Below, piece by piece: positions 1 to 64,000 of a stretch of 64,000 nucleotides of DNA. The position numbers and the translations under genes were made by a program. Position 1 is the first letter of the stretch. Each line of letters starts with the position of its first letter. The notes under the pieces were generated by a model. That model saw only the letters and a list, made by a program, of their open reading frames with translations, had not been told where the DNA came from and made no database searches. Source of the stretch: Sphingobium sp. YR768 (GTDB lineage Bacteria > Pseudomonadota > Alphaproteobacteria > Sphingomonadales > Sphingomonadaceae); the NCBI RefSeq assembly GCF_900111125.1, contig NZ_FOGE01000011.1, positions 1-64,000 on the forward strand, read 5' to 3'.

Positions 1-319
1 AACTACTTCCAGGGGAGCGGCATCCCGTCTATGTTGGCGACCGTCCCAGGCGCTCCCTGCTGGCAGCGCCCCGTCCGGTGAAAAGCCCTCTAGATAGAGC
101 CGCCGATTCCGTCAACAACCTTTTTGAAACTTTCGTGAAAGGGAGAGGGAAATCCTTCGGCAAGACATTGAGAAACGGTGATTTTTCAGCAGTTCTGTGT
201 CCATGGAAAAGCAAAGGCGTGGAAAGATGAAATCCCTCCACGCCCCACAAACTCTACCTCTTTACCGCCGAACCGCCGAATCAAGCCTTTGAAACGACGC
301 GAGAATCACCGATTCCGAT
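1..319. other. Non-coding left edge, possible outward promoter
   Basis: No convincing gene is seen here; the short open frames lack a recognisable product and a good ribosome binding site. On the minus strand a TTGTTGAC (111-118) followed by TATCTA (91-96) could be a sigma70-type promoter reading out of the left edge. A GGCGCT...AGCGCC hairpin lies a little further along that transcript (about 48-69). Both are weak signals. Confidence 0.3.
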
Positions 320-1330
320 TCAGGCCAGCGGCTCGCCTTCCCATGTTTCGGTATCAACCTGCGACTGTGCCTCGCGCGGATAACGCGGCCCCGACGGCGC
401 ATCGAAAGAGAAGAGCGCATCAACCTCTGCAATCAGGTCCGCTGGCCATTCGCGCGACAGGGTAGCCAGATCTTCGTCCAGATGGGCCATGCTGGTCGTC
501 CCCGGAATCGGCACGACATGATCGCCCTTCGCCAACAACCAGCCAAGACAGAGCTGCGCCGCCGTACAGCCGGCTTCATTCGCCAGCATAGCCAGCCGAC
601 CGGCCAGTGCCAGATTCGCTTCCAGATGCGGCGCCTTGAAACGCGGCATGAAGGCGCGAATATCGCCCTGCGGCAGATTGGCAACATGGGGATTGCCCGC
701 CAGCAGCCCACGCCCAACCGGCGAAAAGGCGACGAAGCCCACGCCCAGTTCGGCGCAGGCGTCCAGCACCGCCACTTCGGGATTGCGGGTCCAGGGCGAA
801 TATTCGGTCTGCATCGCCGCGATCGGATGCACCGCATGCGCACGGCGCAGCGTCGCCGCCGACATTTCCGACAGGCCGATCGCACCAATCTTGCCGGCTT
901 CGACACCGCGAACCAATGCACCGACAGACTCCTCGATCGGCACATTGGGGTCGAGCCGGTGGAGATAATAGAGGTCGATATGGTCGACCTTCAGGCGACG
1001 CAGCGAATCTTCCAATGTCTTGGTGATCGCGGCAGGCGAGCCATCCAAGCCACGCTTGCCATCAACCTCCCCCAGCACGCATTTGCTCGCCAGGGTAAAT
1101 TCTCCTCGCCGGTCCATAAGCGTCCGGCCCAGCAGTTCCTCATTAGCGCCGAAGCCGTAAAGGGCGGCGGTATCGAAGAAAGTGACGCCGACGTCGAGCG
1201 CATGCCGCAGGAGTCGCTCCGCCTCCGCCGCATCAGGACGCGGCAGGTAAGCGTGGGAGAGGTTCATACAACCCAGGCCGATGGCCGAAACGGTGAAGGG
1301 ACCGATGGAGCGAGTGGGAAGACTGGTCAT
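320..1330 (-). CDS. Aldo/keto reductase
   Basis: A 336-residue cytoplasmic (beta/alpha)8 oxidoreductase of the aldo/keto reductase superfamily, which reduces aldehydes or ketones with NADPH. Visible family signatures are the N-terminal IGLGCM stretch, the DTAALYG segment carrying the catalytic Asp and Tyr, the Lys in LASKC, the His in YYLHRLD, and the C-terminal PIPGTTS coenzyme loop. Length is normal for the family. It starts two bases after the pobA stop, so the two genes are probably cotranscribed. Its substrate may be an aromatic aldehyde, but nothing in the sequence fixes that. Confidence 0.85.
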   Translation of the reverse strand: MTSLPTRSIGPFTVSAIGLGCMNLSHAYLPRPDAAEAERLLRHALDVGVTFFDTAALYGFGANEELLGRTLMDRRGEFTLASKCVLGEVDGKRGLDGSPAAITKTLEDSLRRLKVDHIDLYYLHRLDPNVPIEESVGALVRGVEAGKIGAIGLSEMSAATLRRAHAVHPIAAMQTEYSPWTRNPEVAVLDACAELGVGFVAFSPVGRGLLAGNPHVANLPQGDIRAFMPRFKAPHLEANLALAGRLAMLANEAGCTAAQLCLGWLLAKGDHVVPIPGTTSMAHLDEDLATLSREWPADLIAEVDALFSFDAPSGPRYPREAQSQVDTETWEGEPLA

Positions 1331-1332
1331 CT

Positions 1333-2502
1333 CTACAGGGGCAATCCTACATAATTTTCCGCGATCGTCGTCTGCGCCGCGACCGAGGAAGCGATATAGT
1401 CAAGGTCGGCAACCTGCATCCGGCGATCGAACGCATCGCTGTCGGGGAAGCGGTGCATCAGCTTCGTCAACTGCCATGAGAAGCGTTCGGATTTCCAGAC
1501 ACGGGCCAGCGCCTTGTCCGAATAGCCGGCCACCGCGTCGCTGTCATGACTTTTGAAGAATGCGATCAACGACTGAGACAGATAATGCACGTCCGACATC
1601 GCCAGATTCAGACCCTTGGCGCCTGTCGGCGGCACGATATGGGCGCTGTCGCCCGCCAGCATCAACCGGCCATGGCGCATCGGTTCGAACACGAAGCTGC
1701 GCAGCGGGGCGATCGATTTTTCCAGCGCCGGGCCGCGGGTCATATGCGCGGCCGCTTCCGGCCCCAACCGGGTCGCCAGTTCATCCCAAAGCCGGTCATC
1801 GGGCCACTCTTCGATCCTCTCGTCCAGAGGCACCTGAATATAATAGCGGCTGCGCGTTTCAGACCGCATGGACGCCAGCGCAAAGCCGCGCTCGTGATTG
1901 GCGTAGATCAGTTCATGATTGCAGGGCGCCACGTCCGCCAAAATGCCGAGCCAGCCGAAGGGATAGACTTTCTCATAGCTGCAAGCGACCGATGCCGGGA
2001 TTGCCTTGCGCGACGGCCCATGGAAACCGTCGCAACCGCAGAGGAAAGCGGCATCGATGCGATGACTCGTGCCATCCTTGTTATAGGTGAGATAGGGCGC
2101 ATCGCTGTCCACATCGTGCAGCGCCACATCGGCCGCTTCATAGATGATTTCCAGCCCGCGTTCCGGCGCCGCATCCATCAGGTCGCGCGTCACCTCGGTC
2201 TGACCATAGACCATGACCTGCCGACCGGTCAGCGCGGCAATGTCGATGCGGATCAGGCGTTCGCCATCTGCCAGATGGAAACCGTCATGCGGCAATCCCT
2301 CCGCATGCATGCGCGCGCCCAAGCCCAGACGATCCATCAGGTCAGTCGTCGTGCGTTCCAGCACGCCGGCCCTGATGCGGCCCAGCACATAGTCCGGCGA
2401 TGCCCGTTCAACGATAACCGTATCAATGCCTTCTGCGCGCAGCAGATGGCCGAGCATCAGTCCGGCGGGGCCTGCGCCGACGATGGCGACCTGGGTTTTC
2501 AT
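1333..2502 (-). CDS. pobA: 4-hydroxybenzoate 3-monooxygenase
   Basis: A flavoprotein hydroxylase converting 4-hydroxybenzoate to protocatechuate with NADPH and O2, feeding the lig genes ten kilobases away. Residues 9-14 (GAGPAG) form the FAD dinucleotide fold. The CDGFHG segment and GDSAHIVPPTGAKGLN are the second and third FAD motifs. The stretches VYPFGWLGILAD, HELIYANHERGFALAS and RSETRSRYYIQV match the substrate and NADPH region of Pseudomonas PobA as I remember it. The product is 389 residues against about 394 usual. The start at 2502 is chosen because GGAGAGG sits six bases upstream; the longer frame uses a TTG inside that site. Confidence 0.95.
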   Translation of the reverse strand: MKTQVAIVGAGPAGLMLGHLLRAEGIDTVIVERASPDYVLGRIRAGVLERTTTDLMDRLGLGARMHAEGLPHDGFHLADGERLIRIDIAALTGRQVMVYGQTEVTRDLMDAAPERGLEIIYEAADVALHDVDSDAPYLTYNKDGTSHRIDAAFLCGCDGFHGPSRKAIPASVACSYEKVYPFGWLGILADVAPCNHELIYANHERGFALASMRSETRSRYYIQVPLDERIEEWPDDRLWDELATRLGPEAAAHMTRGPALEKSIAPLRSFVFEPMRHGRLMLAGDSAHIVPPTGAKGLNLAMSDVHYLSQSLIAFFKSHDSDAVAGYSDKALARVWKSERFSWQLTKLMHRFPDSDAFDRRMQVADLDYIASSVAAQTTIAENYVGLPL

Positions 2503-2538
2503 GATCATCCTCTCCAACCTATGCGGAATTGGAGGGGA

Positions 2539-2633
2539 GGATGCCGTGCGGCATCCGCGACGCCCATGGCCGGAACAGCCATTTATTTGGACGATCGATC
2601 ATCATGGATGGAAGGCATAGCCAGATATTGGCT
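2539..2633. promoter_or_regulatory. pobA leader palindromes
   Basis: The region upstream of pobA holds two inverted repeats. One is a perfect 8-bp stem with a 2-base loop, GGATGCCG-TG-CGGCATCC, at 2539-2556. The other is AGCCA-GATAT-TGGCT at 2619-2633. The second is placed where an activator site could be, about 115 bases upstream of the start codon. The AraC-type regulator at 11.1 kb is a possible binder, but this is inference only. Confidence 0.3.
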
Positions 2634-2701
2634 TATTTTATGGCGAATACGCGATGCTGATGCACGATCACCAATGGACGATCCGTCGGCTCCCGCCTCC
2701 A

Positions 2702-5086
2702 TCATGCGGCAGGAAGGGTCACGACGCTGTCGGGCGCATCGCGCAACCGCAGATAGAGTTTGCCGTCCTGCGGCACGGGGGCCTTGAGCGTCGAACCGGT
2801 ATAGCCCTGCGCCACAGGCGCTGCCTGATCCAGCGTCGGCGTGCCACCCACAGCGTCGATCAGGAACAGATCGCGCCCTTTGATGGTGCAGCCATCCGCT
2901 TTTGCCTCGCAGGAAACAGCCTCAATCTGCGGCAGGCGCGCCAGTGTCACCAGCGGTTGCCAGTCACTCGCTTCGTCACCATGCCGCAAGCGAAAGCGCA
3001 ATGGCCCGAACAGCGATGGCGCCATGGCTTTGGGGTCCAGTGTCGCAACCATCACCTGCGGACCTTCAAGCCGCATGCCATTGGATGTAGTCAACCGGAT
3101 CGCCGCGCTATCGTCAGCCGGCGCGACCTCGATCAGATCCCCTGCCGTGAATGTCGTGCCGTCATTGGCGCGAACGGAGAAGACGAGCCTGCCGTCGTCG
3201 GGCAACAACGCATCCCCCGTCAACGTCAGCGCCTTGCCATTGGCAGGCGGCGTGCCCGGTGTGATGCTCTTACTGAGCAAGCCGACCTGCGGCCGCGCCG
3301 CCGTTACAGTCATGCCCAGACTGACTATCCGCCCATCGCGCAGCTTGACCCGGGCCGTGACGTCACGCCCCTGATCCAGCGTTGCCCCGCCATCCGATGC
3401 GATCAGACGCAGCCGATCCACCGACCCGTCACGGGTCAAGCCATCCGGGCGCAGCAACAGGCCCGCGACATCGACGCTTTCCACCTGATCCAGCCGCTGC
3501 CCCGACAGCAACGCCGTGCGGTCCCCGGCATGTAATTGCAATCCATCCAGCCTGCTCGCCTGCGCATAGCTGCGCAGCGATATGCTGGCCGGTTGCGCGA
3601 CGCCCTGATATTTGACCTCGACAGCGAGCGGACCCGGCCTGCGGTCGGCCAGAGGCAAGGTCAGTGCCAGCCGGTCCGGCCCCTCCACCTTCCATTTGAC
3701 CTGCTGGGTCGCATTCCCCTGTCGCACGGTGACACTTTCGACGCAGGCCGGTGCACCGCCCTTCAATGCCAGATCATTATCGCGCCCGATCACCAAAGCG
3801 GGTGTTTCACCGTCTACCACCCAGCCCTTTTCGTCGGGCATTTGCAACGTGAAGTCCGGGCCTTCGAAGCGGTCGAAACCCCATTGGCCATAAAGATGGC
3901 CCTGCGCCGTTCCCTTGAATGTCGCGGGCAACACTGCATCACGGGCCAGCACATAGCCGCCCCGGTCCGCACGCGCCTCCACCGGTAGTTCCACCGTTTC
4001 GCCCGACGCCGATTTCAGCGCCAGCGTCATTGATCGGGCGTAACTGGTGGAATAGATGAGCGGCGCCCCTTCCACCGGCAGCACAGCATCCGGCCGCGCC
4101 GCGCAGATCGGTCCGCTGGCCCCGCTCCGCAGGCGCGGCGGGCTATTGGCCTCGATCGCGGGCATGGCGACGACCATCACCGACTTGGGCTTCTGGAAGG
4201 AAGGCGCGCTGTTCAGCAGCAGCCCGATTCCATCCCCCTTGCGCACGCTCAGGGTCGGCAGATAACCGAATTCGGGATTGCTGAAGGCGCCGAATATCTT
4301 CGCCACGTCACGCACCACGGCAATATAGGCGCTGTAATAGCCATAGCCCGCCTCCCGCGTGGCGCTGAGTTGCAGGGCGAGATCGGTCGGCGCGCCCGTC
4401 AGCGTCTCCGCCATGGAACTGGTGTGCACATCTGACAGCACCAGCGTATCCCGGTTGTCGAGCAGACAGGAGGCCTGCATCTCGATCACCTTGGACAGGC
4501 ATTCCTCATTCAGCTTCATCGACAGGCTGCGCGCCAGAACGGGCGCGAGCGTGCGAAGATATTCGGGATGGCTGTTATCCTGCGCGCGGATCGCGCCCAT
4601 GAAGGCGTCCAGACGAGACCGGTCGAGCGAGGCCTGATTGAGGTCCTGCGTCGCACGCACGAATTCGCCCGGCTTGCCCCGTACAGAATCGGCCAATGTG
4701 CCTTCGGCACCGCCAGTATCGGGCACCAGAAATGCCACCATCTGTCGCGCGCCCTTGGGCACGGTCAGGGTCAGCAGCTTGTCCTTGGGCTTCTTCCGCC
4801 AGGTTTCGGCAAAGCTGATCCAGTCCTTGGGCGGCGGATTGGTCGCCCCGCGCAGGAAGGCCGACACGAGAATGAAGCGAGCCCCTTGGTCCCCTTGCAG
4901 ATCCGCTTCGACCGTCAGCTTATCCCCTTCGGACAGGCTGGGAACCTGCGCGATGGGCAGGCTCTGGCCACCGCGCGTCACATTCACCCGCAGCGCCGGG
5001 CCGGTCAGTTCGAACGGCGCAGGATCGGCAGCATAGGATGGTGCCGACACCAGCAGCACCGCCGCACACAAAGTGAAACGCATCAT
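2702..5086 (-). CDS. Large secreted protein of unknown function
   Basis: A 794-residue protein with an N-terminal signal peptide (MMRFTLCAAVLLVSAPSYAAD) and no transmembrane segment afterwards, so it is periplasmic or secreted. I do not recognise the family. The N-terminal third (about 25-310) has a mixed alpha/beta look with an AFLR/FLVPDTGG-containing domain and two Cys (LNEECLSK, ASCLLD). The C-terminal two thirds are Val/Leu/Gly-rich repeats of IPT/Ig-like beta-sandwich character with short Asp-Gly turns. Two more Cys pairs occur (ICAAR/ACVES and VSCEAKADGCT). It lies upstream of pobA on the same strand, 199 bases away. The start is set at the ATG pair (5086/5083) after AACAGG rather than the upstream TTG. 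Confidence 0.6.
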   Translation of the reverse strand: MMRFTLCAAVLLVSAPSYAADPAPFELTGPALRVNVTRGGQSLPIAQVPSLSEGDKLTVEADLQGDQGARFILVSAFLRGATNPPPKDWISFAETWRKKPKDKLLTLTVPKGARQMVAFLVPDTGGAEGTLADSVRGKPGEFVRATQDLNQASLDRSRLDAFMGAIRAQDNSHPEYLRTLAPVLARSLSMKLNEECLSKVIEMQASCLLDNRDTLVLSDVHTSSMAETLTGAPTDLALQLSATREAGYGYYSAYIAVVRDVAKIFGAFSNPEFGYLPTLSVRKGDGIGLLLNSAPSFQKPKSVMVVAMPAIEANSPPRLRSGASGPICAARPDAVLPVEGAPLIYSTSYARSMTLALKSASGETVELPVEARADRGGYVLARDAVLPATFKGTAQGHLYGQWGFDRFEGPDFTLQMPDEKGWVVDGETPALVIGRDNDLALKGGAPACVESVTVRQGNATQQVKWKVEGPDRLALTLPLADRRPGPLAVEVKYQGVAQPASISLRSYAQASRLDGLQLHAGDRTALLSGQRLDQVESVDVAGLLLRPDGLTRDGSVDRLRLIASDGGATLDQGRDVTARVKLRDGRIVSLGMTVTAARPQVGLLSKSITPGTPPANGKALTLTGDALLPDDGRLVFSVRANDGTTFTAGDLIEVAPADDSAAIRLTTSNGMRLEGPQVMVATLDPKAMAPSLFGPLRFRLRHGDEASDWQPLVTLARLPQIEAVSCEAKADGCTIKGRDLFLIDAVGGTPTLDQAAPVAQGYTGSTLKAPVPQDGKLYLRLRDAPDSVVTLPAA

Positions 5087-5282
5087 CCTGTTGAACAACA
5101 AAAGCCTATTCCTGTCATCGGGCAGCCAGGCCGCCCTCTACACCGTCCCTCCCCCGCCAAGGGACAAAAGGCGGATGGTTGGGGTAACGCCGTTTCGCAC
5201 AAAGTTGTTCATCCTGCATGAACAACGCCTGTCCCGCCGTTGAAATGAAACCGATCAACGCCCGATGATCAGGCAAGCATCG

Positions 5283-7196
5283 TCATTGCGGCGCGACCGG
5301 CAGCCACACCGCGCTGGCCGCATCGCCGCCCCAATGGATCGTCTCGGTCGCCTTCTGATAATCGCCGGACTTCGCCTCCATGATCGAGGGCACCCAGCTT
5401 TGCGGGTTGCGATCATAGAGCGGGAAGAGGCTGGACTGGACCTGCACCATGATCTTGTGGCCGGGCAGGAAGACATGGTCGACATTGGGCAGCGTCCATT
5501 GGAAGGCATAGGTCTTGCCCGGCTCCAACGGCGCGGGCGTCGCAAAACCGTTTACATAACGCCCCCGGAAAATCTCGATCCCGATGCCCAGCTGATAGCC
5601 CGCCATGGTCGGATCGGCCGAATTTTCCTGCGGATAGACATCGATCAGCTTGACCACGAAATCGCTGTCCCGCCCGGTCGTGGCGGCGCGCAAGTCCACC
5701 TTGGGCGCGCCCTTGATATGCACCGGCTTGTCGAGCGCGCCCGTCGCATAGCTCAGCACGTCCGGCCGCCCGTCGACGAAGCGCTGGTCATGGACCAGCC
5801 AGGTGCGCCATTCCTCCCCCTGCATATGGATCGGTCGGGGCAGCATCGGCACCGGCTTGGCCGGATCGGAGACATAGGAGTCGCTGCCCGCCTGCGGCTT
5901 GTTCCAGGACAGGCCGAAATTCTGCCCCAGATAGAGCGGCGTATAATCGCCCGCCGGCCATTGCTTCGACACTTCCCACCGGTTGGCGCCGCTGGCGTAG
6001 GTCAGCACGGGCGGCGTATCGCATTTGGGCGCCACCGTCTTCAGATGGCAGTCCAGGAACGGCTTCATATAATGGGTGCGGAATTGCAGCCCGGTGTCGC
6101 CCTCCCATTTGAGCGGCCCCAGCTCGCGCGCCTCATAATTGACCTGGCTATGGCGCCAGGGGCCGATCACCAGGCTCAGCAGATCATTATTGGCGTCCTG
6201 CTTCTCCAGCGCCTGATAGACGGCGGGCGCACCATAGCTATCCTCCTGGTCCCATTGCCCCACCACCAGCATGGTCGGCACGGTCAGCTTGCGCGCGGCC
6301 AGCAGCTTGTCGACCGCCTGCCCCTGCCACCAGGCGTCATAGCTCGGATGCTCCAGCACCTTGCGCACGACCGGCAGGTCCGTCAGGCCATAGGCGCGGG
6401 CATAATCGCCGGCCGATCCGGCCGCCAGATAGGCTTCATATTCGTCGCCCGTACCCTTGGGCACGGACCCGCCGCCCTTCTTCACCGTCTGGCCCAGATC
6501 ATAGTCGAAGCCGAATGTGCGGAAGGCGCCGTTATGGAACCAGTCGTCGCCCATCCAGCCATCGACCATCGGACTTTGCGGGACGGCGGCTTTAAGCGCC
6601 GGATGCGGATCAATCAGCGCCATCAGCGATGTAAAGCCCAGATAGGAAGAGCCGGTGATGCCGACCTTCCCGTTGCTTTCCTTCACATTCTTCACCAGCC
6701 AGTCGATCGTGTCATAGGCGTCGGTGGCATGATCGACCTTGGTCGGGTTGAGGGGGCCATGCAGCGGACGGTTCATGACATAGTCGCCCTCCGACCCGTC
6801 GAGGCCGCGCACATCCTGATAGACGCGAATATAGCCGTCATTCACGAACGCGGCGTCCATCACGGGCAGGATTTCTTCGATCTTCTGGCTGCGATTCCGG
6901 CTGGTCGCCTTGTCCGCATTATAGGGCGTCCGGCTGAGCAGGATCGGCGCGTCGGCAACACCCTTGCGATAGACGATGACGGTGTAGAGTTTCTTCCCGT
7001 CACGCATCGGGATCATCACCACCTTGCGCACATAGTCAGCCTGCGGGCGAACCCAGTCATAGGCCTTCACCTGCTCGTTCATCATCGTGTCGGTCGGCCC
7101 CGCCGCGCTATCCTGCGCGGCGAGCGGAAGGACGGGCGAAAGCAGGGCGAGCGCGGCAGCGCTCAGACAGACGGCGGTGCGGAAGGGCTTTTTCAT
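5283..7196 (-). CDS. Alpha-amino-acid ester hydrolase (S15/CocE family)
   Basis: A 637-residue exported serine hydrolase with signal peptide MKKPFRTAVCLSAAALALLS and an S15 catalytic fold. The C-terminal jelly-roll domain (about 430-637) is typical of X-Pro dipeptidyl peptidase/CocE relatives. Such proteins are often labelled glutaryl-7-ACA acylase. The residues instead fit alpha-amino-acid ester hydrolases: nucleophile Ser184 in GSSYLG with oxyanion Tyr185, catalytic Asp316 in WDQED, catalytic His349 in GPWRHSQ, and the carboxylate cluster Asp218/Glu318/Asp319 that holds the substrate amino group. These enzymes hydrolyse or transfer alpha-amino acyl groups on esters and beta-lactam side chains. 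It appears to be monocistronic. Confidence 0.85.
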   Translation of the reverse strand: MKKPFRTAVCLSAAALALLSPVLPLAAQDSAAGPTDTMMNEQVKAYDWVRPQADYVRKVVMIPMRDGKKLYTVIVYRKGVADAPILLSRTPYNADKATSRNRSQKIEEILPVMDAAFVNDGYIRVYQDVRGLDGSEGDYVMNRPLHGPLNPTKVDHATDAYDTIDWLVKNVKESNGKVGITGSSYLGFTSLMALIDPHPALKAAVPQSPMVDGWMGDDWFHNGAFRTFGFDYDLGQTVKKGGGSVPKGTGDEYEAYLAAGSAGDYARAYGLTDLPVVRKVLEHPSYDAWWQGQAVDKLLAARKLTVPTMLVVGQWDQEDSYGAPAVYQALEKQDANNDLLSLVIGPWRHSQVNYEARELGPLKWEGDTGLQFRTHYMKPFLDCHLKTVAPKCDTPPVLTYASGANRWEVSKQWPAGDYTPLYLGQNFGLSWNKPQAGSDSYVSDPAKPVPMLPRPIHMQGEEWRTWLVHDQRFVDGRPDVLSYATGALDKPVHIKGAPKVDLRAATTGRDSDFVVKLIDVYPQENSADPTMAGYQLGIGIEIFRGRYVNGFATPAPLEPGKTYAFQWTLPNVDHVFLPGHKIMVQVQSSLFPLYDRNPQSWVPSIMEAKSGDYQKATETIHWGGDAASAVWLPVAPQ

Positions 7197-7261
7197 ATGT
7201 CATGGGTTACTGGCCGCCATCGCCCGGTCAAGCGGGAATCAGACGCCTGACACAGGCAATA

Positions 7262-8242
7262 TTACAACCGCCGCCCGCACGCCCGATCCGGCATCGAAAA
7301 GCGTGGATCGGTCGTGAAATGCGTATCGCTCAGGCTTTGCAGAAAGGCGATGATCGCAGGCATATCCTGTTCGGGGATCGCTTTGCCATGGCGACGGATG
7401 GCGCCCTCCAGCGTCCGCTCACTCCCGTCATGCCACCATGGTCCGGTCAACGCGACATTGCGCAGGGATGGCGTGCGGAAACGACCGGCGTCACCAGACA
7501 GACCGGTCCGTTCCACAAGGCCCGGATCGCGCGCCGCTACAGCTTCCAACCGGTGATAGTCCATATCGGTCAACAGGCGCCCCGCATGACAGCTGGTACA
7601 TCCGGCCTGCGCAAAGACCCGAGCGCCCCTTTGCGCGGCCGCTGACAAAGCCGTCTGGTCCCCCCGCCCATACCGATCATAGGGACTATCGAGCGCGATC
7701 ATCGTTCGCTCGAATGCCCCCAGTGCCGCCGTCACATTGTGCAGGTCGATCCGCCCCCCTCGGTCCGGAAAGGCGCGCGCGAACATGCGCCGGTAACAGG
7801 CGTCCGCGCTTAGCCGCCGGGCAAGTTCCGCCTCCAGCCCTTTCATGCCCATCTCCACCGGGCGCTCGCCCAGTAACGGCACCAGCGCCTGCGCCTCCAG
7901 CGTCGTCACATCCGGATCGGCGGCGGTCAGACGGCTGAACCAGCCGACATTGGCCAGGCCGGGGACATTGCGTCGGCCCGGATCGCCATGCACGCCCGGC
8001 CGGGTGGCGTTCCCGCCGGCAAAGGCGCGCTTCTGCTCATGACAGGCCGCGCAAGCCATGGTGCCGTCCGCAGAGAGATCGGCATCGTAGAAGAGCCGGC
8101 GGCCAAGCTCGACCTTGGCGCTGCTCATGCGATTATCGGCCGGGACCGGCGGCGGCGCGACTCCGGCGGGCAAGTCCCAGCGCCAGGGCGCGCCAGCCGC
8201 GATCAGCAGCAGCGCCGCGACCGCCAGAAAGGCGCGCGTCAC
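7262..8242 (-). CDS. Di-haem cytochrome c peroxidase / MauG-like protein
   Basis: A 326-residue exported c-type cytochrome with two haem-binding motifs, CAACH at 64-68 and CTSCH at 215-219. It has the family block FRTPSLRNVALTGPWWHDGS near 255-274. An N-terminal hydrophobic segment gives export or membrane anchoring. The family either reduces peroxide or oxidises protein side chains (MauG type); the sequence does not decide which. It overlaps the upstream small periplasmic protein gene by four bases (ATGA), so the pair is one operon divergent from the TonB receptor. A metal-acquisition or metallo-cofactor role is plausible from that context. Confidence 0.85.
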   Translation of the reverse strand: MTRAFLAVAALLLIAAGAPWRWDLPAGVAPPPVPADNRMSSAKVELGRRLFYDADLSADGTMACAACHEQKRAFAGGNATRPGVHGDPGRRNVPGLANVGWFSRLTAADPDVTTLEAQALVPLLGERPVEMGMKGLEAELARRLSADACYRRMFARAFPDRGGRIDLHNVTAALGAFERTMIALDSPYDRYGRGDQTALSAAAQRGARVFAQAGCTSCHAGRLLTDMDYHRLEAVAARDPGLVERTGLSGDAGRFRTPSLRNVALTGPWWHDGSERTLEGAIRRHGKAIPEQDMPAIIAFLQSLSDTHFTTDPRFSMPDRACGRRL

Positions 8243-8775
8243 GGCAGGCGCGTCACCAGCAAAGTCAAGCTGTCCGAACCATTGGCGGCAACCTGTATAG
8301 TATAGGTGCCGGGCTCCAGACTATAATCCACCATCTTGCGCACGCCGCTGCAATCGGGGCCGTGACCATGGGCGATGGAGGTAGCGGCCTCGCCATCCTT
8401 CACCACATCCACCCATGCGCCCGATCCCAGCGCCACCCGCCATGTGCCGGCCTGCGCCACGGTCAAGCTGGCAAGGCCGCCATAGCTGACCGATCCGCCC
8501 GGTTTGGCCGGACGCACGGGATAGGCAATTTTGGGCGTAGGGCTGAGCGCCAGCGTCACCGCCTGCCCGGCCGTCAACATCGCCTTGGCGGCGGTCTTGC
8601 GATCGACGCCCGCTTTCAGAGGCACCGGGCTGCGCCAGGATTGCAATTCTGCGGGCAATTCGGCTGGCGCAGAACAGGTCGCCGCCTCCTGCCCCATGGG
8701 CGTCTGCGCCAATACAGGCGTAGCGCCGCCCAGGACGACCAAGAGAGGCAATGGCAGCAGGCTGTTCAAACGCAT
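8239..8775 (-). CDS. Small periplasmic protein paired with MauG-like peroxidase
   Basis: A 178-residue protein with signal peptide ending LPLLVVLGGATPVLAQ. It is followed by a compact beta-rich domain with a GTWRVALGSGAWVDVV core and a C-terminal YSLEPGTYTIQVA strand pair. A Ser-Ile-Ala-His-Gly-His-Gly-Pro-Asp-Cys segment near residues 130-140 could bind metal, and Cys33 and the DC Cys may pair. I recall relatives carrying an unlikely homogentisate dioxygenase label; this protein is far too short for that enzyme. It is translated with the downstream di-haem protein and shares its upstream region with a TonB receptor. Confidence 0.6.
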   Translation of the reverse strand: MRLNSLLPLPLLVVLGGATPVLAQTPMGQEAATCSAPAELPAELQSWRSPVPLKAGVDRKTAAKAMLTAGQAVTLALSPTPKIAYPVRPAKPGGSVSYGGLASLTVAQAGTWRVALGSGAWVDVVKDGEAATSIAHGHGPDCSGVRKMVDYSLEPGTYTIQVAANGSDSLTLLVTRLP

Positions 8776-8850
8776 GATCTCTTTCCCCGAAGACGGTGAT
8801 CTATATACAGCCAGATATAGCGAGTCGAACGACCAAGATAGGGGGATTTC

Positions 8851-10995
8851 ATGCGTTTCACTTCAGCCGCCCTGCTGCTGGCAGGCAGCATCCTTGCGAC
8901 CCCAGCCATGGCGCAGACGGATGCTGCGCCAGCACCCGACGCGTCGGACCGTTTTTCGCTGGGCCAGATCATCGTCACAGCGCCCCGCGCGCAGGGAATC
9001 GAAATCGACAGCAACAGCCTGTCTTCGGACGCCATCTATACCTTCAGCCGCACCGCACTGGACGATGCCGTCAATCTGATGCCCGGCGTTTCGGCCGGCA
9101 ACAGTGGCGGCACGCGCAACGAACGGCTGGTCTTCGTGCGCGGTTTCGACCGGTTTCAGGTTCCTCTCTCGATCGACGGCATCCGCGTCTATCTGCCGGC
9201 GGACAACCGGCTGGACTATGGCCGCTTCCTCACCACCGACATCGCCGAGGTGCAGGTGGCGAAGGGCTATGCCTCCATACTCGACGGCCCCGGCGCCATG
9301 GGCGGTGCGATCAATCTCGTGACGCGCAAGCCCACCAAGGAACTGGACATCGACGTGCGCGGCACGGTCAATTTCGACAATGATACCGATTATGCCGGTT
9401 ACTCCACCTCTGCCATGGTCGGGACGAAACAGGTTAATTGGTATGCGCAGGCCAGCTACGCCCGCAGCTTTACCGACCATTGGGATCTGCCCAACGATTT
9501 CACGGCGAAAGTGCCGACGCTGGAAAATGGCGGTGCCCGCGATTTCTCCCGCACCGAAGACTGGCGCGTCAATGCCAAGGTCGGCTTCGCGCCCAACGCC
9601 ACGGATGAATATGCGCTCAGCTACACCTATCAGGAAGGGTCGAAGGGCGCACCGCTCCACATCAGCGACACGGTGACGACGGCGCGTTTCTGGGACTGGC
9701 CGCAATGGAACATCACCAGCCTCTACTTCCTGTCGACCACGGCGCTGGGCGATCGTGCGACGCTCAAGACCCGCGCTTATTATAACCAGTTCGATTCCAT
9801 ATTGCGGTCCTTCAACGACCGCACCCAGACCACGCAGAGCCGCCCCTATGCCTTCGATTCCCCCTATGAAGATCGCGCCTGGGGTGGATCGGCCCAGCTT
9901 GATTTCGATGTGACGGAGATGGATACGCTGCGCCTCGCCTTCCATTATCGCCATGACAAGCATGTCGAATTCCAGACCAGCTTCTCCACCGCCGGGGTCG
10001 CGACCACCGAGCCGCGCCAGACCCAGACCGAGGAAACCTTCTCCGCCGCGCTGGAAAATGAATTGCGGCTCAGCCCTGACCTGACCTTCACTCTGGGCGG
10101 CAGCTTCGACTGGCGTAACCTGATCAAGGCGCAGGAATATGGCGCCCCGCTCGGCACGTCCGGCGCGTCCGTCCTCTACAACTACCCGCGCCGCGACTCC
10201 GACACCTGGAATTTGCAGGGTCGCTTCGACTGGCAGGCGAGCGACGCGGTGGCGCTACACGCAAGCCTTTCCTCCCGCGCACGCTTCCCGACCATCTTCG
10301 AACGCTTCAGCCAGCGCTTCAACACCGCCATTCCCAATCCCGATCTGAAGGCGGAACGGGCAACCAATGCGGAAATCGGCGGAAGCTGGAGCAGCGGCCC
10401 GGTCCGGGTCGAAGGCGCGCTCTTCTACAGCTGGGTACGCAACGCCATCTTTGGCGTAGCGACCCCGGCCTATCCCTGCACCGCATCGACCACGCCGCCA
10501 GCCGTCCCGACCGCAGGCTGCGTCCTCACCAACCTGACGCAGAGCCGCAATGTCGGCAAAGGCGAATATTATGGTGTGGAACTGTCGGTCGCCGCCACCA
10601 TCCTGCCGGGGCTGGATGTCGGCTTCAACTATACCGGGATCAAACGCGATCTCGATTATGCCGCCAACCCCGCCTTCCGCCCGACTGGCGTGCCGACACA
10701 CAAGGGCTTCGCCTATCTGGACTGGGCGCCAATCGAGGGGCTGCACATAGTCCCTAATGTCGACCTCGCCTCGAACAGATGGACGCTGTTCACCGCAACG
10801 CCGGCTTCCGCTGCGCAGGTCTATTATCGCACCGGCGCCTATGTGAATGCGGGCCTGCGCGTCGATTATGCCCTGACGCCGCAGATCGACATCGGCGTGG
10901 GCGGCCGCAATCTGCTCGACGATTATTACACGCTGACCGACGGCTTCCCCGAACCGGGCCGCACGCTCTTCGCCAGCGTCCGGGTCCATTACTGA
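8851..10995 (+). CDS. TonB-dependent outer-membrane receptor
   Basis: A 714-residue receptor with signal peptide MRFTSAALLLAGSILATPAMAQ. The plug domain spans about 40-165 and contains VFVRGFDRFQVPLSIDGIR and AEVQVAKGYASILDGPGAMGG-type blocks. A 22-strand barrel follows, ending in VHY with the terminal aromatic needed for Bam insertion. The AIYTFSRTALDDAVNLMPG region is the usual start of the plug. It is divergent from the MauG-like pair across 75 bases, suggesting a shared task such as metal or metal-chelate uptake. The substrate cannot be told from sequence. Start ATG follows AGGGGG. Confidence 0.9.
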   Translation: MRFTSAALLLAGSILATPAMAQTDAAPAPDASDRFSLGQIIVTAPRAQGIEIDSNSLSSDAIYTFSRTALDDAVNLMPGVSAGNSGGTRNERLVFVRGFDRFQVPLSIDGIRVYLPADNRLDYGRFLTTDIAEVQVAKGYASILDGPGAMGGAINLVTRKPTKELDIDVRGTVNFDNDTDYAGYSTSAMVGTKQVNWYAQASYARSFTDHWDLPNDFTAKVPTLENGGARDFSRTEDWRVNAKVGFAPNATDEYALSYTYQEGSKGAPLHISDTVTTARFWDWPQWNITSLYFLSTTALGDRATLKTRAYYNQFDSILRSFNDRTQTTQSRPYAFDSPYEDRAWGGSAQLDFDVTEMDTLRLAFHYRHDKHVEFQTSFSTAGVATTEPRQTQTEETFSAALENELRLSPDLTFTLGGSFDWRNLIKAQEYGAPLGTSGASVLYNYPRRDSDTWNLQGRFDWQASDAVALHASLSSRARFPTIFERFSQRFNTAIPNPDLKAERATNAEIGGSWSSGPVRVEGALFYSWVRNAIFGVATPAYPCTASTTPPAVPTAGCVLTNLTQSRNVGKGEYYGVELSVAATILPGLDVGFNYTGIKRDLDYAANPAFRPTGVPTHKGFAYLDWAPIEGLHIVPNVDLASNRWTLFTATPASAAQVYYRTGAYVNAGLRVDYALTPQIDIGVGGRNLLDDYYTLTDGFPEPGRTLFASVRVHY

Positions 10996-11003
10996 TCGTG
11001 CAG

Positions 11004-11031
11004 GGCGGGGGCGGTACAAGCTGCCCCCGCC
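11004..11031 (+). terminator. Hairpin after TonB receptor gene
   Basis: Perfect 9-bp stem GGCGGGGGC / GCCCCCGCC with a 10-base loop, starting nine bases after the receptor stop codon. There is no U-tract, so termination would be imperfect. Confidence 0.5.
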
Positions 11032-11115
11032 AGACGGCCAATATATGGACGAAGCAACATTGCCCGGCTCGCTATCCCTGTTGCCGCTTTCAGCGGTCTG
11101 CCCTATTCCCGTCCC

Positions 11116-11997
11116 ATGTCGACGGCGTCCGTCCCCAGCTTCTATCTATACGGAGAGCCGCAACGCAGCGTCGCGGAAGGCTTCGTCCATGTCGAAAGCC
11201 TGGACGACCGATCCCGTCCCAGCGAATGGACGATCCGCCCGCATGTCCATCGCGATCTCAACCATATCATCCTGATCGCGCAGGGCGGCGGCGCGATGCA
11301 GGCGGAGGCGGCGCAGGTCAGTTTCGACGCCCCATGCCTGCTGCTGATCCCGGCCGGCATCGTCCATGGCTTCAGCTGGCACAGCGAATCGCGCGGGCAT
11401 GTCACCACCATTGCCGATTCCTATCTGCGGCATCTGATCGGCCGCGACATCGACCTCGCGCCCCTGTTCGCACGCCCCCATGCCGTCGCCCTGCCGCACG
11501 AAGAGGGCGACACAGCTGAAGAGATTATCGATCGCATGGCCAGAGAATTGGGCTGGGCCGGCCCCGGTCAACGCGCCGCAATCGAATCCGCGCTGCTATC
11601 GCTGATGGTACTGGCGCTGCGCCACACGACGCTGACTGATGCGACGCAACCCGGAACCGCGCGCCAGACCGCATTGGTCGCCCGCTTGCGCGAACGAATC
11701 GAACAGCGCTTCCGCCAGCGCGAGCCGGTGTCGGTCCACGCCAAGGCGCTCGGCACCAGCCTTACCGCCTTGCGCCAGGCCTGCGCGCGTGTCGCGGGCA
11801 GTTCCCCCGCACAGATGCTGGATGATCGCAGCCTGCTGGAGGCCCGCCGCCTCCTGCTCTATTCACAAATGTCGGTGGCGGACATCGCCTATGCCGTGGG
11901 CTTTGAAGATCCGGCTTATTTCTCGCGCTTCTTTGCCCGCCATGTCGGACAACCCCCCCGCGCCTATCGCGCCGCACGCGAGCGGTGCCAGCCATGA
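11116..11997 (+). CDS. AraC-family regulator, PobR-like
   Basis: A 293-residue transcription factor. An N-terminal cupin ligand-binding domain (about 15-125; HVHRDLNHIILI and PAGIVHGFSWH are the paired beta-barrel motifs) precedes a C-terminal AraC double HTH (about 195-290). The second helix pair is SVADIAYAVGFEDPAYFSRFF. This architecture is that of PobR, the 4-hydroxybenzoate-responsive activator of pobA. The assignment is likely but pobA lies 8.6 kb away on the other strand. It overlaps the next small gene by four bases. Confidence 0.75.
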   Translation: MSTASVPSFYLYGEPQRSVAEGFVHVESLDDRSRPSEWTIRPHVHRDLNHIILIAQGGGAMQAEAAQVSFDAPCLLLIPAGIVHGFSWHSESRGHVTTIADSYLRHLIGRDIDLAPLFARPHAVALPHEEGDTAEEIIDRMARELGWAGPGQRAAIESALLSLMVLALRHTTLTDATQPGTARQTALVARLRERIEQRFRQREPVSVHAKALGTSLTALRQACARVAGSSPAQMLDDRSLLEARRLLLYSQMSVADIAYAVGFEDPAYFSRFFARHVGQPPRAYRAARERCQP

Positions 11998-12191
11998 GCG
12001 ATGAAATCCGCCATATCCTCGACCGGCTACGCACCCCGCAGGACAATATCGTCACCCGCGCCCGCCATATTGTCGAATGCCATGTCCCGCCCGAACGACG
12101 CGGCCCCGGCTGGGAACGACATTGGCGCGAACTGGAGGCCTATCTTGACCTGCCGGGTCATTGGTCTGCAAAGGACGGCAATGACGAGTGA
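11994..12191 (+). CDS. Small hypothetical protein (65 aa)
   Basis: A short protein of mainly charged and amphipathic helix, with a HILDRLR start and a central HIVECHVPPERRGPGWERHWRE-type segment. It starts in ATGA overlap with the AraC regulator stop and overlaps the next small gene by eleven bases, so all three are translationally coupled. The tight overlaps and the lack of a competing frame support it as real. No function is recognised. Confidence 0.55.
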   Translation: MSDEIRHILDRLRTPQDNIVTRARHIVECHVPPERRGPGWERHWRELEAYLDLPGHWSAKDGNDE

Positions 12192-12405
12192 AGGGATGAT
12201 CGACCTGCTGGTGGCGCGATTGCTGCGCGACCATGGCAAGAGCAAGCATCATTGGCGCAAGGCGATTGGCCCGATCCGCCTCTATAGCCGGACTACCCAT
12301 CCTCATTGCAATTGGGCCGCGGCGCCGACCGGCAGCATCCGCGACGTGGCGCTGATCGAAGACCTGCTCGACGATCTGCGCTTCACCCATCCCATACTTG
12401 CCTGA
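12181..12405 (+). CDS. Small hypothetical protein (74 aa)
   Basis: A basic 74-residue protein (MTSEGMIDLLVARLLRDHGK...) whose start lies inside the end of the preceding 65-residue gene. Downstream residues include KHHWRKAIGPIRLYS, a His/Arg-rich stretch, and an acidic C-terminal helix (IEDLLDDLRF). The start could also be the ATG five codons later. It is the last gene of the AraC-regulator operon, just before the terminator shared with ligC. Function unknown. Confidence 0.5.
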   Translation: MTSEGMIDLLVARLLRDHGKSKHHWRKAIGPIRLYSRTTHPHCNWAAAPTGSIRDVALIEDLLDDLRFTHPILA

Positions 12406-12444
12406 TAAAGAAAGGGCGCGGCCCGCTGTTGCGGCCACGCCCTT
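12403..12444 (-). terminator. ligC operon terminator
   Basis: A 12-bp stem (12412-12423 with 12433-12444, one G-T/A-C mismatch) lies downstream of ligC. On the minus strand it is followed by TTTCTTTATC, a good intrinsic terminator. It also separates the convergent plus-strand small genes. Confidence 0.75.
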
Positions 12445-12471
12445 CCCTGCGATCCCGAAGGGATGGCTGGC

Positions 12472-13410
12472 TTAGCCGAGCTGCGTTTCCAGCTCGCCCA
12501 GCACGCGATAGCAATCGAACACCTTGGCGACGCTCGAATTAGGATCGCGGCCTTCGCGGATCGCGCTGATGAATTCGCGGTCCTGCAATTCGATACCATT
12601 GTTGGAGACGGCGACGCCGGCCAGATCCACCGGTTCTTCCTTGCCGTTCACCAGATCGTCGTAACGCGCGATATAGGTGTCGGTATCGCCGATATAGCGG
12701 AAGAAGGTGCCGAGCGGGCCATTATTGTTGAACGACAGCGACAGGGTGCAGATCGCATCCGTCTCACTCTTCAACTGGATCGACATGTCCATGGCTATGC
12801 CCAGTTCCGGATGGATCGGCCCCTGCATGGCATGCGCCGACACGATCTTGCCCGCCTGATAAGCGAACAGGTCGACCGTGTGCGCGGCATGATGCCACAG
12901 CAGATGATCGGTCCAGGACCGCGCTTCACCCTTCGCATTGATATTCTTGCGACGGAAAAAATAGGTCTGCACATCCATCTGCTGAACATTGAATTCGCCC
13001 GCCTTGATGCGATTGTGGACGAACTGATGCGACGGGTTGAAGCGGCGGGTATGGCCGACCATGCAGGTCAGGCCCGTTTCCTGCTGCTTGGCGAGCACCG
13101 CCTGTGCGTCCTTCCAGCTGTCGGCCAGCGGAATCTCGACCTCTACATGCTTGCCCGCGTCCATACAGGCGATCGCCTGCGCGGCATGCATCTGGGTCGG
13201 TGTACACAGGATCACCGCATCCACGTCGTCGCGCGCCAGCGTTTCGTTGAGGTCGGTGGTGACATGGCCGATGCCATATTTCTCCGCGACCTTCTTCGTC
13301 GCTTCCAGTTCGCGACCGATGATCGAGGTGACGGTCACGCCGTCGATATTCTTGAGGCCATCAAGATGCTTTTCGCCAAAGGCGCCGGCACCGGCCAGGG
13401 CAATACGCAT
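12472..13410 (-). CDS. ligC: 4-carboxy-2-hydroxymuconate-6-semialdehyde dehydrogenase
   Basis: Cytoplasmic NADP-dependent enzyme oxidising the PCA ring-cleavage product (as its hemiacetal) to 2-pyrone-4,6-dicarboxylate. The 312-residue sequence is a Gfo/Idh/MocA-type dehydrogenase: Rossmann motif GAGAFG at 7-12, then the EVEIPLADS segment in place of the usual EKP, and a C-terminal alpha/beta domain with LLWHHAAHTVDLF. The strong resemblance to Sphingobium LigC and its position after ligB make the call secure. It is separated from ligB by 89 bases holding a GC-rich hairpin and is the last gene of the ligJABC unit. Confidence 0.95.
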   Translation of the reverse strand: MRIALAGAGAFGEKHLDGLKNIDGVTVTSIIGRELEATKKVAEKYGIGHVTTDLNETLARDDVDAVILCTPTQMHAAQAIACMDAGKHVEVEIPLADSWKDAQAVLAKQQETGLTCMVGHTRRFNPSHQFVHNRIKAGEFNVQQMDVQTYFFRRKNINAKGEARSWTDHLLWHHAAHTVDLFAYQAGKIVSAHAMQGPIHPELGIAMDMSIQLKSETDAICTLSLSFNNNGPLGTFFRYIGDTDTYIARYDDLVNGKEEPVDLAGVAVSNNGIELQDREFISAIREGRDPNSSVAKVFDCYRVLGELETQLG

Positions 13411-13434
13411 GGACCAAACTCCGTACTATAAAAG

Positions 13435-13456
13435 CCCCTCCTCTTTAGGGGAGGGG
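13435..13456. repeat. GC-rich palindrome between ligB and ligC
   Basis: Inverted repeat CCCCTCC / GGAGGGG with an 8-base spacer, followed by GTTTGGGGTGGGG. It looks like a dispersed intergenic palindrome common in sphingomonad genomes (from memory). In an mRNA it would form a hairpin that could set the ligB:ligC ratio. Confidence 0.5.
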
Positions 13457-13499
13457 TTTGGGGTGGGGTGAGGCACGCGCCAAGGCTCGCCTCGATGAA

Positions 13500-14843
<1,344 letters not shown>

Positions 14844-14847
<4 letters not shown>

Positions 14848-15869
14848 AGTCCCCTCTCCTTCAATTTGGCGTCGAGGCGCGGGAAGACACGGCGGGCATT
14901 GCCCGCGAAGATCGCAGCGCGCTCTTCGTCACTGATCTCCAACGCATCGACATAGCGTTTGGTGTCGTCGAAATAGAAGCCGGTGGTGGGATCAATGCCG
15001 CGCACCGCGCCGACCATTTCCGATCCGAACAGGATGTTCTTGTTCTCGATCACGTCGGCCAGCAGGTCGACGCCCGGCTGGTGATAGACGCAGGTGTCGA
15101 AGAAGATATTGTTCATCAGATGGGTCGACAGGTCGGGCTTCTTGAGCATGTCAGCGAGGCCACGATAGCGCCCCCAATGATAGGGCACCGCGCCGCCGCC
15201 ATGCGGGATGATGAAGCGCAGCGTTGGGAAATCCTTGAACAGGTCGCCTTCCAGCAACTGCATGAAGGCAATCGTGTCGGCCGCGATATAATAGCCGCCG
15301 GTCGCGTGCATCGCCGGATTGCAACTGCCCGACACATGGATCATCGCCGGTACGTCCAGCTCGACCATCTTCTCGTAGAAGGGATACCAATATTTGTCGG
15401 TCAGCGGCGGATGGGTGAAATGCCCGCCGCCCGGATCGGGATTGAGGTTGCAGCCGATAAAGCCCAGTTCGGTGACGCAGCGCTCCAGCTCCGCTATCGA
15501 ATTGGCCATGTCCGCCTTGGGCGACTGGGGCAGCATACACACACCGACGAAGGTTTCGGGGAACATCGCCACGACCCGCGCGATCAGATCGTTACAGCGG
15601 ATCGCCCATTCCTTCGCGACGTCGGCATCGCCGACATGCGGCGCCATCGCGGATGCGCGCGGGGAGAAGATGGTGAGGTCGGCGCCGCGCTCCTTGATGA
15701 GGCGCAACTGGTTCGCCTCGATCGTCTCGCGAATTTGAGCGTCGCTGATCTCGGGATAGGGCGGGCATGCTGTGCCCGCCTTGAACGCCGCCTTCTGCTC
15801 CTCGCGCCAGGCGTCATGCCCCTTGGGCAATACGGTATAATGACCGTGGCAATCGATAATCAGGCTCAT
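14844..15869 (-). CDS. ligJ: 4-oxalomesaconate hydratase
   Basis: Metal-dependent hydratase of the amidohydrolase superfamily, 341 residues, adding water to 4-oxalomesaconate to give 4-carboxy-4-hydroxy-2-oxoadipate. The N-terminal IDCHGHYT gives the paired metal His (8 and 10). The central stretches PAMIHVSGSCNP, IIPHGGGAVPYHWGRYRG and LFGSEMVGAVRGIDP are diagnostic of LigJ rather than generic amidohydrolases. It heads the ligJABC unit, 87 bases after an NAD(P)-binding protein gene. A paralogue lies at 58.4-59.4 kb. Confidence 0.95.
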
Positions 15870-15898
15870 CCGCTTTTATCTCCAACCTTATTGCGTCA

Positions 15899-15916
15899 CC
15901 CCGGCCCAGGCCGGGG
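15899..15916. repeat. Short GC palindrome upstream of ligJ
   Basis: CCCCGGCC-CA-GGCCGGGG, a perfect 8-bp stem within GTCACCCCGGCC..., which resembles a very common dispersed sphingomonad intergenic repeat. It sits between the 287-residue oxidoreductase gene and ligJ and could partly terminate or insulate transcription. Confidence 0.5.
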
Positions 15917-15956
15917 TCTCAGGCGACGGCGCATGACGCCCGCGCCAAAAATTCAT

Positions 15957-16820
15957 TCAATCCTGCGTAATCGCACCGATCTTCGCGCCCAGCCCGTCGG
16001 GCGGCGCCTTCACGCCCAGCGCACCGATCGCTCGCTGCCGTTCCACCGTGCCGCGGGTCATCGCCGCGCCCGTGCCCAGCCCTTCCAGCGTCTTGACCAC
16101 TTCCTCCATCTCGGCCGCACGGCGCAGCCCGTGCACCAGCATCCGGTCGAGATTATAGTCCGCCCGCACGTCCCAGGGGCGCGGCCGCTCGCTCGCATCC
16201 AGAGACGCCATCACCTCATCCAGCACATCCGCCTCGCTGGCGGCCAGCACGCATTCGGCTGTCAGCGCCTCTATCCCCTTGACCATGACCGACCGGATCA
16301 TCTTGATCGAGGAAGCCCTGCCGACGGCCTCACCCACCACGCGGGTCTTGGCAAAGCCCAATGCCTGCAACCGCGCCTCAACCTCCCCGGCTTTCTCGCC
16401 ACTCAGCAGCAGCGGCACATTCAGCCGTGCGGGATCGACCGGTGCCATCACCGCCACATCGACATAATGGCCGCCCGCCGCCTCGATGGCCCGCGCTGCC
16501 GCCCGCTTGGTCTGCGGCGCAACACTGTTGAGGTCGCAATAGAGCGCGCCCGGCACGATCAGTCCGGCGGCGGCCTGCGCAACAGCCAGAGCCTGATCCG
16601 CCGTCACCAGCGACACTATCAGCGATAGGCCATCCAGCGCGTCGGCCAGATTGTCGGCGGCGGTAACCCCAGCTTCGCCATAACGGGCCAGCATAGCGTC
16701 CCGCGCGACGGCATCCTCCGTCTTTGCATCGAACACATGGGCAGACCCGGCCCAATCCCCCGCCAATGCAAAGGTGGACCCTGCCTCGCCAAATCCAATC
16801 AGACCAATTTCCTGCTCCAT
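15957..16820 (-). CDS. NAD(P)-binding oxidoreductase, 6PGDH-like with DUF1932-type C-terminus
   Basis: A 287-residue protein of the 6-phosphogluconate/3-hydroxyisobutyrate dehydrogenase superfamily. The Rossmann motif GFGEAG is at 8-13, and a DLNSVAPQTK-like segment matches the substrate-binding DAPVSG region of relatives. An all-helical C-terminal domain resembling DUF1932 carries the expected Lys in SIKMIRSVMVKGIEAL. Its place between ligR and ligJ suggests a role in the PCA/gallate pathway, perhaps on a keto-acid intermediate such as the tautomers around oxalomesaconate. The reaction is not known to me. The SYK-6 lig cluster also carries an uncharacterised orf, which may or may not be the same family. 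Confidence 0.7.
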   Translation of the reverse strand: MEQEIGLIGFGEAGSTFALAGDWAGSAHVFDAKTEDAVARDAMLARYGEAGVTAADNLADALDGLSLIVSLVTADQALAVAQAAAGLIVPGALYCDLNSVAPQTKRAAARAIEAAGGHYVDVAVMAPVDPARLNVPLLLSGEKAGEVEARLQALGFAKTRVVGEAVGRASSIKMIRSVMVKGIEALTAECVLAASEADVLDEVMASLDASERPRPWDVRADYNLDRMLVHGLRRAAEMEEVVKTLEGLGTGAAMTRGTVERQRAIGALGVKAPPDGLGAKIGAITQD

Positions 16821-16885
16821 GGCGCCACTGAATGATCCATAGGATCGGCAACGGCCAATCGAATCCGCCCTACCCTCATAAGAAT

Positions 16886-18037
16886 TTACGAAGTCATCTC
16901 CCGGACAGAGGCTTCGACCGCTGCCATGAACTGCTGTTGCAAACGGGTCGGTCGCCAGTCGGCGCGCGTTGTCAGGCCGATAGTCCGACTGATTGCACCG
17001 GGCGCAGGGCCGATATCCGCCAGCAGCCCCGCCTCCAGCTCCAGTGCCAACTGGTCATAAGAGAGTAGCGTCAGATAATCCCCGCCGACCAGCAATTGCC
17101 GAATCGTCATCACCGACCCGCACTCGATCGGGACGGCGGGCACATCACCGCCCAGTTCCGCAAACATGGCCTTCCACAATTGGCGCAGCGGCGTTCCCTC
17201 CGGCGGCAATATCCACGGAAAACGGCGCAGTGCATCAGCATCCCAACCTATCGCCAAGGGATGACCGTGCCGCGCCAATATGGTCGGCCGATCCTCGAAC
17301 AAGGCCCGCTGCTCCAAATCCAGCGCCATGGCCGGATCGCGCAGCGCACCGATCATCATGTCGATTTCGCCGTCCCGCAGCGGTCCCACCAGCTCGGCAT
17401 GCGCACCTTCCGCAACACTGATATCGACCTGCGGGAAATCGGCCCGGAACCGCATGATCGCGTCGGGCAGCAGGCGCGCCCGCGACAGCGGCATCGCCCC
17501 CACCAAAATGCGGCCGCCCTCCTCCCCCTTCAGATCAGCCAGATCGGCCAACCCCTGCCGCAATTCCGCCAGCGCCAGCCGCAATCGCTGCGCCAGCGCC
17601 ATGCCCGGCTTGGTCAGCATCACCCCCCTACCCCGCCGGTCGACCAATCGGCTGCCGACCGCCAGCCCCAGATCGCCGACCGCGCGGTGCAGCGACGGCT
17701 CCGCCACGCCCGTCATTGCCGCCGCCGCCGCATAGCTGCCTGCCCGCGCCAGCGCCACGAAGGCCCGCACTTGCGCCGCCGTCACGCGATTGCTGCCGAT
17801 CAGCCGCAGCGCCACATCGATCCGCGGCTTCAACCGCTGCGCCGCCTCCAGCGCGGCCATACCGCCGGGCTGCCGGTCGAACAGCCGCACACCCAGTTGC
17901 GCCTCCAGCTTGGCGATGCCCTGCGTTACCGCCGGTTGGGTCAGGTTGACCGCGCGGGCAGCCAGACTGACGCTGCCCTGATCGACCACGGCCGCCATCG
18001 CGGCGAGGTGTCGGATATTGAACTGATCGGGTTCCAT
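16886..18037 (-). CDS. ligR: LysR-type regulator of lig genes, tandem HTH
   Basis: A 383-residue LysR-type regulator, longer than the usual ~300 because it carries two HTH-like domains. The first, at about 8-66, is [20 protein letters not shown]...[14 protein letters not shown]. The second, at about 86-146, is [20 protein letters not shown]...[12 protein letters not shown]. The periplasmic-binding-like effector domain follows (about 175-375, beginning [12 protein letters not shown]). In Sphingobium SYK-6 LigR activates ligK-ligI and ligJABC with PCA or gallate; position between the two divergent units supports that role here. The gene symbol is from context and overall similarity. A TTTGAT-N4-ATCAAA palindrome overlaps its leader. 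Confidence 0.8.
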
Positions 18038-18038
18038 A

Positions 18039-18054
18039 TTTGATGATTATCAAA
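18039..18054. promoter_or_regulatory. Candidate LigR operator
   Basis: TTTGAT-GATT-ATCAAA, a 16-bp inverted repeat with LysR-type T-N11-A spacing. It lies in the 103-bp space between divergent ligR and ligK, immediately upstream of the ligR start codon. Binding here could both repress ligR and activate ligK. Confidence 0.5.
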
Positions 18055-18140
18055 ATTTAATGGCATTGCGCCAGTTCGGATTTGAGCATCGCGGTGCAAC
18101 TGTCCATGTCGCTGTCCATCTTGGGAGAAGGAACCGGTCC

Positions 18141-18815
18141 ATGTCCAACGTCGTCGTCCAGAATATTCAGCGCGCGGACCTCTCCGTCATTGACGGCCTC
18201 GCCAAAGCCGGTGTCGCCACCGTGCACGAAGCACAGGGCCGCACCGGGCTGCTCGCCCCCTATATGCGCCCGATATACAGCGGCGCCCGCATCGCCGGCA
18301 GCGCCGTCACCATTTCCGCCGCGCCGGGCGACAACTGGATGGTCCATGTCGCGATCGAGCAGTTGCAGGAAGGCGATATCCTCCTCCTCGCCCCGACCAG
18401 CCCCTGCACCGACGGCTATTTCGGCGATCTGCTCGCCACCTCGGCGCAGGCGCGTGGCTGCCGTGGCCTGATCATCGACGCGGGCGTGCGCGATGTGCGT
18501 GATCTGACGCATATGAACTTCCCCGTCTGGTCGAAGGCCGTCCATGCGCAGGGCACGGTCAAGAATACGCTGGGCAGCGTCAACATCCCCGTCATCTGCG
18601 CCAATGCGCTGGTCAATCCGGGCGATGTCGTGATCGCCGACGATGACGGCGTATGCATCGTGCCGCGCGCAGACGCCGCGTCGGTACTGGAAAAGGCGCA
18701 GGCCCGCGAAGCCGCCGAGGAAGCCAAGCGCGTCCGTCTCGCCGCTGGCGAACTCGGCCTCGACATCTACAATATGCGCCCGCGTCTGGAAGAAATGGGC
18801 CTGAAGTATATTTAA
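18141..18815 (+). CDS. ligK: 4-carboxy-4-hydroxy-2-oxoadipate (CHA) aldolase
   Basis: Class II aldolase of the RraA-like fold, 224 residues. It splits 4-carboxy-4-hydroxy-2-oxoadipate into pyruvate and oxaloacetate and also acts on 4-hydroxy-4-methyl-2-oxoglutarate. The active-site block [19 protein letters not shown] followed by [10 protein letters not shown] is the family signature, the Arg-Asp pair binding pyruvate and Mg2+. The C-terminus [17 protein letters not shown] is also typical. The start at 18141 is preceded by GGGAGAAGGAA; the longer frame has no site. First gene of the ligK-ligU-ligI unit. Confidence 0.95.
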
Positions 18816-18823
18816 ACCGTCAG

Positions 18824-18897
18824 CCGTTCGTTTCGAGCGTAGTCGAGAAACGATTGAGTTGCCCTGACCGCTTCTCGACTTCGCTCGAAGCGAACGG
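18824..18897. repeat. Long imperfect palindrome abutting the ligU ribosome site
   Basis: Left arm 18824-18850 and right arm 18871-18897 form a ~26-bp stem with only a few mismatches and a ~20-base loop. The core TTCGAGCG[T/A]AGTCGAGAA is a REP-like element seen widely in sphingomonads (from memory). The right arm ends in CGAACGG, whose last two G begin the ligU GGAGG site. Folding could expose or hide that site, or stop the ligK transcript. Confidence 0.7.
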
Positions 18898-18906
18898 AGG
18901 TTTCAA

Positions 18907-20843
<1,937 letters not shown>

Positions 20844-20860
20844 TCGCCGGATAGACATCA

Positions 20861-20897
20861 AAAACGCCGCCGCATCCACCATGCGGCGGCTTTCTTT
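20861..20897. terminator. Bidirectional terminator, ligI / LysR
   Basis: Perfect 10-bp stem GCCGCCGCAT (20866-20875) / ATGCGGCGGC (20881-20890) with loop CCACC. It has TTTCTTT on the plus side and GTTTTT on the minus side. It ends the ligKUI transcript, and the LysR stop codon lies inside its T-tract. Confidence 0.9.
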
Positions 20898-21786
20898 ACA
20901 ACCGCTCGCGCATGTCCTGCGCCACCTCGTCCAGAAAATCGACGATTGCCCGGACGCGCGGCAACCGTTGCAGATCGGCGTGCATGACCAGCCAATAGCT
21001 GCGCCACACTTCCGCTCGCCCCGGCAACAATCGCACCAGTCGCTCGTCCGCCTCCGCTGCAAAGACATGCAGCACGCCCAGTCCCACGCCAGCGGCAACG
21101 GCTTCATGCTGCGCCGCGCTGGAACTGGCGCGAAAGCCGATCGTCGCCCCCGCCACGATCTGGTCGAGCGCTATCATTTCGGGAAAGCCCGCAAGCTCCT
21201 CGATATAGGATACGAAGGCATGCCGGCTGAGGTCGGCGCGCTCTACCGGCGCGCCATGCCGCGCGACATAATCTTTCGACGCATAAAGGCCGATCCGATA
21301 ATCGGCCAGCTTGCGAGCAACCAGTCGCCCTTTGGGTGGTGGCTTCAGCATCACCGCAATATCCGCCTCGCGCTTGGAAAGACTCGCCGCCCGGCTTTCC
21401 GATGCCAATTCCAGCATCAGCCGGGGATGCTGCGCCCGAAGTCGCACAACATGCGGCGCCACCAGATAGGCGGCAAAGGCTTCCGGTGTCGCCAGTCGCA
21501 CCACCCCTTCCACTTCGCGGTCGCGCCCGGCGACACTGGCGGCCGCCGCCACCAATTCGCTCTCCACCTTCTCGGCATGCGGCGTCAGTGCAAAAGCCGC
21601 CGGCGTCGGCGTCACCCCGCGTGGCGATCGGTCGAACAGGCGCGCGCTCAACACTACCTCCAGCGCGGTGATCCGTCGCGCAACCGTGCTATGATCGATG
21701 CCGACGCGACGCGCCGCCGCCAGCATATTGCCTTCGCGCATGACCGCCAGGAACAGGCGCAGATCGTCGGAGTTCAGCCTAGGCAT
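20896..21786 (-). CDS. LysR-type transcriptional regulator
   Basis: Conventional 296-residue LysR protein. The N-terminal winged HTH (MPRLNSDDLRLFLAVMREGNML...STVARRITALE) spans about 1-65, and the effector domain begins GVVRLATPEAFAAYL. The start MPRLNSDD at 21786 is chosen because it puts the HTH at the true N-terminus; the longer frame extends into the intergenic promoter region. It faces mmsA across 98 bases and most likely controls it. Confidence 0.88.
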   Translation of the reverse strand: MPRLNSDDLRLFLAVMREGNMLAAARRVGIDHSTVARRITALEVVLSARLFDRSPRGVTPTPAAFALTPHAEKVESELVAAAASVAGRDREVEGVVRLATPEAFAAYLVAPHVVRLRAQHPRLMLELASESRAASLSKREADIAVMLKPPPKGRLVARKLADYRIGLYASKDYVARHGAPVERADLSRHAFVSYIEELAGFPEMIALDQIVAGATIGFRASSSAAQHEAVAAGVGLGVLHVFAAEADERLVRLLPGRAEVWRSYWLVMHADLQRLPRVRAIVDFLDEVAQDMRERL

Positions 21787-21884
21787 ATCTGCACAACCAA
21801 TGTGTTGACCTTCCTGTACCGCTGCCAAACGCACAGGTCTATAGCGATGGTCACGGAAAGAACCGGAGAGGAGCACCGATCATC

Positions 21885-23384
21885 ATGCGATCCATCACCC
21901 ATTTCATCCACGGCAAGACGGCCCCCCTGCCCGGCGCGCGACTGTCCGACGTGCTCGATCCCTCGACCGGCGCGGTGCAGGCGCAGGTCGAACTCGGCAC
22001 ACCCGCCCTGCTCCAGCAGGCGATCGATTCCGCGCTGGAGGCTCAGCCCGCCTGGGCCGCCACCAACCCTCAGCGCCGCGCCCGCGTCCTGTTCCGCTTC
22101 AAGGAGCTGATCGAGGCGAATATGGACGATCTCGCCTATATGCTCTCATCCGAACATGGCAAGGTGATCGCCGACGCGAAGGGCGATATCCAGCGCGGCC
22201 TGGAAGTCGTGGAATTCGCCTGCGGCATCCCGCATCTGCTGAAGGGCGATTATACCGAAGGCGCCGGCCCGGGCATCGATGTTTATTCGGTGCGCCAGCC
22301 GCTCGGCATCGCGGCGGGCATCACCCCGTTCAACTTCCCGGCGATGATCCCGCTGTGGATGGCATCGATGGCGATCGCCTGCGGCAATGCCTTCATCCTG
22401 AAGCCCTCCGAGCGCGATCCCTCGGTCCCGGTGCGCCTCGCTGAACTGGCGATGGAAGCGGGCTTGCCGGCCGGCATCCTCAATGTCGTCCATGGCGACA
22501 AGGAAATGGTCGACTCGATCCTTGACCATCCGGCGATCAAGGCGGTCAGCTTCGTCGGTTCGTCCGACATCGCCAACTATGTCTATGCCCGCGCCGCGCA
22601 GAACGGCAAGCGCGCCCAGTGCATGGGCGGCGCCAAGAATCACGGCATCATCCTGCCCGATGCGGACATGGATCAGGCCGTCGCCGACATCGTGGGTGCT
22701 GCTTACGGATCGGCCGGTGAGCGTTGCATGGCCCTGCCTGTCGTAACCCCCGTGGGAGAAGCGACGGCGGAAGCCTTCCGTGCCAAGCTGATCGCCGCGA
22801 TCGAAACCCTGCGCCCCGGCATCCCGACCGATCCCGACGCCCAATATGGCCCGCTCGTCACCGGCGTGCACAAGGCGCGCGTCGAATCCTACATCCAGAT
22901 GGCGGCCGATGAAGGCGCGGAAATCGTGGTCGACGGGCGCGGCTTCTCGCTCCAGGGCTATGAGGACGGTTTCTATCTCGCCCCGACCCTGATCGATCGG
23001 GTAACGCCACAGATGAAAAGCTATCAGGACGAGATTTTCGGTCCGGTGCTCCAGATCCTGCGCGCCGAAACCTTCGAAGAAGCCCTCAGCTATCCGTCCA
23101 AGCATCAATATGGCAACGGCGTCGCCATCTTCACCCGCAATGGCGATTATGCCCGCCGCTTCGCCGCCGATGTCGAAGTCGGCATGGTCGGTATCAATGT
23201 GCCGATCCCGGTGCCGGTCGCCTATCACAGCTTCGGCGGCTGGAAGCGCTCGGGCTTCGGCGACCTCGATCAATATGGCGAGGATGGCGTGCGCTTCTAC
23301 ACCCGCACCAAGAAGATCACGCAGCGCTGGCCGACCGGCGGTGCCGTGATCGATCAGAGCTTCGTCATCCCGACGATGAAATAA
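21885..23384 (+). CDS. mmsA: Methylmalonate-semialdehyde dehydrogenase (CoA-acylating)
   Basis: Aldehyde dehydrogenase of 499 residues converting methylmalonate or malonate semialdehyde to propionyl- or acetyl-CoA with NAD+ and CoA (valine, inositol or beta-alanine catabolism). The catalytic Cys281 lies in SAGERCMALPV, the CoA-dependent variant sequence. TPFNFPAMIPLWM and KPSERDPSVP are typical MmsA segments; the usual Glu of ordinary ALDHs is replaced in the MGGAKNH block as expected for MmsA. GGAGAGGAG precedes the ATG. Controlled probably by the divergent LysR protein. Confidence 0.92.
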   Translation: MRSITHFIHGKTAPLPGARLSDVLDPSTGAVQAQVELGTPALLQQAIDSALEAQPAWAATNPQRRARVLFRFKELIEANMDDLAYMLSSEHGKVIADAKGDIQRGLEVVEFACGIPHLLKGDYTEGAGPGIDVYSVRQPLGIAAGITPFNFPAMIPLWMASMAIACGNAFILKPSERDPSVPVRLAELAMEAGLPAGILNVVHGDKEMVDSILDHPAIKAVSFVGSSDIANYVYARAAQNGKRAQCMGGAKNHGIILPDADMDQAVADIVGAAYGSAGERCMALPVVTPVGEATAEAFRAKLIAAIETLRPGIPTDPDAQYGPLVTGVHKARVESYIQMAADEGAEIVVDGRGFSLQGYEDGFYLAPTLIDRVTPQMKSYQDEIFGPVLQILRAETFEEALSYPSKHQYGNGVAIFTRNGDYARRFAADVEVGMVGINVPIPVPVAYHSFGGWKRSGFGDLDQYGEDGVRFYTRTKKITQRWPTGGAVIDQSFVIPTMK

Positions 23385-23388
23385 GGGC

Positions 23389-23435
23389 TCGGCGGATGGA
23401 ATCGTCGTCCGAAAGACAGCGATTCCATCCGCCGA
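23389..23435 (+). terminator. Hairpin after mmsA
   Basis: Perfect 16-bp inverted repeat (23389-23404 with 23420-23435, core CGGCGGATGGAATCG) and 15-base loop, starting four bases after the mmsA stop. No clear U-tract follows. The remaining sequence to 23704 is AT-richer leader DNA for the next receptor gene, with no other feature seen. Confidence 0.6.
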
Positions 23436-23704
23436 TATCTTTGCGATCTGATCTGACGAGAATAGGTGGTGAATCGTCGTTCCGCTTTTACGAAGCAGAA
23501 ATGATCTGGCAAACTTAGATTTTCTCGACCATCATCCCACTGAAAAACAAAGAATAATTCTCTCCCGGATTGAAAACTTATTTCATCCGCGCCGGAAGTG
23601 ATATCTTTTCGATCATCCGGGCGTGCCATCTCCCCCGCATCGAATTCCGCTACGTCGGCCATTTTGGCGGTCAGCAGCGGGGCGATTTCAGGGAGAGGGC
23701 TTTC

Positions 23705-26566
23705 ATGAAAACGAACTTCTATCTTTGCACATTGCTCGCCGGGGTGAGCCTGTTGGGCCTATCCGACATGGCCATGGCGCAAGAGACAGCCGCTAACTCG
23801 GACGATATTTCGGCCGCGAAAGACAACGCTGCCAACGGCGTCAGTCCCGCTGACATCGTCGTCACCGGATCGCGCATCATCCGCAACGGATCGGCCAGCC
23901 CGACACCGCTGACCACCGTATCCACGGAATCCCTTGCTGCGGCAGCCCCGGCCGGCACCATTTCGGACGCACTCAACAACCTGCCGGTCTTTTCCGGTTC
24001 GCGTAACCAGTTCAGCAATCCCGGCTCCAACGCGACCGGCGTACAGGGCGGCAACGGCGCCGCCAACGTCCTCAACCTGCGCAATCTGGGTTCCTATCGC
24101 ACGCTGGTCTTGTTCGACGGTCACCGCATTCCGCCGACGCTCTATAATTCGACCGTCGACGTCGATCTGATCCCACAGGAGCTGATCAGCCGCGTCGACG
24201 TCGTCACCGGCGGCGTCTCGGCCGTCTATGGCTCTGACGCGGTGTCGGGCGTGGTCAACTATGTCCTCAACCGCAATTTCGATGGTTTCCGTGCCCATGC
24301 AGAGGCCGGCATATCGCAGCGCGGTGATGCCGCGACACGCGACATCGGCGCCGCCTTCGGCTTCAAGGTTGGGGAACGCGGCCATTTCGAAGCCAGCGTC
24401 CAGCATCGCGAATATGACGGCATCCTCAACCGCGCCTATGACCGCAGCTGGAACAATCTGGCGGCCATGCAGGGCGCCGGGACCGCCGCCAACCCTTATT
24501 ATCTGGCGACCGACGTCCGTCTCGCCACATACAGCTTTGGTGGCTACATCACGAACGGCGCCCAGCGCGGCAGGCAGTTCGACGCATCGGGTGCGATCGT
24601 GCCCTTCGTGGCGGGCGCTGCATCCGGTTCCTCCTGCTGCCAGATCGGTGGCGACGGCGCCTATCAGAATTCGTCCATGTCTTCGCCGTCGCGCGGCACG
24701 CAGGCTTTCGCCCGCTTCGACTATGACCTGACCGACGACATTCATGTCTATGTGCAGGGCGCGGCGAACATCAAGAAGAACAAGAGCTACACCGGCTGGA
24801 ACCAGCTGACCGGCCTGACCTTCAGCAGCAGCAACGCCTTCCTGTCGCAGGAAGCCCAGGCAGCCCTGTCGGGCGCCAGCACCTTCACGATGAACGAAAT
24901 ATTGAGCGGCGCGCCGCGTATCGAGGCATCGTCGAAGACCAATCAATATTATGGCAATGTCGGCATCGAAGGATCGTTGGCGGACTTCAAGTGGAACGCC
25001 ACCTACACCCATGGCTATTCGCGGCTTCAGACCACTGTCGACAATATGCCCAATAATCAACGTCTCGCAGCCGCGTTGGACGCCGTCTATGACGGCAACG
25101 GCAATATCGTCTGTCAGGCATCCCTGACCAACCCATCCGCCTATGGCGATTGCGTACCGCTCAACATCTTCGGCGCCAATTCCGCCAGCACCGCCGCTCT
25201 GGACTATGTGCTGGGCAAGGCAGTCTTCACGACCCATACGATTCAGGATTCGGCCGATATCTCGATCAGCGGGCCGGTGTTCGCCACCTGGGCCGGCCCG
25301 GTCAATGTCGCCCTGTCGGGGGAGTGGCGCAAGCAACGCTTCAATGCCGCCAGCAGCGTTCTGCCCACCGATCTCGCCGACTGCACAGGTCTGCGCTACA
25401 ACTGCACCAGTGCGACCGTCCTCTATCCCACGACTTTCCCCTATAGCGACACCGTGTCGCAGAGCGTGAAGGAAGCCGCGATCGAGGTCGAAATTCCGCT
25501 GCTCAGCGACATGGCTTTCGCCAAGGCACTGACGCTGAACGGCGCGGCCCGCTATACCGACTATAGCACCAGCGGGCATTATACGACCTGGAAGGTCGGC
25601 GGCGTCTGGGAAGTGAACGACCAGATCAAGCTGCGCGGCACAGCCTCCCGCGACATCCGCGCGCCTACCCTCTATGACCTCTATCAACCGGTCACGACGG
25701 TCTACGGCAATTATACCGACACGACCAAGACTCCCAATGTCACCGCCTATCTGCCCTCGATCAACATGGGCAATACGAACCTGACGGCCGAAGTGGGCCG
25801 CACCTACACCGCCGGCATCGTGCTGAAACCCGACTTCATCCCCGGATTGACGCTGACCGCCGACTATTATCATACCGTCGTCAGCAATGCGATTTCGGTG
25901 ATTCAGGGGTTCAACGCAGCCGTACAGAAGGGCTGTGTCGACAGCGGCGGATCGTCCATCTACTGCTCGCTGATCCAGCGCGATGCAGCAGGCAATGCGA
26001 CAGCCTATTATATCCAGCCCTATAATATCGCGAAGGTGAAGACCTGGGGCATCGATGGCGAAGCCGATTATGCCACCCATGTCGGCGGGCATCCGCTCAA
26101 CTTGCGCCTGATGGTCAATTATCAGCCGCATATCTATTATCAGCAGCCTGGCATTCCCACCATCGATCAGGGCGGTGCAGGATGGGGCCTCAACGGCCTG
26201 ATGCCCAGCCCCAGCGTGACGCTGGCCGGATTCGTCAATTTCAAGCCCAGCGACAGCGTCTCGATCGACCTGTTCGAACGCTATCGCAACAAGTTCTGCC
26301 GCAGCGGCGTCGCCGCCCATGTGTTCGCCGATGGCCAGGAATATGTGAGGGATTTCGCGACCACCAACCTGACCGTAACGCTCAACACCGGTTCGGGCTG
26401 GAAGGTCGCGGACAGCGCCCTCTATTTCAGCGTGACCAACCTGTTCGATGCCAAGCCGCCGCTCAGCGGCTATTATAGCGGCACGACATCGGCCGGGGCT
26501 TCCTATGAATTTTCGGATGACCCGACCGGGCGCGCCTTCATGATCGGCTTCCGTATCAAGGGCTGA
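23705..26566 (+). CDS. TonB-dependent receptor (large, oar/carbohydrate-type)
   Basis: A 953-residue receptor with signal peptide MKTNFYLCTLLAGVSLLGL...AMAQ. The TonB-box region (ADIVVTGSRI) and plug (about 50-190, with LNLRNLGSYRTLVLFDGHR and SRVDVVTGGVSAVYGSDAVSGVVN) precede a large barrel. The C-terminus ends GRAFMIGFRIKG. This subfamily is abundant in sphingomonads and imports bulky organic nutrients rather than only iron. It is followed after seven bases by two exported esterases, so it may import esters or their products. The frame extends upstream, but ATG 23705 after GGGAGAGGG is the clear start. Confidence 0.9.
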   Translation: MKTNFYLCTLLAGVSLLGLSDMAMAQETAANSDDISAAKDNAANGVSPADIVVTGSRIIRNGSASPTPLTTVSTESLAAAAPAGTISDALNNLPVFSGSRNQFSNPGSNATGVQGGNGAANVLNLRNLGSYRTLVLFDGHRIPPTLYNSTVDVDLIPQELISRVDVVTGGVSAVYGSDAVSGVVNYVLNRNFDGFRAHAEAGISQRGDAATRDIGAAFGFKVGERGHFEASVQHREYDGILNRAYDRSWNNLAAMQGAGTAANPYYLATDVRLATYSFGGYITNGAQRGRQFDASGAIVPFVAGAASGSSCCQIGGDGAYQNSSMSSPSRGTQAFARFDYDLTDDIHVYVQGAANIKKNKSYTGWNQLTGLTFSSSNAFLSQEAQAALSGASTFTMNEILSGAPRIEASSKTNQYYGNVGIEGSLADFKWNATYTHGYSRLQTTVDNMPNNQRLAAALDAVYDGNGNIVCQASLTNPSAYGDCVPLNIFGANSASTAALDYVLGKAVFTTHTIQDSADISISGPVFATWAGPVNVALSGEWRKQRFNAASSVLPTDLADCTGLRYNCTSATVLYPTTFPYSDTVSQSVKEAAIEVEIPLLSDMAFAKALTLNGAARYTDYSTSGHYTTWKVGGVWEVNDQIKLRGTASRDIRAPTLYDLYQPVTTVYGNYTDTTKTPNVTAYLPSINMGNTNLTAEVGRTYTAGIVLKPDFIPGLTLTADYYHTVVSNAISVIQGFNAAVQKGCVDSGGSSIYCSLIQRDAAGNATAYYIQPYNIAKVKTWGIDGEADYATHVGGHPLNLRLMVNYQPHIYYQQPGIPTIDQGGAGWGLNGLMPSPSVTLAGFVNFKPSDSVSIDLFERYRNKFCRSGVAAHVFADGQEYVRDFATTNLTVTLNTGSGWKVADSALYFSVTNLFDAKPPLSGYYSGTTSAGASYEFSDDPTGRAFMIGFRIKG

Positions 26567-26573
26567 TCGAACG

Positions 26574-27947
26574 ATGCGCCCGATCAAGGCAGCCGCCCTT
26601 GCCCTGCTGACCGCGCTGGCCCTCACCGGGGGCCAGTCGGCATGGGGGCAGGAAGTGCCCGGCATTCGCCCCGCTTTCGTCCATCTGGGCCCCGGCGTGC
26701 CGGGCGCCTATTATGAGCCTGTCGCACCCGGATCAAAGGCCGGGACCGCGATCCTCATCATGCATTCGTCGGCCGATTATCTCAGCTTTTCGGGCTGCAC
26801 TGAATTGGCAAAGCGCGGCTATCGCGTCCTGTGCGCCAATAATTCCACCAGCAAATCGGGCGCATCGAACGATGGCGTGCTCGATCAGGTTCTGCTGGAA
26901 ATCAAGGCTGGGGTCGCCTGGCTACGCAAGCAGCCCGGCATCGATCATGTCATACTGCTGGGCCATAGCGGCGGCGGCACGATCATGAGCGCCTATCAGA
27001 TGATCGCCGAACGCGGCGTCAAGTCCTGCCAGTCGGCGGACAAGATATGGAAATGTCCCGATAGTCTGGCAGGCCTGCCTCCTGCCGACGGCCTGATGCT
27101 GATCGATTCCAACTGGGGCCTCGCCGCGATGACGCTTTTCAGCATCGATCCTGCAGTGCAAGACGAAGGCAACGGTATGTCGATCAATCCCGCGCTCGAC
27201 ATGTATAATCCCGCGAACGGCTTCGTCCCGACCGGCTCGCACTATTCAGCCACCTTCATCACGACCTTTCTTCAGGCCGAAGGGCGTCGCAACAATGCCC
27301 TGCTCGCCCGCGCCCAATCGATGCTGGCGGATATCCAGGCCGGCAAAGGCCCATTTGCCGATGACGCGCCTTTCGTCGTACCCGGCGCGATCCTGTTGGG
27401 CAGCAATAACAAGCTGTTTTCGCAGGACATCAGCTTACTGGCGCACAGCCAGCAGGCATGGCCATTGCTGCACGCCGGCGGACGGATCACGCAGACTGTT
27501 GTACCGACGGTCCGCGTGCCTGAAAATATCCGCAGCATGACCCCGTCCCTGACCCGGGGTGCGCTCAAGACCACCGTCCGCAATTATCTCAACACTTATG
27601 CGATCCGCACCGGCCCCGACTTCGGCTATGATGCGACAGGTGTCCATGGGGTGGAATGGACATCGACCTATGCCAGCCCGCCCGGCAATGTGCAGGGCAT
27701 TGGCGCGCCATTGCTGGTCATGGGCATGACCGGCCATTGGGAATATCTGGCGGCCGAGGAAATCTACAGGCTGGCGGCCAGCGCCGACAAGTCGATCGCC
27801 TTCGTGGAAGGCGCAACCCATATGTACACCCCCTGCATCAAGTGCGAGCCAGTATCTGGTGCCTATGGGGACACGCTCAAAACGACCTATGACCATATTG
27901 ACGGCTGGCTGGCCAAGCCGGGCCGCTTCGCGCCAGATGCGCCATGA
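26574..27947 (+). CDS. Secreted alpha/beta-hydrolase (esterase-like)
   Basis: A 457-residue exported hydrolase: signal peptide MRPIKAAALALLTALALTGGQSAWG, alpha/beta core from about residue 55, and nucleophile elbow GHSGGGT with the Ser near residue 129. A catalytic His is probable in FVEGATHMYTP and an Asp/Glu in the preceding strand. CIKCEP near the C-terminus offers a disulfide. It sits between a TonB receptor and a PEBP-carboxylesterase fusion, seven bases after the former and overlapping the latter's leader. That points to ester cleavage in the periplasm or outside the cell. The substrate is unknown. Confidence 0.75.
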   Translation: MRPIKAAALALLTALALTGGQSAWGQEVPGIRPAFVHLGPGVPGAYYEPVAPGSKAGTAILIMHSSADYLSFSGCTELAKRGYRVLCANNSTSKSGASNDGVLDQVLLEIKAGVAWLRKQPGIDHVILLGHSGGGTIMSAYQMIAERGVKSCQSADKIWKCPDSLAGLPPADGLMLIDSNWGLAAMTLFSIDPAVQDEGNGMSINPALDMYNPANGFVPTGSHYSATFITTFLQAEGRRNNALLARAQSMLADIQAGKGPFADDAPFVVPGAILLGSNNKLFSQDISLLAHSQQAWPLLHAGGRITQTVVPTVRVPENIRSMTPSLTRGALKTTVRNYLNTYAIRTGPDFGYDATGVHGVEWTSTYASPPGNVQGIGAPLLVMGMTGHWEYLAAEEIYRLAASADKSIAFVEGATHMYTPCIKCEPVSGAYGDTLKTTYDHIDGWLAKPGRFAPDAP

Positions 27948-27958
27948 AGGAATATCGC

Positions 27959-30148
27959 ATGACATCCCCCTATTCGCACGTCGCGCTGGCCAGTCTGGCA
28001 GCTATCACTATCGGTACGGCCTGCGCCCAGCCAATGCCCACCAGCATCGGTCATGACCAGCAATTGCTGATCGCCGCCGTCGGCTCGGTCCCGCTATTGC
28101 AGGTGACGAGCCCCTCCTTCGCTACCGACAGCGACATTCCTGTCGCCAACACCCAATATGGCGACAATCGCTTCCCGGGCCTGAACTGGACTAGCGGTCC
28201 CAAGGGCACGAAGGCCTATGCCGTCGTCATGCAGGGGCAGTTGAACGCGGCGGACCCGCAAGCGGGCACCAGCATCCAACTGGCACTCTACAACATTCCC
28301 GCCCACATCCTGTCCCTGCCTGCCGGGATGACCACGCCACCTGTCGGCAGTGCCTATGGCCCCAATGTCCACGGCGTTGACGCCCCCTATGCGGGACCGC
28401 ATGCCCATGACACGGCCCGCCATGACTATCATGTTCAGATCTTCGCCCTCAATACGCCGCTGACATTTCCCGGGTCGCCCAGTTTCGAGATGCTCAAACA
28501 GGCTATGCGCGGCCATGTCCTCGCCGTTGGCGATCTTGTCGGCTATAGTCAAAAACCTGCGTCGGCGCCCGGTCCGATCAAGGTGGAAAGCGGTTTGCTG
28601 ACCGGCGCGGTCGGCCGCGATCCGTCTATTTCAGTGTTCAGGGGCATTCCCTACGCCGCTCCCCCGGTAGGACAGTTGCGCTGGCGCGCGCCCGCAGCAC
28701 CGCTTGCCTGGAACGGCGTGCGCAATGCGGATCAGTTCGGTCCGGCCTGCCCTCAACCGGGCGGCGAAATGGCCAAGGGCCTTGCCCAGAGCGAGGATTG
28801 CCTGACACTCAATATCTGGACCAACGCCAAGCCGGACGACACCGAAAAGCGTCCCGTCTATGTCTGGATCTATGGTGGTGGCTTCATCGGCGGCACCGGC
28901 GCCAGCCCGCAGTTCGATGGAGAGGCGCTGGCCCGCAAAGGTGTCGTCGTCGTCACTTTCAACTATCGCGTCGGCGTGCTGGGTTTTCTCGCTACGCCCG
29001 AACTCAGCCGTGAATCGGGACATGAAGCCTCGGGCAATTATGGGCTGCTCGATGACATTGCCGCGCTGCAATGGGTAAAGCGCAACATTGCGGCCTTCGG
29101 CGGCGATCCGGGCAAGGTGACGATCGGCGGACAGTCCGCAGGCGCCGGTTCGGTCGGTTTCCTGACCCTGTCCCCGCTGGCCAAGGGGCTGTTCCGGGCC
29201 GGCATAGCGCAAAGTCATGCTCGCTATCCGCGCGACACCGAGCTGCGCTATCTGTCCGTATCCTGGCGTCCATTGAAGACAGCGGAGCAGGCCGGGCAGC
29301 GCTATGCGCAGCAACATGGGGCCAGCAGCCTGGAAGAACTGCGCGCCATGCCGTGGGAGAAACTGATCGAAGGCAGCGCCACGATCGACGCGGATGTCGA
29401 AACCGGAAGCGACGGCAAACCACCCCTGTTCCGCCCGGTCGTGGATGGCTGGGTCATCCCGCAATCCTATTGGGACAGTTATCAGGCGGGCGTGCAGCAA
29501 CCGATCGCCTATGTCGCGGGCAACAACAAGGACGAAACCGGCGCCGTCCCGGAAACCGCCTTTGCCACATTACGTGCCAGCACCACCACGCCCCGTGCCG
29601 GCATGCCGCAGACCAGCGTCACCGTCGCCCTGTTCAAGGCGTCCGCACAGCGAAAATTCGGGCCTCTCGCCGGAGAATTCCTCAAACTCTATCCCGCCCG
29701 GACGGATGACGAAGCCGCCTTGCAGAATAACGCTGCAGCGCGAGACAATAGCCGCATCTCGACCTGGCTATGGGGAACACTCTGGCGCAAGGGTAACCAG
29801 CATCCCCTGCATACCTATTTCTGGACGCATGCGATGCCGGGGCCGCAGCATGACCTGCGCGGCGCATTCCACGGCTCGGAAATCGTCTATGCGTTCAACA
29901 GTCTCGATGCGATCGACCTGCCCTGGACGCAGGATGATCGCCGCATTGCGGAAACCATGTCCTCCTACTGGGCCAATATCATCAAGACCGGCGATCCCAA
30001 TGGACCGGGCTTGCCCAATTGGCCGAGCTATGATCCGCAACTGCCACAGGTCATGGAATTGGGCGATCATTTTGCGCCTATCCCGGTGGCATCGGCCGTC
30101 AGGATCGCTTTCTGGAAACGTTTCTATGCAACGCAGCCAGCCTGGTGA
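27959..30148 (+). CDS. Fusion: PEBP-like domain + type-B carboxylesterase
   Basis: A 729-residue exported two-domain protein. After signal peptide MTSPYSHVALASLAAITIG...ACA, residues about 45-195 resemble the YbhB/YbcL phosphatidylethanolamine-binding (PEBP) fold: VTSPSFATDSDIP, FPGLNWTSGPKGTKAYAVVM and ALYNIPAH. The usual DPDAP ligand motif is degenerate (AADPQAG). Residues about 205-729 form a complete type-B carboxylesterase: FRGIPYAAPPVGQLRWR, EDCLTLNIW, YGGGF oxyanion hole, nucleophile in GGQSAGAGS, acid in NNKDETG, His in GAFHGSE. The start at 27959 (AAGGA eight bases upstream) is preferred to the overlapping ATG at 27944. It is the last gene of the TonB receptor-esterase operon. Confidence 0.85.
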   Translation: MTSPYSHVALASLAAITIGTACAQPMPTSIGHDQQLLIAAVGSVPLLQVTSPSFATDSDIPVANTQYGDNRFPGLNWTSGPKGTKAYAVVMQGQLNAADPQAGTSIQLALYNIPAHILSLPAGMTTPPVGSAYGPNVHGVDAPYAGPHAHDTARHDYHVQIFALNTPLTFPGSPSFEMLKQAMRGHVLAVGDLVGYSQKPASAPGPIKVESGLLTGAVGRDPSISVFRGIPYAAPPVGQLRWRAPAAPLAWNGVRNADQFGPACPQPGGEMAKGLAQSEDCLTLNIWTNAKPDDTEKRPVYVWIYGGGFIGGTGASPQFDGEALARKGVVVVTFNYRVGVLGFLATPELSRESGHEASGNYGLLDDIAALQWVKRNIAAFGGDPGKVTIGGQSAGAGSVGFLTLSPLAKGLFRAGIAQSHARYPRDTELRYLSVSWRPLKTAEQAGQRYAQQHGASSLEELRAMPWEKLIEGSATIDADVETGSDGKPPLFRPVVDGWVIPQSYWDSYQAGVQQPIAYVAGNNKDETGAVPETAFATLRASTTTPRAGMPQTSVTVALFKASAQRKFGPLAGEFLKLYPARTDDEAALQNNAAARDNSRISTWLWGTLWRKGNQHPLHTYFWTHAMPGPQHDLRGAFHGSEIVYAFNSLDAIDLPWTQDDRRIAETMSSYWANIIKTGDPNGPGLPNWPSYDPQLPQVMELGDHFAPIPVASAVRIAFWKRFYATQPAW

Positions 30149-30252
30149 TCTGGCCCGGCGCGGTCACTGACACAGTCCTGATCGCTCCTAGGGGAAGCCT
30201 GCGAATTTGGTCGGCCGTAGGCTGGCAAGGCCACTATGACCCCACCTGTCCG

Positions 30253-30807
30253 TCAAAAGCCCAATTCACCCTGTCGCGCTTTGCCGGACGACGGCGGAGC
30301 GGGCGCACGGATCAACAGGGCTCGGGCGAGGCCTGTCAAAGTATAGACGGCCTGTCGCTGCGCGCCGCGATTATGGTGATCGACGCGGAAACCCTGATAA
30401 TGGCGCCGCAGGAGATCCGCGGCGACCAGCTCCGACACGGCCCGGCTCAGATTGGCCTTGCCGGATACGCGCACCCTCAGCTTCACTTCTTCCTCGACCG
30501 CCGCATCGGTCGGCGACTGCCCCTGCCCTTCCAGTTCAAGCCGCACCCGCTCGGTCAATGCCAGTCGTCGTGGATCGCGACCGCCCATGGGCGTCAGCGC
30601 GTCGCATAACCAGTCCCGCAATGTCAGCAGAGCGCCCTCCTGCGCCACCAAAGGCCCCGCGCTGCCATCGGCTCGCGCTACTTCGGCGATCAGAGTCAGC
30701 AGCATGTAAGCATATCGAGGACGCGAACTTGCATGCGCAAGGCGATCAAGCAGCGCCGAAAGATCGCCGCTGCGCGGGGAACGTGGCTGGATGGATGCTT
30801 GAAACAT
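30253..30807 (-). CDS. Plasmid-type winged-helix DNA-binding protein (putative)
   Basis: A 184-residue protein that I do not recognise at family level. The central portion (about 20-160) looks helical with a winged-HTH pattern: RYAYMLLTLIAEVAR, VSGKANLSRAVSELVAADLLRRHYQGFRVDHH and VYTLTGLARALL, the order helix-helix-wing expected for MarR/PadR-like folds. It neighbours the replication/partition module and is oriented with it, so it may belong to the replicon backbone. The C-terminal ~20 residues are Pro/Ser/Lys-rich. Confidence 0.5.
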   Translation of the reverse strand: MFQASIQPRSPRSGDLSALLDRLAHASSRPRYAYMLLTLIAEVARADGSAGPLVAQEGALLTLRDWLCDALTPMGGRDPRRLALTERVRLELEGQGQSPTDAAVEEEVKLRVRVSGKANLSRAVSELVAADLLRRHYQGFRVDHHNRGAQRQAVYTLTGLARALLIRAPAPPSSGKARQGELGF

Positions 30808-31038
30808 AACAGGTAGGAATCAAGCACAAGACGAGACCAAAGGGAATCCCCTGCGAATCGTGGACTGTATTTTTGTCGCGAGTGACACTTTGCCTGCGGG
30901 TAAAATGTCATAAGGGGCACTTTGCGATGATCGCGAGAAGATATCGATATCAAAGCGCTGAGCCTTGATGAAGGGCTGGCGTCTCGTCATTTGATCCGGT
31001 GTCGGAACTGACTGCTCCCCCATGATAGCAACCGCATC

Positions 31039-31284
31039 TTAACCATCAGCCTGCCTCCCTTCTGACGCAGAGGTCTGCTTCCAGGCCCGATGCTCAATGG
31101 AGAACTGATATTCTGGCAGATAATGCGCGCAGACAATGCGCCGGCAGGCGACGCACAAATTCCGACTATCCCGGCTTTCGCGATAAAGCGACAATAGCAC
31201 CGCAATATGGACGGGGAATTGTCGCCCTATGTCGCTTTTACCATGATCGCCCATCTCCTTTTGCATTGCGTCTTTTGCCGACAA
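31039..31284 (-). CDS. Possible small Cys-containing protein (81 aa)
   Basis: A minus-strand frame whose translation has a protein-like centre: HIAVLLSLYRESRDSRNLCV then CRRIVCAHYLPEYQFSIEH. Three Cys in a C-x2-C-x4-C spacing suggest metal binding. There is no clean ribosome site; AAGGAG touches an internal ATG. It could be real or chance. Confidence 0.25.
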   Translation of the reverse strand: MSAKDAMQKEMGDHGKSDIGRQFPVHIAVLLSLYRESRDSRNLCVACRRIVCAHYLPEYQFSIEHRAWKQTSASEGRQADG

Positions 31285-31530
31285 TCGAAAGAGCCGGGCG
31301 CTGGATGGGAGAAATCGATCCTGTAGGACAGACTGTCGCTCCCGGGCGTTAACCTTGCGAACAGCAAATCATATTCGGCTATGCTGACGTCACCAGCGCT
31401 TAGCCATCTTCCGCGCCTTTACTGATGCGTATGTCTGCTAGGTCGCTCCGGAGTGACTGAAACCTGACCTGACGGTCTCGCAAGACAGGAACAAGCCGTC
31501 TTTCATAACCCAACGTTGCGCAAAATCGGT

Positions 31531-31546
31531 GTTTCTCCGGGGAAAC
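31531..31546. promoter_or_regulatory. Third parS-like palindrome (one mismatch)
   Basis: GTTTCTCCGGGGAAAC, differing by one base from the perfect GTTTCCCCGGGGAAAC palindromes between parB and repA. Its position near the module and the match of 15 of 16 bases support a third ParB-binding site. Confidence 0.6.
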
Positions 31547-31720
31547 CAACCAAAAAGGCAACCATCTGATTCTGTGTATTCGATAAACATAGAACGAGGG
31601 AGCATTTTCGTGGAAATGTGCGGAGATATGATGGAGGTCGTGCCGATTATCTGCTATTAAAATCGCACGTGTCGACGGAAATTTGCCCGGCGCGTCATCC
31701 GAAAATTTTCTGTATCAGCA

Positions 31721-31751
31721 GTTGTAACCAAACCCCTTATTTGGTTACAAC
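31721..31751. promoter_or_regulatory. Operator-like inverted repeat before HTH gene
   Basis: GTTGTAACCAAA (31721-31732) and TTTGGTTACAAC (31740-31751) are perfect 12-bp arms around a 7-base spacer. They end 23 bases before the start of the 309-residue HTH protein, a likely autoregulatory site. Confidence 0.6.
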
Positions 31752-31774
31752 GAAATATGCGCTAGACCGCAGAT

Positions 31775-32704
31775 ATGAGCGGTTATTCTTATAATTCAGA
31801 TCACGCCCTGCTCCTGCTTGGCAGGCTTGATGGCAGGCTTCAATCCAGCCCCGTCGCGGACATCTGGCTCGCAAGGGCACGTCTCCGCGGCGCAGCAACG
31901 CTAGCCAATGCTGCAGGTGTACCGATCGAGGTGCGGGACCTTCAAAACTGGATAGCGGGGCGGACAGCTCCACCGCGCCATAGTGAAGGGTTGAATGACC
32001 CGCTCTCGGTCGCAGCCTTGTTTCACTTTGCACTCTCGGCCGCTGAAGATGGACAGGATTCCCTGTCGCGGGCCACGTTGAACCTGTCACGGGACTTGTT
32101 GGATGATAGGGAAGAGGCCACGTTGTGGGCGCAAGAGGACCTTGTCCGTTTCGGTCCACTCTGGCGGGTCGCGCAGGAGGTTCTTGGTGCGTCTTATGCC
32201 GCTCCGTCCCTCCTGACCATCGCAGAGCGCTTGGCCCAGGTTCGCCAGTCCGTGACAGTCTCGCCGGTAGAAGGACCGCTGATGACGACGTCAGACGGGC
32301 GCCAATGGCGTATTGCATCCGCCCGTCCGGATATGGCCTGGCTGGCAGCCTGTCATATGCCACTCGCCTTGCAACGCTCGGGGCTGGCCCTTCGGCTGCT
32401 TCCATCCTTTACCGACATGCCAAGGTTGCCGCCAGAGGATGTAGAAGAGTTTGCGGCCGTTCTTCAGGACCGTATCCTTAAATGCGCAAGAGAGGGGCTG
32501 GCGGATCTCAATCGTCTCGAAGCGCAGATGGATCGGTTGCCTACTGATCTTAACGTAACGCGCCGGAGCAAACTGCCGCTGCTGATCAGGCTGGAACTGG
32601 CCTATCCGGGTTTGAGCAGGATCGCTGTATCCCGCTTGCTGGGTGTATCGCACCAAGGAGCGACGAAGCTGGTCGAGCAATTCAGAGCTTTCTCAAAGCC
32701 ATAG
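31775..32704 (+). CDS. Plasmid-associated HTH protein of unknown role
   Basis: A 309-residue cytoplasmic protein. The C-terminal segment LIRLELAYPGLSRIAVSRLLGVSHQGATKLVEQF (about 270-304) is a clear helix-turn-helix. The N-terminal half (LARARLRGAATLANAAGVPIEVRDLQNWIAGR) resembles the Fic-like/DUF1612 HTH proteins found on rhizobial and sphingomonad plasmids, though I cannot confirm the family. It is the only plus-strand gene in the module and lies between a long intergenic region and the iterons. A replication- or copy-control role is possible. A strong inverted repeat precedes it. Confidence 0.6.
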   Translation: MSGYSYNSDHALLLLGRLDGRLQSSPVADIWLARARLRGAATLANAAGVPIEVRDLQNWIAGRTAPPRHSEGLNDPLSVAALFHFALSAAEDGQDSLSRATLNLSRDLLDDREEATLWAQEDLVRFGPLWRVAQEVLGASYAAPSLLTIAERLAQVRQSVTVSPVEGPLMTTSDGRQWRIASARPDMAWLAACHMPLALQRSGLALRLLPSFTDMPRLPPEDVEEFAAVLQDRILKCAREGLADLNRLEAQMDRLPTDLNVTRRSKLPLLIRLELAYPGLSRIAVSRLLGVSHQGATKLVEQFRAFSKP

Positions 32705-32725
32705 GTGAGGCTGCGGCTCTGGTAC

Positions 32726-32960
32726 TTATCCACTCTCCAAAAAGAAGAATTGGCTCACTACCGTTATAAGGTTTCTAACTAGGTTAAAGAGTTAAGCGAA
32801 CCGGAACATTGTCCGAATCGCCTGAATCCGGCGATTCGGATAGCCGGCCGGTTCCCGAAATGACGGGCTATCGTTCCTGAAATGTCGAGCCATCTGTTCC
32901 TGAAGGATCGGGCATATGTTCCTAAAGGTGCGAAGCCCGTTCCTGATAGATCGAAGAGCC
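32726..32960. other. Probable oriV: iterons, DnaA box, inverted repeat
   Basis: Five direct repeats beginning GTTCC(C/T)GAAA start at 32851, 32873, 32896, 32918 and 32939, spaced 21-23 bases; later copies are more degenerate. Just upstream is a perfect 11-bp inverted repeat, TCCGAATCGCC / GGCGATTCGGA (32812-32840). Before that come an AT-rich stretch (about 32739-32805) and a DnaA-box-like TTATCCACT (32726-32734). This is the layout of an iteron-controlled origin next to the repA gene. It lies downstream of repA rather than in front of it. Confidence 0.75.
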
Positions 32961-33089
32961 GGATATAAGGTGCGGAAGGCGTGGAAATTTGAATCACTTC
33001 GCACCATAGCCTGTCCAAGCATGTTCAATTCCGACCCAGCTTTGCCGAATGATATTTGAGCCGTAATCGAACCGTCATGCTGTATCTGG

Positions 33090-33107
33090 AAAACCCGACA
33101 CATCGGG
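33090..33107 (-). terminator. repA terminator
   Basis: On the minus strand CCCGA-TGTG-TCGGG is followed by TTTT, about 50 bases after the repA stop. A second GC hairpin GGAGGG/CCCTCC (33124-33140) lies between. Confidence 0.65.
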
Positions 33108-33155
33108 AACGGGATACTGATGAGGAGGGCAAGACCCTCCCCTGCCCCGGCTGGT

Positions 33156-34340
33156 TTACAGAGTGTGCCGGTTCTTTTCATGAAAGCGGCGGACGAAGCC
33201 GATAAACGCTTTCTGATAATTGACCGGCGTCCGTTCCACATCGCTGCCGATCCAGGAACGAAATTCCTGGTGGAGGGTCTGATAGTCCCAGCCCGGACAT
33301 TCGGCGCGCAATGTCGCCAATGTTGCATCCGTCAACTCGCCGGCGCTGGCGCGGGACGACAGGCTGACGACGCTGCGGCGAATGAGAGCGCTCGCGTCAA
33401 TCTCGACCGTTTCATCGGCAGCTTTCGGAGAAGGCTGCGTCGTGCTCGCAATGACGGTTGCCGCCTCCTTGTCCCGCTGTACGGTCGAAGGAAGCGCTAC
33501 CGCCGTTTTGCGGCGGCGCATTCGCAGCGAAGGCTCGCGCTTGCCGTCAGGCTGTTCCAGTTCGAGACTATAGCCGGGCAGTGGGTCGCGATCGGCGATC
33601 TTGGCGATCTCGAATTTGAAACGGCGATAGGCCCCTTCCGCCCCCGATTTCTCGAAAAGTGTCGGCATGGAGATGGCAAAACCGGCCTCCCCTGCCCCAC
33701 CGGCATGTTTGCGGGCGACTTTGTAGAGCCAACGTTCGCGTCCGCCCGTCAGATCGAAATAGGCGCGATCGATGGAGAGGACGCCGCCCTGCATCAACAC
33801 GCCTTCATAAAACCAGTTGGAAAGTTCGATTGTCATGCCGCGTGACCGCTCGGTGCGCTCGTCGACTAATTGTGTCCAGCCATCGAGCCAAGAGAAAGTG
33901 GCCTCGCGCCGATTCTCGGCCCGGATATTGGTCTTGATTGTCGTGGCGACCAGTCGATCAAGCGATTGACCCAATAGCTCATAGGCGCGGCCGGTGGTCG
34001 GGCGATGAATGGCACGCAGCAAGTCATAGGGCATGAGGTGCAGCTTGCGCGGAATGTCATTCAGGCCTCGACGTGCCATGTCGGCCAGAACTGAAGCGCA
34101 GTAGATCAAGATGTCCGCGTCCCAGATCGTCGCCATGCCATAATCGGGATTGGCCGATACATGAACCCAGGCCTTGCCATCGGGGGAGGTGTAATCGATC
34201 GGCTTCACGCGCTTCGACTTGGCGAGCGAGAAGAAAGGGCGTTCCATCATCTCGCGCTGGTCGCGCAAGGGCATGTCCGCGATATAGGGCAGGAAGAGCT
34301 CGAACTGATCGTTGATCGCGGGGGTGGGCGCGCGGGTCAT
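33156..34340 (-). CDS. repA: Plasmid replication initiator RepA (RPA family)
   Basis: A 394-residue replication initiator of the RPA/RepA type used by many alphaproteobacterial plasmids and chromids. Family features in the N-terminal half are FELFLPYIADMPLRDQREMMERPFFSL, KRVKPIDYTSPDG, and the ATIWDADILIYCAS plus LHLMPYDLLRAIHRPTTGRAYELLGQSL blocks, which together make paired winged-helix domains. The C-terminal third is variable and Ser/Ala-rich, ending with WDYQTLHQEFRSWI. The start at 34340 gives MTRAPTPAIND. It follows parB on the same strand across a structured 256-base gap and would bind the nearby iterons. Confidence 0.9.
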   Translation of the reverse strand: MTRAPTPAINDQFELFLPYIADMPLRDQREMMERPFFSLAKSKRVKPIDYTSPDGKAWVHVSANPDYGMATIWDADILIYCASVLADMARRGLNDIPRKLHLMPYDLLRAIHRPTTGRAYELLGQSLDRLVATTIKTNIRAENRREATFSWLDGWTQLVDERTERSRGMTIELSNWFYEGVLMQGGVLSIDRAYFDLTGGRERWLYKVARKHAGGAGEAGFAISMPTLFEKSGAEGAYRRFKFEIAKIADRDPLPGYSLELEQPDGKREPSLRMRRRKTAVALPSTVQRDKEAATVIASTTQPSPKAADETVEIDASALIRRSVVSLSSRASAGELTDATLATLRAECPGWDYQTLHQEFRSWIGSDVERTPVNYQKAFIGFVRRFHEKNRHTL

Positions 34341-34446
34341 GAGAAAAATGATCCAATGGTAAAGCGAGATAACCCGACCTTGCAGGGTGTGTTCTTGACC
34401 CAAGCAGAGGAAGGGGGGCGGTGACATGGCTTCACGAGAGAAGGCC

Positions 34447-34462
34447 GTTTCCCCGGGGAAAC
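34447..34462. promoter_or_regulatory. parS-like centromere palindrome 1
   Basis: Perfect 16-bp palindrome GTTTCCCCGGGGAAAC, extended by GGCC on both sides to a 24-bp perfect palindrome (34443-34466). It resembles GTTN10AAC-type ParB/RepB sites of repABC plasmids. It lies between parB and repA. Confidence 0.8.
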
Positions 34463-34525
34463 GGCCATCCGCATGCAGGTGTCAAAGAAGAGGAAGCTAA
34501 GCGTTTCGCTTACCTGCGGATGGCC
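34463..34525. promoter_or_regulatory. Long-range inverted repeat between the parS palindromes
   Basis: GGCCATCCGC...AGGT (34463-34480, with a 4-base ATGC insertion) pairs with ACCTGCGGATGGCC (34512-34525). A short AAGCG-TTT-CGCTT hairpin (34499-34511) sits inside. In RNA this would make a stable stem in the repA leader. The equivalent space in repABC plasmids encodes an antisense copy-control RNA, so this is a candidate for that function. Confidence 0.45.
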
Positions 34526-34534
34526 GCCGGGATC

Positions 34535-34550
34535 GTTTCCCCGGGGAAAC
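34535..34550. promoter_or_regulatory. parS-like centromere palindrome 2
   Basis: Second perfect copy of GTTTCCCCGGGGAAAC, 88 bases from the first, just downstream of the parB stop. Two exact copies of a 16-bp palindrome this close cannot be chance. Confidence 0.8.
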
Positions 34551-34596
34551 AGCCCTGTAGATATGGGCCGGTTCATTCTGGTCCGCCGCGTGTCTG

Positions 34597-35685
34597 TCAT
34601 CTCTGAAGACCCAGACCCTGCTGCTCCAGATGGGCGAGCGTATCGCGCAGGGCATCGATCAGCGCTTCGGTGTCCGCGCCGGAGCCGGCATGAAGACGCA
34701 ATGTGATGCCCTGACGGCTCACCGACTGAACGGAGAGAACGGGGCGCCCAAGCGGGCCGCTCCAGACATAAGGTTCGGCCTTGGGTGTGGCGGTTGTGGC
34801 GCGGGGGGCATCCAGCAGTCGCTTGAGGACATCGGTAGCTGCCAATGGCGTGCCACCATTTTGTCGCAGCATGGCCTGCTCGCTTGCGAGGCCCGCGGCG
34901 GCGGCGCGGATCGCCATAGCGGCTTTCGGTTCGTCCAGCGCCTGGGCCAGCGAATAGGCAGGCTTGAGCTGGACATCGGAGGGCGAAGCAAAGGCGCTGA
35001 TAACCGCGTCCGGAATTCCGGCGACCTTTATCATCTTGCTCAGCCAACCCTTGGACAGTTTCAGGCGTTCGGCCATCCGGGTCAAATGACTGCCATAATG
35101 GTCCTTGAGCGCCTGGGCGTAATTGCGTGCACGCTCTAGGTCGGAGACATCCTTGCGCGCGCGATTTTCCAGATCGGCCAGCCGAAAGGCAGCCTCGTCA
35201 TCGAGAACCGCAACTTGTGCAACGAAATGAACGTCGGGATAGCTGTGCCGGCGCAGCCAACTGATCGACCAATGGCGCCGGGTGCCCGCAATAACTTCAT
35301 AATCATGGTCGGGATCGCCCTCGACCCGGCGCACGACGGCAGGTACCTTCTGCCCGCCTTCCGCGACGATGGAATCGATAAGTTCGCGGCAATTCTCCTC
35401 GGACAGATGCGCATAGAGACGCGCATTGCCGGGCCATATCCGCACGCGGGCAGGGTCCAGCAGGAGTTGCGTGACTTGACGCACCTCTCCTGAGGCCAGA
35501 CGTGCAAGTGCAGACTCTCGGCCGAGCAAGGTTGTCCCGCGTGCGCGCTCCCGCTCCACGCGCGGTGTGACAGGAGCAGGCGTGGGGAGAGTAGTTTCCT
35601 CTACCGGTTCCTGGACAGGCGGCGGCGGGGCTGCCGCTTCATCAGACAGCAGAGCAGCCAGATAGTCGGATTGCTTACGCGCCAT
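34597..35685 (-). CDS. parB: Partition protein ParB/RepB
   Basis: A 362-residue ParB-family centromere-binding CTPase. The N-terminus is disordered and Pro-rich, with a MARKQSDYLAALL motif that probably contacts ParA. The ParB/sulfiredoxin domain spans about 75-160 (RIWPGNARLYAHLSEENCRELIDSI, EVIAGTRRHWSISWLR, with the CTP-binding GxRR). The HTH domain spans about 165-260 (SHLTRMAERLKLSKGWLSKMI). The C-terminal segment is a dimerisation region. ATG 35685 follows CAGGACGG. Transcribed after parA and before repA; its sites are likely the GTTTCCCCGGGGAAAC palindromes. Confidence 0.92.
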   Translation of the reverse strand: MARKQSDYLAALLSDEAAAPPPPVQEPVEETTLPTPAPVTPRVERERARGTTLLGRESALARLASGEVRQVTQLLLDPARVRIWPGNARLYAHLSEENCRELIDSIVAEGGQKVPAVVRRVEGDPDHDYEVIAGTRRHWSISWLRRHSYPDVHFVAQVAVLDDEAAFRLADLENRARKDVSDLERARNYAQALKDHYGSHLTRMAERLKLSKGWLSKMIKVAGIPDAVISAFASPSDVQLKPAYSLAQALDEPKAAMAIRAAAAGLASEQAMLRQNGGTPLAATDVLKRLLDAPRATTATPKAEPYVWSGPLGRPVLSVQSVSRQGITLRLHAGSGADTEALIDALRDTLAHLEQQGLGLQR

Positions 35686-35759
35686 AAAACCGTCCTGAAA
35701 CAATAGAACATAAAGTGAACATGTTGGAAGGCGGGATTTGCACTCTCAGGTGACGGATA

Positions 35760-36956
35760 TCACCCGACATTGACGATATCCTCTTCGCGCGCGGGCGCGA
35801 CCCGGCCCCATCCTTGCCGGACCAAAGCCTCGATCTGGCCCATGGCCTGGTCCAGATTGGCCCGGCAACGTTTGTGCGTGCGGGGGGTGCCGATCGGCTT
35901 TTCCAGTTCGTAGACGGTCATCATGCGCAGGGCGGCATGGCTGATTTCCGCTGAATCCAGGATCGGAACCGGCATCAGCGCCGGGCCGAAGCTCTGCTCC
36001 ATGATCGCCCGAACCATCGCATGGCTGGGATCGTTGGAATCGAACTTCGAGCAGATCAGCCGTACGAAACTATAGTCGACGGCAATGCCTGCGCCCTGCA
36101 ACTGACCGATCACCTGATCCATCATCGACAGGAACTGCACCGTGGAACAGAAATCGGGCGTCGTTGCCGCCAGTGGCACCAACAGCGCATTGGCTGCCTG
36201 CATCACCGCCAGACTGATCGTGCCGAGCGCTGGCGGTGGATCGAGCAGCACGATGTCATAGCCGCGGGCCAGATCCATCAGCCCTTGCTTGAGCTTGCGG
36301 AAACGGGCTGCGAGCACGGACCCGCCGTCGCTGCCGGCCGCTGCCAGTTCATATTCGACGTCGAACAGTTCCAGATTGGACGGGATGAGATCGACATTGG
36401 GCCAGGCCGTGCTTTTGACGGCATAGAGCAGGTCGACCTGGGTCGGATCGATCGACAGGTAGGGATAAAGCGTCTCTTCCCGCTGGATGTTGAAATGCGG
36501 GTTGAAGCCGAACAATGTCGTTGTCGTCGCCTGACTGTCGCAATCGACGACCAGTACGCGATAGCCCTGCACCGCGAAATAATGGGCTAGATGTGTCGTA
36601 ACGGTAGACTTGCCAACACCGCCCTTGAAATTTTGGACCGCAATAATTGCCGGTACGTCCAGCGGCGCACGCTCAGGTGTGGCGCCCAGAACCTGCCGCA
36701 TGTTGAGCATCTCATCGACCGTATAGCCGGGGCGACGGCCATTTTCAGTCGGCGGGGCAGGGGGCAGGCGGCCATCATCTTCCGCCATGCGGATACGATT
36801 CGTGGAGCAGCCCAACAGTTGCGCGGCCTCGGCAATGCCAAAGCGCACGTTCAGTTCCTTGCGGCTATCGGGCAGAAAAGCCTTGCGACGCAGGCGTTCT
36901 ACCATCTTTTCGCCGGCCTCGGCCAGATCGCCGATCTGGTCAACCACTGCGTTCAT
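35760..36956 (-). CDS. parA: Partition ATPase ParA/RepA
   Basis: A 398-residue ParA (type Ia) ATPase. An N-terminal HTH region (about 38-90: FGIAEAAQLLGCSTNRIRMAEDDGRLP) precedes the deviant Walker A KGGVGKST at 111-118. Walker A' (VVDCDSQATTT) and Walker B (IVLLDPPPALG) follow. The HTH allows binding of its own promoter, and an inverted repeat is found upstream at 36999-37025. First gene of the parA-parB-repA unit, so the module has the order of repABC but a RPA-type initiator. Confidence 0.94.
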   Translation of the reverse strand: MNAVVDQIGDLAEAGEKMVERLRRKAFLPDSRKELNVRFGIAEAAQLLGCSTNRIRMAEDDGRLPPAPPTENGRRPGYTVDEMLNMRQVLGATPERAPLDVPAIIAVQNFKGGVGKSTVTTHLAHYFAVQGYRVLVVDCDSQATTTTLFGFNPHFNIQREETLYPYLSIDPTQVDLLYAVKSTAWPNVDLIPSNLELFDVEYELAAAGSDGGSVLAARFRKLKQGLMDLARGYDIVLLDPPPALGTISLAVMQAANALLVPLAATTPDFCSTVQFLSMMDQVIGQLQGAGIAVDYSFVRLICSKFDSNDPSHAMVRAIMEQSFGPALMPVPILDSAEISHAALRMMTVYELEKPIGTPRTHKRCRANLDQAMGQIEALVRQGWGRVAPAREEDIVNVG

Positions 36957-36998
36957 TTTGTCCCCCGGACATTGGCTTGAAGCTTAATGTCGTGGACT

Positions 36999-37025
36999 AT
37001 TGCAGACTTCATTCAAATCTGCAAT
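36999..37025. promoter_or_regulatory. Inverted repeat in parA leader
   Basis: ATTGCAGA (36999-37006) and TCTGCAAT (37018-37025) are perfect arms around an 11-base spacer, about 40 bases upstream of the parA start. A probable operator for ParA autorepression. The rest of 36957-37153 shows no feature. Confidence 0.5.
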
Positions 37026-37153
37026 GTGCGAGCGTCAGGGAGGCAGGTTTGGCTATCCTGCCCATTTTGCATTCCAACTCTATTTTATGATCGGAACTGC
37101 AACAGGGCGACGTCATGAGCGCAAGGATGCGCGCAAACGCCGCCATGCTTGCT

Positions 37154-38572
37154 CTATTGCCGTGTTTTCGACGCGCCGCTTGCCCAATTGTCGGGGCCTG
37201 ACGCCGCGCTGTCATCAGGGCCGATATCCAGCATCGGCTGACCCGCCGCGTCATGGCGCTGCCAGACGGGCAGGCCGGTGCCGTTGGGATTGCCGTTCTT
37301 GACGAAATTTACCAGATATCCGCTGGAAATCCGCCCAATGGAGCGATCGGCAGCAGTGGTCGCCGCGCCATATTTTATTCCCACCGTGTCGAAGAAATAG
37401 GGGATCTCGCTGGCATGCCCGGCGCCCTTCGTCTCGGCTGTTCGCGCTGATGCGGCGACATAGGAAAAGCGGTAATAATAGGTCGGTACGCCCTGCGCGA
37501 CGAACTGGTCTGCCATCGTCCGGGCGCCCGCGACCATCGGACCGGACGGCCCGCCAATATCGTCGCTAGTCGCACCAACCATCACCGGCACCTTCGCGAA
37601 ATGTCCTGCCTGATAGGCGCCCAGGCTGTCGACCGCGATGCGGCCATCCGCAATGGGGCTGCTATGGTCGCGCGGTGCGCCGCTAAACAAGGCGGCCAGG
37701 TTCAATCCGTCGACAATATCGTTTGCCGGGAGGGCGCGCAATTTGGCGAGCGCGTCGGGACTATCGGCCGCCACGCCCTTCTTCGCGCCAAAGGCAGCGC
37801 CCAGCGCCTCAGCCCCCGCCAACGTGGCGTCGCCCATCGGCATCGGTCCGCCCGACTGGATCACCGCCTTGCTGAACAGCCCTTGCGCCATGGGGGACGT
37901 CAGCAGCGCATGCACGGACATGCCGCCGGCGCTTTCGCCGATGATGGTGACATTGGCGGGGTCACCGCCGAAAGCCGTGATATTGGCTTGTACCCAGCGC
38001 AGGGCCGCGATCTGGTCCATATAGCCATAATTGGCGAGCAGACCTTTGTCGGCGTCCGCCTTCGTCAGGGCCGGATGAGCGAAGGTGCCGAAGCGGCCCA
38101 GCCGATAGTTGAAGCTGACCACCATGATGCCCTGCCGGGCCAGCGCATCGCCTGCATAGGTCGGCGGGGAGGAGCCGCCGTTTACGAACCCACCACCATA
38201 GATCCAGACCATGACCGGCAATTTGCCCTTGGCCGCTTCAGGTTTCCAGACATTGACGAACAGGCAATCCTCGGCTGGTGGCGTACCGAGCGGCGCCGCA
38301 TCGCTGGGGAAGGGGAGTTGCATGCAATCATGTCCGTAGCGGCTTGCATCGCGTACCCCCTGCCAATGCGCCACGGGTTGCGGCGCGCGCCAGCGCAGAT
38401 CGCCGACCGGCGGCGCTGCAAAAGGAATTCCCTTGAAAGCGACGACCCCTTCCGCCGCCACACCGCGCAATGCGCCGTCGCCTATCGTCACTTCCGGCGC
38501 ATCAGGGGCAGCCAGGCTGGGGGTTGAATATAGGGCAAGAGCCAGCACTAACAGGCGTGTCGATTTGGACAT
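37154..38572 (-). CDS. Secreted type-B carboxylesterase
   Basis: A 472-residue exported esterase with signal peptide MSKSTRLLVLALALYSTPSLA. All type-B elements are present: FKGIPFAAPPVGDLRWR, EDCLFVNVWKPE, oxyanion hole YGGGFVNGG, nucleophile in GESAGGMSV, and catalytic His in GAGHASEIPYFF. It is shorter than the fusion esterase at 28-30 kb but of the same family. It could act on aromatic or plant esters whose acids feed the lig pathway; that is inferred only from context. It follows a Gfo/Idh/MocA gene by 48 bases, behind AAGGAGAGG, and may be in the same transcript as tesA. Confidence 0.88.
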   Translation of the reverse strand: MSKSTRLLVLALALYSTPSLAAPDAPEVTIGDGALRGVAAEGVVAFKGIPFAAPPVGDLRWRAPQPVAHWQGVRDASRYGHDCMQLPFPSDAAPLGTPPAEDCLFVNVWKPEAAKGKLPVMVWIYGGGFVNGGSSPPTYAGDALARQGIMVVSFNYRLGRFGTFAHPALTKADADKGLLANYGYMDQIAALRWVQANITAFGGDPANVTIIGESAGGMSVHALLTSPMAQGLFSKAVIQSGGPMPMGDATLAGAEALGAAFGAKKGVAADSPDALAKLRALPANDIVDGLNLAALFSGAPRDHSSPIADGRIAVDSLGAYQAGHFAKVPVMVGATSDDIGGPSGPMVAGARTMADQFVAQGVPTYYYRFSYVAASARTAETKGAGHASEIPYFFDTVGIKYGAATTAADRSIGRISSGYLVNFVKNGNPNGTGLPVWQRHDAAGQPMLDIGPDDSAASGPDNWASGASKTRQ

Positions 38573-38620
38573 GGCTTATCCTCTCCTTGTAACAGGGCTA
38601 TTCTGTCTTGGAAAACAACC

Positions 38621-39664
38621 TCAATCCAGAGGCAGCGTCACGACGCGGGCTTCGCGGGCGGACAGCCATGCCGCTTCGATCACTTGCTGGACCGCGACGG
38701 CATCCTGCGTGGGAACGGGCTGGGGGCCTCCGGTCAGCAAGGCTTCGGCTACTCCAGCATAAAAACGTTCCTGGCATCCGGTTTCTGCCGGATGCCGCGT
38801 CATGCGTCCGTCGCCATCGCGATGTTCGATCGGATCGTCATCCACGCCCCAACCCATGTCGCCCGGTCGCAGCCCGGCGATCAATTGCGCCTCTTGCGGA
38901 TCGAGTTGGCGCTTGATGAGGGTGCCTTCGGTCCCATGAACCGTGAAGCGCGGCGCGCCACCTTGCTCTCCGCCCGGCGCGTTCAGGCTGGCATGCAGCA
39001 CGATCCGCTTGTCGGCGTACCGCAAGATGACATGAGCCCAATCGTCCGCGCCCGATCCGGCCCGCAGCGCTGTGATATCCGCGCTGACGGCGTCGGGCGA
39101 TCCGAACAGGGCCAGCGCCTGATCCACCAAATGTGGCCCCAGATCGAACCACACGCCCGATCCGGCCGATCCATCCTCCCGCCAGCGATCGCGGACTTCC
39201 GGCCGGAACCGATCGAAATGGCTTTCGAAATGGGTGACGCGACCGACCGCGCCAGTCTCGATCGCCGTCTTGATGCTGAGGAAATCGCTGTCGAAACGGC
39301 GATTGTGAAATACCGCCAGTCGCCGGTCCACACTCTGCGCCAACGCTGCCAGATCGCGCGCTTCCGCCAGCGACAGGGCAAAGGGCTTGTCCACCACCAC
39401 ATGTTTGCCCGATCGCAGCGCATCGGCGGCCAGCGCTGCATGTGTCGCACTCGGTGTCGCAATGACGATCAGATCGATCGCCGGATCGGCCAGCAGATCC
39501 TCCACTTGCTCGACACAGGCGATGGCGGGATCGAGCGCTGCCACCTCCGCCGACCGGCTGGTGACGATTGCCTTCAGGTCCAGCGCTGCCGTCGCCCGGA
39601 TCAGCGGCGCATGGAAAACCTGGCCGGCCATGCCATAGCCGATCAGCCCGACCCCGATGCTCAT
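38621..39664 (-). CDS. Gfo/Idh/MocA-family oxidoreductase
   Basis: A 347-residue NAD(P)-dependent dehydrogenase. The N-terminal Rossmann fold has GLIGYGMAGQVFH (6-18) and DKPFALSLAEA (the conserved Lys-Pro). The C-terminal alpha/beta domain contains FDLGPHLVDQAL with the catalytic-type His. Family members oxidise sugars or inositols or reduce dihydrodiols and biliverdin; the substrate here is unknown. Its start codon overlaps the tesA stop by four bases. Confidence 0.88.
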   Translation of the reverse strand: MSIGVGLIGYGMAGQVFHAPLIRATAALDLKAIVTSRSAEVAALDPAIACVEQVEDLLADPAIDLIVIATPSATHAALAADALRSGKHVVVDKPFALSLAEARDLAALAQSVDRRLAVFHNRRFDSDFLSIKTAIETGAVGRVTHFESHFDRFRPEVRDRWREDGSAGSGVWFDLGPHLVDQALALFGSPDAVSADITALRAGSGADDWAHVILRYADKRIVLHASLNAPGGEQGGAPRFTVHGTEGTLIKRQLDPQEAQLIAGLRPGDMGWGVDDDPIEHRDGDGRMTRHPAETGCQERFYAGVAEALLTGGPQPVPTQDAVAVQQVIEAAWLSAREARVVTLPLD

Positions 39665-40386
39665 GGCTTCAAAACTCCCGCTACCACGGGCGCCAGCTTG
39701 CCGACGATTACCGTCACACCCTTGTCATTGGGATGGATGCCATCGGGCAGTTGCAACGATCGCTTGCCGATCACGCCGTCCAGCATGAAGGGGTAGAGCG
39801 TCGCATCATAGCGCTTCGCCAATTCCGGATAGATGGGGTTGAACGCCGCCGCATAGTCCGGCCCCATATTGGGTGACGCCAACATCCCGGTCAGCAGTAT
39901 CTTGATGCCCCGCCGTTGCGTTTCGGTCAGGATCGCACCCAGATTGGCTCGGGTCTCCATGGGGCTGAGGCCGCGCAGCATGTCATTGCCACCCAGTCCC
40001 ACCAGCATCAGGTCCGGTTTGCGCGGCAAGCCGTCCAGCGTGAAGGCGAGCCGCGCCAGACCGGCCGCCGTCGTGTCACCCGATACCCCCGCATTGACTA
40101 CCCGCACCTTCATACCGCGCCTGTTCAGCGCCTGTTCCAGCACCGGCGCCAGTCCCTTTTCCTGATCCAGATTATAGCCGGCATAGAGGCTGTCGCCAAA
40201 GGCCACGACCAGCTTCGCATCGGCCATCTTGGGGGCAGAGGGCGCGACCGCATTCGCTGCCTGCGCCGTCTCGGCCGGTGGGGGAGGGGGCGGCGCCTTG
40301 TCGGAACAGCTGCTCGCCAGATAGACAAACAGCATCATCGCCCCATATTGCAATATTCTGCCCGCCAAGGAGCGCTCCTTTTTCAT
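39661..40386 (-). CDS. tesA: GDSL lipase/arylesterase TesA-like lipoprotein
   Basis: A 241-residue SGNH hydrolase. Block I FGDSLYAGYN, block III GLGGNDML and block V DGIHPNDKG carry the Ser, Gly/Asn and Asp/His catalytic residues. An N-terminal hydrophobic stretch ending YLASSC is a lipobox, so the enzyme is probably membrane-anchored in the periplasm, followed by a Pro-rich linker. Such enzymes are thioesterase/lysophospholipase I/arylesterase. The gene is divergent from ybbA/ybbP-like ABC genes, the same arrangement as in E. coli. Its ATG overlaps the start codon of the divergent gene (shared CATG). Confidence 0.88.
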   Translation of the reverse strand: MKKERSLAGRILQYGAMMLFVYLASSCSDKAPPPPPPAETAQAANAVAPSAPKMADAKLVVAFGDSLYAGYNLDQEKGLAPVLEQALNRRGMKVRVVNAGVSGDTTAAGLARLAFTLDGLPRKPDLMLVGLGGNDMLRGLSPMETRANLGAILTETQRRGIKILLTGMLASPNMGPDYAAAFNPIYPELAKRYDATLYPFMLDGVIGKRSLQLPDGIHPNDKGVTVIVGKLAPVVAGVLKP

Positions 40387-40387
40387 G
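40367..40387. promoter_or_regulatory. Overlapping divergent starts and palindromic ribosome site
   Basis: AAGGAGCGCTCCTT (40367-40380) is a perfect 14-bp palindrome giving AAGGAG on both strands. CATG at 40384-40387 holds the tesA start on the minus strand and the ABC gene start on the plus strand. Promoters for each gene must therefore lie inside the other gene. Confidence 0.5.
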
Positions 40388-41086
40388 CATTTGCCCATCA
40401 ATCCCGCCACTATCGCGATCCGCGCGCACAATGTCACTCTCTCGCTTGGCACGCGCGATGCGCCGGTGGCGATCCTGAAGGGCGTGGACCTGTCCATCCT
40501 GCGCGGCGAAAGCGTCGCCATATTGGGCGCTTCGGGATCGGGCAAAAGTTCGCTGATGGCGGTCCTCTCCGGCCTCGAACGCGCCAGTGGCGGCCATGTC
40601 GATGTCGGCGGCGTCGATTTCGGGACGCTCGGCGAGGATGAACTGGCCCGCGCCCGTCGGGGCCGGATCGGCATCGTGCTGCAAAGCTTCCACCTGTTGC
40701 CGACCATGACGGCACTGGAAAATGTCGCCGTCCCGCTCGAACTTTCCGGCCATGCTGATGCTTTCGCGTTGGCCGCCGAAGAATTGCGCGCCGTCGGCCT
40801 CGGCCACCGGCTCGATCATTATCCTGCCCAATTATCGGGAGGGGAGCAGCAGCGCGTCGCCATCGCCCGCGCCGTCGCACCGCGCCCGACCCTGCTCTTC
40901 GCCGACGAGCCGACCGGCAATCTTGATGCCACCACGGGCGCGGCGATCATGGATTTGCTGTTCGACCGGCAAAAGGCGGCGGGCGCGACGCTGGTCATCA
41001 TCACTCATGATCCCGTCTTGGCGGAACGGTGCGGGCGCATCGTCGAAATGCGCGATGGTCAGATCGTCGCGGATCGCGCGGCATGA
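40385..41086 (+). CDS. ABC transporter ATP-binding protein, YbbA/LolD-like
   Basis: A 233-residue ATPase of the MacB/LolD/YbbA subgroup. It has Walker [11 protein letters not shown]-loop [17 protein letters not shown], signature [14 protein letters not shown], Walker [13 protein letters not shown] and switch His in IITHDP. It pairs with the downstream FtsX-like permease (four-base ATGA overlap) in a mechanotransmission-type transporter working on periplasmic or membrane substrates. The position opposite tesA is the E. coli ybbA layout. Confidence 0.9.
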
Positions 41087-43605
41087 ATGGCCTTGGCTGG
41101 CGCGGCTATTGGCGCATCGCCCGGCGGGACCTGCATCTGGGGTTCCGGGGGCTGCGGTTGCTTTTCCTTTGCCTGTTCCTTGGCGTTGCAACGCTGGCGG
41201 CGATCGGCAGCCTGACGGCGGCGATCACGCAGGAATTGCGCGACCGGGGCAGGGTCATATTAGGGGGCGATATCGAGATCGCCATGACCCAGCGTGAGGC
41301 GGGCTTTGGCGACAAGCAGGCTTTCCGACAGCTCGGCACGCTCAGCGAAACGATCCGGATGCGCGCCATGGCGCAGCGTGTCGGGCGGGGGAGGGGGGAT
41401 GCGCCTCCGGCAGTCCTTACCGAACTCAAGGGCGTCGACGCCGCCTATCCTCTTTATGGTACGCTGACATTGCAGGGCAGTCGCTATCAGCCCATGGATG
41501 CCGACCATATTTTGATCGGTGAGGCATTGGCCGAGCGGCTGGATATCCGGCGCGGAGAGCGGCTGCGTTATGGGCAGGCGGATTTCACCATCGCCGCGAT
41601 CATCGCCGATGAACCGGACCGACTGGGTGAGGGCTTCACCCTCGGCCCGGTCGCAATTGTGTCGATGGAGGGGCTGCGCCGCACCGGGCTGATCCAGCCC
41701 GGCAGCCTCTACAACAGCAAATATCGCATCCGCCTGAACCCCCGCTATAACGCGACGACGGTTCGCGAAGATTGGGAGAAGGCGCGCGCGAGCGAAGGCT
41801 GGACCTTCAAGGATCGCGATCGCGCGGCGCCCGGTGCCGATCGCTTCATCGAGCGGATGGGGCAATTTCTGTCGCTGATCGGCCTCGCCGCGCTGGTGAT
41901 CGCTGGCATCGGCGTCAGCAATGGCGTCGCCTCCTATCTCGCGGCCAAACGAGGCAGTATCGCGACCCTGAAGGTGCTGGGCGCCACCTCCGCCGACATC
42001 GCTCATATCTACCGGTTGCAAATTGGGGTGGTTGCGCTGCTTGGCATTGGCGTGGGGCTGGTCGTCGGCGCGGCATTGCCGCCTCTGGTGGTGGCAATGG
42101 CCGGCGATGTACTGCCGGTCAGTCCCGGTTTCCGCCTCCACTCAGCGCCGCTGATCACCAGCGCCGTCTATGGATTGTTGATTGCCTTTCTCTTCACCTT
42201 CCCGCCTTTGGCCAAAGCGCGGACCCAGCCCGCAGCAGCCATTTTCCGGGGAGCGGTGGAAAGCCGGTCGGGCCTTGATCGTCATAGTCTTGGTGCGATG
42301 GGATTGGCTGGCGCACTGCTGGTCGCGTTGGCACTGGGCACCGCGCGCGAGCCGCTCTTCTCTGCGGCCGTGCTGGGCGCAGTAGCGGCTGTCCTCTTGC
42401 TCCTGCTGGGCCTCGGTCTGGCCGTCAGCCATGTCGCGCGTCGTCTGCCCCGGCCGCGTCGCCCGCTGCTGCGTCTTGCCATGGCCAATCTCCATCGCCC
42501 CGGCGCGCAGACGGCTGCGCTGATCGTGGCGCTTGGCCTCGCCCTCACCTTGTTCGTCACGCTCGCAGGAATCGAAACCAGCCTGAACGCGGAAATTCGC
42601 AGCGTCGTGCCGCAAAAGGCACCGGCCCAGATCGTGCTGGACATCCCCGCGCCACAACAGGCGCGTTTCCGCCAGATCGTCGCGCAGCAGGCGCCCGAAG
42701 CGCAGCTCAATATCGTGCCCGTTCTGCGCGGCACGATCACGGCCTTTGGCAAGCAGCGCGTGGCCGATCTCAAGCAATTGCCCGAAGGCGCATGGTTCCT
42801 GCGCGGCGAGCGGGGCGTGACCTATAGCGCGACCTTGCCCGAAGGCAGCGATCTGGTCGCGGGAAAATGGTGGGCGAAGGACTATAAGGGGCCGCCGCTC
42901 GTCTCGCTCGACGCCGAAGCCGCCAAGACGCTCAATATAGGGGTCGGCGATACGCTCACCGTCTCGATCCTCGGCCGCGAAATCGAAGCGCGCATCGCCT
43001 CCCTGCGCAAGGTCAACTGGGACACGATGGGCTTCAACTATGTGCTGGTCTTCTCACCCGCCACGCTGCAATCCGCCCCCCATAGTGTAGCCGCGACGAT
43101 CACGATGGACACGAAGCACAACAGCGCCATGACCCGCGCCTTGTTGGCCGCCTTCCCCGGCGTGTCGGTGATCGCGGTCGGCGAAGTGATCGATCAGGTC
43201 GGCACCATCCTTACCCAGATGTCGCGCGCCATCCTTGTCGCGGCTTCGGTGGCGATTCTTGCCGGCATCGCCGTGCTGGTCGGCGCCATCGCCGCTTCGC
43301 GGCAGGCCCGCAGCTATGACAGCGTGATATTGAAGACGCTGGGCGCCACCCGTGCGCAGTTGCTGGGCGGGCAGGCGCTCGAATATGGGTTGCTCGCCGC
43401 AATCCTGGCGCTGGTGGCGCTGGCGCTGGGCAGCGCGGCGGCCTGGTTCGTGATCGTCCAGGTCTTCGATTTTGGCTGGGCGCCCGACTGGCCCGTGGTG
43501 CTGGCGACGCTGGCGGGCGGGGCGCTGCTGACGCTGGGCATCGGTCTGGCCGGATCGGTGCCGTTGCTGTCCGTCCGACCGTCCCGCGCCCTGCGTCAGG
43601 TCTGA
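41083..43605 (+). CDS. ABC transporter permease, FtsX/YbbP-like
   Basis: An 840-residue inner-membrane protein with two FtsX-type permease units. It has an N-terminal transmembrane helix (LLFLCLFLGVATLAAIGSLTAAI), a large periplasmic domain (about 45-250), three helices (about 265-385), two central helices (about 415-460), a second periplasmic region, and three C-terminal helices (about 720-825). The ASYLAAKRGSIATLKVLGAT block and its repeat RSYDSVILKTLGATRAQLL are the FtsX signature loops. The architecture matches YbbP, partner of YbbA. Substrate unknown. Start chosen at the ATG overlapping the ATPase stop. Confidence 0.9.
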   Translation: MNGLGWRGYWRIARRDLHLGFRGLRLLFLCLFLGVATLAAIGSLTAAITQELRDRGRVILGGDIEIAMTQREAGFGDKQAFRQLGTLSETIRMRAMAQRVGRGRGDAPPAVLTELKGVDAAYPLYGTLTLQGSRYQPMDADHILIGEALAERLDIRRGERLRYGQADFTIAAIIADEPDRLGEGFTLGPVAIVSMEGLRRTGLIQPGSLYNSKYRIRLNPRYNATTVREDWEKARASEGWTFKDRDRAAPGADRFIERMGQFLSLIGLAALVIAGIGVSNGVASYLAAKRGSIATLKVLGATSADIAHIYRLQIGVVALLGIGVGLVVGAALPPLVVAMAGDVLPVSPGFRLHSAPLITSAVYGLLIAFLFTFPPLAKARTQPAAAIFRGAVESRSGLDRHSLGAMGLAGALLVALALGTAREPLFSAAVLGAVAAVLLLLLGLGLAVSHVARRLPRPRRPLLRLAMANLHRPGAQTAALIVALGLALTLFVTLAGIETSLNAEIRSVVPQKAPAQIVLDIPAPQQARFRQIVAQQAPEAQLNIVPVLRGTITAFGKQRVADLKQLPEGAWFLRGERGVTYSATLPEGSDLVAGKWWAKDYKGPPLVSLDAEAAKTLNIGVGDTLTVSILGREIEARIASLRKVNWDTMGFNYVLVFSPATLQSAPHSVAATITMDTKHNSAMTRALLAAFPGVSVIAVGEVIDQVGTILTQMSRAILVAASVAILAGIAVLVGAIAASRQARSYDSVILKTLGATRAQLLGGQALEYGLLAAILALVALALGSAAAWFVIVQVFDFGWAPDWPVVLATLAGGALLTLGIGLAGSVPLLSVRPSRALRQV

Positions 43606-43609
43606 TGAC

Positions 43610-43981
43610 TTATCGGACCTTGAAGCTGTAGCCGCCCTCCACCTTGTGCTGGTCGGCACCAACGACATGCCATTTCAGGTCATAGGTGCCGGCGGGCAAG
43701 GCGCGGGGGAAAGTCAGGATCATGGTCTTGCCCTCGACCATGGTCTTGAACCCCTTGATCGGCATGGGTTCATGGTTGGCCATGCCCGGCATCCCGGTCA
43801 TGGTCAGGTCCGCGCCGCTCAAGGCCGCCTGAAAGGTTTCGGAAAAGGTCAGCGTCATTTTTGTCGGCTTGGCCACGGTAGCATCGGCGGCCGGCGTGGA
43901 CGACAGCAATTTGCTGTGTGCGCTCGCCACGCCGGGCAGCAACATGGCGACGGCGGCGGCGGTCAGGAACAGACGGTTCAT
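43610..43981 (-). CDS. copC: Copper resistance protein CopC
   Basis: A 123-residue periplasmic copper carrier with signal peptide MNRLFLTAAAVAMLLPGVASA, leaving mature His1 (HSKLLSSTPA), the canonical Cu(II) ligand. The C-terminal DQHKVEGGYSF adds the Asp and His of that site. A GMPGMANHEPM Met/His patch may be a Cu(I) region. The start at 43981 follows a GGAG-type site. It is divergent from the metal-sensing sigma cassette, so both probably respond to the same signal. No copD follows in the window. Confidence 0.9.
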   Translation of the reverse strand: MNRLFLTAAAVAMLLPGVASAHSKLLSSTPAADATVAKPTKMTLTFSETFQAALSGADLTMTGMPGMANHEPMPIKGFKTMVEGKTMILTFPRALPAGTYDLKWHVVGADQHKVEGGYSFKVR

Positions 43982-44124
43982 GGCAATCTCCTGCAAGGAT
44001 AGTTGCAGACAGTTACGCACGGGCTTGCCCGCCCCCTCGCGTCATGCGCATATTTTTTACCCTGCCAGATTGAGGGATGGAAGCGTGCCATGCGTATGCT
44101 CGGTCAGGAATGGAGAATGACGCG

Positions 44125-44379
44125 ATGACCGATCTGGATCAGATGCTGGACGCCGTGCGGGCAACGCCCACCGATGCGCGGCTGGCGGGCATGGATGATG
44201 CTGTGCTGACCGGCATGGCCGATCGGCGTGAACGGATGACCGCGCGCCGCAGCCTGATGCTGGCGGGCATCGTGGCGATCGGCATCGGCTGGACCGGCAG
44301 CATCCTGCCTGCCGCCCCGGCGCAGGCCATGCCGATCGGCATGTCGGACTATGCGCCCTCTCGCCTGCTTGGCCAATGA
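44125..44379 (+). CDS. CnrY-like anti-sigma membrane protein
   Basis: An 84-residue protein with a charged cytoplasmic N-terminal half (LDQMLDAVRATPTDARLAGMDDAV...), one transmembrane helix (SLMLAGIVAIGIGWTGSIL) and a short periplasmic tail (MPIGMSDYAPSRLLGQ). This is the size and layout of CnrY, which binds the sigma factor CnrH and releases it on a signal from CnrX. Sequence alone would not give the call; it rests on the gene order Y-X-H and the four-base overlap with the CnrX-like gene. GGAGAA precedes the ATG. Confidence 0.65.
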   Translation: MTDLDQMLDAVRATPTDARLAGMDDAVLTGMADRRERMTARRSLMLAGIVAIGIGWTGSILPAAPAQAMPIGMSDYAPSRLLGQ

Positions 44380-44822
44380 ACGCCCGCCGCTATCTGCTCG
44401 TCGCACTGGTCGCCTTTGCCGCATCGCTGGCGGCGGTGCTGGTGACACGGCTCTGGTTCGCGCCCGAACCGCGCGTCGAAAGCGAAGTGCATGCACTGCT
44501 CCATCAACGGCTGACCCTGGACGCGGCGCAGGAACAGCGCATCCACGCCCTGGAAACCGCCTTTGCCACCCGGCGCGCGACGCTGGAGGCGGAAATGCGA
44601 GCAGACAATCAAAGGCTGGCCGACGCGATCGCCGCCGAACATGGCTATGGTCCCAAGGTGGCGGAAGCGGTCGATCGATCGCACCATGTGATGGGCCAGC
44701 TGCAAAAGGACACGCTGCAACATATTTTCGCGATGCGCGCAGTGCTGCGTCCTGATCAGGCGGCGCAGTTCGATGCTGCCATCGTCAAGGCGCTGACCCA
44801 GCCCGTCCCGTCCACCCGATAA
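44376..44822 (+). CDS. CnrX-like periplasmic metal sensor
   Basis: A 148-residue protein with one N-terminal membrane anchor (LLVALVAFAASLAAVLV) and an all-helical periplasmic hairpin domain of the metal-resistance (CnrX/CzcE-ZraP-like) type. The metal ligands of Cupriavidus CnrX (His42, His46, Glu63, His119, Met123) are all present as His39, His43, Glu60, His116 and Met120, each shifted by exactly three. A second His pair (SHH near 103) is extra. The neighbours copA, copB and copC suggest copper as the signal. Coupled to the anti-sigma gene by an ATGA overlap. Confidence 0.8.
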   Translation: MNARRYLLVALVAFAASLAAVLVTRLWFAPEPRVESEVHALLHQRLTLDAAQEQRIHALETAFATRRATLEAEMRADNQRLADAIAAEHGYGPKVAEAVDRSHHVMGQLQKDTLQHIFAMRAVLRPDQAAQFDAAIVKALTQPVPSTR

Positions 44823-44823
44823 G

Positions 44824-45381
44824 GTGAACGATCCGAACCCCGACGATCGCGTGCTGGTCGCTCACGCGCTGGCCGGGCAGCAATCGGCTTATGCCGCGCT
44901 GATGCGGCGGCACCGGGATGCAGTGTGGAGGCTTGCGCGCGGTCATGTCGGCGACGGGGATGTCGCACTGGACATTACGCAGGAAAGTTTCGTTTCGGCC
45001 TTCGCCGCCCTTGCCCGCTATGATGGCACGCGATCATTCCGTGTCTGGATTGCCCGCATCGCCCTCAACAAATGCCGCGATTGGGCACGCCGTCGTGCCG
45101 TCCGCGGTTTCTTCACCTTCGCCCGGCCGATCGACGATGCGCTCCATATCGCCGATAGGGCTGAAACGCCGGAAGAGGCGCTGCAATCGCAGCACGCCCT
45201 CGCCCGGATCAATGTCGCCATCGCATCGCTGCCCGCCAATCTGAGAAATGTGCTGCTGCTCCGCACGATCGAACAGATGAGTCAGGCGGAGGCGGCGCAG
45301 GTGCTGGGCATTACGGAAAAAGCAGTCGAAACCCGACTCTATCGCGCGCGCGCCAGACTGGCGGAAATTTTGAGGGATTGA
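44824..45381 (+). CDS. ECF sigma factor, CnrH-like
   Basis: A 185-residue extracytoplasmic-function sigma factor. Region 2 spans about 15-85 (AYAALMRRHRDAVWRLARGH, DITQESFVSAFAALARYDGTRSFRVWIARIALNKCRDWARRR) and region 4 about 125-182 (LPANLRNVLLLRTIEQMSQAEAAQVLGITEKAVETRLYRARARL). It starts with GTG one base after the stop of the CnrX-like gene; no strong ribosome site is seen, so translational coupling is expected. It would activate copper genes when CnrX/CnrY release it, including probably its own operon, copA/copB and copC. Confidence 0.9.
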   Translation: MNDPNPDDRVLVAHALAGQQSAYAALMRRHRDAVWRLARGHVGDGDVALDITQESFVSAFAALARYDGTRSFRVWIARIALNKCRDWARRRAVRGFFTFARPIDDALHIADRAETPEEALQSQHALARINVAIASLPANLRNVLLLRTIEQMSQAEAAQVLGITEKAVETRLYRARARLAEILRD

Positions 45382-45405
45382 GTCCCCATCCGCGTATGAA
45401 GGGGC

Positions 45406-47145
45406 ATGCTTTCCTCATCTCTCGATCGCCGCACCCTGATCAGGAGCGCCGCTGCCATAACTCTGGCTGGTGCCTTCCCTGCCTGGGCGCGCAGCGGTAC
45501 CACTGGCCTCTTGTCTGCTCCCAGCGTCTTGTCCGGCGACAGCATCGCGTTGACGGTCGGTGAAAGCCATTTCGGCACTGGCGGTCGGTCGGCCCACGCC
45601 ATCACTATCAATGGCACCATCCCCGCCCCGTTGATCCGCCTGAAGGAAGGGCAGCAGGTCCGCATCGCCGTCACCAACCGGCTGAAGGAGGATACGTCGA
45701 TCCACTGGCACGGCCTGATACTGCCCTTCCAGATGGACGGCGTTCCCGGTGTCAGCTTTCCCGGCATCCGTCCCGGCGAAACCTTCACCTATGACTTCCC
45801 GATCCGCCAGTCCGGCACCTATTGGTATCACAGTCATTCGGGCATGCAGGAAGCGATGGGCCATTATGGTCCGATCGTCATCGATCCCGCCGGTGCCGAT
45901 CCGGTCCAGTCTGATCGCGAACATGTGATCGTGCTGGCCGACTGGTCGTCAGTCCATCCGCATGTCCTGCTCAAGCGGCTCAAGCAGATGGGCGGTTACT
46001 ATAATATGCAGCGCCAGACGCTGGCCAGCCTACTCAAAGGCAAGGATCAGTCGCTCAAGGATCGGATGGAATGGGGCGCGATGCGTATGGATCCCACCGA
46101 TATTTCGGACGTGACCGGCGCGACCTACAGCTTTCTGGTGAATGGCCATGGCACGGCGGAAAACTGGACTGGCCTGTTTGTGCCCGGTGAGCGGGTCCAG
46201 CTGCGCATCATCAACGCTTCGGCCATGACCAATTTCAATGTCCGCTTACCCGGACTTCCCATGACCGTGGTCCAGTGCGACGGCCAGCATGTCCAGCCGG
46301 TCGAAACAGACGAATTCCAGATCGGCATCGCCGAAACCTATGACGTGATCGTCCAGCCGACCGAGGCCAAACCCTATGGCCTGATCGCCGAAGCGATCGA
46401 CCGGTCGGGGCAGGTCCGCGCGACGCTCGCGCCACAGATCGGCATGGTCGCACCCATTCCCGATCTGCGTCAGCGCCCGCTACTGACCATGAAGGATATG
46501 GGCATGGACATGTCGGGGATGGACATGGGGCAAGCGGGCGTGATCGATCTCAGCCAGCCTGCCAATGACAGCATGTCCGGCCATAGCATGAAGATGCTCG
46601 ATCCCTCGGTCGCACCCAATGTCCCGATGGGGCCGGGCGTTGCGACCCTTTCCGCCATGCCCGCCGATCGCACGGCCGATCGCCCGACCGGTCTGGAGGA
46701 TGTCGATCATCGCGTCCTTACCTATGCCGACCTGCGCGCGCTGGAACCGAATAGCGACACGCGCACGCCCACCCGCACGCTCGACATCCATCTGACCGCC
46801 AATATGGAACGCTATATGTGGTCCTTCGACGGTGTGAAGCTGTCCGACGGCGCGGAACGCATCCCCTTCCGGCACATGGAACGGGTGCGGGTAAACCTGA
46901 TCAACGACACGATGATGCCGCATCCCATCCATATTCACGGTCATTTCTTCCAGCTCGTCACTGGTGAGGATGCAGCCCATCATCCGCGCAAGCATACGGT
47001 GAATGTCCTGCCCGGCGGGAAAGTCAGCTTTGACCTGACGGCCGATGCGATCGGCGACTGGGCCTTTCATTGCCACATGCTGATGCACATGCATGCTGGC
47101 ATGATGCGTGTCGTTACCGTCCGTCATGAGGAGGAGGCTGCATGA
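45406..47145 (+). CDS. copA: Multicopper oxidase CopA
   Basis: A 579-residue periplasmic copper-resistance oxidase. The twin-arginine signal is at the N-terminus (SLDRRTLIRSAAA). Three cupredoxin domains carry the copper sites HWHG (100-102), WYHSHSG (142, 144), HPIHIHG (506-511) and HCHMLMHMHAGMM (555-566), giving type 1 and the trinuclear type 2/3 centres. A Met-rich loop (MKDMGMDMSGMDMG, ~364-377) binds Cu(I) as in Pseudomonas CopA. It lies 24 bases after the sigma gene and overlaps copB by four bases. Confidence 0.95.
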   Translation: MLSSSLDRRTLIRSAAAITLAGAFPAWARSGTTGLLSAPSVLSGDSIALTVGESHFGTGGRSAHAITINGTIPAPLIRLKEGQQVRIAVTNRLKEDTSIHWHGLILPFQMDGVPGVSFPGIRPGETFTYDFPIRQSGTYWYHSHSGMQEAMGHYGPIVIDPAGADPVQSDREHVIVLADWSSVHPHVLLKRLKQMGGYYNMQRQTLASLLKGKDQSLKDRMEWGAMRMDPTDISDVTGATYSFLVNGHGTAENWTGLFVPGERVQLRIINASAMTNFNVRLPGLPMTVVQCDGQHVQPVETDEFQIGIAETYDVIVQPTEAKPYGLIAEAIDRSGQVRATLAPQIGMVAPIPDLRQRPLLTMKDMGMDMSGMDMGQAGVIDLSQPANDSMSGHSMKMLDPSVAPNVPMGPGVATLSAMPADRTADRPTGLEDVDHRVLTYADLRALEPNSDTRTPTRTLDIHLTANMERYMWSFDGVKLSDGAERIPFRHMERVRVNLINDTMMPHPIHIHGHFFQLVTGEDAAHHPRKHTVNVLPGGKVSFDLTADAIGDWAFHCHMLMHMHAGMMRVVTVRHEEEAA

Positions 47146-48062
47146 AGCGCCTGATCCTTCCCCTGCTGCTGGCCAGCGGCACCGTCTCTGCGCAGGCGCA
47201 GACCATGGACCACAGCCAGATGGACCATGGCGGGCATCAGATGCCGTCAGCACAGGATGAGGCGGCGCAAGATCAGCCGACGAATGCCCATGCTGGCCAT
47301 GGATCGCCGGCAACCGAGGCGATATCGCAGGGCGTAGCGCCGCCCGTTCCCGCCGATCATGCGGCGGATTCTCTTTATGATCCGGCTGTCATGGCGCGCG
47401 CCCGCGCTGCGATGGTCAGGGAAAGCGGCGGCATGACCTTTTCCCAACTCATGATCGATCGTCTGGAATATCGCGCGCAAAAGGGCGGTGAAGGCTATCA
47501 TTGGGAAGGCGAGGGTTGGATCGGCGGCGATATCCATCGTCTGGCCATCAAGTCCGAAGGGGAGGGCGATGTCGGTGGCCGCCTTGAAAGCGCCGAAGTT
47601 CAGGCGCTCTACAGCCGGGCCATCGACCCGTGGTGGAATATCGTCGCCGGGGTTCGCCAGGATTTCCGTCCGCAGCCCCAGCGCAGCTACGCGACCATCG
47701 GCATCGAAGGCCTCGCGCCTTACTGGTTCGAGGTGGAGGCGCAGGCTTTCCTGTCCGACAAGGGCGACGCCCATCTGCGGCTGGAGGGCAGCTATGATCA
47801 GCGTTTGACCCAGCGTCTGATCCTGCAACCGGCGGTGGAAGTGAATATCGCCGCGCAGGATGTCTCCGACATCGGGATCGGCAGTGGCCTCTCCAATACC
47901 GAAATAGGCCTGCGTCTGCGCTACGAATTCGCGCGCGAATTCGCCCCCTATGTCGGCATCAATTGGGAACGCAGCTTCGGCGATACGGCCCGTTATGCGC
48001 GGGCGGCAGGGGACAGGGCATCCGTCGCCAATCTGGTCATGGGCATTCGCTTCTGGTTCTGA
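47142..48062 (+). CDS. copB: Outer-membrane copper resistance protein CopB
   Basis: A 306-residue outer-membrane protein with a signal peptide and a His/Met-rich N-terminal segment (MDHSQMDHGGHQM, then HAGHG). A beta-barrel of about 200 residues follows, beginning SQLMIDRLEYRAQKGGEGYHWEGEGWIGG and ending VMGIRFWF with a terminal aromatic. It follows copA with an ATGA overlap, the standard copAB pair, and probably sequesters or exports copper at the outer membrane. Confidence 0.93.
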   Translation: MKRLILPLLLASGTVSAQAQTMDHSQMDHGGHQMPSAQDEAAQDQPTNAHAGHGSPATEAISQGVAPPVPADHAADSLYDPAVMARARAAMVRESGGMTFSQLMIDRLEYRAQKGGEGYHWEGEGWIGGDIHRLAIKSEGEGDVGGRLESAEVQALYSRAIDPWWNIVAGVRQDFRPQPQRSYATIGIEGLAPYWFEVEAQAFLSDKGDAHLRLEGSYDQRLTQRLILQPAVEVNIAAQDVSDIGIGSGLSNTEIGLRLRYEFAREFAPYVGINWERSFGDTARYARAAGDRASVANLVMGIRFWF

Positions 48063-48265
48063 TCATTATGGCCGGGCGAAACATTTCTTTCCGGCATCGA
48101 CGCTACGGCATGGCAAACACGCAGGCCGCCCGCTGCCAATCTGCCTGATTTCTACCGTTCAGGCGCTAGGAGACGGGCGGGAAGATCATTATGCACCTTG
48201 CAACCGCCGGGGATTCGCGTCCCTGACCGGCGCATAAGAATAATGGTAAAGGAGCCTGATATTCC

Positions 48266-49207
48266 ATGACCCTGCTGGATCGTTTCAAAGATCGGCTTGC
48301 GCTTCCTGCCATCGCATCCCCGATGTTCATCATTTCGCAGCCCGATCTGGTGATGGCGCAATGCCGGGCTGGCGTGATCGGCGCCTTTCCTTCGCTCAAC
48401 GCCCGCCCATCGGGGGTGTTCGAACAATGGCTGCAACGGCTGACGACGGAATTGACGGACCGAGATGCCCCGTTTGCCGTCAACCTGATCGTTCACAGAT
48501 CCAACCCCCGGTTGCAGGAAGATCTGGAGCTGTGCTGCAAATATCGCGTGCCGATCATCATCACATCGCTTGGCGCCCAGGCGGAAGTCAATGCGGCGAT
48601 CCACAGCTATGGCGGCATCGTCCTGCATGATGTGATCAACGACAGATTCGCCAGGAAAGCGGTGGAAAAGGGCGCGGACGGGCTGATTGCCGTTGCGGCC
48701 GGCGCAGGCGGTCATGCCGGCACCTTGTCACCCTTTGCTCTGGTGCAGGAAATTCGTAGCTGGTTCGATGGTCCGCTGGCTCTGTCCGGATCGATCGCCA
48801 ATGGCGCAGCGATCCTGTCGGCGCAGGCGATGGGCGCCGATCTGGCCTATATCGGGTCGGCCTTCATCGCGACGCAGGAAGCCAATGCCGATCCGGCCTA
48901 TAAGCAGATGCTAGTCGACAGCAGCGCCAGCGACATCGTCTATTCGAACCTGTTTACCGGCGTGCACGGCAATTATCTGCGTGGATCGATCGTCCGTGCG
49001 GGGCTGGACCCCGACAATCTCGCTTCGTCCGATCCATCGAAGATGGATTTCGCCAGCATGACCGACAGCAAGAAGGCTTGGCGCGACATATGGGGATGCG
49101 GGCAGGGGATCGGCGCAGTGGACGCCATCGTCCCGGCGGCGGACCTGATCGCTCGGCTGAAGCGCGAATATCAGACGGCGCGCGAACGGATTTGCGCCTT
49201 GCCCTGA
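48266..49207 (+). CDS. Nitronate monooxygenase-like FMN protein
   Basis: A 313-residue TIM-barrel flavoprotein of the NMO/2-nitropropane dioxygenase family. The N-terminus MTLLDRFKDRLALPAIASPMF, the VNLIVHRSN strand, GADGLIAVAAGAGGHAG FMN-phosphate loop and LSGSIANGAAILSAQAMGADLAYIGSAF block are typical. The AGGHAG His is the conserved catalytic one. Function could be nitroalkane detoxification or an enoyl-reductase-like reaction. It has its own AAAGGAG site and a 203-base leader in which nothing else is recognised, so it is probably unrelated to the copper genes. Confidence 0.85.
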   Translation: MTLLDRFKDRLALPAIASPMFIISQPDLVMAQCRAGVIGAFPSLNARPSGVFEQWLQRLTTELTDRDAPFAVNLIVHRSNPRLQEDLELCCKYRVPIIITSLGAQAEVNAAIHSYGGIVLHDVINDRFARKAVEKGADGLIAVAAGAGGHAGTLSPFALVQEIRSWFDGPLALSGSIANGAAILSAQAMGADLAYIGSAFIATQEANADPAYKQMLVDSSASDIVYSNLFTGVHGNYLRGSIVRAGLDPDNLASSDPSKMDFASMTDSKKAWRDIWGCGQGIGAVDAIVPAADLIARLKREYQTARERICALP

Positions 49208-49215
49208 ACAAGGAA

Positions 49216-49243
49216 ACCCCCGCCGGGGTGAACCGGCGGGGGT
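49216..49243. terminator. Bidirectional terminator hairpin
   Basis: Perfect 11-bp stem ACCCCCGCCGG / CCGGCGGGGGT with loop GGTGAA between the convergent nitronate monooxygenase-like and TonB receptor genes. The minus side is followed by TTCCTTGTTC. Confidence 0.75.
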
Positions 49244-49268
49244 GCTGCGACGTGTCCAGGCGTCGTAG

Positions 49269-51569
49269 TCAGTAATCGAAGCCGAGCGTCACGCCATAGG
49301 TGCGCGGGGCGCCGGCATAGCCATTGTCACCGCTGTTGGTGGCGCTGATCTGGCTGCGATAGAAGGCGTCGGTCAGGTTCTTGCCCCACAGGCGAACATA
49401 GAATTTGTCGCCCGGTTCCTTCCACGTCACCGACGCGTCGACCGTATTGTAACTGGGCTGCTTCACCCGCTCGTCGGCGGTCGCGACGAAGCCGTCATTA
49501 TAATAATAATTGCCCGCCAGGGTGAAGGTGCCGGCGCTGGTCGGAATGTCCAGGCTGCCGCCCAGGCTGACGGTGAACTCGGGCGTATTTTGCAGCCGGT
49601 TGCCCGAAGCGTCGCCCCGCAGCAGGCAATTGCCGCCAAGCTGCGCCGACGGCGCGCCGAATGTGCCGAGGCAACTTGTATTGGCGAGGGTCGCGCCCGT
49701 CTTGCTGTCGACATAGGTGTAGGAGGAGGGGCTGAAGCCCGCCGCGACCGGATAGGGGATGGAGATGATCGCGTCGGTAAAGGACTTGTACCGCGCGTCG
49801 GTCCAGTTGAAACCGCCGAACAGGCGCAGATTGTCGCTCACCTGCCATGTCAGGTCGGCATCGATGCCATAGATGCGGGCGCCCTTGCGCGCATTATAGA
49901 CATTGTTGACGCCAGCGATGACCTGGATCACCTGCACCGCCGACTGGTCATAATAATAGCCGGCGACGTTCAGCCGAACCTTGCGGTCGAACAGATCGGT
50001 CTTCAGGCCCACTTCATAGGCATCGACGACTTCGGGCTCCAGCACGTTGAAGGGCGTCGCAATCTGCGGAACGAAGGTGCCGCTGCGGAAGCCGCGATTG
50101 TAACTGGCATAGGCCATGACTTCGGGCGAGAAACGATGGTCGACCGATAGGCGCCAGGTCAGCTTCTTGAACGTCCGTTCCGCCTGATCATAGTCGGTCG
50201 TCGTCGTCACACCGGTCGCGCCATTATAGGCGACGCGCTGGGCATCGATATCCCGCTGATCGTAGGTATAGCGCAGGCCCGCCGTGATCTTGGTATTTTC
50301 GCCCAGCTTGTAGGTGCCGTCGGCGAAACCGGCGATCGATTCCAGCTCGATATCGGTGAAATCGTCGGAATAGCCATTGTCGCCAAAGGTGGTGAGGCCT
50401 GTGGTGCGGCCGGGATATTGGCCCGCGCTGCTCTTCATATAGAATCCGCCGACGACCCAGTTGAACGGTCCGTCATTGTCGGAAATCAGGTCGATTTCCT
50501 GCGTGAACTGCTTGTCGCGATTATTATTGTCGATCCGCAGGCGCGGCTGCACCGTGCCGTCGGGATCGAAATAGGTCCGCAGATGCGTCTTGCGATAGGC
50601 GGTGATGCTGCGCAGGTTCACGCTGCCCAGTTCCTGATCGATGGTCAGGCTGACACCCTTCTGGCTGCCGCGCAGCGTAGGGTCGAAATCGGAGTAAATG
50701 TCGCGCTGCGGATCGCCGCCCAGCGATTTGATGACGGCAGGCACATCTTGCCCCGCGCCGTTGCGGCTGAAGGTGACGAAGGCCGGATCAGCCGCCCGCC
50801 GCCCAAAATAATCGCCCGACAGGACGATCGATGTCGTATCGCCCGGCTCCCAGAGCAATTTTCCGCGCAGCGAGTAGGTGCGGTCGGTCTGGATATCATT
50901 GCCGGTATAGACATTCTTGCCATAGCCGTCGTCGCGATTTTCATATTGTCCGGCCAGACTGAAGGCGAGGCTGGGGGCAAGGCCCCCGGACACGAATGCG
51001 GCCGCGCTGACGGTGTCATAATTGCCATAACCGAAACGGGCCGACGCGGTATAGTCGTAGCTGGGCTTGCGCGTGGTGATCTGGATCAAACCGCCCGTCG
51101 CGTTGCGACCGAATAATGTGCCCTGCGGCCCCTTCAGCACTGCGACCTGCTGCACGTCGAACAGGGACTGGAGCGCACCGATGGCGGAGCCATAATAGAC
51201 ACCATCGACATAGACCGCGACGGGATTTTCGATGCCCGCGCCCTGGCCGGTGGCGCCGACGCCGCGGATGCGCGGCAGGCCGAAACCGCCCGCCGCCGTG
51301 GTGACGTTGAGCGAGGGGACCGCTGCACGCAGATCCTCCGTGCTGGTGACGCCGGAAGCGGCAATGTCTGCCGTGCTCAGCGCCGTGATCGCGACCGCCA
51401 CATTCTGCGCATTTTCGGCGCGCTTCTGGGCGGTGACGATGATTTCGGAGACACCGTCCGTGGCCGCGGGCGGTTCAGTGGTCTGGGCCAGGGCGGGCAG
51501 GGTCAGGGCAACGGCCATGACAGATAGCCCGCCCCGTAAGGCGGTTATTGGAAAGTTGCAGCGGCGCAT
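49269..51569 (-). CDS. TonB-dependent receptor of the second aromatic cluster
   Basis: A 766-residue receptor with signal peptide MRRCNFPITALRGGLSVMAVALTLPALAQ. The TonB box/plug runs from about 40 (EIIVTAQKRAENAQNVAVAI; LPRIRGVGATGQG; VYVDGVYYG; VLKGPQGTLFGRNATGGLI) and the barrel ends GVTLGFDY. The plug is of the common sphingomonad class (IPR012910/IPR000531-like by eye). GGGAGGACAC precedes the ATG. It is the last gene of the minus-strand catabolic run, 141 bases after a dihydroxyphthalate-decarboxylase-like gene, and may import that pathway's substrate. Confidence 0.9.
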   Translation of the reverse strand: MRRCNFPITALRGGLSVMAVALTLPALAQTTEPPAATDGVSEIIVTAQKRAENAQNVAVAITALSTADIAASGVTSTEDLRAAVPSLNVTTAAGGFGLPRIRGVGATGQGAGIENPVAVYVDGVYYGSAIGALQSLFDVQQVAVLKGPQGTLFGRNATGGLIQITTRKPSYDYTASARFGYGNYDTVSAAAFVSGGLAPSLAFSLAGQYENRDDGYGKNVYTGNDIQTDRTYSLRGKLLWEPGDTTSIVLSGDYFGRRAADPAFVTFSRNGAGQDVPAVIKSLGGDPQRDIYSDFDPTLRGSQKGVSLTIDQELGSVNLRSITAYRKTHLRTYFDPDGTVQPRLRIDNNNRDKQFTQEIDLISDNDGPFNWVVGGFYMKSSAGQYPGRTTGLTTFGDNGYSDDFTDIELESIAGFADGTYKLGENTKITAGLRYTYDQRDIDAQRVAYNGATGVTTTTDYDQAERTFKKLTWRLSVDHRFSPEVMAYASYNRGFRSGTFVPQIATPFNVLEPEVVDAYEVGLKTDLFDRKVRLNVAGYYYDQSAVQVIQVIAGVNNVYNARKGARIYGIDADLTWQVSDNLRLFGGFNWTDARYKSFTDAIISIPYPVAAGFSPSSYTYVDSKTGATLANTSCLGTFGAPSAQLGGNCLLRGDASGNRLQNTPEFTVSLGGSLDIPTSAGTFTLAGNYYYNDGFVATADERVKQPSYNTVDASVTWKEPGDKFYVRLWGKNLTDAFYRSQISATNSGDNGYAGAPRTYGVTLGFDY

Positions 51570-51710
51570 GATGTGTCCTCCCCATGGTGCGCTGTTATGT
51601 TCAATCCCTTTTTCCGGAATTGCTTATCTTTGTTATAATGGAAGCGGTTTTCTGACTTATAAGAAAGGCGGCGGAAGCCTATCGATTTCCGCCGTCTTGT
51701 TTCGGCTTTG

Positions 51711-52607
51711 TTATCCGAGCGCCCCAGTGGTTTCGTCGAACAGTTCGTCGACGGAAAGTTTGCGCGGAATGATCTTCTGCTCGAAGGCCCATTCGATCGC
51801 GAGTTGCAGACCCTTGCGATTGGCCTCGACGCCCATCGGCGGGAAGGGATCGGGCAGGCCACCTTCGGTCAGGTTGCGGCTTTCCTCGACCATGCGATAG
51901 ATTTCGCGCACCACGTCCGGCCGGTTCTTCGAGATATCCTGATGGACGACGAAGATATGGTTGATCGGGACGACGCCTTCGCGCGCGAACCAGTCCTTGG
52001 CGGCGTTGAAGGGATTGGGCACCAGTCGTTCGACGCGCGGATCTTTGGGCAGGTCGACGCCCTGAAGCGTGGCGGCGAGTTCGCCGTCCAGCATCATCTG
52101 GCCGATATTCGATCCCCTGGGCAGCCGGAGGCAATTGTCGGGGTCGCTATATTCCTCCAGATGTCCTTCGCCCACGGTCATCCATGAGACCTTGTTCAGA
52201 TCGACGCCATATTCATGTTGCAGGATGCCGCGTATCCACAGCCCCGTGGTCTGGGCATAGGTGCGTACGCCGACCTGCTTGCCCTCGATATCCTTGGGGT
52301 CGATATGGCCCAGGTCGCGGTTGAAGCCGGCGCAATGATGCTGGAACCGGCCGGAAACGGGCGCGGGCAGCAGCACATAGGGCTTGTCATAGCATTTCGC
52401 CTGCAAATAGGTGACGATCGCCAGTTCGCCAGCGTCATACATATTGCGGCGGATCATGTCCTTGAACCCGTTCTGCGCCGGGTCCGGCCCGCAACAGTCG
52501 AGCTTCACGATGTCGGACGTTACCCGACCGTCATGAATGGCCCTGGTCATCGGCGACAAGGCCAGGTTGGTACGCAGAGTCAGCACGTCATCGGCGGTGG
52601 TCGCCAT
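51711..52607 (-). CDS. 4,5-dihydroxyphthalate decarboxylase-like protein (paralogue 1)
   Basis: A 298-residue protein without signal peptide and with a periplasmic-binding-protein-like fold. It resembles Pht5-type 4,5-dihydroxyphthalate decarboxylases, which yield protocatechuate. Typical stretches are MTRAIHDGRV, IEGKQVGVRTYAQTTGLWIRGILQHEYGVDL and the closing helix NRKGLQLAIEWAFEQKIIPRKLSVDELFD. The middle is clearly paralogous to the protein at 59.5 kb. Because this fold also includes solute binders, decarboxylase activity is an inference; the missing export signal favours an enzyme. It is translated 31 bases after the ThDP enzyme. Confidence 0.7.
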   Translation of the reverse strand: MATTADDVLTLRTNLALSPMTRAIHDGRVTSDIVKLDCCGPDPAQNGFKDMIRRNMYDAGELAIVTYLQAKCYDKPYVLLPAPVSGRFQHHCAGFNRDLGHIDPKDIEGKQVGVRTYAQTTGLWIRGILQHEYGVDLNKVSWMTVGEGHLEEYSDPDNCLRLPRGSNIGQMMLDGELAATLQGVDLPKDPRVERLVPNPFNAAKDWFAREGVVPINHIFVVHQDISKNRPDVVREIYRMVEESRNLTEGGLPDPFPPMGVEANRKGLQLAIEWAFEQKIIPRKLSVDELFDETTGALG

Positions 52608-52638
52608 ATCCTCTACCCCTTGTGCAAATTGATTGTAG

Positions 52639-54183
52639 TTACAGTCTGACTTCGATCAGCGACGGCCCCGACTCACGTGCGGAATTCTGCATCGCTCTGG
52701 TGAAGTCCTCGGCCGTTTCCACGGCCAGCGCCGGCACGCCCATACTCTTGGCCATGGCGACCCAGTCGATGGTCGGACGGTCGATGTCGATCATTGCCAT
52801 CGCTTGGGCGCCCGGCGTGCCTGCGCCCATATTGGCATATTCTGCCTTCAGGATGGCGTAGGTGCGATTGGCGAAGATGACGGTGGTGATGTTCAGCCCC
52901 TCGCGGGCCTGGGTCCACAGCGACTGGATCGTGTACATGGCGCTGCCATCGCCCACCATGCAGAAGACCCGCCGATCGGGACAGGCCAGCGCCGCGCCGG
53001 TGGCAACAGGTGTGCCATAGCCGATCGATCCACCCATATTGTTGATCAGGTCATGGGGCACCGCGCCCATGGTGTGGCCCATGGATTCCCGGCCGGTGGT
53101 CAGCGATTCATCGACCAGGATGCAGTTTTCCGGCAACGCCACCGCCAGAGCATGGGCGATGCTGAGCGGGTTGAGCGCGCCGCTCGGGGCAGGCGTTTCG
53201 ATCCGTTGCTGCACGATCGGCGCGACCTGAGCGGCGCCCAGCGCGTCGAGCAGCATCTCGAAGGCCGCTTCGCTATCCTCATGCTCCTCGACCAGCGGTT
53301 GGACGATCGTGCCTTCGCGCTTCATCAGGCTGGGCTTGTCGGGATAGGCGAAGAAGGCGACAGGCTCGCGCGTTTCGACCGTGATGATATGGTTGAAGCC
53401 GGCAAGGAAGGCCATCGCCTGCGGCACGGCATAGGGGATGCGCTCGATCGGGGTACGACCCGCGCCACGCTCTATCCGGGCGGTGAAGAATTGCGAGCCG
53501 AGGCGAGCGCCAGTGGCAGCAGCCACCTTGCCCGCCAGCTCCAGCGCCTTCCCGCGCGTCGCCTTGTTACCCAGAATGATCAGCGTGGGTTCGCCAGACT
53601 TGAGGACCTGCGCGATATGGTCGATCCGGGCGGCGGCAGGCGCCGGGCGCGTATTCACGATCCGGGGCAGCGTTACAGCGCCCTGCGCCTGCTGCCAGCT
53701 CGTATCGCCCGGCAGGATCAGGGTCGCGATCTTGCCGGGATGTTCGGACGCTGTTGCCACGGCCTGCGCCGCGTCCCAGGCGATGGTCGATGCACTGTCG
53801 GCCCGGCGCACCCAATGGCTGAGCGGCCGCGCGAGTCCCTCGATGTCCGACTGGAGCGGCGGGTCGTAGCGCAGGTGCGACACCGAATGCTCGCCGATGA
53901 TGTTGACCATGCCGGACGAGGCGCGCTTGGCATTGTGGATATTGGCAAGCCCGTTCGCCAGCCCCGGCCCCAGATGGAGCAGGGTGGAGGCGGGGCTATC
54001 CTTCATTCGATACCATCCGTCGGCCGCGCCGGTGGCGATGCCTTCGAACAGGCACAGCACGCTCTTCATCCGGGGATTTTCCAGCGCCGCCAGAAAATGC
54101 ATTTCCGACGTGCCGGGATTGGCGAAGCAAATGTCGACGCCCTGATCGACCAGCGTGTTGACGAGGCTTTCGGCGCCATTCAT
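52639..54183 (-). CDS. ThDP-dependent enzyme (acetolactate synthase/benzoylformate decarboxylase-like)
   Basis: A 514-residue thiamine-diphosphate enzyme. It has N-terminal Pyr domain PGTSEMHFLAALE with catalytic Glu47 (CLFEGIATGAADG), a central domain, and C-terminal PP domain with the Mg/ThDP motif VGDGSAMYTIQSLWTQ...FANR. It has no FAD-binding hallmark I can name, and its size fits 2-oxo acid decarboxylases as well as acetohydroxyacid-synthase-like proteins. In this operon it could decarboxylate a 2-oxo acid released by the neighbouring aldolase. It starts one base after the aldolase stop; the longer frame is the aldolase region. Confidence 0.8.
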   Translation of the reverse strand: MNGAESLVNTLVDQGVDICFANPGTSEMHFLAALENPRMKSVLCLFEGIATGAADGWYRMKDSPASTLLHLGPGLANGLANIHNAKRASSGMVNIIGEHSVSHLRYDPPLQSDIEGLARPLSHWVRRADSASTIAWDAAQAVATASEHPGKIATLILPGDTSWQQAQGAVTLPRIVNTRPAPAAARIDHIAQVLKSGEPTLIILGNKATRGKALELAGKVAAATGARLGSQFFTARIERGAGRTPIERIPYAVPQAMAFLAGFNHIITVETREPVAFFAYPDKPSLMKREGTIVQPLVEEHEDSEAAFEMLLDALGAAQVAPIVQQRIETPAPSGALNPLSIAHALAVALPENCILVDESLTTGRESMGHTMGAVPHDLINNMGGSIGYGTPVATGAALACPDRRVFCMVGDGSAMYTIQSLWTQAREGLNITTVIFANRTYAILKAEYANMGAGTPGAQAMAMIDIDRPTIDWVAMAKSMGVPALAVETAEDFTRAMQNSARESGPSLIEVRL

Positions 54184-54184
54184 G

Positions 54185-55042
54185 TCAGTAGCCAGCCAGT
54201 TCGCGGCCCTGACCGACCACGCCATAGCTGCGCGATGGGGCGGACATCAGGAAACGATAGCCTTCGCTGATCAGGCGCTCGACATTTTTGGCGTTGGTGT
54301 GCGGATTGCCGACGACGACATCATGCTTCTTGCAGACCTCGACGATCCGGTTCATCGCGCTGACGACCTCGGGATGTTCATATTGGCGCGGATAACCCAG
54401 CGCCTGACTGAGATCGCCCTCGCCAATCAGCACCAGCCCGATACCCGGCACATTGGACAGGATATCGTCCAGATTTTCGATCGCCTCGGGGCTTTCGCAC
54501 ATCATGCCGACCAGGATTTCGCCATGCGGCACCAGCGGCCAGACGTCCGCCTTGGCATAATAGTCCGGCTGGCTCAGGCCCCAATAACGCGCGGCGGTGG
54601 CCGGACCATCGCCGCGAATGCCCTTGGGCTCATAATAGGCTGCGCCGGTCGGCTTGGCATAGCGGCAGGAAGCCACCGCGTTCCACGCATGTTCGACCGT
54701 CGAGACATGGGGCGTGATGACGCCATAGACGCCGCGATCCAGAACCTGCTTGGCCTGAAACTGGTTCATCTCACCGCCATTGGCCGGGATGCGGGCCAGC
54801 GGCGTCACCGACGGGGCGACAGAACCCGTTTCGGCAATCTTCTTGCGGTTGAGCATATATTGCAGCGCGTCGCCCAGCGCCGAAACATCATAGGGATTAT
54901 GCTCCATTTCGAAGACCACGCCGTCATAGGGGGCGTCGGTCATTTCCTGCGCGGTGAGCTTGTCCACCTTGGCAAAGCAGGTGAAGGCGGGCTTTCCGGC
55001 TTCGAAAGCGCGGATGACGCCGTTGAGGCGCATGTCGGTCAT
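54185..55042 (-). CDS. HpcH/HpaI-family aldolase
   Basis: A 285-residue class II pyruvate-type aldolase (citrate lyase beta-like TIM barrel). Recognisable are VVFEMEHNPYD (metal-adjacent Glu-His), PLARIPAN with the substrate Arg, MMCESPEAIENLDDIL with the metal Glu, and IGEGDLSQALGYP with the metal Asp. It would cleave a 4-hydroxy-2-oxo acid to pyruvate or oxaloacetate plus an aldehyde or keto acid. In the second cluster it takes the place that LigK, an unrelated fold, has in the first. Tight spacing to the ThDP gene downstream. Confidence 0.85.
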   Translation of the reverse strand: MTDMRLNGVIRAFEAGKPAFTCFAKVDKLTAQEMTDAPYDGVVFEMEHNPYDVSALGDALQYMLNRKKIAETGSVAPSVTPLARIPANGGEMNQFQAKQVLDRGVYGVITPHVSTVEHAWNAVASCRYAKPTGAAYYEPKGIRGDGPATAARYWGLSQPDYYAKADVWPLVPHGEILVGMMCESPEAIENLDDILSNVPGIGLVLIGEGDLSQALGYPRQYEHPEVVSAMNRIVEVCKKHDVVVGNPHTNAKNVERLISEGYRFLMSAPSRSYGVVGQGRELAGY

Positions 55043-55090
55043 GAGGATCGTCCGTTCTTGTCTGAATAGGGAAAGAAGGAAGCGTGCCGC

Positions 55091-56089
55091 TTATTCGGGC
55101 GCGTTCCAGTACATGAAGCCCATGCCCTCGCCGGTGCCGGCGGCCGTGCGCCAGCAGGGCACATAGTCGACCAGAGTCATCTCCGCGCCAGTATGCTGGA
55201 GCGCCATCATGACGATCGAGTAGATCTTCACTTCCGATGTGCCGGACTGATAATAGCCGTCCGGGATCGCGGCGAGGCCCTCATAATCATAGGCGGCCAG
55301 CTTCCCCATGACGTCGCGGTCGAATGCCTCGTCATTGACGAAATGCGACAGGCCGCCACTCGCGATCACCGCGACACGGACATCTTCCGGCCATGCCTCG
55401 ATCGCGTCGCGCAGCACGCGACCGAACTCGATGCAGCGGGCCATGGACGGCTGGGTCGGCGGGTAGAAGAGGTTGAACAGCACCGGCACATGGGGTGGCA
55501 CGTCATCGCCCATGATCTGGTGATAGACGAAGCTATAGGCGTGCGGCACGACCGGATAGTCGGCCTTGCGCCCCTGATTCTTCTCCATCCAGACATTTTC
55601 GGGCCAGGCCTGAAGGTCGTTGAGGTCGAAGCCTTCCTTCTGGAAGGTCTTGATGAGATAGGTGGCAAGGTCGGGATAGGCCTGATGCACGACATGATGG
55701 TCGGGGGCATAGACCGCACGCTGGGGCGGGCCGTTATGCACGTCCTGCCCGGTATAGATGGTGATGGACGGCGACTGGTCGGGCCAGATTTCCTTCTGGT
55801 CCTTGCCCAGGATGATGGCGACATCGACATTCGCCGCCTTGTACGCCTGCGCCATCTCATCCAGCGCCGCGCGGCATTTGGTGGCGCGCTCGGTACGTTC
55901 TTCGATGGTCAGATAGGGCTCGAACGCCGCGCCGCGATGGGCCTCCAGTTCCGGATAGGTCCAGGTGCGGTTCTGGAACCAGAGTTCCGGATTCTTCCGA
56001 TCCCGGTCGCCGTTATTGAGCCAGTCCTCCGGCTTCTGCCCCAGCATCCCGCTGTGCGGCACCGCCATCCCAAATATGATCTTTGCCAT
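55091..56089 (-). CDS. Atypical LigB-superfamily (class III) dioxygenase
   Basis: A 332-residue class III extradiol dioxygenase-like protein with no LigA partner. By alignment with LigB: iron ligand His12 (VPHSGM), base His249 (ASGGLSHF) and ligand Glu286 (GTSEVKIY) are kept. The second ligand, His59 of LigB (NDH), aligns with Gln98 (GKDQKEIW). The enzyme might therefore use an altered metal site, or another His nearby (His131, His132 or His135). The start at 56089 (MAKIIFGMAVPHSG) puts His12 correctly. Substrate probably a (poly)hydroxybenzoate or methylgallate-type compound. Between aldolase and MFS genes. Confidence 0.8.
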   Translation of the reverse strand: MAKIIFGMAVPHSGMLGQKPEDWLNNGDRDRKNPELWFQNRTWTYPELEAHRGAAFEPYLTIEERTERATKCRAALDEMAQAYKAANVDVAIILGKDQKEIWPDQSPSITIYTGQDVHNGPPQRAVYAPDHHVVHQAYPDLATYLIKTFQKEGFDLNDLQAWPENVWMEKNQGRKADYPVVPHAYSFVYHQIMGDDVPPHVPVLFNLFYPPTQPSMARCIEFGRVLRDAIEAWPEDVRVAVIASGGLSHFVNDEAFDRDVMGKLAAYDYEGLAAIPDGYYQSGTSEVKIYSIVMMALQHTGAEMTLVDYVPCWRTAAGTGEGMGFMYWNAPE

Positions 56090-56169
56090 AAAAATCCTCT
56101 GTCTATGGGCGCGCAGACTATGTGCTGCGCGGAAGCCGGACCAATCCAAAGCAGGTCCGGCGCGATAGC

Positions 56170-57459
56170 TTATTCCGATATTTTCGGTGCCCATTGCGGG
56201 CGGAGCAAAATCCAGGTCGCGGCTGCCCCGATGATCAGGAAGACAAAGATCACCAGCATCGGCAGGTCATATCCGCCGCTGACGTGCAGCAGCCATCCCG
56301 ACAGGCTGGCCGCAACGCCCCCCGCAAGCGACGTCGCCACCTGCTGCACGCCCGTCACCAGTCCGATCGCCGGCTTGGGGATCAGGGTCAGACGGCAAAG
56401 CGCCAGATTGTTCGCGGTCGCCAGGCCCAGGAAGGAGAGCGAGAAGACGTTCCAGAACAGCGCCATCGACAGGCTGGGGGCATAGGCGCCCAACAGCACG
56501 GTGCAGGCGCCGATGAAGCCGGCGATAACGAAAGCCTTGCGGACGAAAACGGGATCGCCGCCGCGCTCGATCAACTTGTCGGCGCCCCAGCCTGCGATCA
56601 CCGCAACGATGGCGATGCCGGCAAAGCTGAAAAAGGTGTAGAGGCCGGATTCCTTCAGCGACAGGTCGCGTTCCTCGACCAGATAGGCGGGCATCCAGGT
56701 CATGCAGTAGAAGGTGAAATAGCCGTAGCAGAAATTGACGATCATCGCGCCCCAGACCAGCGGACTTCTCAGGATCGCGCCCATGGTCACGGCCGATGCC
56801 TTCTTCTTCGCGCTTTCCCGTTCCTCGACCGTAGGCCAGTCGTTCCGCACCGTCAGAATCCAGGGGATCAGCCAGATGAAGCCCGCCACGCCGGTCAGGA
56901 TGAACATCATCCGCCAGTCATAATTGACGATCAGCCAGGCCGCGACCGGCGCGCCGATTGCCGGGCCGAACTTGTTGCCCATGGCGAAGATGCCGACCGC
57001 CGTTCCATTCTGCCGTTCGCTGAAGTTGTTTTTGATCCAGCGATAGCTGGCTGGCATGACGATTGCCTCAGCCGCGCCGATCAGTAGGCGCATGGTCAGC
57101 AGGGTCGCGAAAGCATCGACCAGACCGATGGCCGCCGTCGCCAGGCACCAGAGCACGAAACAGATCGTGTATGGCACCTTCACGCCGTAGCGATCAACCA
57201 GCCAGCCCATCGGAATCTGTACCAGCCCATAGGACCAGAAAAAGGCGGAGTTCAGCCAGCCACGGTCCAGATCGGACAGGCCGAAATGCCGGATGAAGGG
57301 TGGGTCCGCCAGCGCGGATGAGATGCTGGTCCTGTCGACGAAGGCGATCAGAACGCCGGTCGCCAACAGGAACAATATCAGCCAGCGCCCGGCGGGAGAG
57401 AGTTCCGGCACGCGCGCCGCCGGTACGGCGGTTTCCTTCGATAATGGGGATGATGCCAT
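56170..57459 (-). CDS. MFS transporter, anion:cation symporter (ACS) family
   Basis: A 429-residue inner-membrane protein with 12 predicted helices in two halves, the second beginning near residue 235 (SPLVWGAMIVNFCYGYFTF). DRTSISSAL in helix 1, GWLVDRYGVK between helices 2 and 3 and RLLIGAAEAIVMPASYRWIKNNF are ACS-family signatures, as in aromatic acid, tartrate and phthalate permeases. It lies in the aromatic operon and probably brings the pathway substrate across the inner membrane. The ATG follows GGAGAGGGTCC. Confidence 0.88.
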   Translation of the reverse strand: MASSPLSKETAVPAARVPELSPAGRWLILFLLATGVLIAFVDRTSISSALADPPFIRHFGLSDLDRGWLNSAFFWSYGLVQIPMGWLVDRYGVKVPYTICFVLWCLATAAIGLVDAFATLLTMRLLIGAAEAIVMPASYRWIKNNFSERQNGTAVGIFAMGNKFGPAIGAPVAAWLIVNYDWRMMFILTGVAGFIWLIPWILTVRNDWPTVEERESAKKKASAVTMGAILRSPLVWGAMIVNFCYGYFTFYCMTWMPAYLVEERDLSLKESGLYTFFSFAGIAIVAVIAGWGADKLIERGGDPVFVRKAFVIAGFIGACTVLLGAYAPSLSMALFWNVFSLSFLGLATANNLALCRLTLIPKPAIGLVTGVQQVATSLAGGVAASLSGWLLHVSGGYDLPMLVIFVFLIIGAAATWILLRPQWAPKISE

Positions 57460-57509
57460 GGACCCTCTCCTTATGGGCATTCGCTAGTTTTCAGGACGGC
57501 AAAGCGCCG

Positions 57510-58358
57510 TCAGTCCGCCAGTGCGGGATAGAGTGTCTGGGCTGTCTTGCCGAAGATCCATTGCTCGTCTGCCTCGCTCAGCGAAGCGAGACCGGCCTTT
57601 GCGGTCGCGAGGATATCGGCGAGCGTGCCGGGCGATGTCGGGAAGTTCGAACCCCAGGCCATGCGATTTGCGCCAAAAGCAGCAGCGACCTTGGGGAAGA
57701 AGGTGTCGGCCGACGCCTTCTCCTTCTTCACGTCGCCAAAGATGCGCGGCGTCAGCTTGAGGTAGATGTTGGGAATGTCGGCCAGCGCGAACAGGCTGTC
57801 GGCATGGGCATAGGGCGGACCATCCAGCACATCGGGGCGACCCAGATGATCAAGGATGATGTTGACCTTGGGAAAGCGTCTGGCAAGGTCCGTCACCTGC
57901 GGCAGGCCGATCGGGCCGGTCTGGATGCACATTGGCACGCCCAATTCGCCCAACATCTCCCAGGCCGGATAGGCGGCCGGGTTTTCCAGTTCGGTCGGAT
58001 CGAAATCCTTGGTCGAACCCCCGGTGAAGATGCGCAGGCCCTTGAGCCCTTTATCCACCCAGCCCCGGATCACCGGCACTGCATCGTGGGCGGCGACGTC
58101 GACCGATCCGACCGCGATCAACCGGTCGGGAAACTGGTTGCAGCCATCCACTACATAGCTGTTGTCGAAGCCATAGGTGGTGGAGGAATGAACCACCGCC
58201 GCCTTGTCGACCCCGGCTTCGTCCATCGCGTCGATCAGGGAATCGACGGTGCAGGGGCGCTCCTGCGACCAGTCGGATCGCTTGCCGAACAGCGGCGCGG
58301 GCGGATAGCGGGTCGCATCGTCGGAAATGATGTGCGGGTGAATGTCGATGACGCGCAT
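57510..58358 (-). CDS. Amidohydrolase, LigI-like
   Basis: A 282-residue amidohydrolase-2 family protein. It has IDIHPH (His7, His9), QTGPIGLPQV, ILDHLGRPD, and WGSNFPTSPG in place of the WGTDWPHP of LigI; the usual catalytic Asp is therefore Asn in this block. It may be a lactonase, hydrolase or decarboxylase acting on a ring-cleavage product; the Asp-to-Asn change makes classical LigI activity uncertain. It starts two bases after the LigJ-like stop, so the two are coupled. Confidence 0.78.
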   Translation of the reverse strand: MRVIDIHPHIISDDATRYPPAPLFGKRSDWSQERPCTVDSLIDAMDEAGVDKAAVVHSSTTYGFDNSYVVDGCNQFPDRLIAVGSVDVAAHDAVPVIRGWVDKGLKGLRIFTGGSTKDFDPTELENPAAYPAWEMLGELGVPMCIQTGPIGLPQVTDLARRFPKVNIILDHLGRPDVLDGPPYAHADSLFALADIPNIYLKLTPRIFGDVKKEKASADTFFPKVAAAFGANRMAWGSNFPTSPGTLADILATAKAGLASLSEADEQWIFGKTAQTLYPALAD

Positions 58359-58360
58359 GC

Positions 58361-59386
58361 TCAGAGACCCTTCGCCTTGAGATGCGCGTCGAGGCGCGGA
58401 TAGACGCGGCGGGCATTGCCTTCGAAAATAGCCTGACGATCGGCGTCGCTCAGCGCGTCGCACTGGTCGACATAGCGCTTGGTATCGTCGAAATAATGGC
58501 CGGTGTTCGGGTCTTTACCGCGCACTGCGCCGATCATTTCCGACCCGAACAGGACATTGCTGGTCGGCACCACCTTGGTCAGCAGTTCGACGCCGGGGTG
58601 ATGATAGACGCAGGTGTCGAAGAAGATATTGTCGAGCAGCCCTTCGAGCGGACGCTTGGCGATCTCCAGGCTCATGCCGCGATAGCGACCCCAATGATAG
58701 GGCACCGCGCCGCCGCCATGCGGGATGATCAGGCGCAGCGTCGGGAAATCGGTGAACAGGTCCGACTGGAGAATTTGCATGAAGACGGACGTATCGGCGT
58801 TGATGTAATGCGCGCCGGTGCCATGGAAATTCGGGTTACAACTGGCCGCGACATGCACCATCGCCGGCACATCCAGTTCGCAGATCGCCTCGAACAGCGG
58901 ATACCATGACTTGTCGGTGAAGGGTTTGCCGGTCCAGTAGCCACCGGTCGGATCGGGGTTCACATTGACGCCGACGAAGCCCAGTTCGTTGACCATGCGG
59001 CGAAGTTCGGGGATCGAATTTTTGGGCGGCGCCAGCGGCGATTGCGGCAGCATGCCCACCGGCACGAAATTGTCGGGATAAATGTCGCACACCCGGCGGA
59101 CCAGGTCATTGCTGATCGTCGCCCATTCCAGGCTGGTGCGCTCATTGCCCAGATGATGGCTCATCAGGCCGGCGATCGGCGAGAAGAGGGTGAGGTCGCT
59201 GCCGCGCTCCTGCTGGAGCTTCAACTGCCCATTGCCCACGCCTTCGCGAATATCGTCGTCAGTGACGATGCAATCCGAAACTTTGGGGGCGTTGACCGGG
59301 TCGTTGGCGGAATCCACCTGTCTGGCGCGCCAGTCGCGGAAGGACTGGGGCACGGTGGTAAAATGGCCGTGGCAATCGATAATCAT
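58361..59386 (-). CDS. LigJ paralogue (4-oxalomesaconate hydratase-like)
   Basis: A 341-residue protein of the same length as LigJ at 14.8-15.9 kb and sharing its signature blocks: IDCHGHFT, SCNPNFHGTGAHYI, IIPHGGGAVPYHWGRYRG and LFGSEMIGAVRGKDP. It should hydrate oxalomesaconate or a close analogue. Together with the LigB-like and LigI-like proteins next to it, this forms a second ring-cleavage pathway with a different aldolase. It is 123 bases downstream of the dihydroxyphthalate-decarboxylase-like gene. Confidence 0.88.
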   Translation of the reverse strand: MIIDCHGHFTTVPQSFRDWRARQVDSANDPVNAPKVSDCIVTDDDIREGVGNGQLKLQQERGSDLTLFSPIAGLMSHHLGNERTSLEWATISNDLVRRVCDIYPDNFVPVGMLPQSPLAPPKNSIPELRRMVNELGFVGVNVNPDPTGGYWTGKPFTDKSWYPLFEAICELDVPAMVHVAASCNPNFHGTGAHYINADTSVFMQILQSDLFTDFPTLRLIIPHGGGAVPYHWGRYRGMSLEIAKRPLEGLLDNIFFDTCVYHHPGVELLTKVVPTSNVLFGSEMIGAVRGKDPNTGHYFDDTKRYVDQCDALSDADRQAIFEGNARRVYPRLDAHLKAKGL

Positions 59387-59523
59387 GATCTCTCCGTCCG
59401 CTGGGCGGCTTTTGTCGTGTCTGGTCTAGGCCCGGACCGGGTAGTAGCGGCATTGAATCCGGGCATGTCGGGATAAGAGTTGGTCCGGGCGAACGGCATC
59501 TCTGCGTCCGCCCGGTAACTGGA

Positions 59524-60510
59524 TCAGGCTGTCAGCGCGGGCACCTGTTCGGGATCGACGAACAATTCGTCCATGCTCATGCGGCGCGGGGTCAGCCCCT
59601 GGTCGAAGGCGGTCTTTTCCAGCGCCTCGATGGTCGCGCGGTTCGCCTCGATCCCATAGGGCAGCGGATCGGGGCCGACGATCGTCTGGAGCTTGCGATA
59701 TTTGTCCGCGCCTGCGCCGGTGGCTTCGCCGCTGTTGAGCCTGGCGACCCACTCGTCCTTGGCCTTGGTAAAGGCGTCGTAGATGGAGCGGGCGACCCAT
59801 GGGTGTTCTTCCAGCACGCTGTCCTTGACGACGATCGTGCCATGCATCGGATAGACGCCGGTGCGGGCATAATAATCCGCTTCCAGTGCCTCGGCATTGG
59901 GGAACAGGTCGGGATAATTGGCCTCGACCTCCTGCCAGCCGCCGGTCGGCGCGCCGGTGCGGCCGATGCCCGCCGCCGCGTCGAAGCCCGCGACGATGTC
60001 GCCGCGCGCCATCATGTCGGCCAGGCTGTCACCCGCCGTGACATGGCTGACATTGGCGGGAAGCTGCAATTCCTGCACATGCTCTTCGTCATCGACGAAC
60101 CAGTTTATCTTGCTGTTGTCGACGCCATATTCGTCGATCAGCACCTGTCGGGTCCATACCCCCGTCGTCACCGAATAGGCGCGCACGCCGGCCTTCTTGC
60201 CTTCCAGATCCTTGGGCGTGACGATGCTCGCATCGGGACGAACCAGCAGGCCCGAATGGTGGAAGCGGCGGACGACGAAGATTGGCAGCGCCTTAAACTT
60301 CTTTCCATAGGCGCGGGCGATTATGTAGGTCGTCGGCGCAATCTCGCAGACGTCGAATTCCAGATCGCGCACCATCCGGCGAAACGCGCCGATCTGCGGC
60401 TTGACGGTGACGATCTCCGCATCGACGCCTTCGATCGGGATCGACCCGTCCCGGATGGCAGAAGTATGCGGATGCTCCGCAACGGCGATCTTCAGATGAA
60501 CCTTTGACAC
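59524..60510 (-). CDS. 4,5-dihydroxyphthalate decarboxylase-like protein (paralogue 2)
   Basis: A 328-residue cytoplasmic protein of the same family as the one at 51.7 kb. It has an EHPHTSAIRDGSIPIEGVDAE N-terminus, EFDVCEIAPTTYIIARAYGK, LEGKKAGVRAYSVTTGVWTRQVLIDEYGVD and a GIEANRATIEALEKTAFDQGLTPR C-terminal helix. It is the promoter-proximal gene of the run. I prefer the GTG at 60510 (GGGAGAG five bases upstream); an in-frame ATG at 60528 lacks such a site. Activity as decarboxylase is inferred. Confidence 0.72.
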   Translation of the reverse strand: MSKVHLKIAVAEHPHTSAIRDGSIPIEGVDAEIVTVKPQIGAFRRMVRDLEFDVCEIAPTTYIIARAYGKKFKALPIFVVRRFHHSGLLVRPDASIVTPKDLEGKKAGVRAYSVTTGVWTRQVLIDEYGVDNSKINWFVDDEEHVQELQLPANVSHVTAGDSLADMMARGDIVAGFDAAAGIGRTGAPTGGWQEVEANYPDLFPNAEALEADYYARTGVYPMHGTIVVKDSVLEEHPWVARSIYDAFTKAKDEWVARLNSGEATGAGADKYRKLQTIVGPDPLPYGIEANRATIEALEKTAFDQGLTPRRMSMDELFVDPEQVPALTA

Positions 60511-60652
60511 AGGGACTCTCCCGCTCATTTTTGACGCCCATGGTGAAGCGCCTGGCCGGTATATTAGTCAACGCACTGCGACGGGTTACCAAAGAGCCGC
60601 GACCTGTTTTCAATCAGTCGATGGCGGGCCTATTCCATGCTTCGGACTTTCA

Positions 60653-60674
60653 ATAGCTATAAATATCATGCTAT
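60653..60674. promoter_or_regulatory. Candidate LysR operator of the second cluster
   Basis: ATAGC (60653-60657) and GCTAT (60670-60674) are inverted around 12 AT-rich bases in the 203-base divergent promoter region. Short, so only suggestive. Confidence 0.35.
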
Positions 60675-60713
60675 CGATGATGCCGGGACGAGGATAAAAA
60701 TACGGAGAAAAGC

Positions 60714-61949
60714 GTGTCGCAGGATATAGAAGCGATCAGTTTCCGTCAGCTCAGGCTGTTCGAATCGGTGGGACGACTCAAGAGCGTCAGGCGTGCGTCC
60801 GAAGACTGTAACTTATCGCAGCCGGCCGTCACGCAATCGCTCAGCAAGCTGGAGCAATTGGTCGATGCACGTCTGGTGGAACGACGGGCAAGCGGCTCCT
60901 ATCTCAACGATAATGGCGAGCTTTTCTACCGGCGCGTATCGCGCTTCATCACCCAGTTCGAACAAGCTCTGGCGCTGTTCGGGGTGGAAGGGGGAATGGT
61001 CGGCGCGAAGACGGTCGCTGCGCGGTTGCTGCGGTCGCAGGTCCGGGCGCTGATCGCCATCGTCGAACAGGGTTCCTTCCCGCTTGCGGCGCAGGCACTG
61101 GGTCTTTCGCCCGCCACGCTCCAGCGCGCTGCCCGCGATTTGGAAAGCAATGTGCGCAAGCCGCTCTTTTACCGCACGGCCGCCGGCACCATTCCGACGC
61201 CCGATGGCATCCAGCTTGGGCGGCGGCTCAAGCTATGCATACAGGAAATCGACTGGGGCGTTCAGGAACTGGCGGAAGCCCATGGCGGCACGACCGCACC
61301 CCTGATCGTCGGCGCCATGCCGCTGGGGGGTAGCGTCCTGCTGGCATCGATGCTCGAAGATTTCATTCGCGCCGCGCCGCAGGCCCAGGTCGTCGTGCGC
61401 AATGAAAGCGCGGTGGAAATGGTCAAGAGCTTGCGGGCGGGCGATGTCGACTTCGTCGTCGGCCTGTTGCCGCAGGAAAATGCCGACGATCTGGACACGC
61501 TGCCGCTCGCGCGCACGCCCTATTCGATCGTGGCGCGGGAAGGGCATCCGTTGCTGCGGCAGTCCACCGTCACCCGCGACGATCTCGCCCGTTTCGACTG
61601 GCTGGTCGGTGCGCCGGGGTCCAGCCGCCGGGCCTGTTTCGATCGGCTGTTCGATGGTGATCCGGGTGTTCGTTCGCCCATTTCCACTTCTGCGCTGGCG
61701 GTGATCCGGCCGTTGCTCCTTGGCAGCGATCGGCTGACGCTGATGACCTCCTATGAATTGCAGCATGAAGGGCAGGGCATGGCGGCCATCGATTTTGGCC
61801 CGATCAGTCCGGTGCCCGTCATTGCCGTGACGACACGCGCCAACTGGTTGCCGACCAGGCTGCATGCCCGTTTCGTCCAGATGATCCGCGATCATGTCGC
61901 TGCGACGATCCCGACCCGAATGGAGCCCGCAGCGCTGGAACTGGCATAG
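60714..61949 (+). CDS. LysR-type regulator with tandem HTH (LigR paralogue)
   Basis: A 411-residue LysR-type protein about 100 residues longer than usual. The first HTH spans about 9-67 (ISFRQLRLFESVGRLKSVRRASEDCNLSQPAVTQSLSKLE). The second spans about 105-165 (SQVRALIAIVEQGSFPLAAQALGLSPATLQRAARDLE). The effector domain begins LIVGAMPLGGSVLL near 197. It shares this build and the GAMPL start of the effector domain with LigR at 16.9 kb. It starts with GTG behind ACGGAG. Divergent from the 59.5-49.3 kb operon, which it very probably controls. Confidence 0.85.
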   Translation: MSQDIEAISFRQLRLFESVGRLKSVRRASEDCNLSQPAVTQSLSKLEQLVDARLVERRASGSYLNDNGELFYRRVSRFITQFEQALALFGVEGGMVGAKTVAARLLRSQVRALIAIVEQGSFPLAAQALGLSPATLQRAARDLESNVRKPLFYRTAAGTIPTPDGIQLGRRLKLCIQEIDWGVQELAEAHGGTTAPLIVGAMPLGGSVLLASMLEDFIRAAPQAQVVVRNESAVEMVKSLRAGDVDFVVGLLPQENADDLDTLPLARTPYSIVAREGHPLLRQSTVTRDDLARFDWLVGAPGSSRRACFDRLFDGDPGVRSPISTSALAVIRPLLLGSDRLTLMTSYELQHEGQGMAAIDFGPISPVPVIAVTTRANWLPTRLHARFVQMIRDHVAATIPTRMEPAALELA

Positions 61950-61995
61950 CAGGCTGAATTAGGGGCGCACCGGGCGACAGTCGCCGCCCGGCCAG

Positions 61996-64000
61996 CTACA
62001 GCAATTTCCGGATCGACAGCATCACCGTCCGCCCGTCCGGGTCCAGATAGGCGCCCTGATAGGCCGTCGGCGTTGCCCTGGTCCCATCGGCCACCTTCTG
62101 CCGGGTATTGAGGATATTCTTGACCGACAGGCTGACCCGCATGCCCCGCGTCCAATTCTGATTGTGGATCCGGTTGGACAGGTTGGCGAAAAGCCGAAGG
62201 TCGAATGTCAGCAGCGATCCGAAATGCAGGTCGCTGCCTGCGCCGTTCTGATCGGCCGTAACGACGGCGCTGCTCTTCCAGTTGCTGTCGAGCCGCAGGC
62301 CGACGCCATTGTCGATGACGCCGCTGCTGAACTGAACGCTATGGCGCGATTGGGCCGTACCGCCCAACGTGCCGCCATCCAGCAGGTCGATCCACGATGT
62401 TTCTTCCCGCAACAGAATCGCGTCGCGCAGGATCACGCTATGGTAGAGTGAGAATTGCAGCCGCGCGCCATTGTCGCTGCCGCCACCGCTCGGTCCGCCG
62501 GGGCCGCCCGGCGGTGGACCCATGCCACCCGGGCCACCGCCCATGTCACCGGGAGGGCCACCACCCGGTGGTGGCCCCATCCCGTCTGGCGGAGGCCCCG
62601 GTGGTGGTCCGCCAAATCCGTCCGGCCCGCCAAAGCCACCCGGCGGGCCCATCGGCGTCGCGTCGTCGCCGCGCTGGCCGGTGACCAGAATATCCGCCTC
62701 GTCCCGCGGACCATGCTCCTGTTCGCCGCCTTCTGGTGCGGGTTCATCCTGTGTGGTTGCTGCTGGCTGTGCCCGCTTCGCCCAATTCGGCGGGACGAAG
62801 CCTGCCGACGGCGCGGACCGCTTGGGCGCGCGCAGGACGGTGGTGAAATTAATACCCCAACGGAACTGGTCCACATCCTCGCGCGCGACATTGACCGGCT
62901 GGGTGTTTATGCGGACCAGATTACCCTCATCATCCCGTTCGTAGCGATCGGGAAAGGCCTCTTCCAATGCGGCCGATGTGCCCGACAGGCTGACGATCGC
63001 ATTGCGTGTCCGGCTGCTGACATAATTGGCCGACAGGCTCAGATTCAGCTTCGACCAGGGTTTGACGGTCGCACCCAGCTTGAGCTGATGGCGATTGTCC
63101 GCCTTCAGGTCAGGATTGCCGCCGCTGACCTGCGTCACTGTGGCGGTATCCCCGGTGACATAGTCATAGATGCGCACATTGCTGGTGGTGATCGTGGGAT
63201 CATTGCGATCTGACAATGTGGGCGCCGACCGGTCATTATTGATCGCCGCAATGAAGGTGATGCCGGTACCCGGTGTCCAGTTCAGCCCATAGCCCAGCGT
63301 CGCCAGCGCGCCATAATCGGAATAGTGAGTGACGGAGGCATTGGCATTCGCCGTCAATGTCCCCAGCGGCGACAGGAAGCCATTGCGCCGACTGGCGATC
63401 GGCAGGTCGATGCTGATCTGCGCGCCGCCGGTCGTGCGGCGGGCGTTCCGTGTCGTGGTGATGCTGTCTTCTTCGCTGGTCGAGCGCAGCGAACTGGTGT
63501 CGCCGCTGAAACGCAGGCTGACCCCCATATTACCGGCGGGCAGTCTCAGCAATTTGCCGTTGATCAGCAGACTGGCGCTGCCGCTGTCGGACAGGGCGCT
63601 GGACCGCCGGGTCTGCATCCGGCCGAGCAGGCTGGAAGGCAGGACGCCATTGGCATCGACATCCTCGCCCGCATCCAGCGCGGCCTGAAGCGCCGTCAGA
63701 TCATAGCCGGTATCGCTGTCGGTCTGGACATCCGAATGGCTGTAGCTGCCGATCAGGGAAAGGCGCCATGTCTTCGACAATTCAGCGTTCAGGCTGACGC
63801 CGCTACTCAGCGACAGGGTATGGCTGTCCTGCCGCAACGGATCGGTAGACAGGATGCGATCGATCGTCTCGCTGCTACCGTCGGTCGTCGTCGTCAGGCT
63901 GCCCGTCGGCAGGCCATTGAGCGCCGCGCTGGTCGAATAATTGACCCGCCCGTTCCACGACATGTTCACCTTGTCGGCCAGTTGATGCGCGACATTGGCG
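61996..64000 (-). CDS. TonB-dependent receptor, 5' end outside window
   Basis: Partial protein (at least 668 residues) read from the right edge; signal peptide and plug are beyond position 64000. What is visible is a beta-barrel with many alternating strands, ending with RVSLSVKNILNTRQKV and VMLSIRKLL. Between about residues 405 and 515 counted from the first visible Met (63969) lies an insertion. It holds a charged linker with an ILVTGQRGDD segment like a TonB-box/plug start, followed by ~60 residues of Gly/Pro/Met-rich sequence. Such insertion in a barrel loop is unusual. Substrate unknown. Confidence 0.8.
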   Translation of the reverse strand, partial: ANVAHQLADKVNMSWNGRVNYSTSAALNGLPTGSLTTTTDGSSETIDRILSTDPLRQDSHTLSLSSGVSLNAELSKTWRLSLIGSYSHSDVQTDSDTGYDLTALQAALDAGEDVDANGVLPSSLLGRMQTRRSSALSDSGSASLLINGKLLRLPAGNMGVSLRFSGDTSSLRSTSEEDSITTTRNARRTTGGAQISIDLPIASRRNGFLSPLGTLTANANASVTHYSDYGALATLGYGLNWTPGTGITFIAAINNDRSAPTLSDRNDPTITTSNVRIYDYVTGDTATVTQVSGGNPDLKADNRHQLKLGATVKPWSKLNLSLSANYVSSRTRNAIVSLSGTSAALEEAFPDRYERDDEGNLVRINTQPVNVAREDVDQFRWGINFTTVLRAPKRSAPSAGFVPPNWAKRAQPAATTQDEPAPEGGEQEHGPRDEADILVTGQRGDDATPMGPPGGFGGPDGFGGPPPGPPPDGMGPPPGGGPPGDMGGGPGGMGPPPGGPGGPSGGGSDNGARLQFSLYHSVILRDAILLREETSWIDLLDGGTLGGTAQSRHSVQFSSGVIDNGVGLRLDSNWKSSAVVTADQNGAGSDLHFGSLLTFDLRLFANLSNRIHNQNWTRGMRVSLSVKNILNTRQKVADGTRATPTAYQGAYLDPDGRTVMLSIRKLL

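Follow-up and report, generated by a model that had tools for sequence, protein, structure and literature searches.

The window, the whole stretch of 64,000 nucleotides of Sphingobium sp. YR768 DNA that was analysed, carries a three-gene regulatory cassette that is probably (a chance of roughly 0.8) a CnrYXH-type switch dedicated to copper. The genes for a putative anti-sigma factor, a sensor and a sigma factor are adjacent and co-directional (44125-45381) and are followed by copA and copB. In Cupriavidus, cnrYXH controls cobalt/nickel efflux; in the window, the cnrCBA efflux genes are absent downstream of the sigma gene, and copA and copB are found there instead. The original prediction had recognized the gene order of cnrYXH and a cop neighbourhood with copA and copB downstream and copC divergent; the open reading frames lie where it placed them, and profile matches agree. 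Within the cop cluster, no histidine kinase or response regulator is encoded between copC and copB, although a pair encoded elsewhere in the genome may still act on it. We infer copper as the inducer, metal binding by the sensor, the function of the anti-sigma factor and actual transcription from the predicted promoters. The features of the locus are as follows:

43610-43981, minus strand: copC, periplasmic copper-binding protein (PF04234; NF033814, 114.2 bits, cut-off 95), divergent from the cassette
44013-44039, minus strand: predicted sigma-type promoter of copC, CGAGGG-N15-GCGTAA, predicted start about 44005
44071-44097, plus strand: predicted sigma-type promoter of the cassette, TGAGGG-N15-GCGTAT, predicted start about 44105
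44125-44379, plus strand: putative CnrY-type membrane anti-sigma factor, 84 aa, assigned by position and size
44376-44822, plus strand: CnrX-type sensor, 148 aa (PF13801, E 2.2e-16)
44824-45381, plus strand: CnrH-type ECF sigma factor, 185 aa, GTG start (PF04542/PF08281)
45371-45397, plus strand: predicted sigma-type promoter of copA-copB, TGAGGG-N15-GCGTAT, predicted start about 45405
45406-47145, plus strand: copA, periplasmic multicopper oxidase (TIGR01480, 785.2 bits, cut-off 479)
47142-48062, plus strand: copB, outer-membrane copper resistance protein (PF05275, E 5e-93)

The sensor consists of an N-terminal membrane helix followed by a periplasmic helical bundle. CnrX (best E 2e-19) and NccX (1e-17) are the only solved structures that match it with E below 0.1; the first value rules out a chance likeness to CnrX, and metal-binding CnrX structures are the closest in both fold and sequence. 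Residues H39, H43, E60, H116 and M120 align with the CnrX ligands H42, H46, E63, H119 and M123 at a constant offset of three, which bears out the earlier claim that all five ligands are present with the same spacing. Because these ligands are identical to those of the cobalt/nickel sensor, the sequence is compatible with cobalt/nickel sensing too. Equally, a CnrX-type site that holds copper would be chemically unremarkable, since CnrX has been crystallized with copper bound (PDB 3epv, going by the entry title).

In total, 140 distinct sensors were collected, the window's included, with one table row per distinct sensor: in 111 cases copA/copB lie downstream, in 5 it is cnr efflux genes that follow, and 24 are linked to neither within the stretch examined. 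Eight longer stretches were inspected by eye, and in five of them other genes follow the sigma gene. The table includes two PF13801 proteins that lack a sigma partner and are not members (L141 and L142) and L108, a sensor that was read in two frames and accounts for two incomplete rows; weak matches (G149, G711 and G782) were not counted as members. The family occurs in 60 of 149 genomes of the Sphingomonadaceae, the window's own family, and cop linkage extends to a second alphaproteobacterial family, that of genome G489, and to two annotated plasmids. Both plasmid records label the sensor a “periplasmic heavy metal sensor” and the anti-sigma factor a “hypothetical protein”. One plasmid island that bears the cassette also has cueR.

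The five ligands are complete in 109 of the 111 cop-linked and all 5 cnr-linked sensors, and six other positions differ in a fixed manner between the two groups, two of them being new histidine or methionine residues. H103 and M106 are present in every cop-linked sensor (111/111) and in none of the five cnr-linked ones, where the E106 and A109 of CnrX are invariant; the pair also occurs in 21 of the 24 sensors linked to neither gene set. The cnr clade has support of 100/100 and a branch of 2.21 in the tree, and the cop/cnr split corresponds to about one old divergence, so the perfect correlation counts as about one event. In the predicted model H103, M106, H116 and M120 share one long helix; since H103 and M106 precede H116 by 10-13 residues, joining the CnrX site would require another helix or a dimer partner. 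The role of the two residues may instead be structural, or they may face the anti-sigma factor. The original prediction had offered a choice between copper sensed through an unchanged cobalt/nickel site and a signal that differs from the regulated metal. This choice proved too narrow, given the six fixed differences, two of them histidine or methionine, and the crystallization of CnrX itself with copper.

Among solved structures, the best match to the sigma factor is CnrH (4cxf, 2.4e-30, 108.7 bits), followed by SigW at 66.6 bits. The protein has a single cysteine and is without a cysteine-rich C-terminal extension. The putative anti-sigma factor has no Pfam or NCBIfam match; it has one hydrophobic segment and a C-terminal APSxLL motif, and P78 is conserved in all but one of 131 rows (which include the protein of the window twice). 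An hhalign comparison with CnrY gives a weak link (Prob 82, E 1e-5) over 38 N-terminal residues.

The motif YGAGGG-N15-GCGTAW stands before each of three genes, namely the anti-sigma gene, copC and copA; the last bases of the sigma gene form part of the copA-copB site. In the accessible part of the source on the mapped starts (PMC9045368), cnrY and cnrC share CCGTAT at positions -13 to -8, and CGAGGG begins at -35 in cnrC; the predicted starts in the window were placed by offset from these mapped starts. At the level of sequence, the motif is a match to the mapped CnrH start sites, with CnrH-type promoters predicted before the regulatory and the first structural genes. That the sigma factor drives the cop genes had been assumed earlier, and the three predicted sites lend support to it.

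These sites are conserved well beyond the window. Among 63 distinct copC-bearing regions, the forward motif is found in 48, the reverse motif (on the copC side) in 53 and both in 40; 50 dinucleotide shuffles of the same regions gave means of 0.12, 0.06 and 0, respectively. At 104 distinct sigma-copA junctions, the strict motif occurs in 76 and the loose motif in 102 (shuffle means 0.02 and 0.48). The loose forward motif is missing from 28 of 131 cop-type regions. In the window's own genome, the exact sequence TGAGGG-N15-GCGTAT occurs in only two places, both in the cassette. A broad pattern has six matches there, three of them inside the cassette, as compared with two for a reversed-pattern control; the other three (on C38, C55 and C80) have no copper gene alongside by eye, are about as numerous as in the control and are attributed to chance. 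A search of this genome for a regulon with one or two mismatches was too noisy to use (161 forward and 157 reverse matches versus 104 and 101 for the control). Ten chosen genomes yielded 49 motif matches versus 4 for the control. Off-cassette sites precede a copper ATPase, two copA-type oxidases and two copC genes, and a TonB-receptor family also lies downstream of the motif among these ten genomes; no convincing target was seen at 6 of 21 off-cassette sites. A 16-base spacer gave three matches in eight genomes, all of them in G489 (control 1), so a spacer of 15 bases is the rule. One of these three matches sits at a G489 cassette.

The sensor might still answer to cobalt/nickel, or to several divalent metals, with cop induction as part of a general metal response. 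The five CnrX ligands, kept with identical spacing, fit this reading, as does the unspecific sensor label in the plasmid records. However, copper genes are among the motif targets of the window's own genome and of the ten others, and no cobalt/nickel pump or efflux operon was identified among these targets. G489, which carries a separate cnrYXHCBA besides, keeps the two sensor types distinct (L148 versus L150 and L151), and the H103/M106 differences are fixed. On balance, a cobalt/nickel response is unlikely. Less probable still is a sensor that binds no metal in vivo, in a module that signals copper-induced damage to the envelope or to proteins. The fold does resemble the envelope-stress proteins CpxP and Spy (Z about 8-9), a likeness common for helical bundles; the Z values of 8-10 reached with CpxP, Spy and STV are within the range expected of such bundles, whereas the five metal ligands are retained over deep divergence and metal-binding CnrX structures are closer in fold and sequence. 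An incidental neighbourhood, in which the sigma factor mainly controls other genes and CueR or a two-component system runs cop, might draw on the many OmpR-type regulators of the genome (50 TIGR01387 matches, none over its cut-off), the plasmid-borne cueR and the cassettes elsewhere without cop genes after them, but is very unlikely given the confinement of the exact motif to the cassette, its frequency before copA and the mirrored copC promoter.

In a copper-dedicated CnrYXH switch, the one-pass anti-sigma factor and the CnrX-type sensor would keep the sigma factor at the inner membrane in the resting state. The sensor would bind excess periplasmic copper via H39, H43, E60, H116 and M120, a site that H103 and M106 would adjust or extend. 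Release by the anti-sigma factor would then allow the sigma factor to guide RNA polymerase to the three YGAGGG-N15-GCGTAW promoters, activating copC, copA-copB and, as positive feedback, its own operon, and periplasmic copper would be detoxified by the multicopper oxidase, CopB and CopC. A bolder proposal is that a copper-specific site, made up or completed by H103 and M106, converted an ancestral CnrX-type cobalt/nickel sensor to copper, or the reverse, with the sigma factor in command of a compact copper regulon that includes a TonB-dependent receptor family in some genomes; this is put forward tentatively, at somewhat less than even odds.

What determines the metal choice of a sensor has long been asked, and CnrX is among the well-studied periplasmic cases. 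The present sensors form a large natural family with the CnrX fold and five ligands and an apparently different metal, only six fixed positions apart, two of them histidine or methionine; a few substitutions could therefore probe specificity. If copper is the signal, sphingomonads would commonly regulate copA-copB through this cassette, and if the proposed reading of H103 and M106 is true, it would represent a natural metal-specificity swap within one scaffold. A literature search, in which work on metal-responsive and classified ECF factors was incompletely covered, found no description of a copper-linked CnrYXH variant.

Several copper-related ECF systems are known, here described from the accessible parts of the sources. 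CorE of Myxococcus xanthus drives a multicopper oxidase gene, detects copper through a cysteine-rich C-terminal extension of its own and has a CXC motif (PMC10141476, PMC8999054); the window's sigma factor is without such an extension and, unlike CorE, sits with a separate sensor and anti-sigma factor. In the SigAb-AabA-AabB system of Acinetobacter, copper stimulates the sigma factor and the anti-sigma factor is modelled as a CnrY-like binder, yet the direct regulon comprises SigAb itself, relA and an sRNA, metal genes being affected indirectly; CnrX does not occur in the main text (PMC12153292). The ECF regulon of SigF-NrsF in Caulobacter is induced by copper, with a different anti-sigma factor and targets that include DUF692, DoxX and others; a CnrX-type sensor is not mentioned in the part available (PMC8224329). 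NccX, compared by the sensor alone, is alike in homology (E 1e-17) and fold (Z 11.2, rmsd 3.7 over 141 residues) and is named in the PDB as a nickel-cobalt-cadmium resistance protein. The closest system is CnrYXH of Cupriavidus metallidurans (pMOL28), which shares the gene order, close packing, sensor fold, five ligands, CnrH-like sigma factor, promoter class and placement of promoters before the regulatory and first structural genes. In contrast to CnrYXH, which targets cnrCBAT, the window's cassette has copA-copB and copC as predicted targets, an extra divergent promoter, a -10 box of GCGTAW rather than CCGTAT, and a box spacing one base shorter than in cnr promoters. Its sensor has H103/M106 in place of E106/A109, plus L46, Q52, Q128 and F132. 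Judged from sequence, the two extra invariant metal-type residues and the cop linkage would set this variant apart from known CnrYXH.

The gene block at window positions 43610-48062 comprises copC on the minus strand, followed on the plus strand by genes for an 84-aa membrane protein (the putative anti-sigma factor), a 148-aa CnrX-type sensor, a 185-aa ECF sigma factor, CopA and CopB. The CnrYXH-type order beside copA, copB and copC that the original prediction described is read directly from the window. The sensor gene starts inside the anti-sigma gene, sharing its last four bases, and a single base separates the sensor stop from the sigma start; the cnrYXH genes of pMOL28 are also slightly overlapping. 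The putative anti-sigma factor (44125-44379) has no match in Pfam or NCBIfam, and two plasmids record its relatives as hypothetical proteins. An APSxLL motif at the C-terminus is near-invariant across the window protein and its relatives. No copD lies beside the window copC. In the plasmid copies on pISP0 (L242) and pBSY17_1 (L243) copD adjoins copC, and pISP0 additionally carries cueR and a P-type ATPase gene.

Among solved structures, CnrX and NccX are the sole relatives of the sensor at E < 0.1, and CnrH is closest to the sigma factor, with a lead of 42 bits. All five metal ligands of CnrX (H42, H46, E63, H119 and M123) align with window residues H39, H43, E60, H116 and M120 at the constant offset of three that had been predicted. 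An AlphaFold model of the sensor (mean pLDDT 79.9, 16 sequences) has a long N-terminal helix and a helical bundle; its best match is CnrX (Foldseek E 1e-6 for 2y3d; VIA-align Z 13.5 for 2y3h and 3epv), compared with a VIA-align Z of 11.2 for NccX. The sequence match outweighs the fold match, because helical bundles score highly against each other and caution is advised below about Z 13.

Of 149 genomes in the window's family, 60 have the sensor family; with CnrX as the query it occurs in 47 of 119 genomes of the family of genome G489, which is probably Caulobacteraceae since in the tree its sensors cluster with named Phenylobacterium loci. Wider samples gave 7/385 genomes for the class and 18/398 for the phylum, each count including the own genome and a few weak non-member matches. 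In the family of genome G396, the CnrX query matched 6 of 200 genomes, which carry cnrYXH with cnrC downstream. Matching plasmid records number 79 (40 typed as conjugative), six of which are Cupriavidus records with cnr-type sensors. Across 140 distinct sensors, the window's included, copA or copB lies downstream on the same strand in 111, cop genes are nearby but otherwise placed in five, cnr efflux genes are present in five, and neither occurs in 19, many of these in stretches of only 3.4 kb. In eight longer stretches the open frames after sigma were judged by eye, without family scans; five loci (L035, L084, L111, L112 and L115, the last with a transposase) have non-cop genes there, so the module is not tied to cop genes everywhere. 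At locus L003, copA similarity is split (9040-10443 and 11990-13684), which suggests an insertion or duplication.

The five ligands are retained in 109/111 cop-linked and 5/5 cnr-linked sensors. Positions 103 and 106 (window numbering) are H and M in all 111 cop-linked sensors and E and A in all five cnr-linked ones; H/M also occurs in 21 of the 24 remaining rows, and the three without it are two non-members and one half of a broken sensor. Just six residues, L46, Q52, H103, M106, Q128 and F132, reach 95% or more conservation among cop-linked sensors while the cnr-linked ones lack them. The difference does not track the host, since a cnrYXHCBA cluster (L148) and several cop-linked cassettes (L150, L151) coexist in genome G489. 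The sigma similarity of L151 is split over two stretches, and in L149 (the first 1.8 kb of G489 contig C1) two sensor copies, at 241-561 (-) and 1432-1752 (+), are identical across the matched stretch in opposite orientation. Because the cnr sensors form one clade (support 100/100, on a long branch), the residue split amounts to roughly one evolutionary event, and the H103/M106 split alone does not prove a functional role. In the AlphaFold model both residues share a predicted long helix with H116 and M120, where their distance would keep them from taking part directly in the CnrX site.

The upstream regions of the cassettes contain a mirrored pair of one box, YGAGGG-N15-GCGTAW (Y = C/T, W = A/T), and a third copy lies 5' of copA. 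The window copies are:

44013-44039, minus strand, box copy 1
44071-44097, plus strand, box copy 2
45371-45397, plus strand, box copy 3

Among 63 distinct divergent-copC regions the box is found forward in 48, reverse in 53 and in both directions in 40, against means of 0.12, 0.06 and 0 in 50 dinucleotide shuffles. The corresponding counts for 68 cop-type regions with no detected divergent copC are 39, 20 and 11, and two of five cnr regions have the forward box and none the reverse. Even a looser forward form is missing from 28/131 cop-type regions. The third copy is present in 76 (strict) or 102 (loose) of 104 distinct sigma-copA junctions, where shuffle means are 0.02 and 0.48. Relative to the starts mapped for cnrY and cnrC on pMOL28 (PMC9045368), CCGTAT occupies -13 to -8 in both, CGAGGG begins at -35 of cnrC, and CAAGGG lies upstream of cnrY. 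The window promoters can be placed in the CnrH class because their boxes agree with these mapped starts. By the cnr offset, predicted starts lie near 44005 (copC), 44105 (regulatory operon) and 45405 (copA). The last is one base 5' of the ATG at 45406, and the copA transcript of this genome would therefore be nearly leaderless; copA leaders are longer in many relatives.

The whole own genome has six matches to the broad pattern (control, two) and two to the exact TGAGGG-N15-GCGTAT, both in the cassette; two heavy-metal RND pumps encoded in this genome exceed the cut-off, neither at a broad-pattern site. Across 10 cassette-bearing genomes chosen by the analyst, TGAGGG-N15-GCGTAW has 49 matches and the reversed pattern four. 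Sorted by coordinates, 27 sites are at cassettes, one is beside a sensor fragment and 21 are elsewhere.

Candidate targets of off-cassette sites
Copper P-type ATPase: 1 (TIGR01511, 598 bits over 397)
CopA-type multicopper oxidases: 2
copC: 2
Flavoprotein divergent from copC: 2
DUF411 proteins (HRDPGCGCCEKW; L250 and L254, two genomes): 2, box 41-52 bases upstream
DUF2231 protein: 1
One TonB-receptor family: 4, mutual identity 74-88%
Another TonB receptor: 1

Family scans covered 12 of these target proteins, including the DUF411 protein of L250; near-identical sequence was the basis for assigning by eye the second DUF411 protein, the other flavoprotein and one copC truncated at a contig end. 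Six of the 21 sites have no convincing target, among them one before a PAS histidine kinase gene (196 bases), one before what looks by eye like a flagellin gene, and one with no open frame beginning within 400 bases. No Co/Ni pump was recognised among the targets of the 21 sites. The TonB-dependent receptor family, of about 900 aa, has the box 85-127 bases upstream at four places in three genomes (L252, L253, L254 and L259; G107, G057 and G122), and is possibly a copper-regulated outer-membrane transporter.

A literature search at listing level, with most subscription papers outside its reach, returned nothing recognisable as a copper-linked CnrYXH. Copper-related ECF factors have been described, namely CorE (PMC10141476, PMC8999054), SigAb (PMC12153292) and SigF (PMC8224329), and the accessible parts of the sources on these and on CnrX describe no CnrX-type copper sensor. 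In CnrX itself, the accessible text reports that M123 serves Co/Ni signalling and that the zinc-bound form is non-functional (PMC7689651); PDB entry 3epv is, by its title, apo and copper-bound CnrX. As a member of a known module the cassette is ordinary; what is notable is an entire conserved branch linked to copper, which has a promoter set of its own and a signature of two residues.
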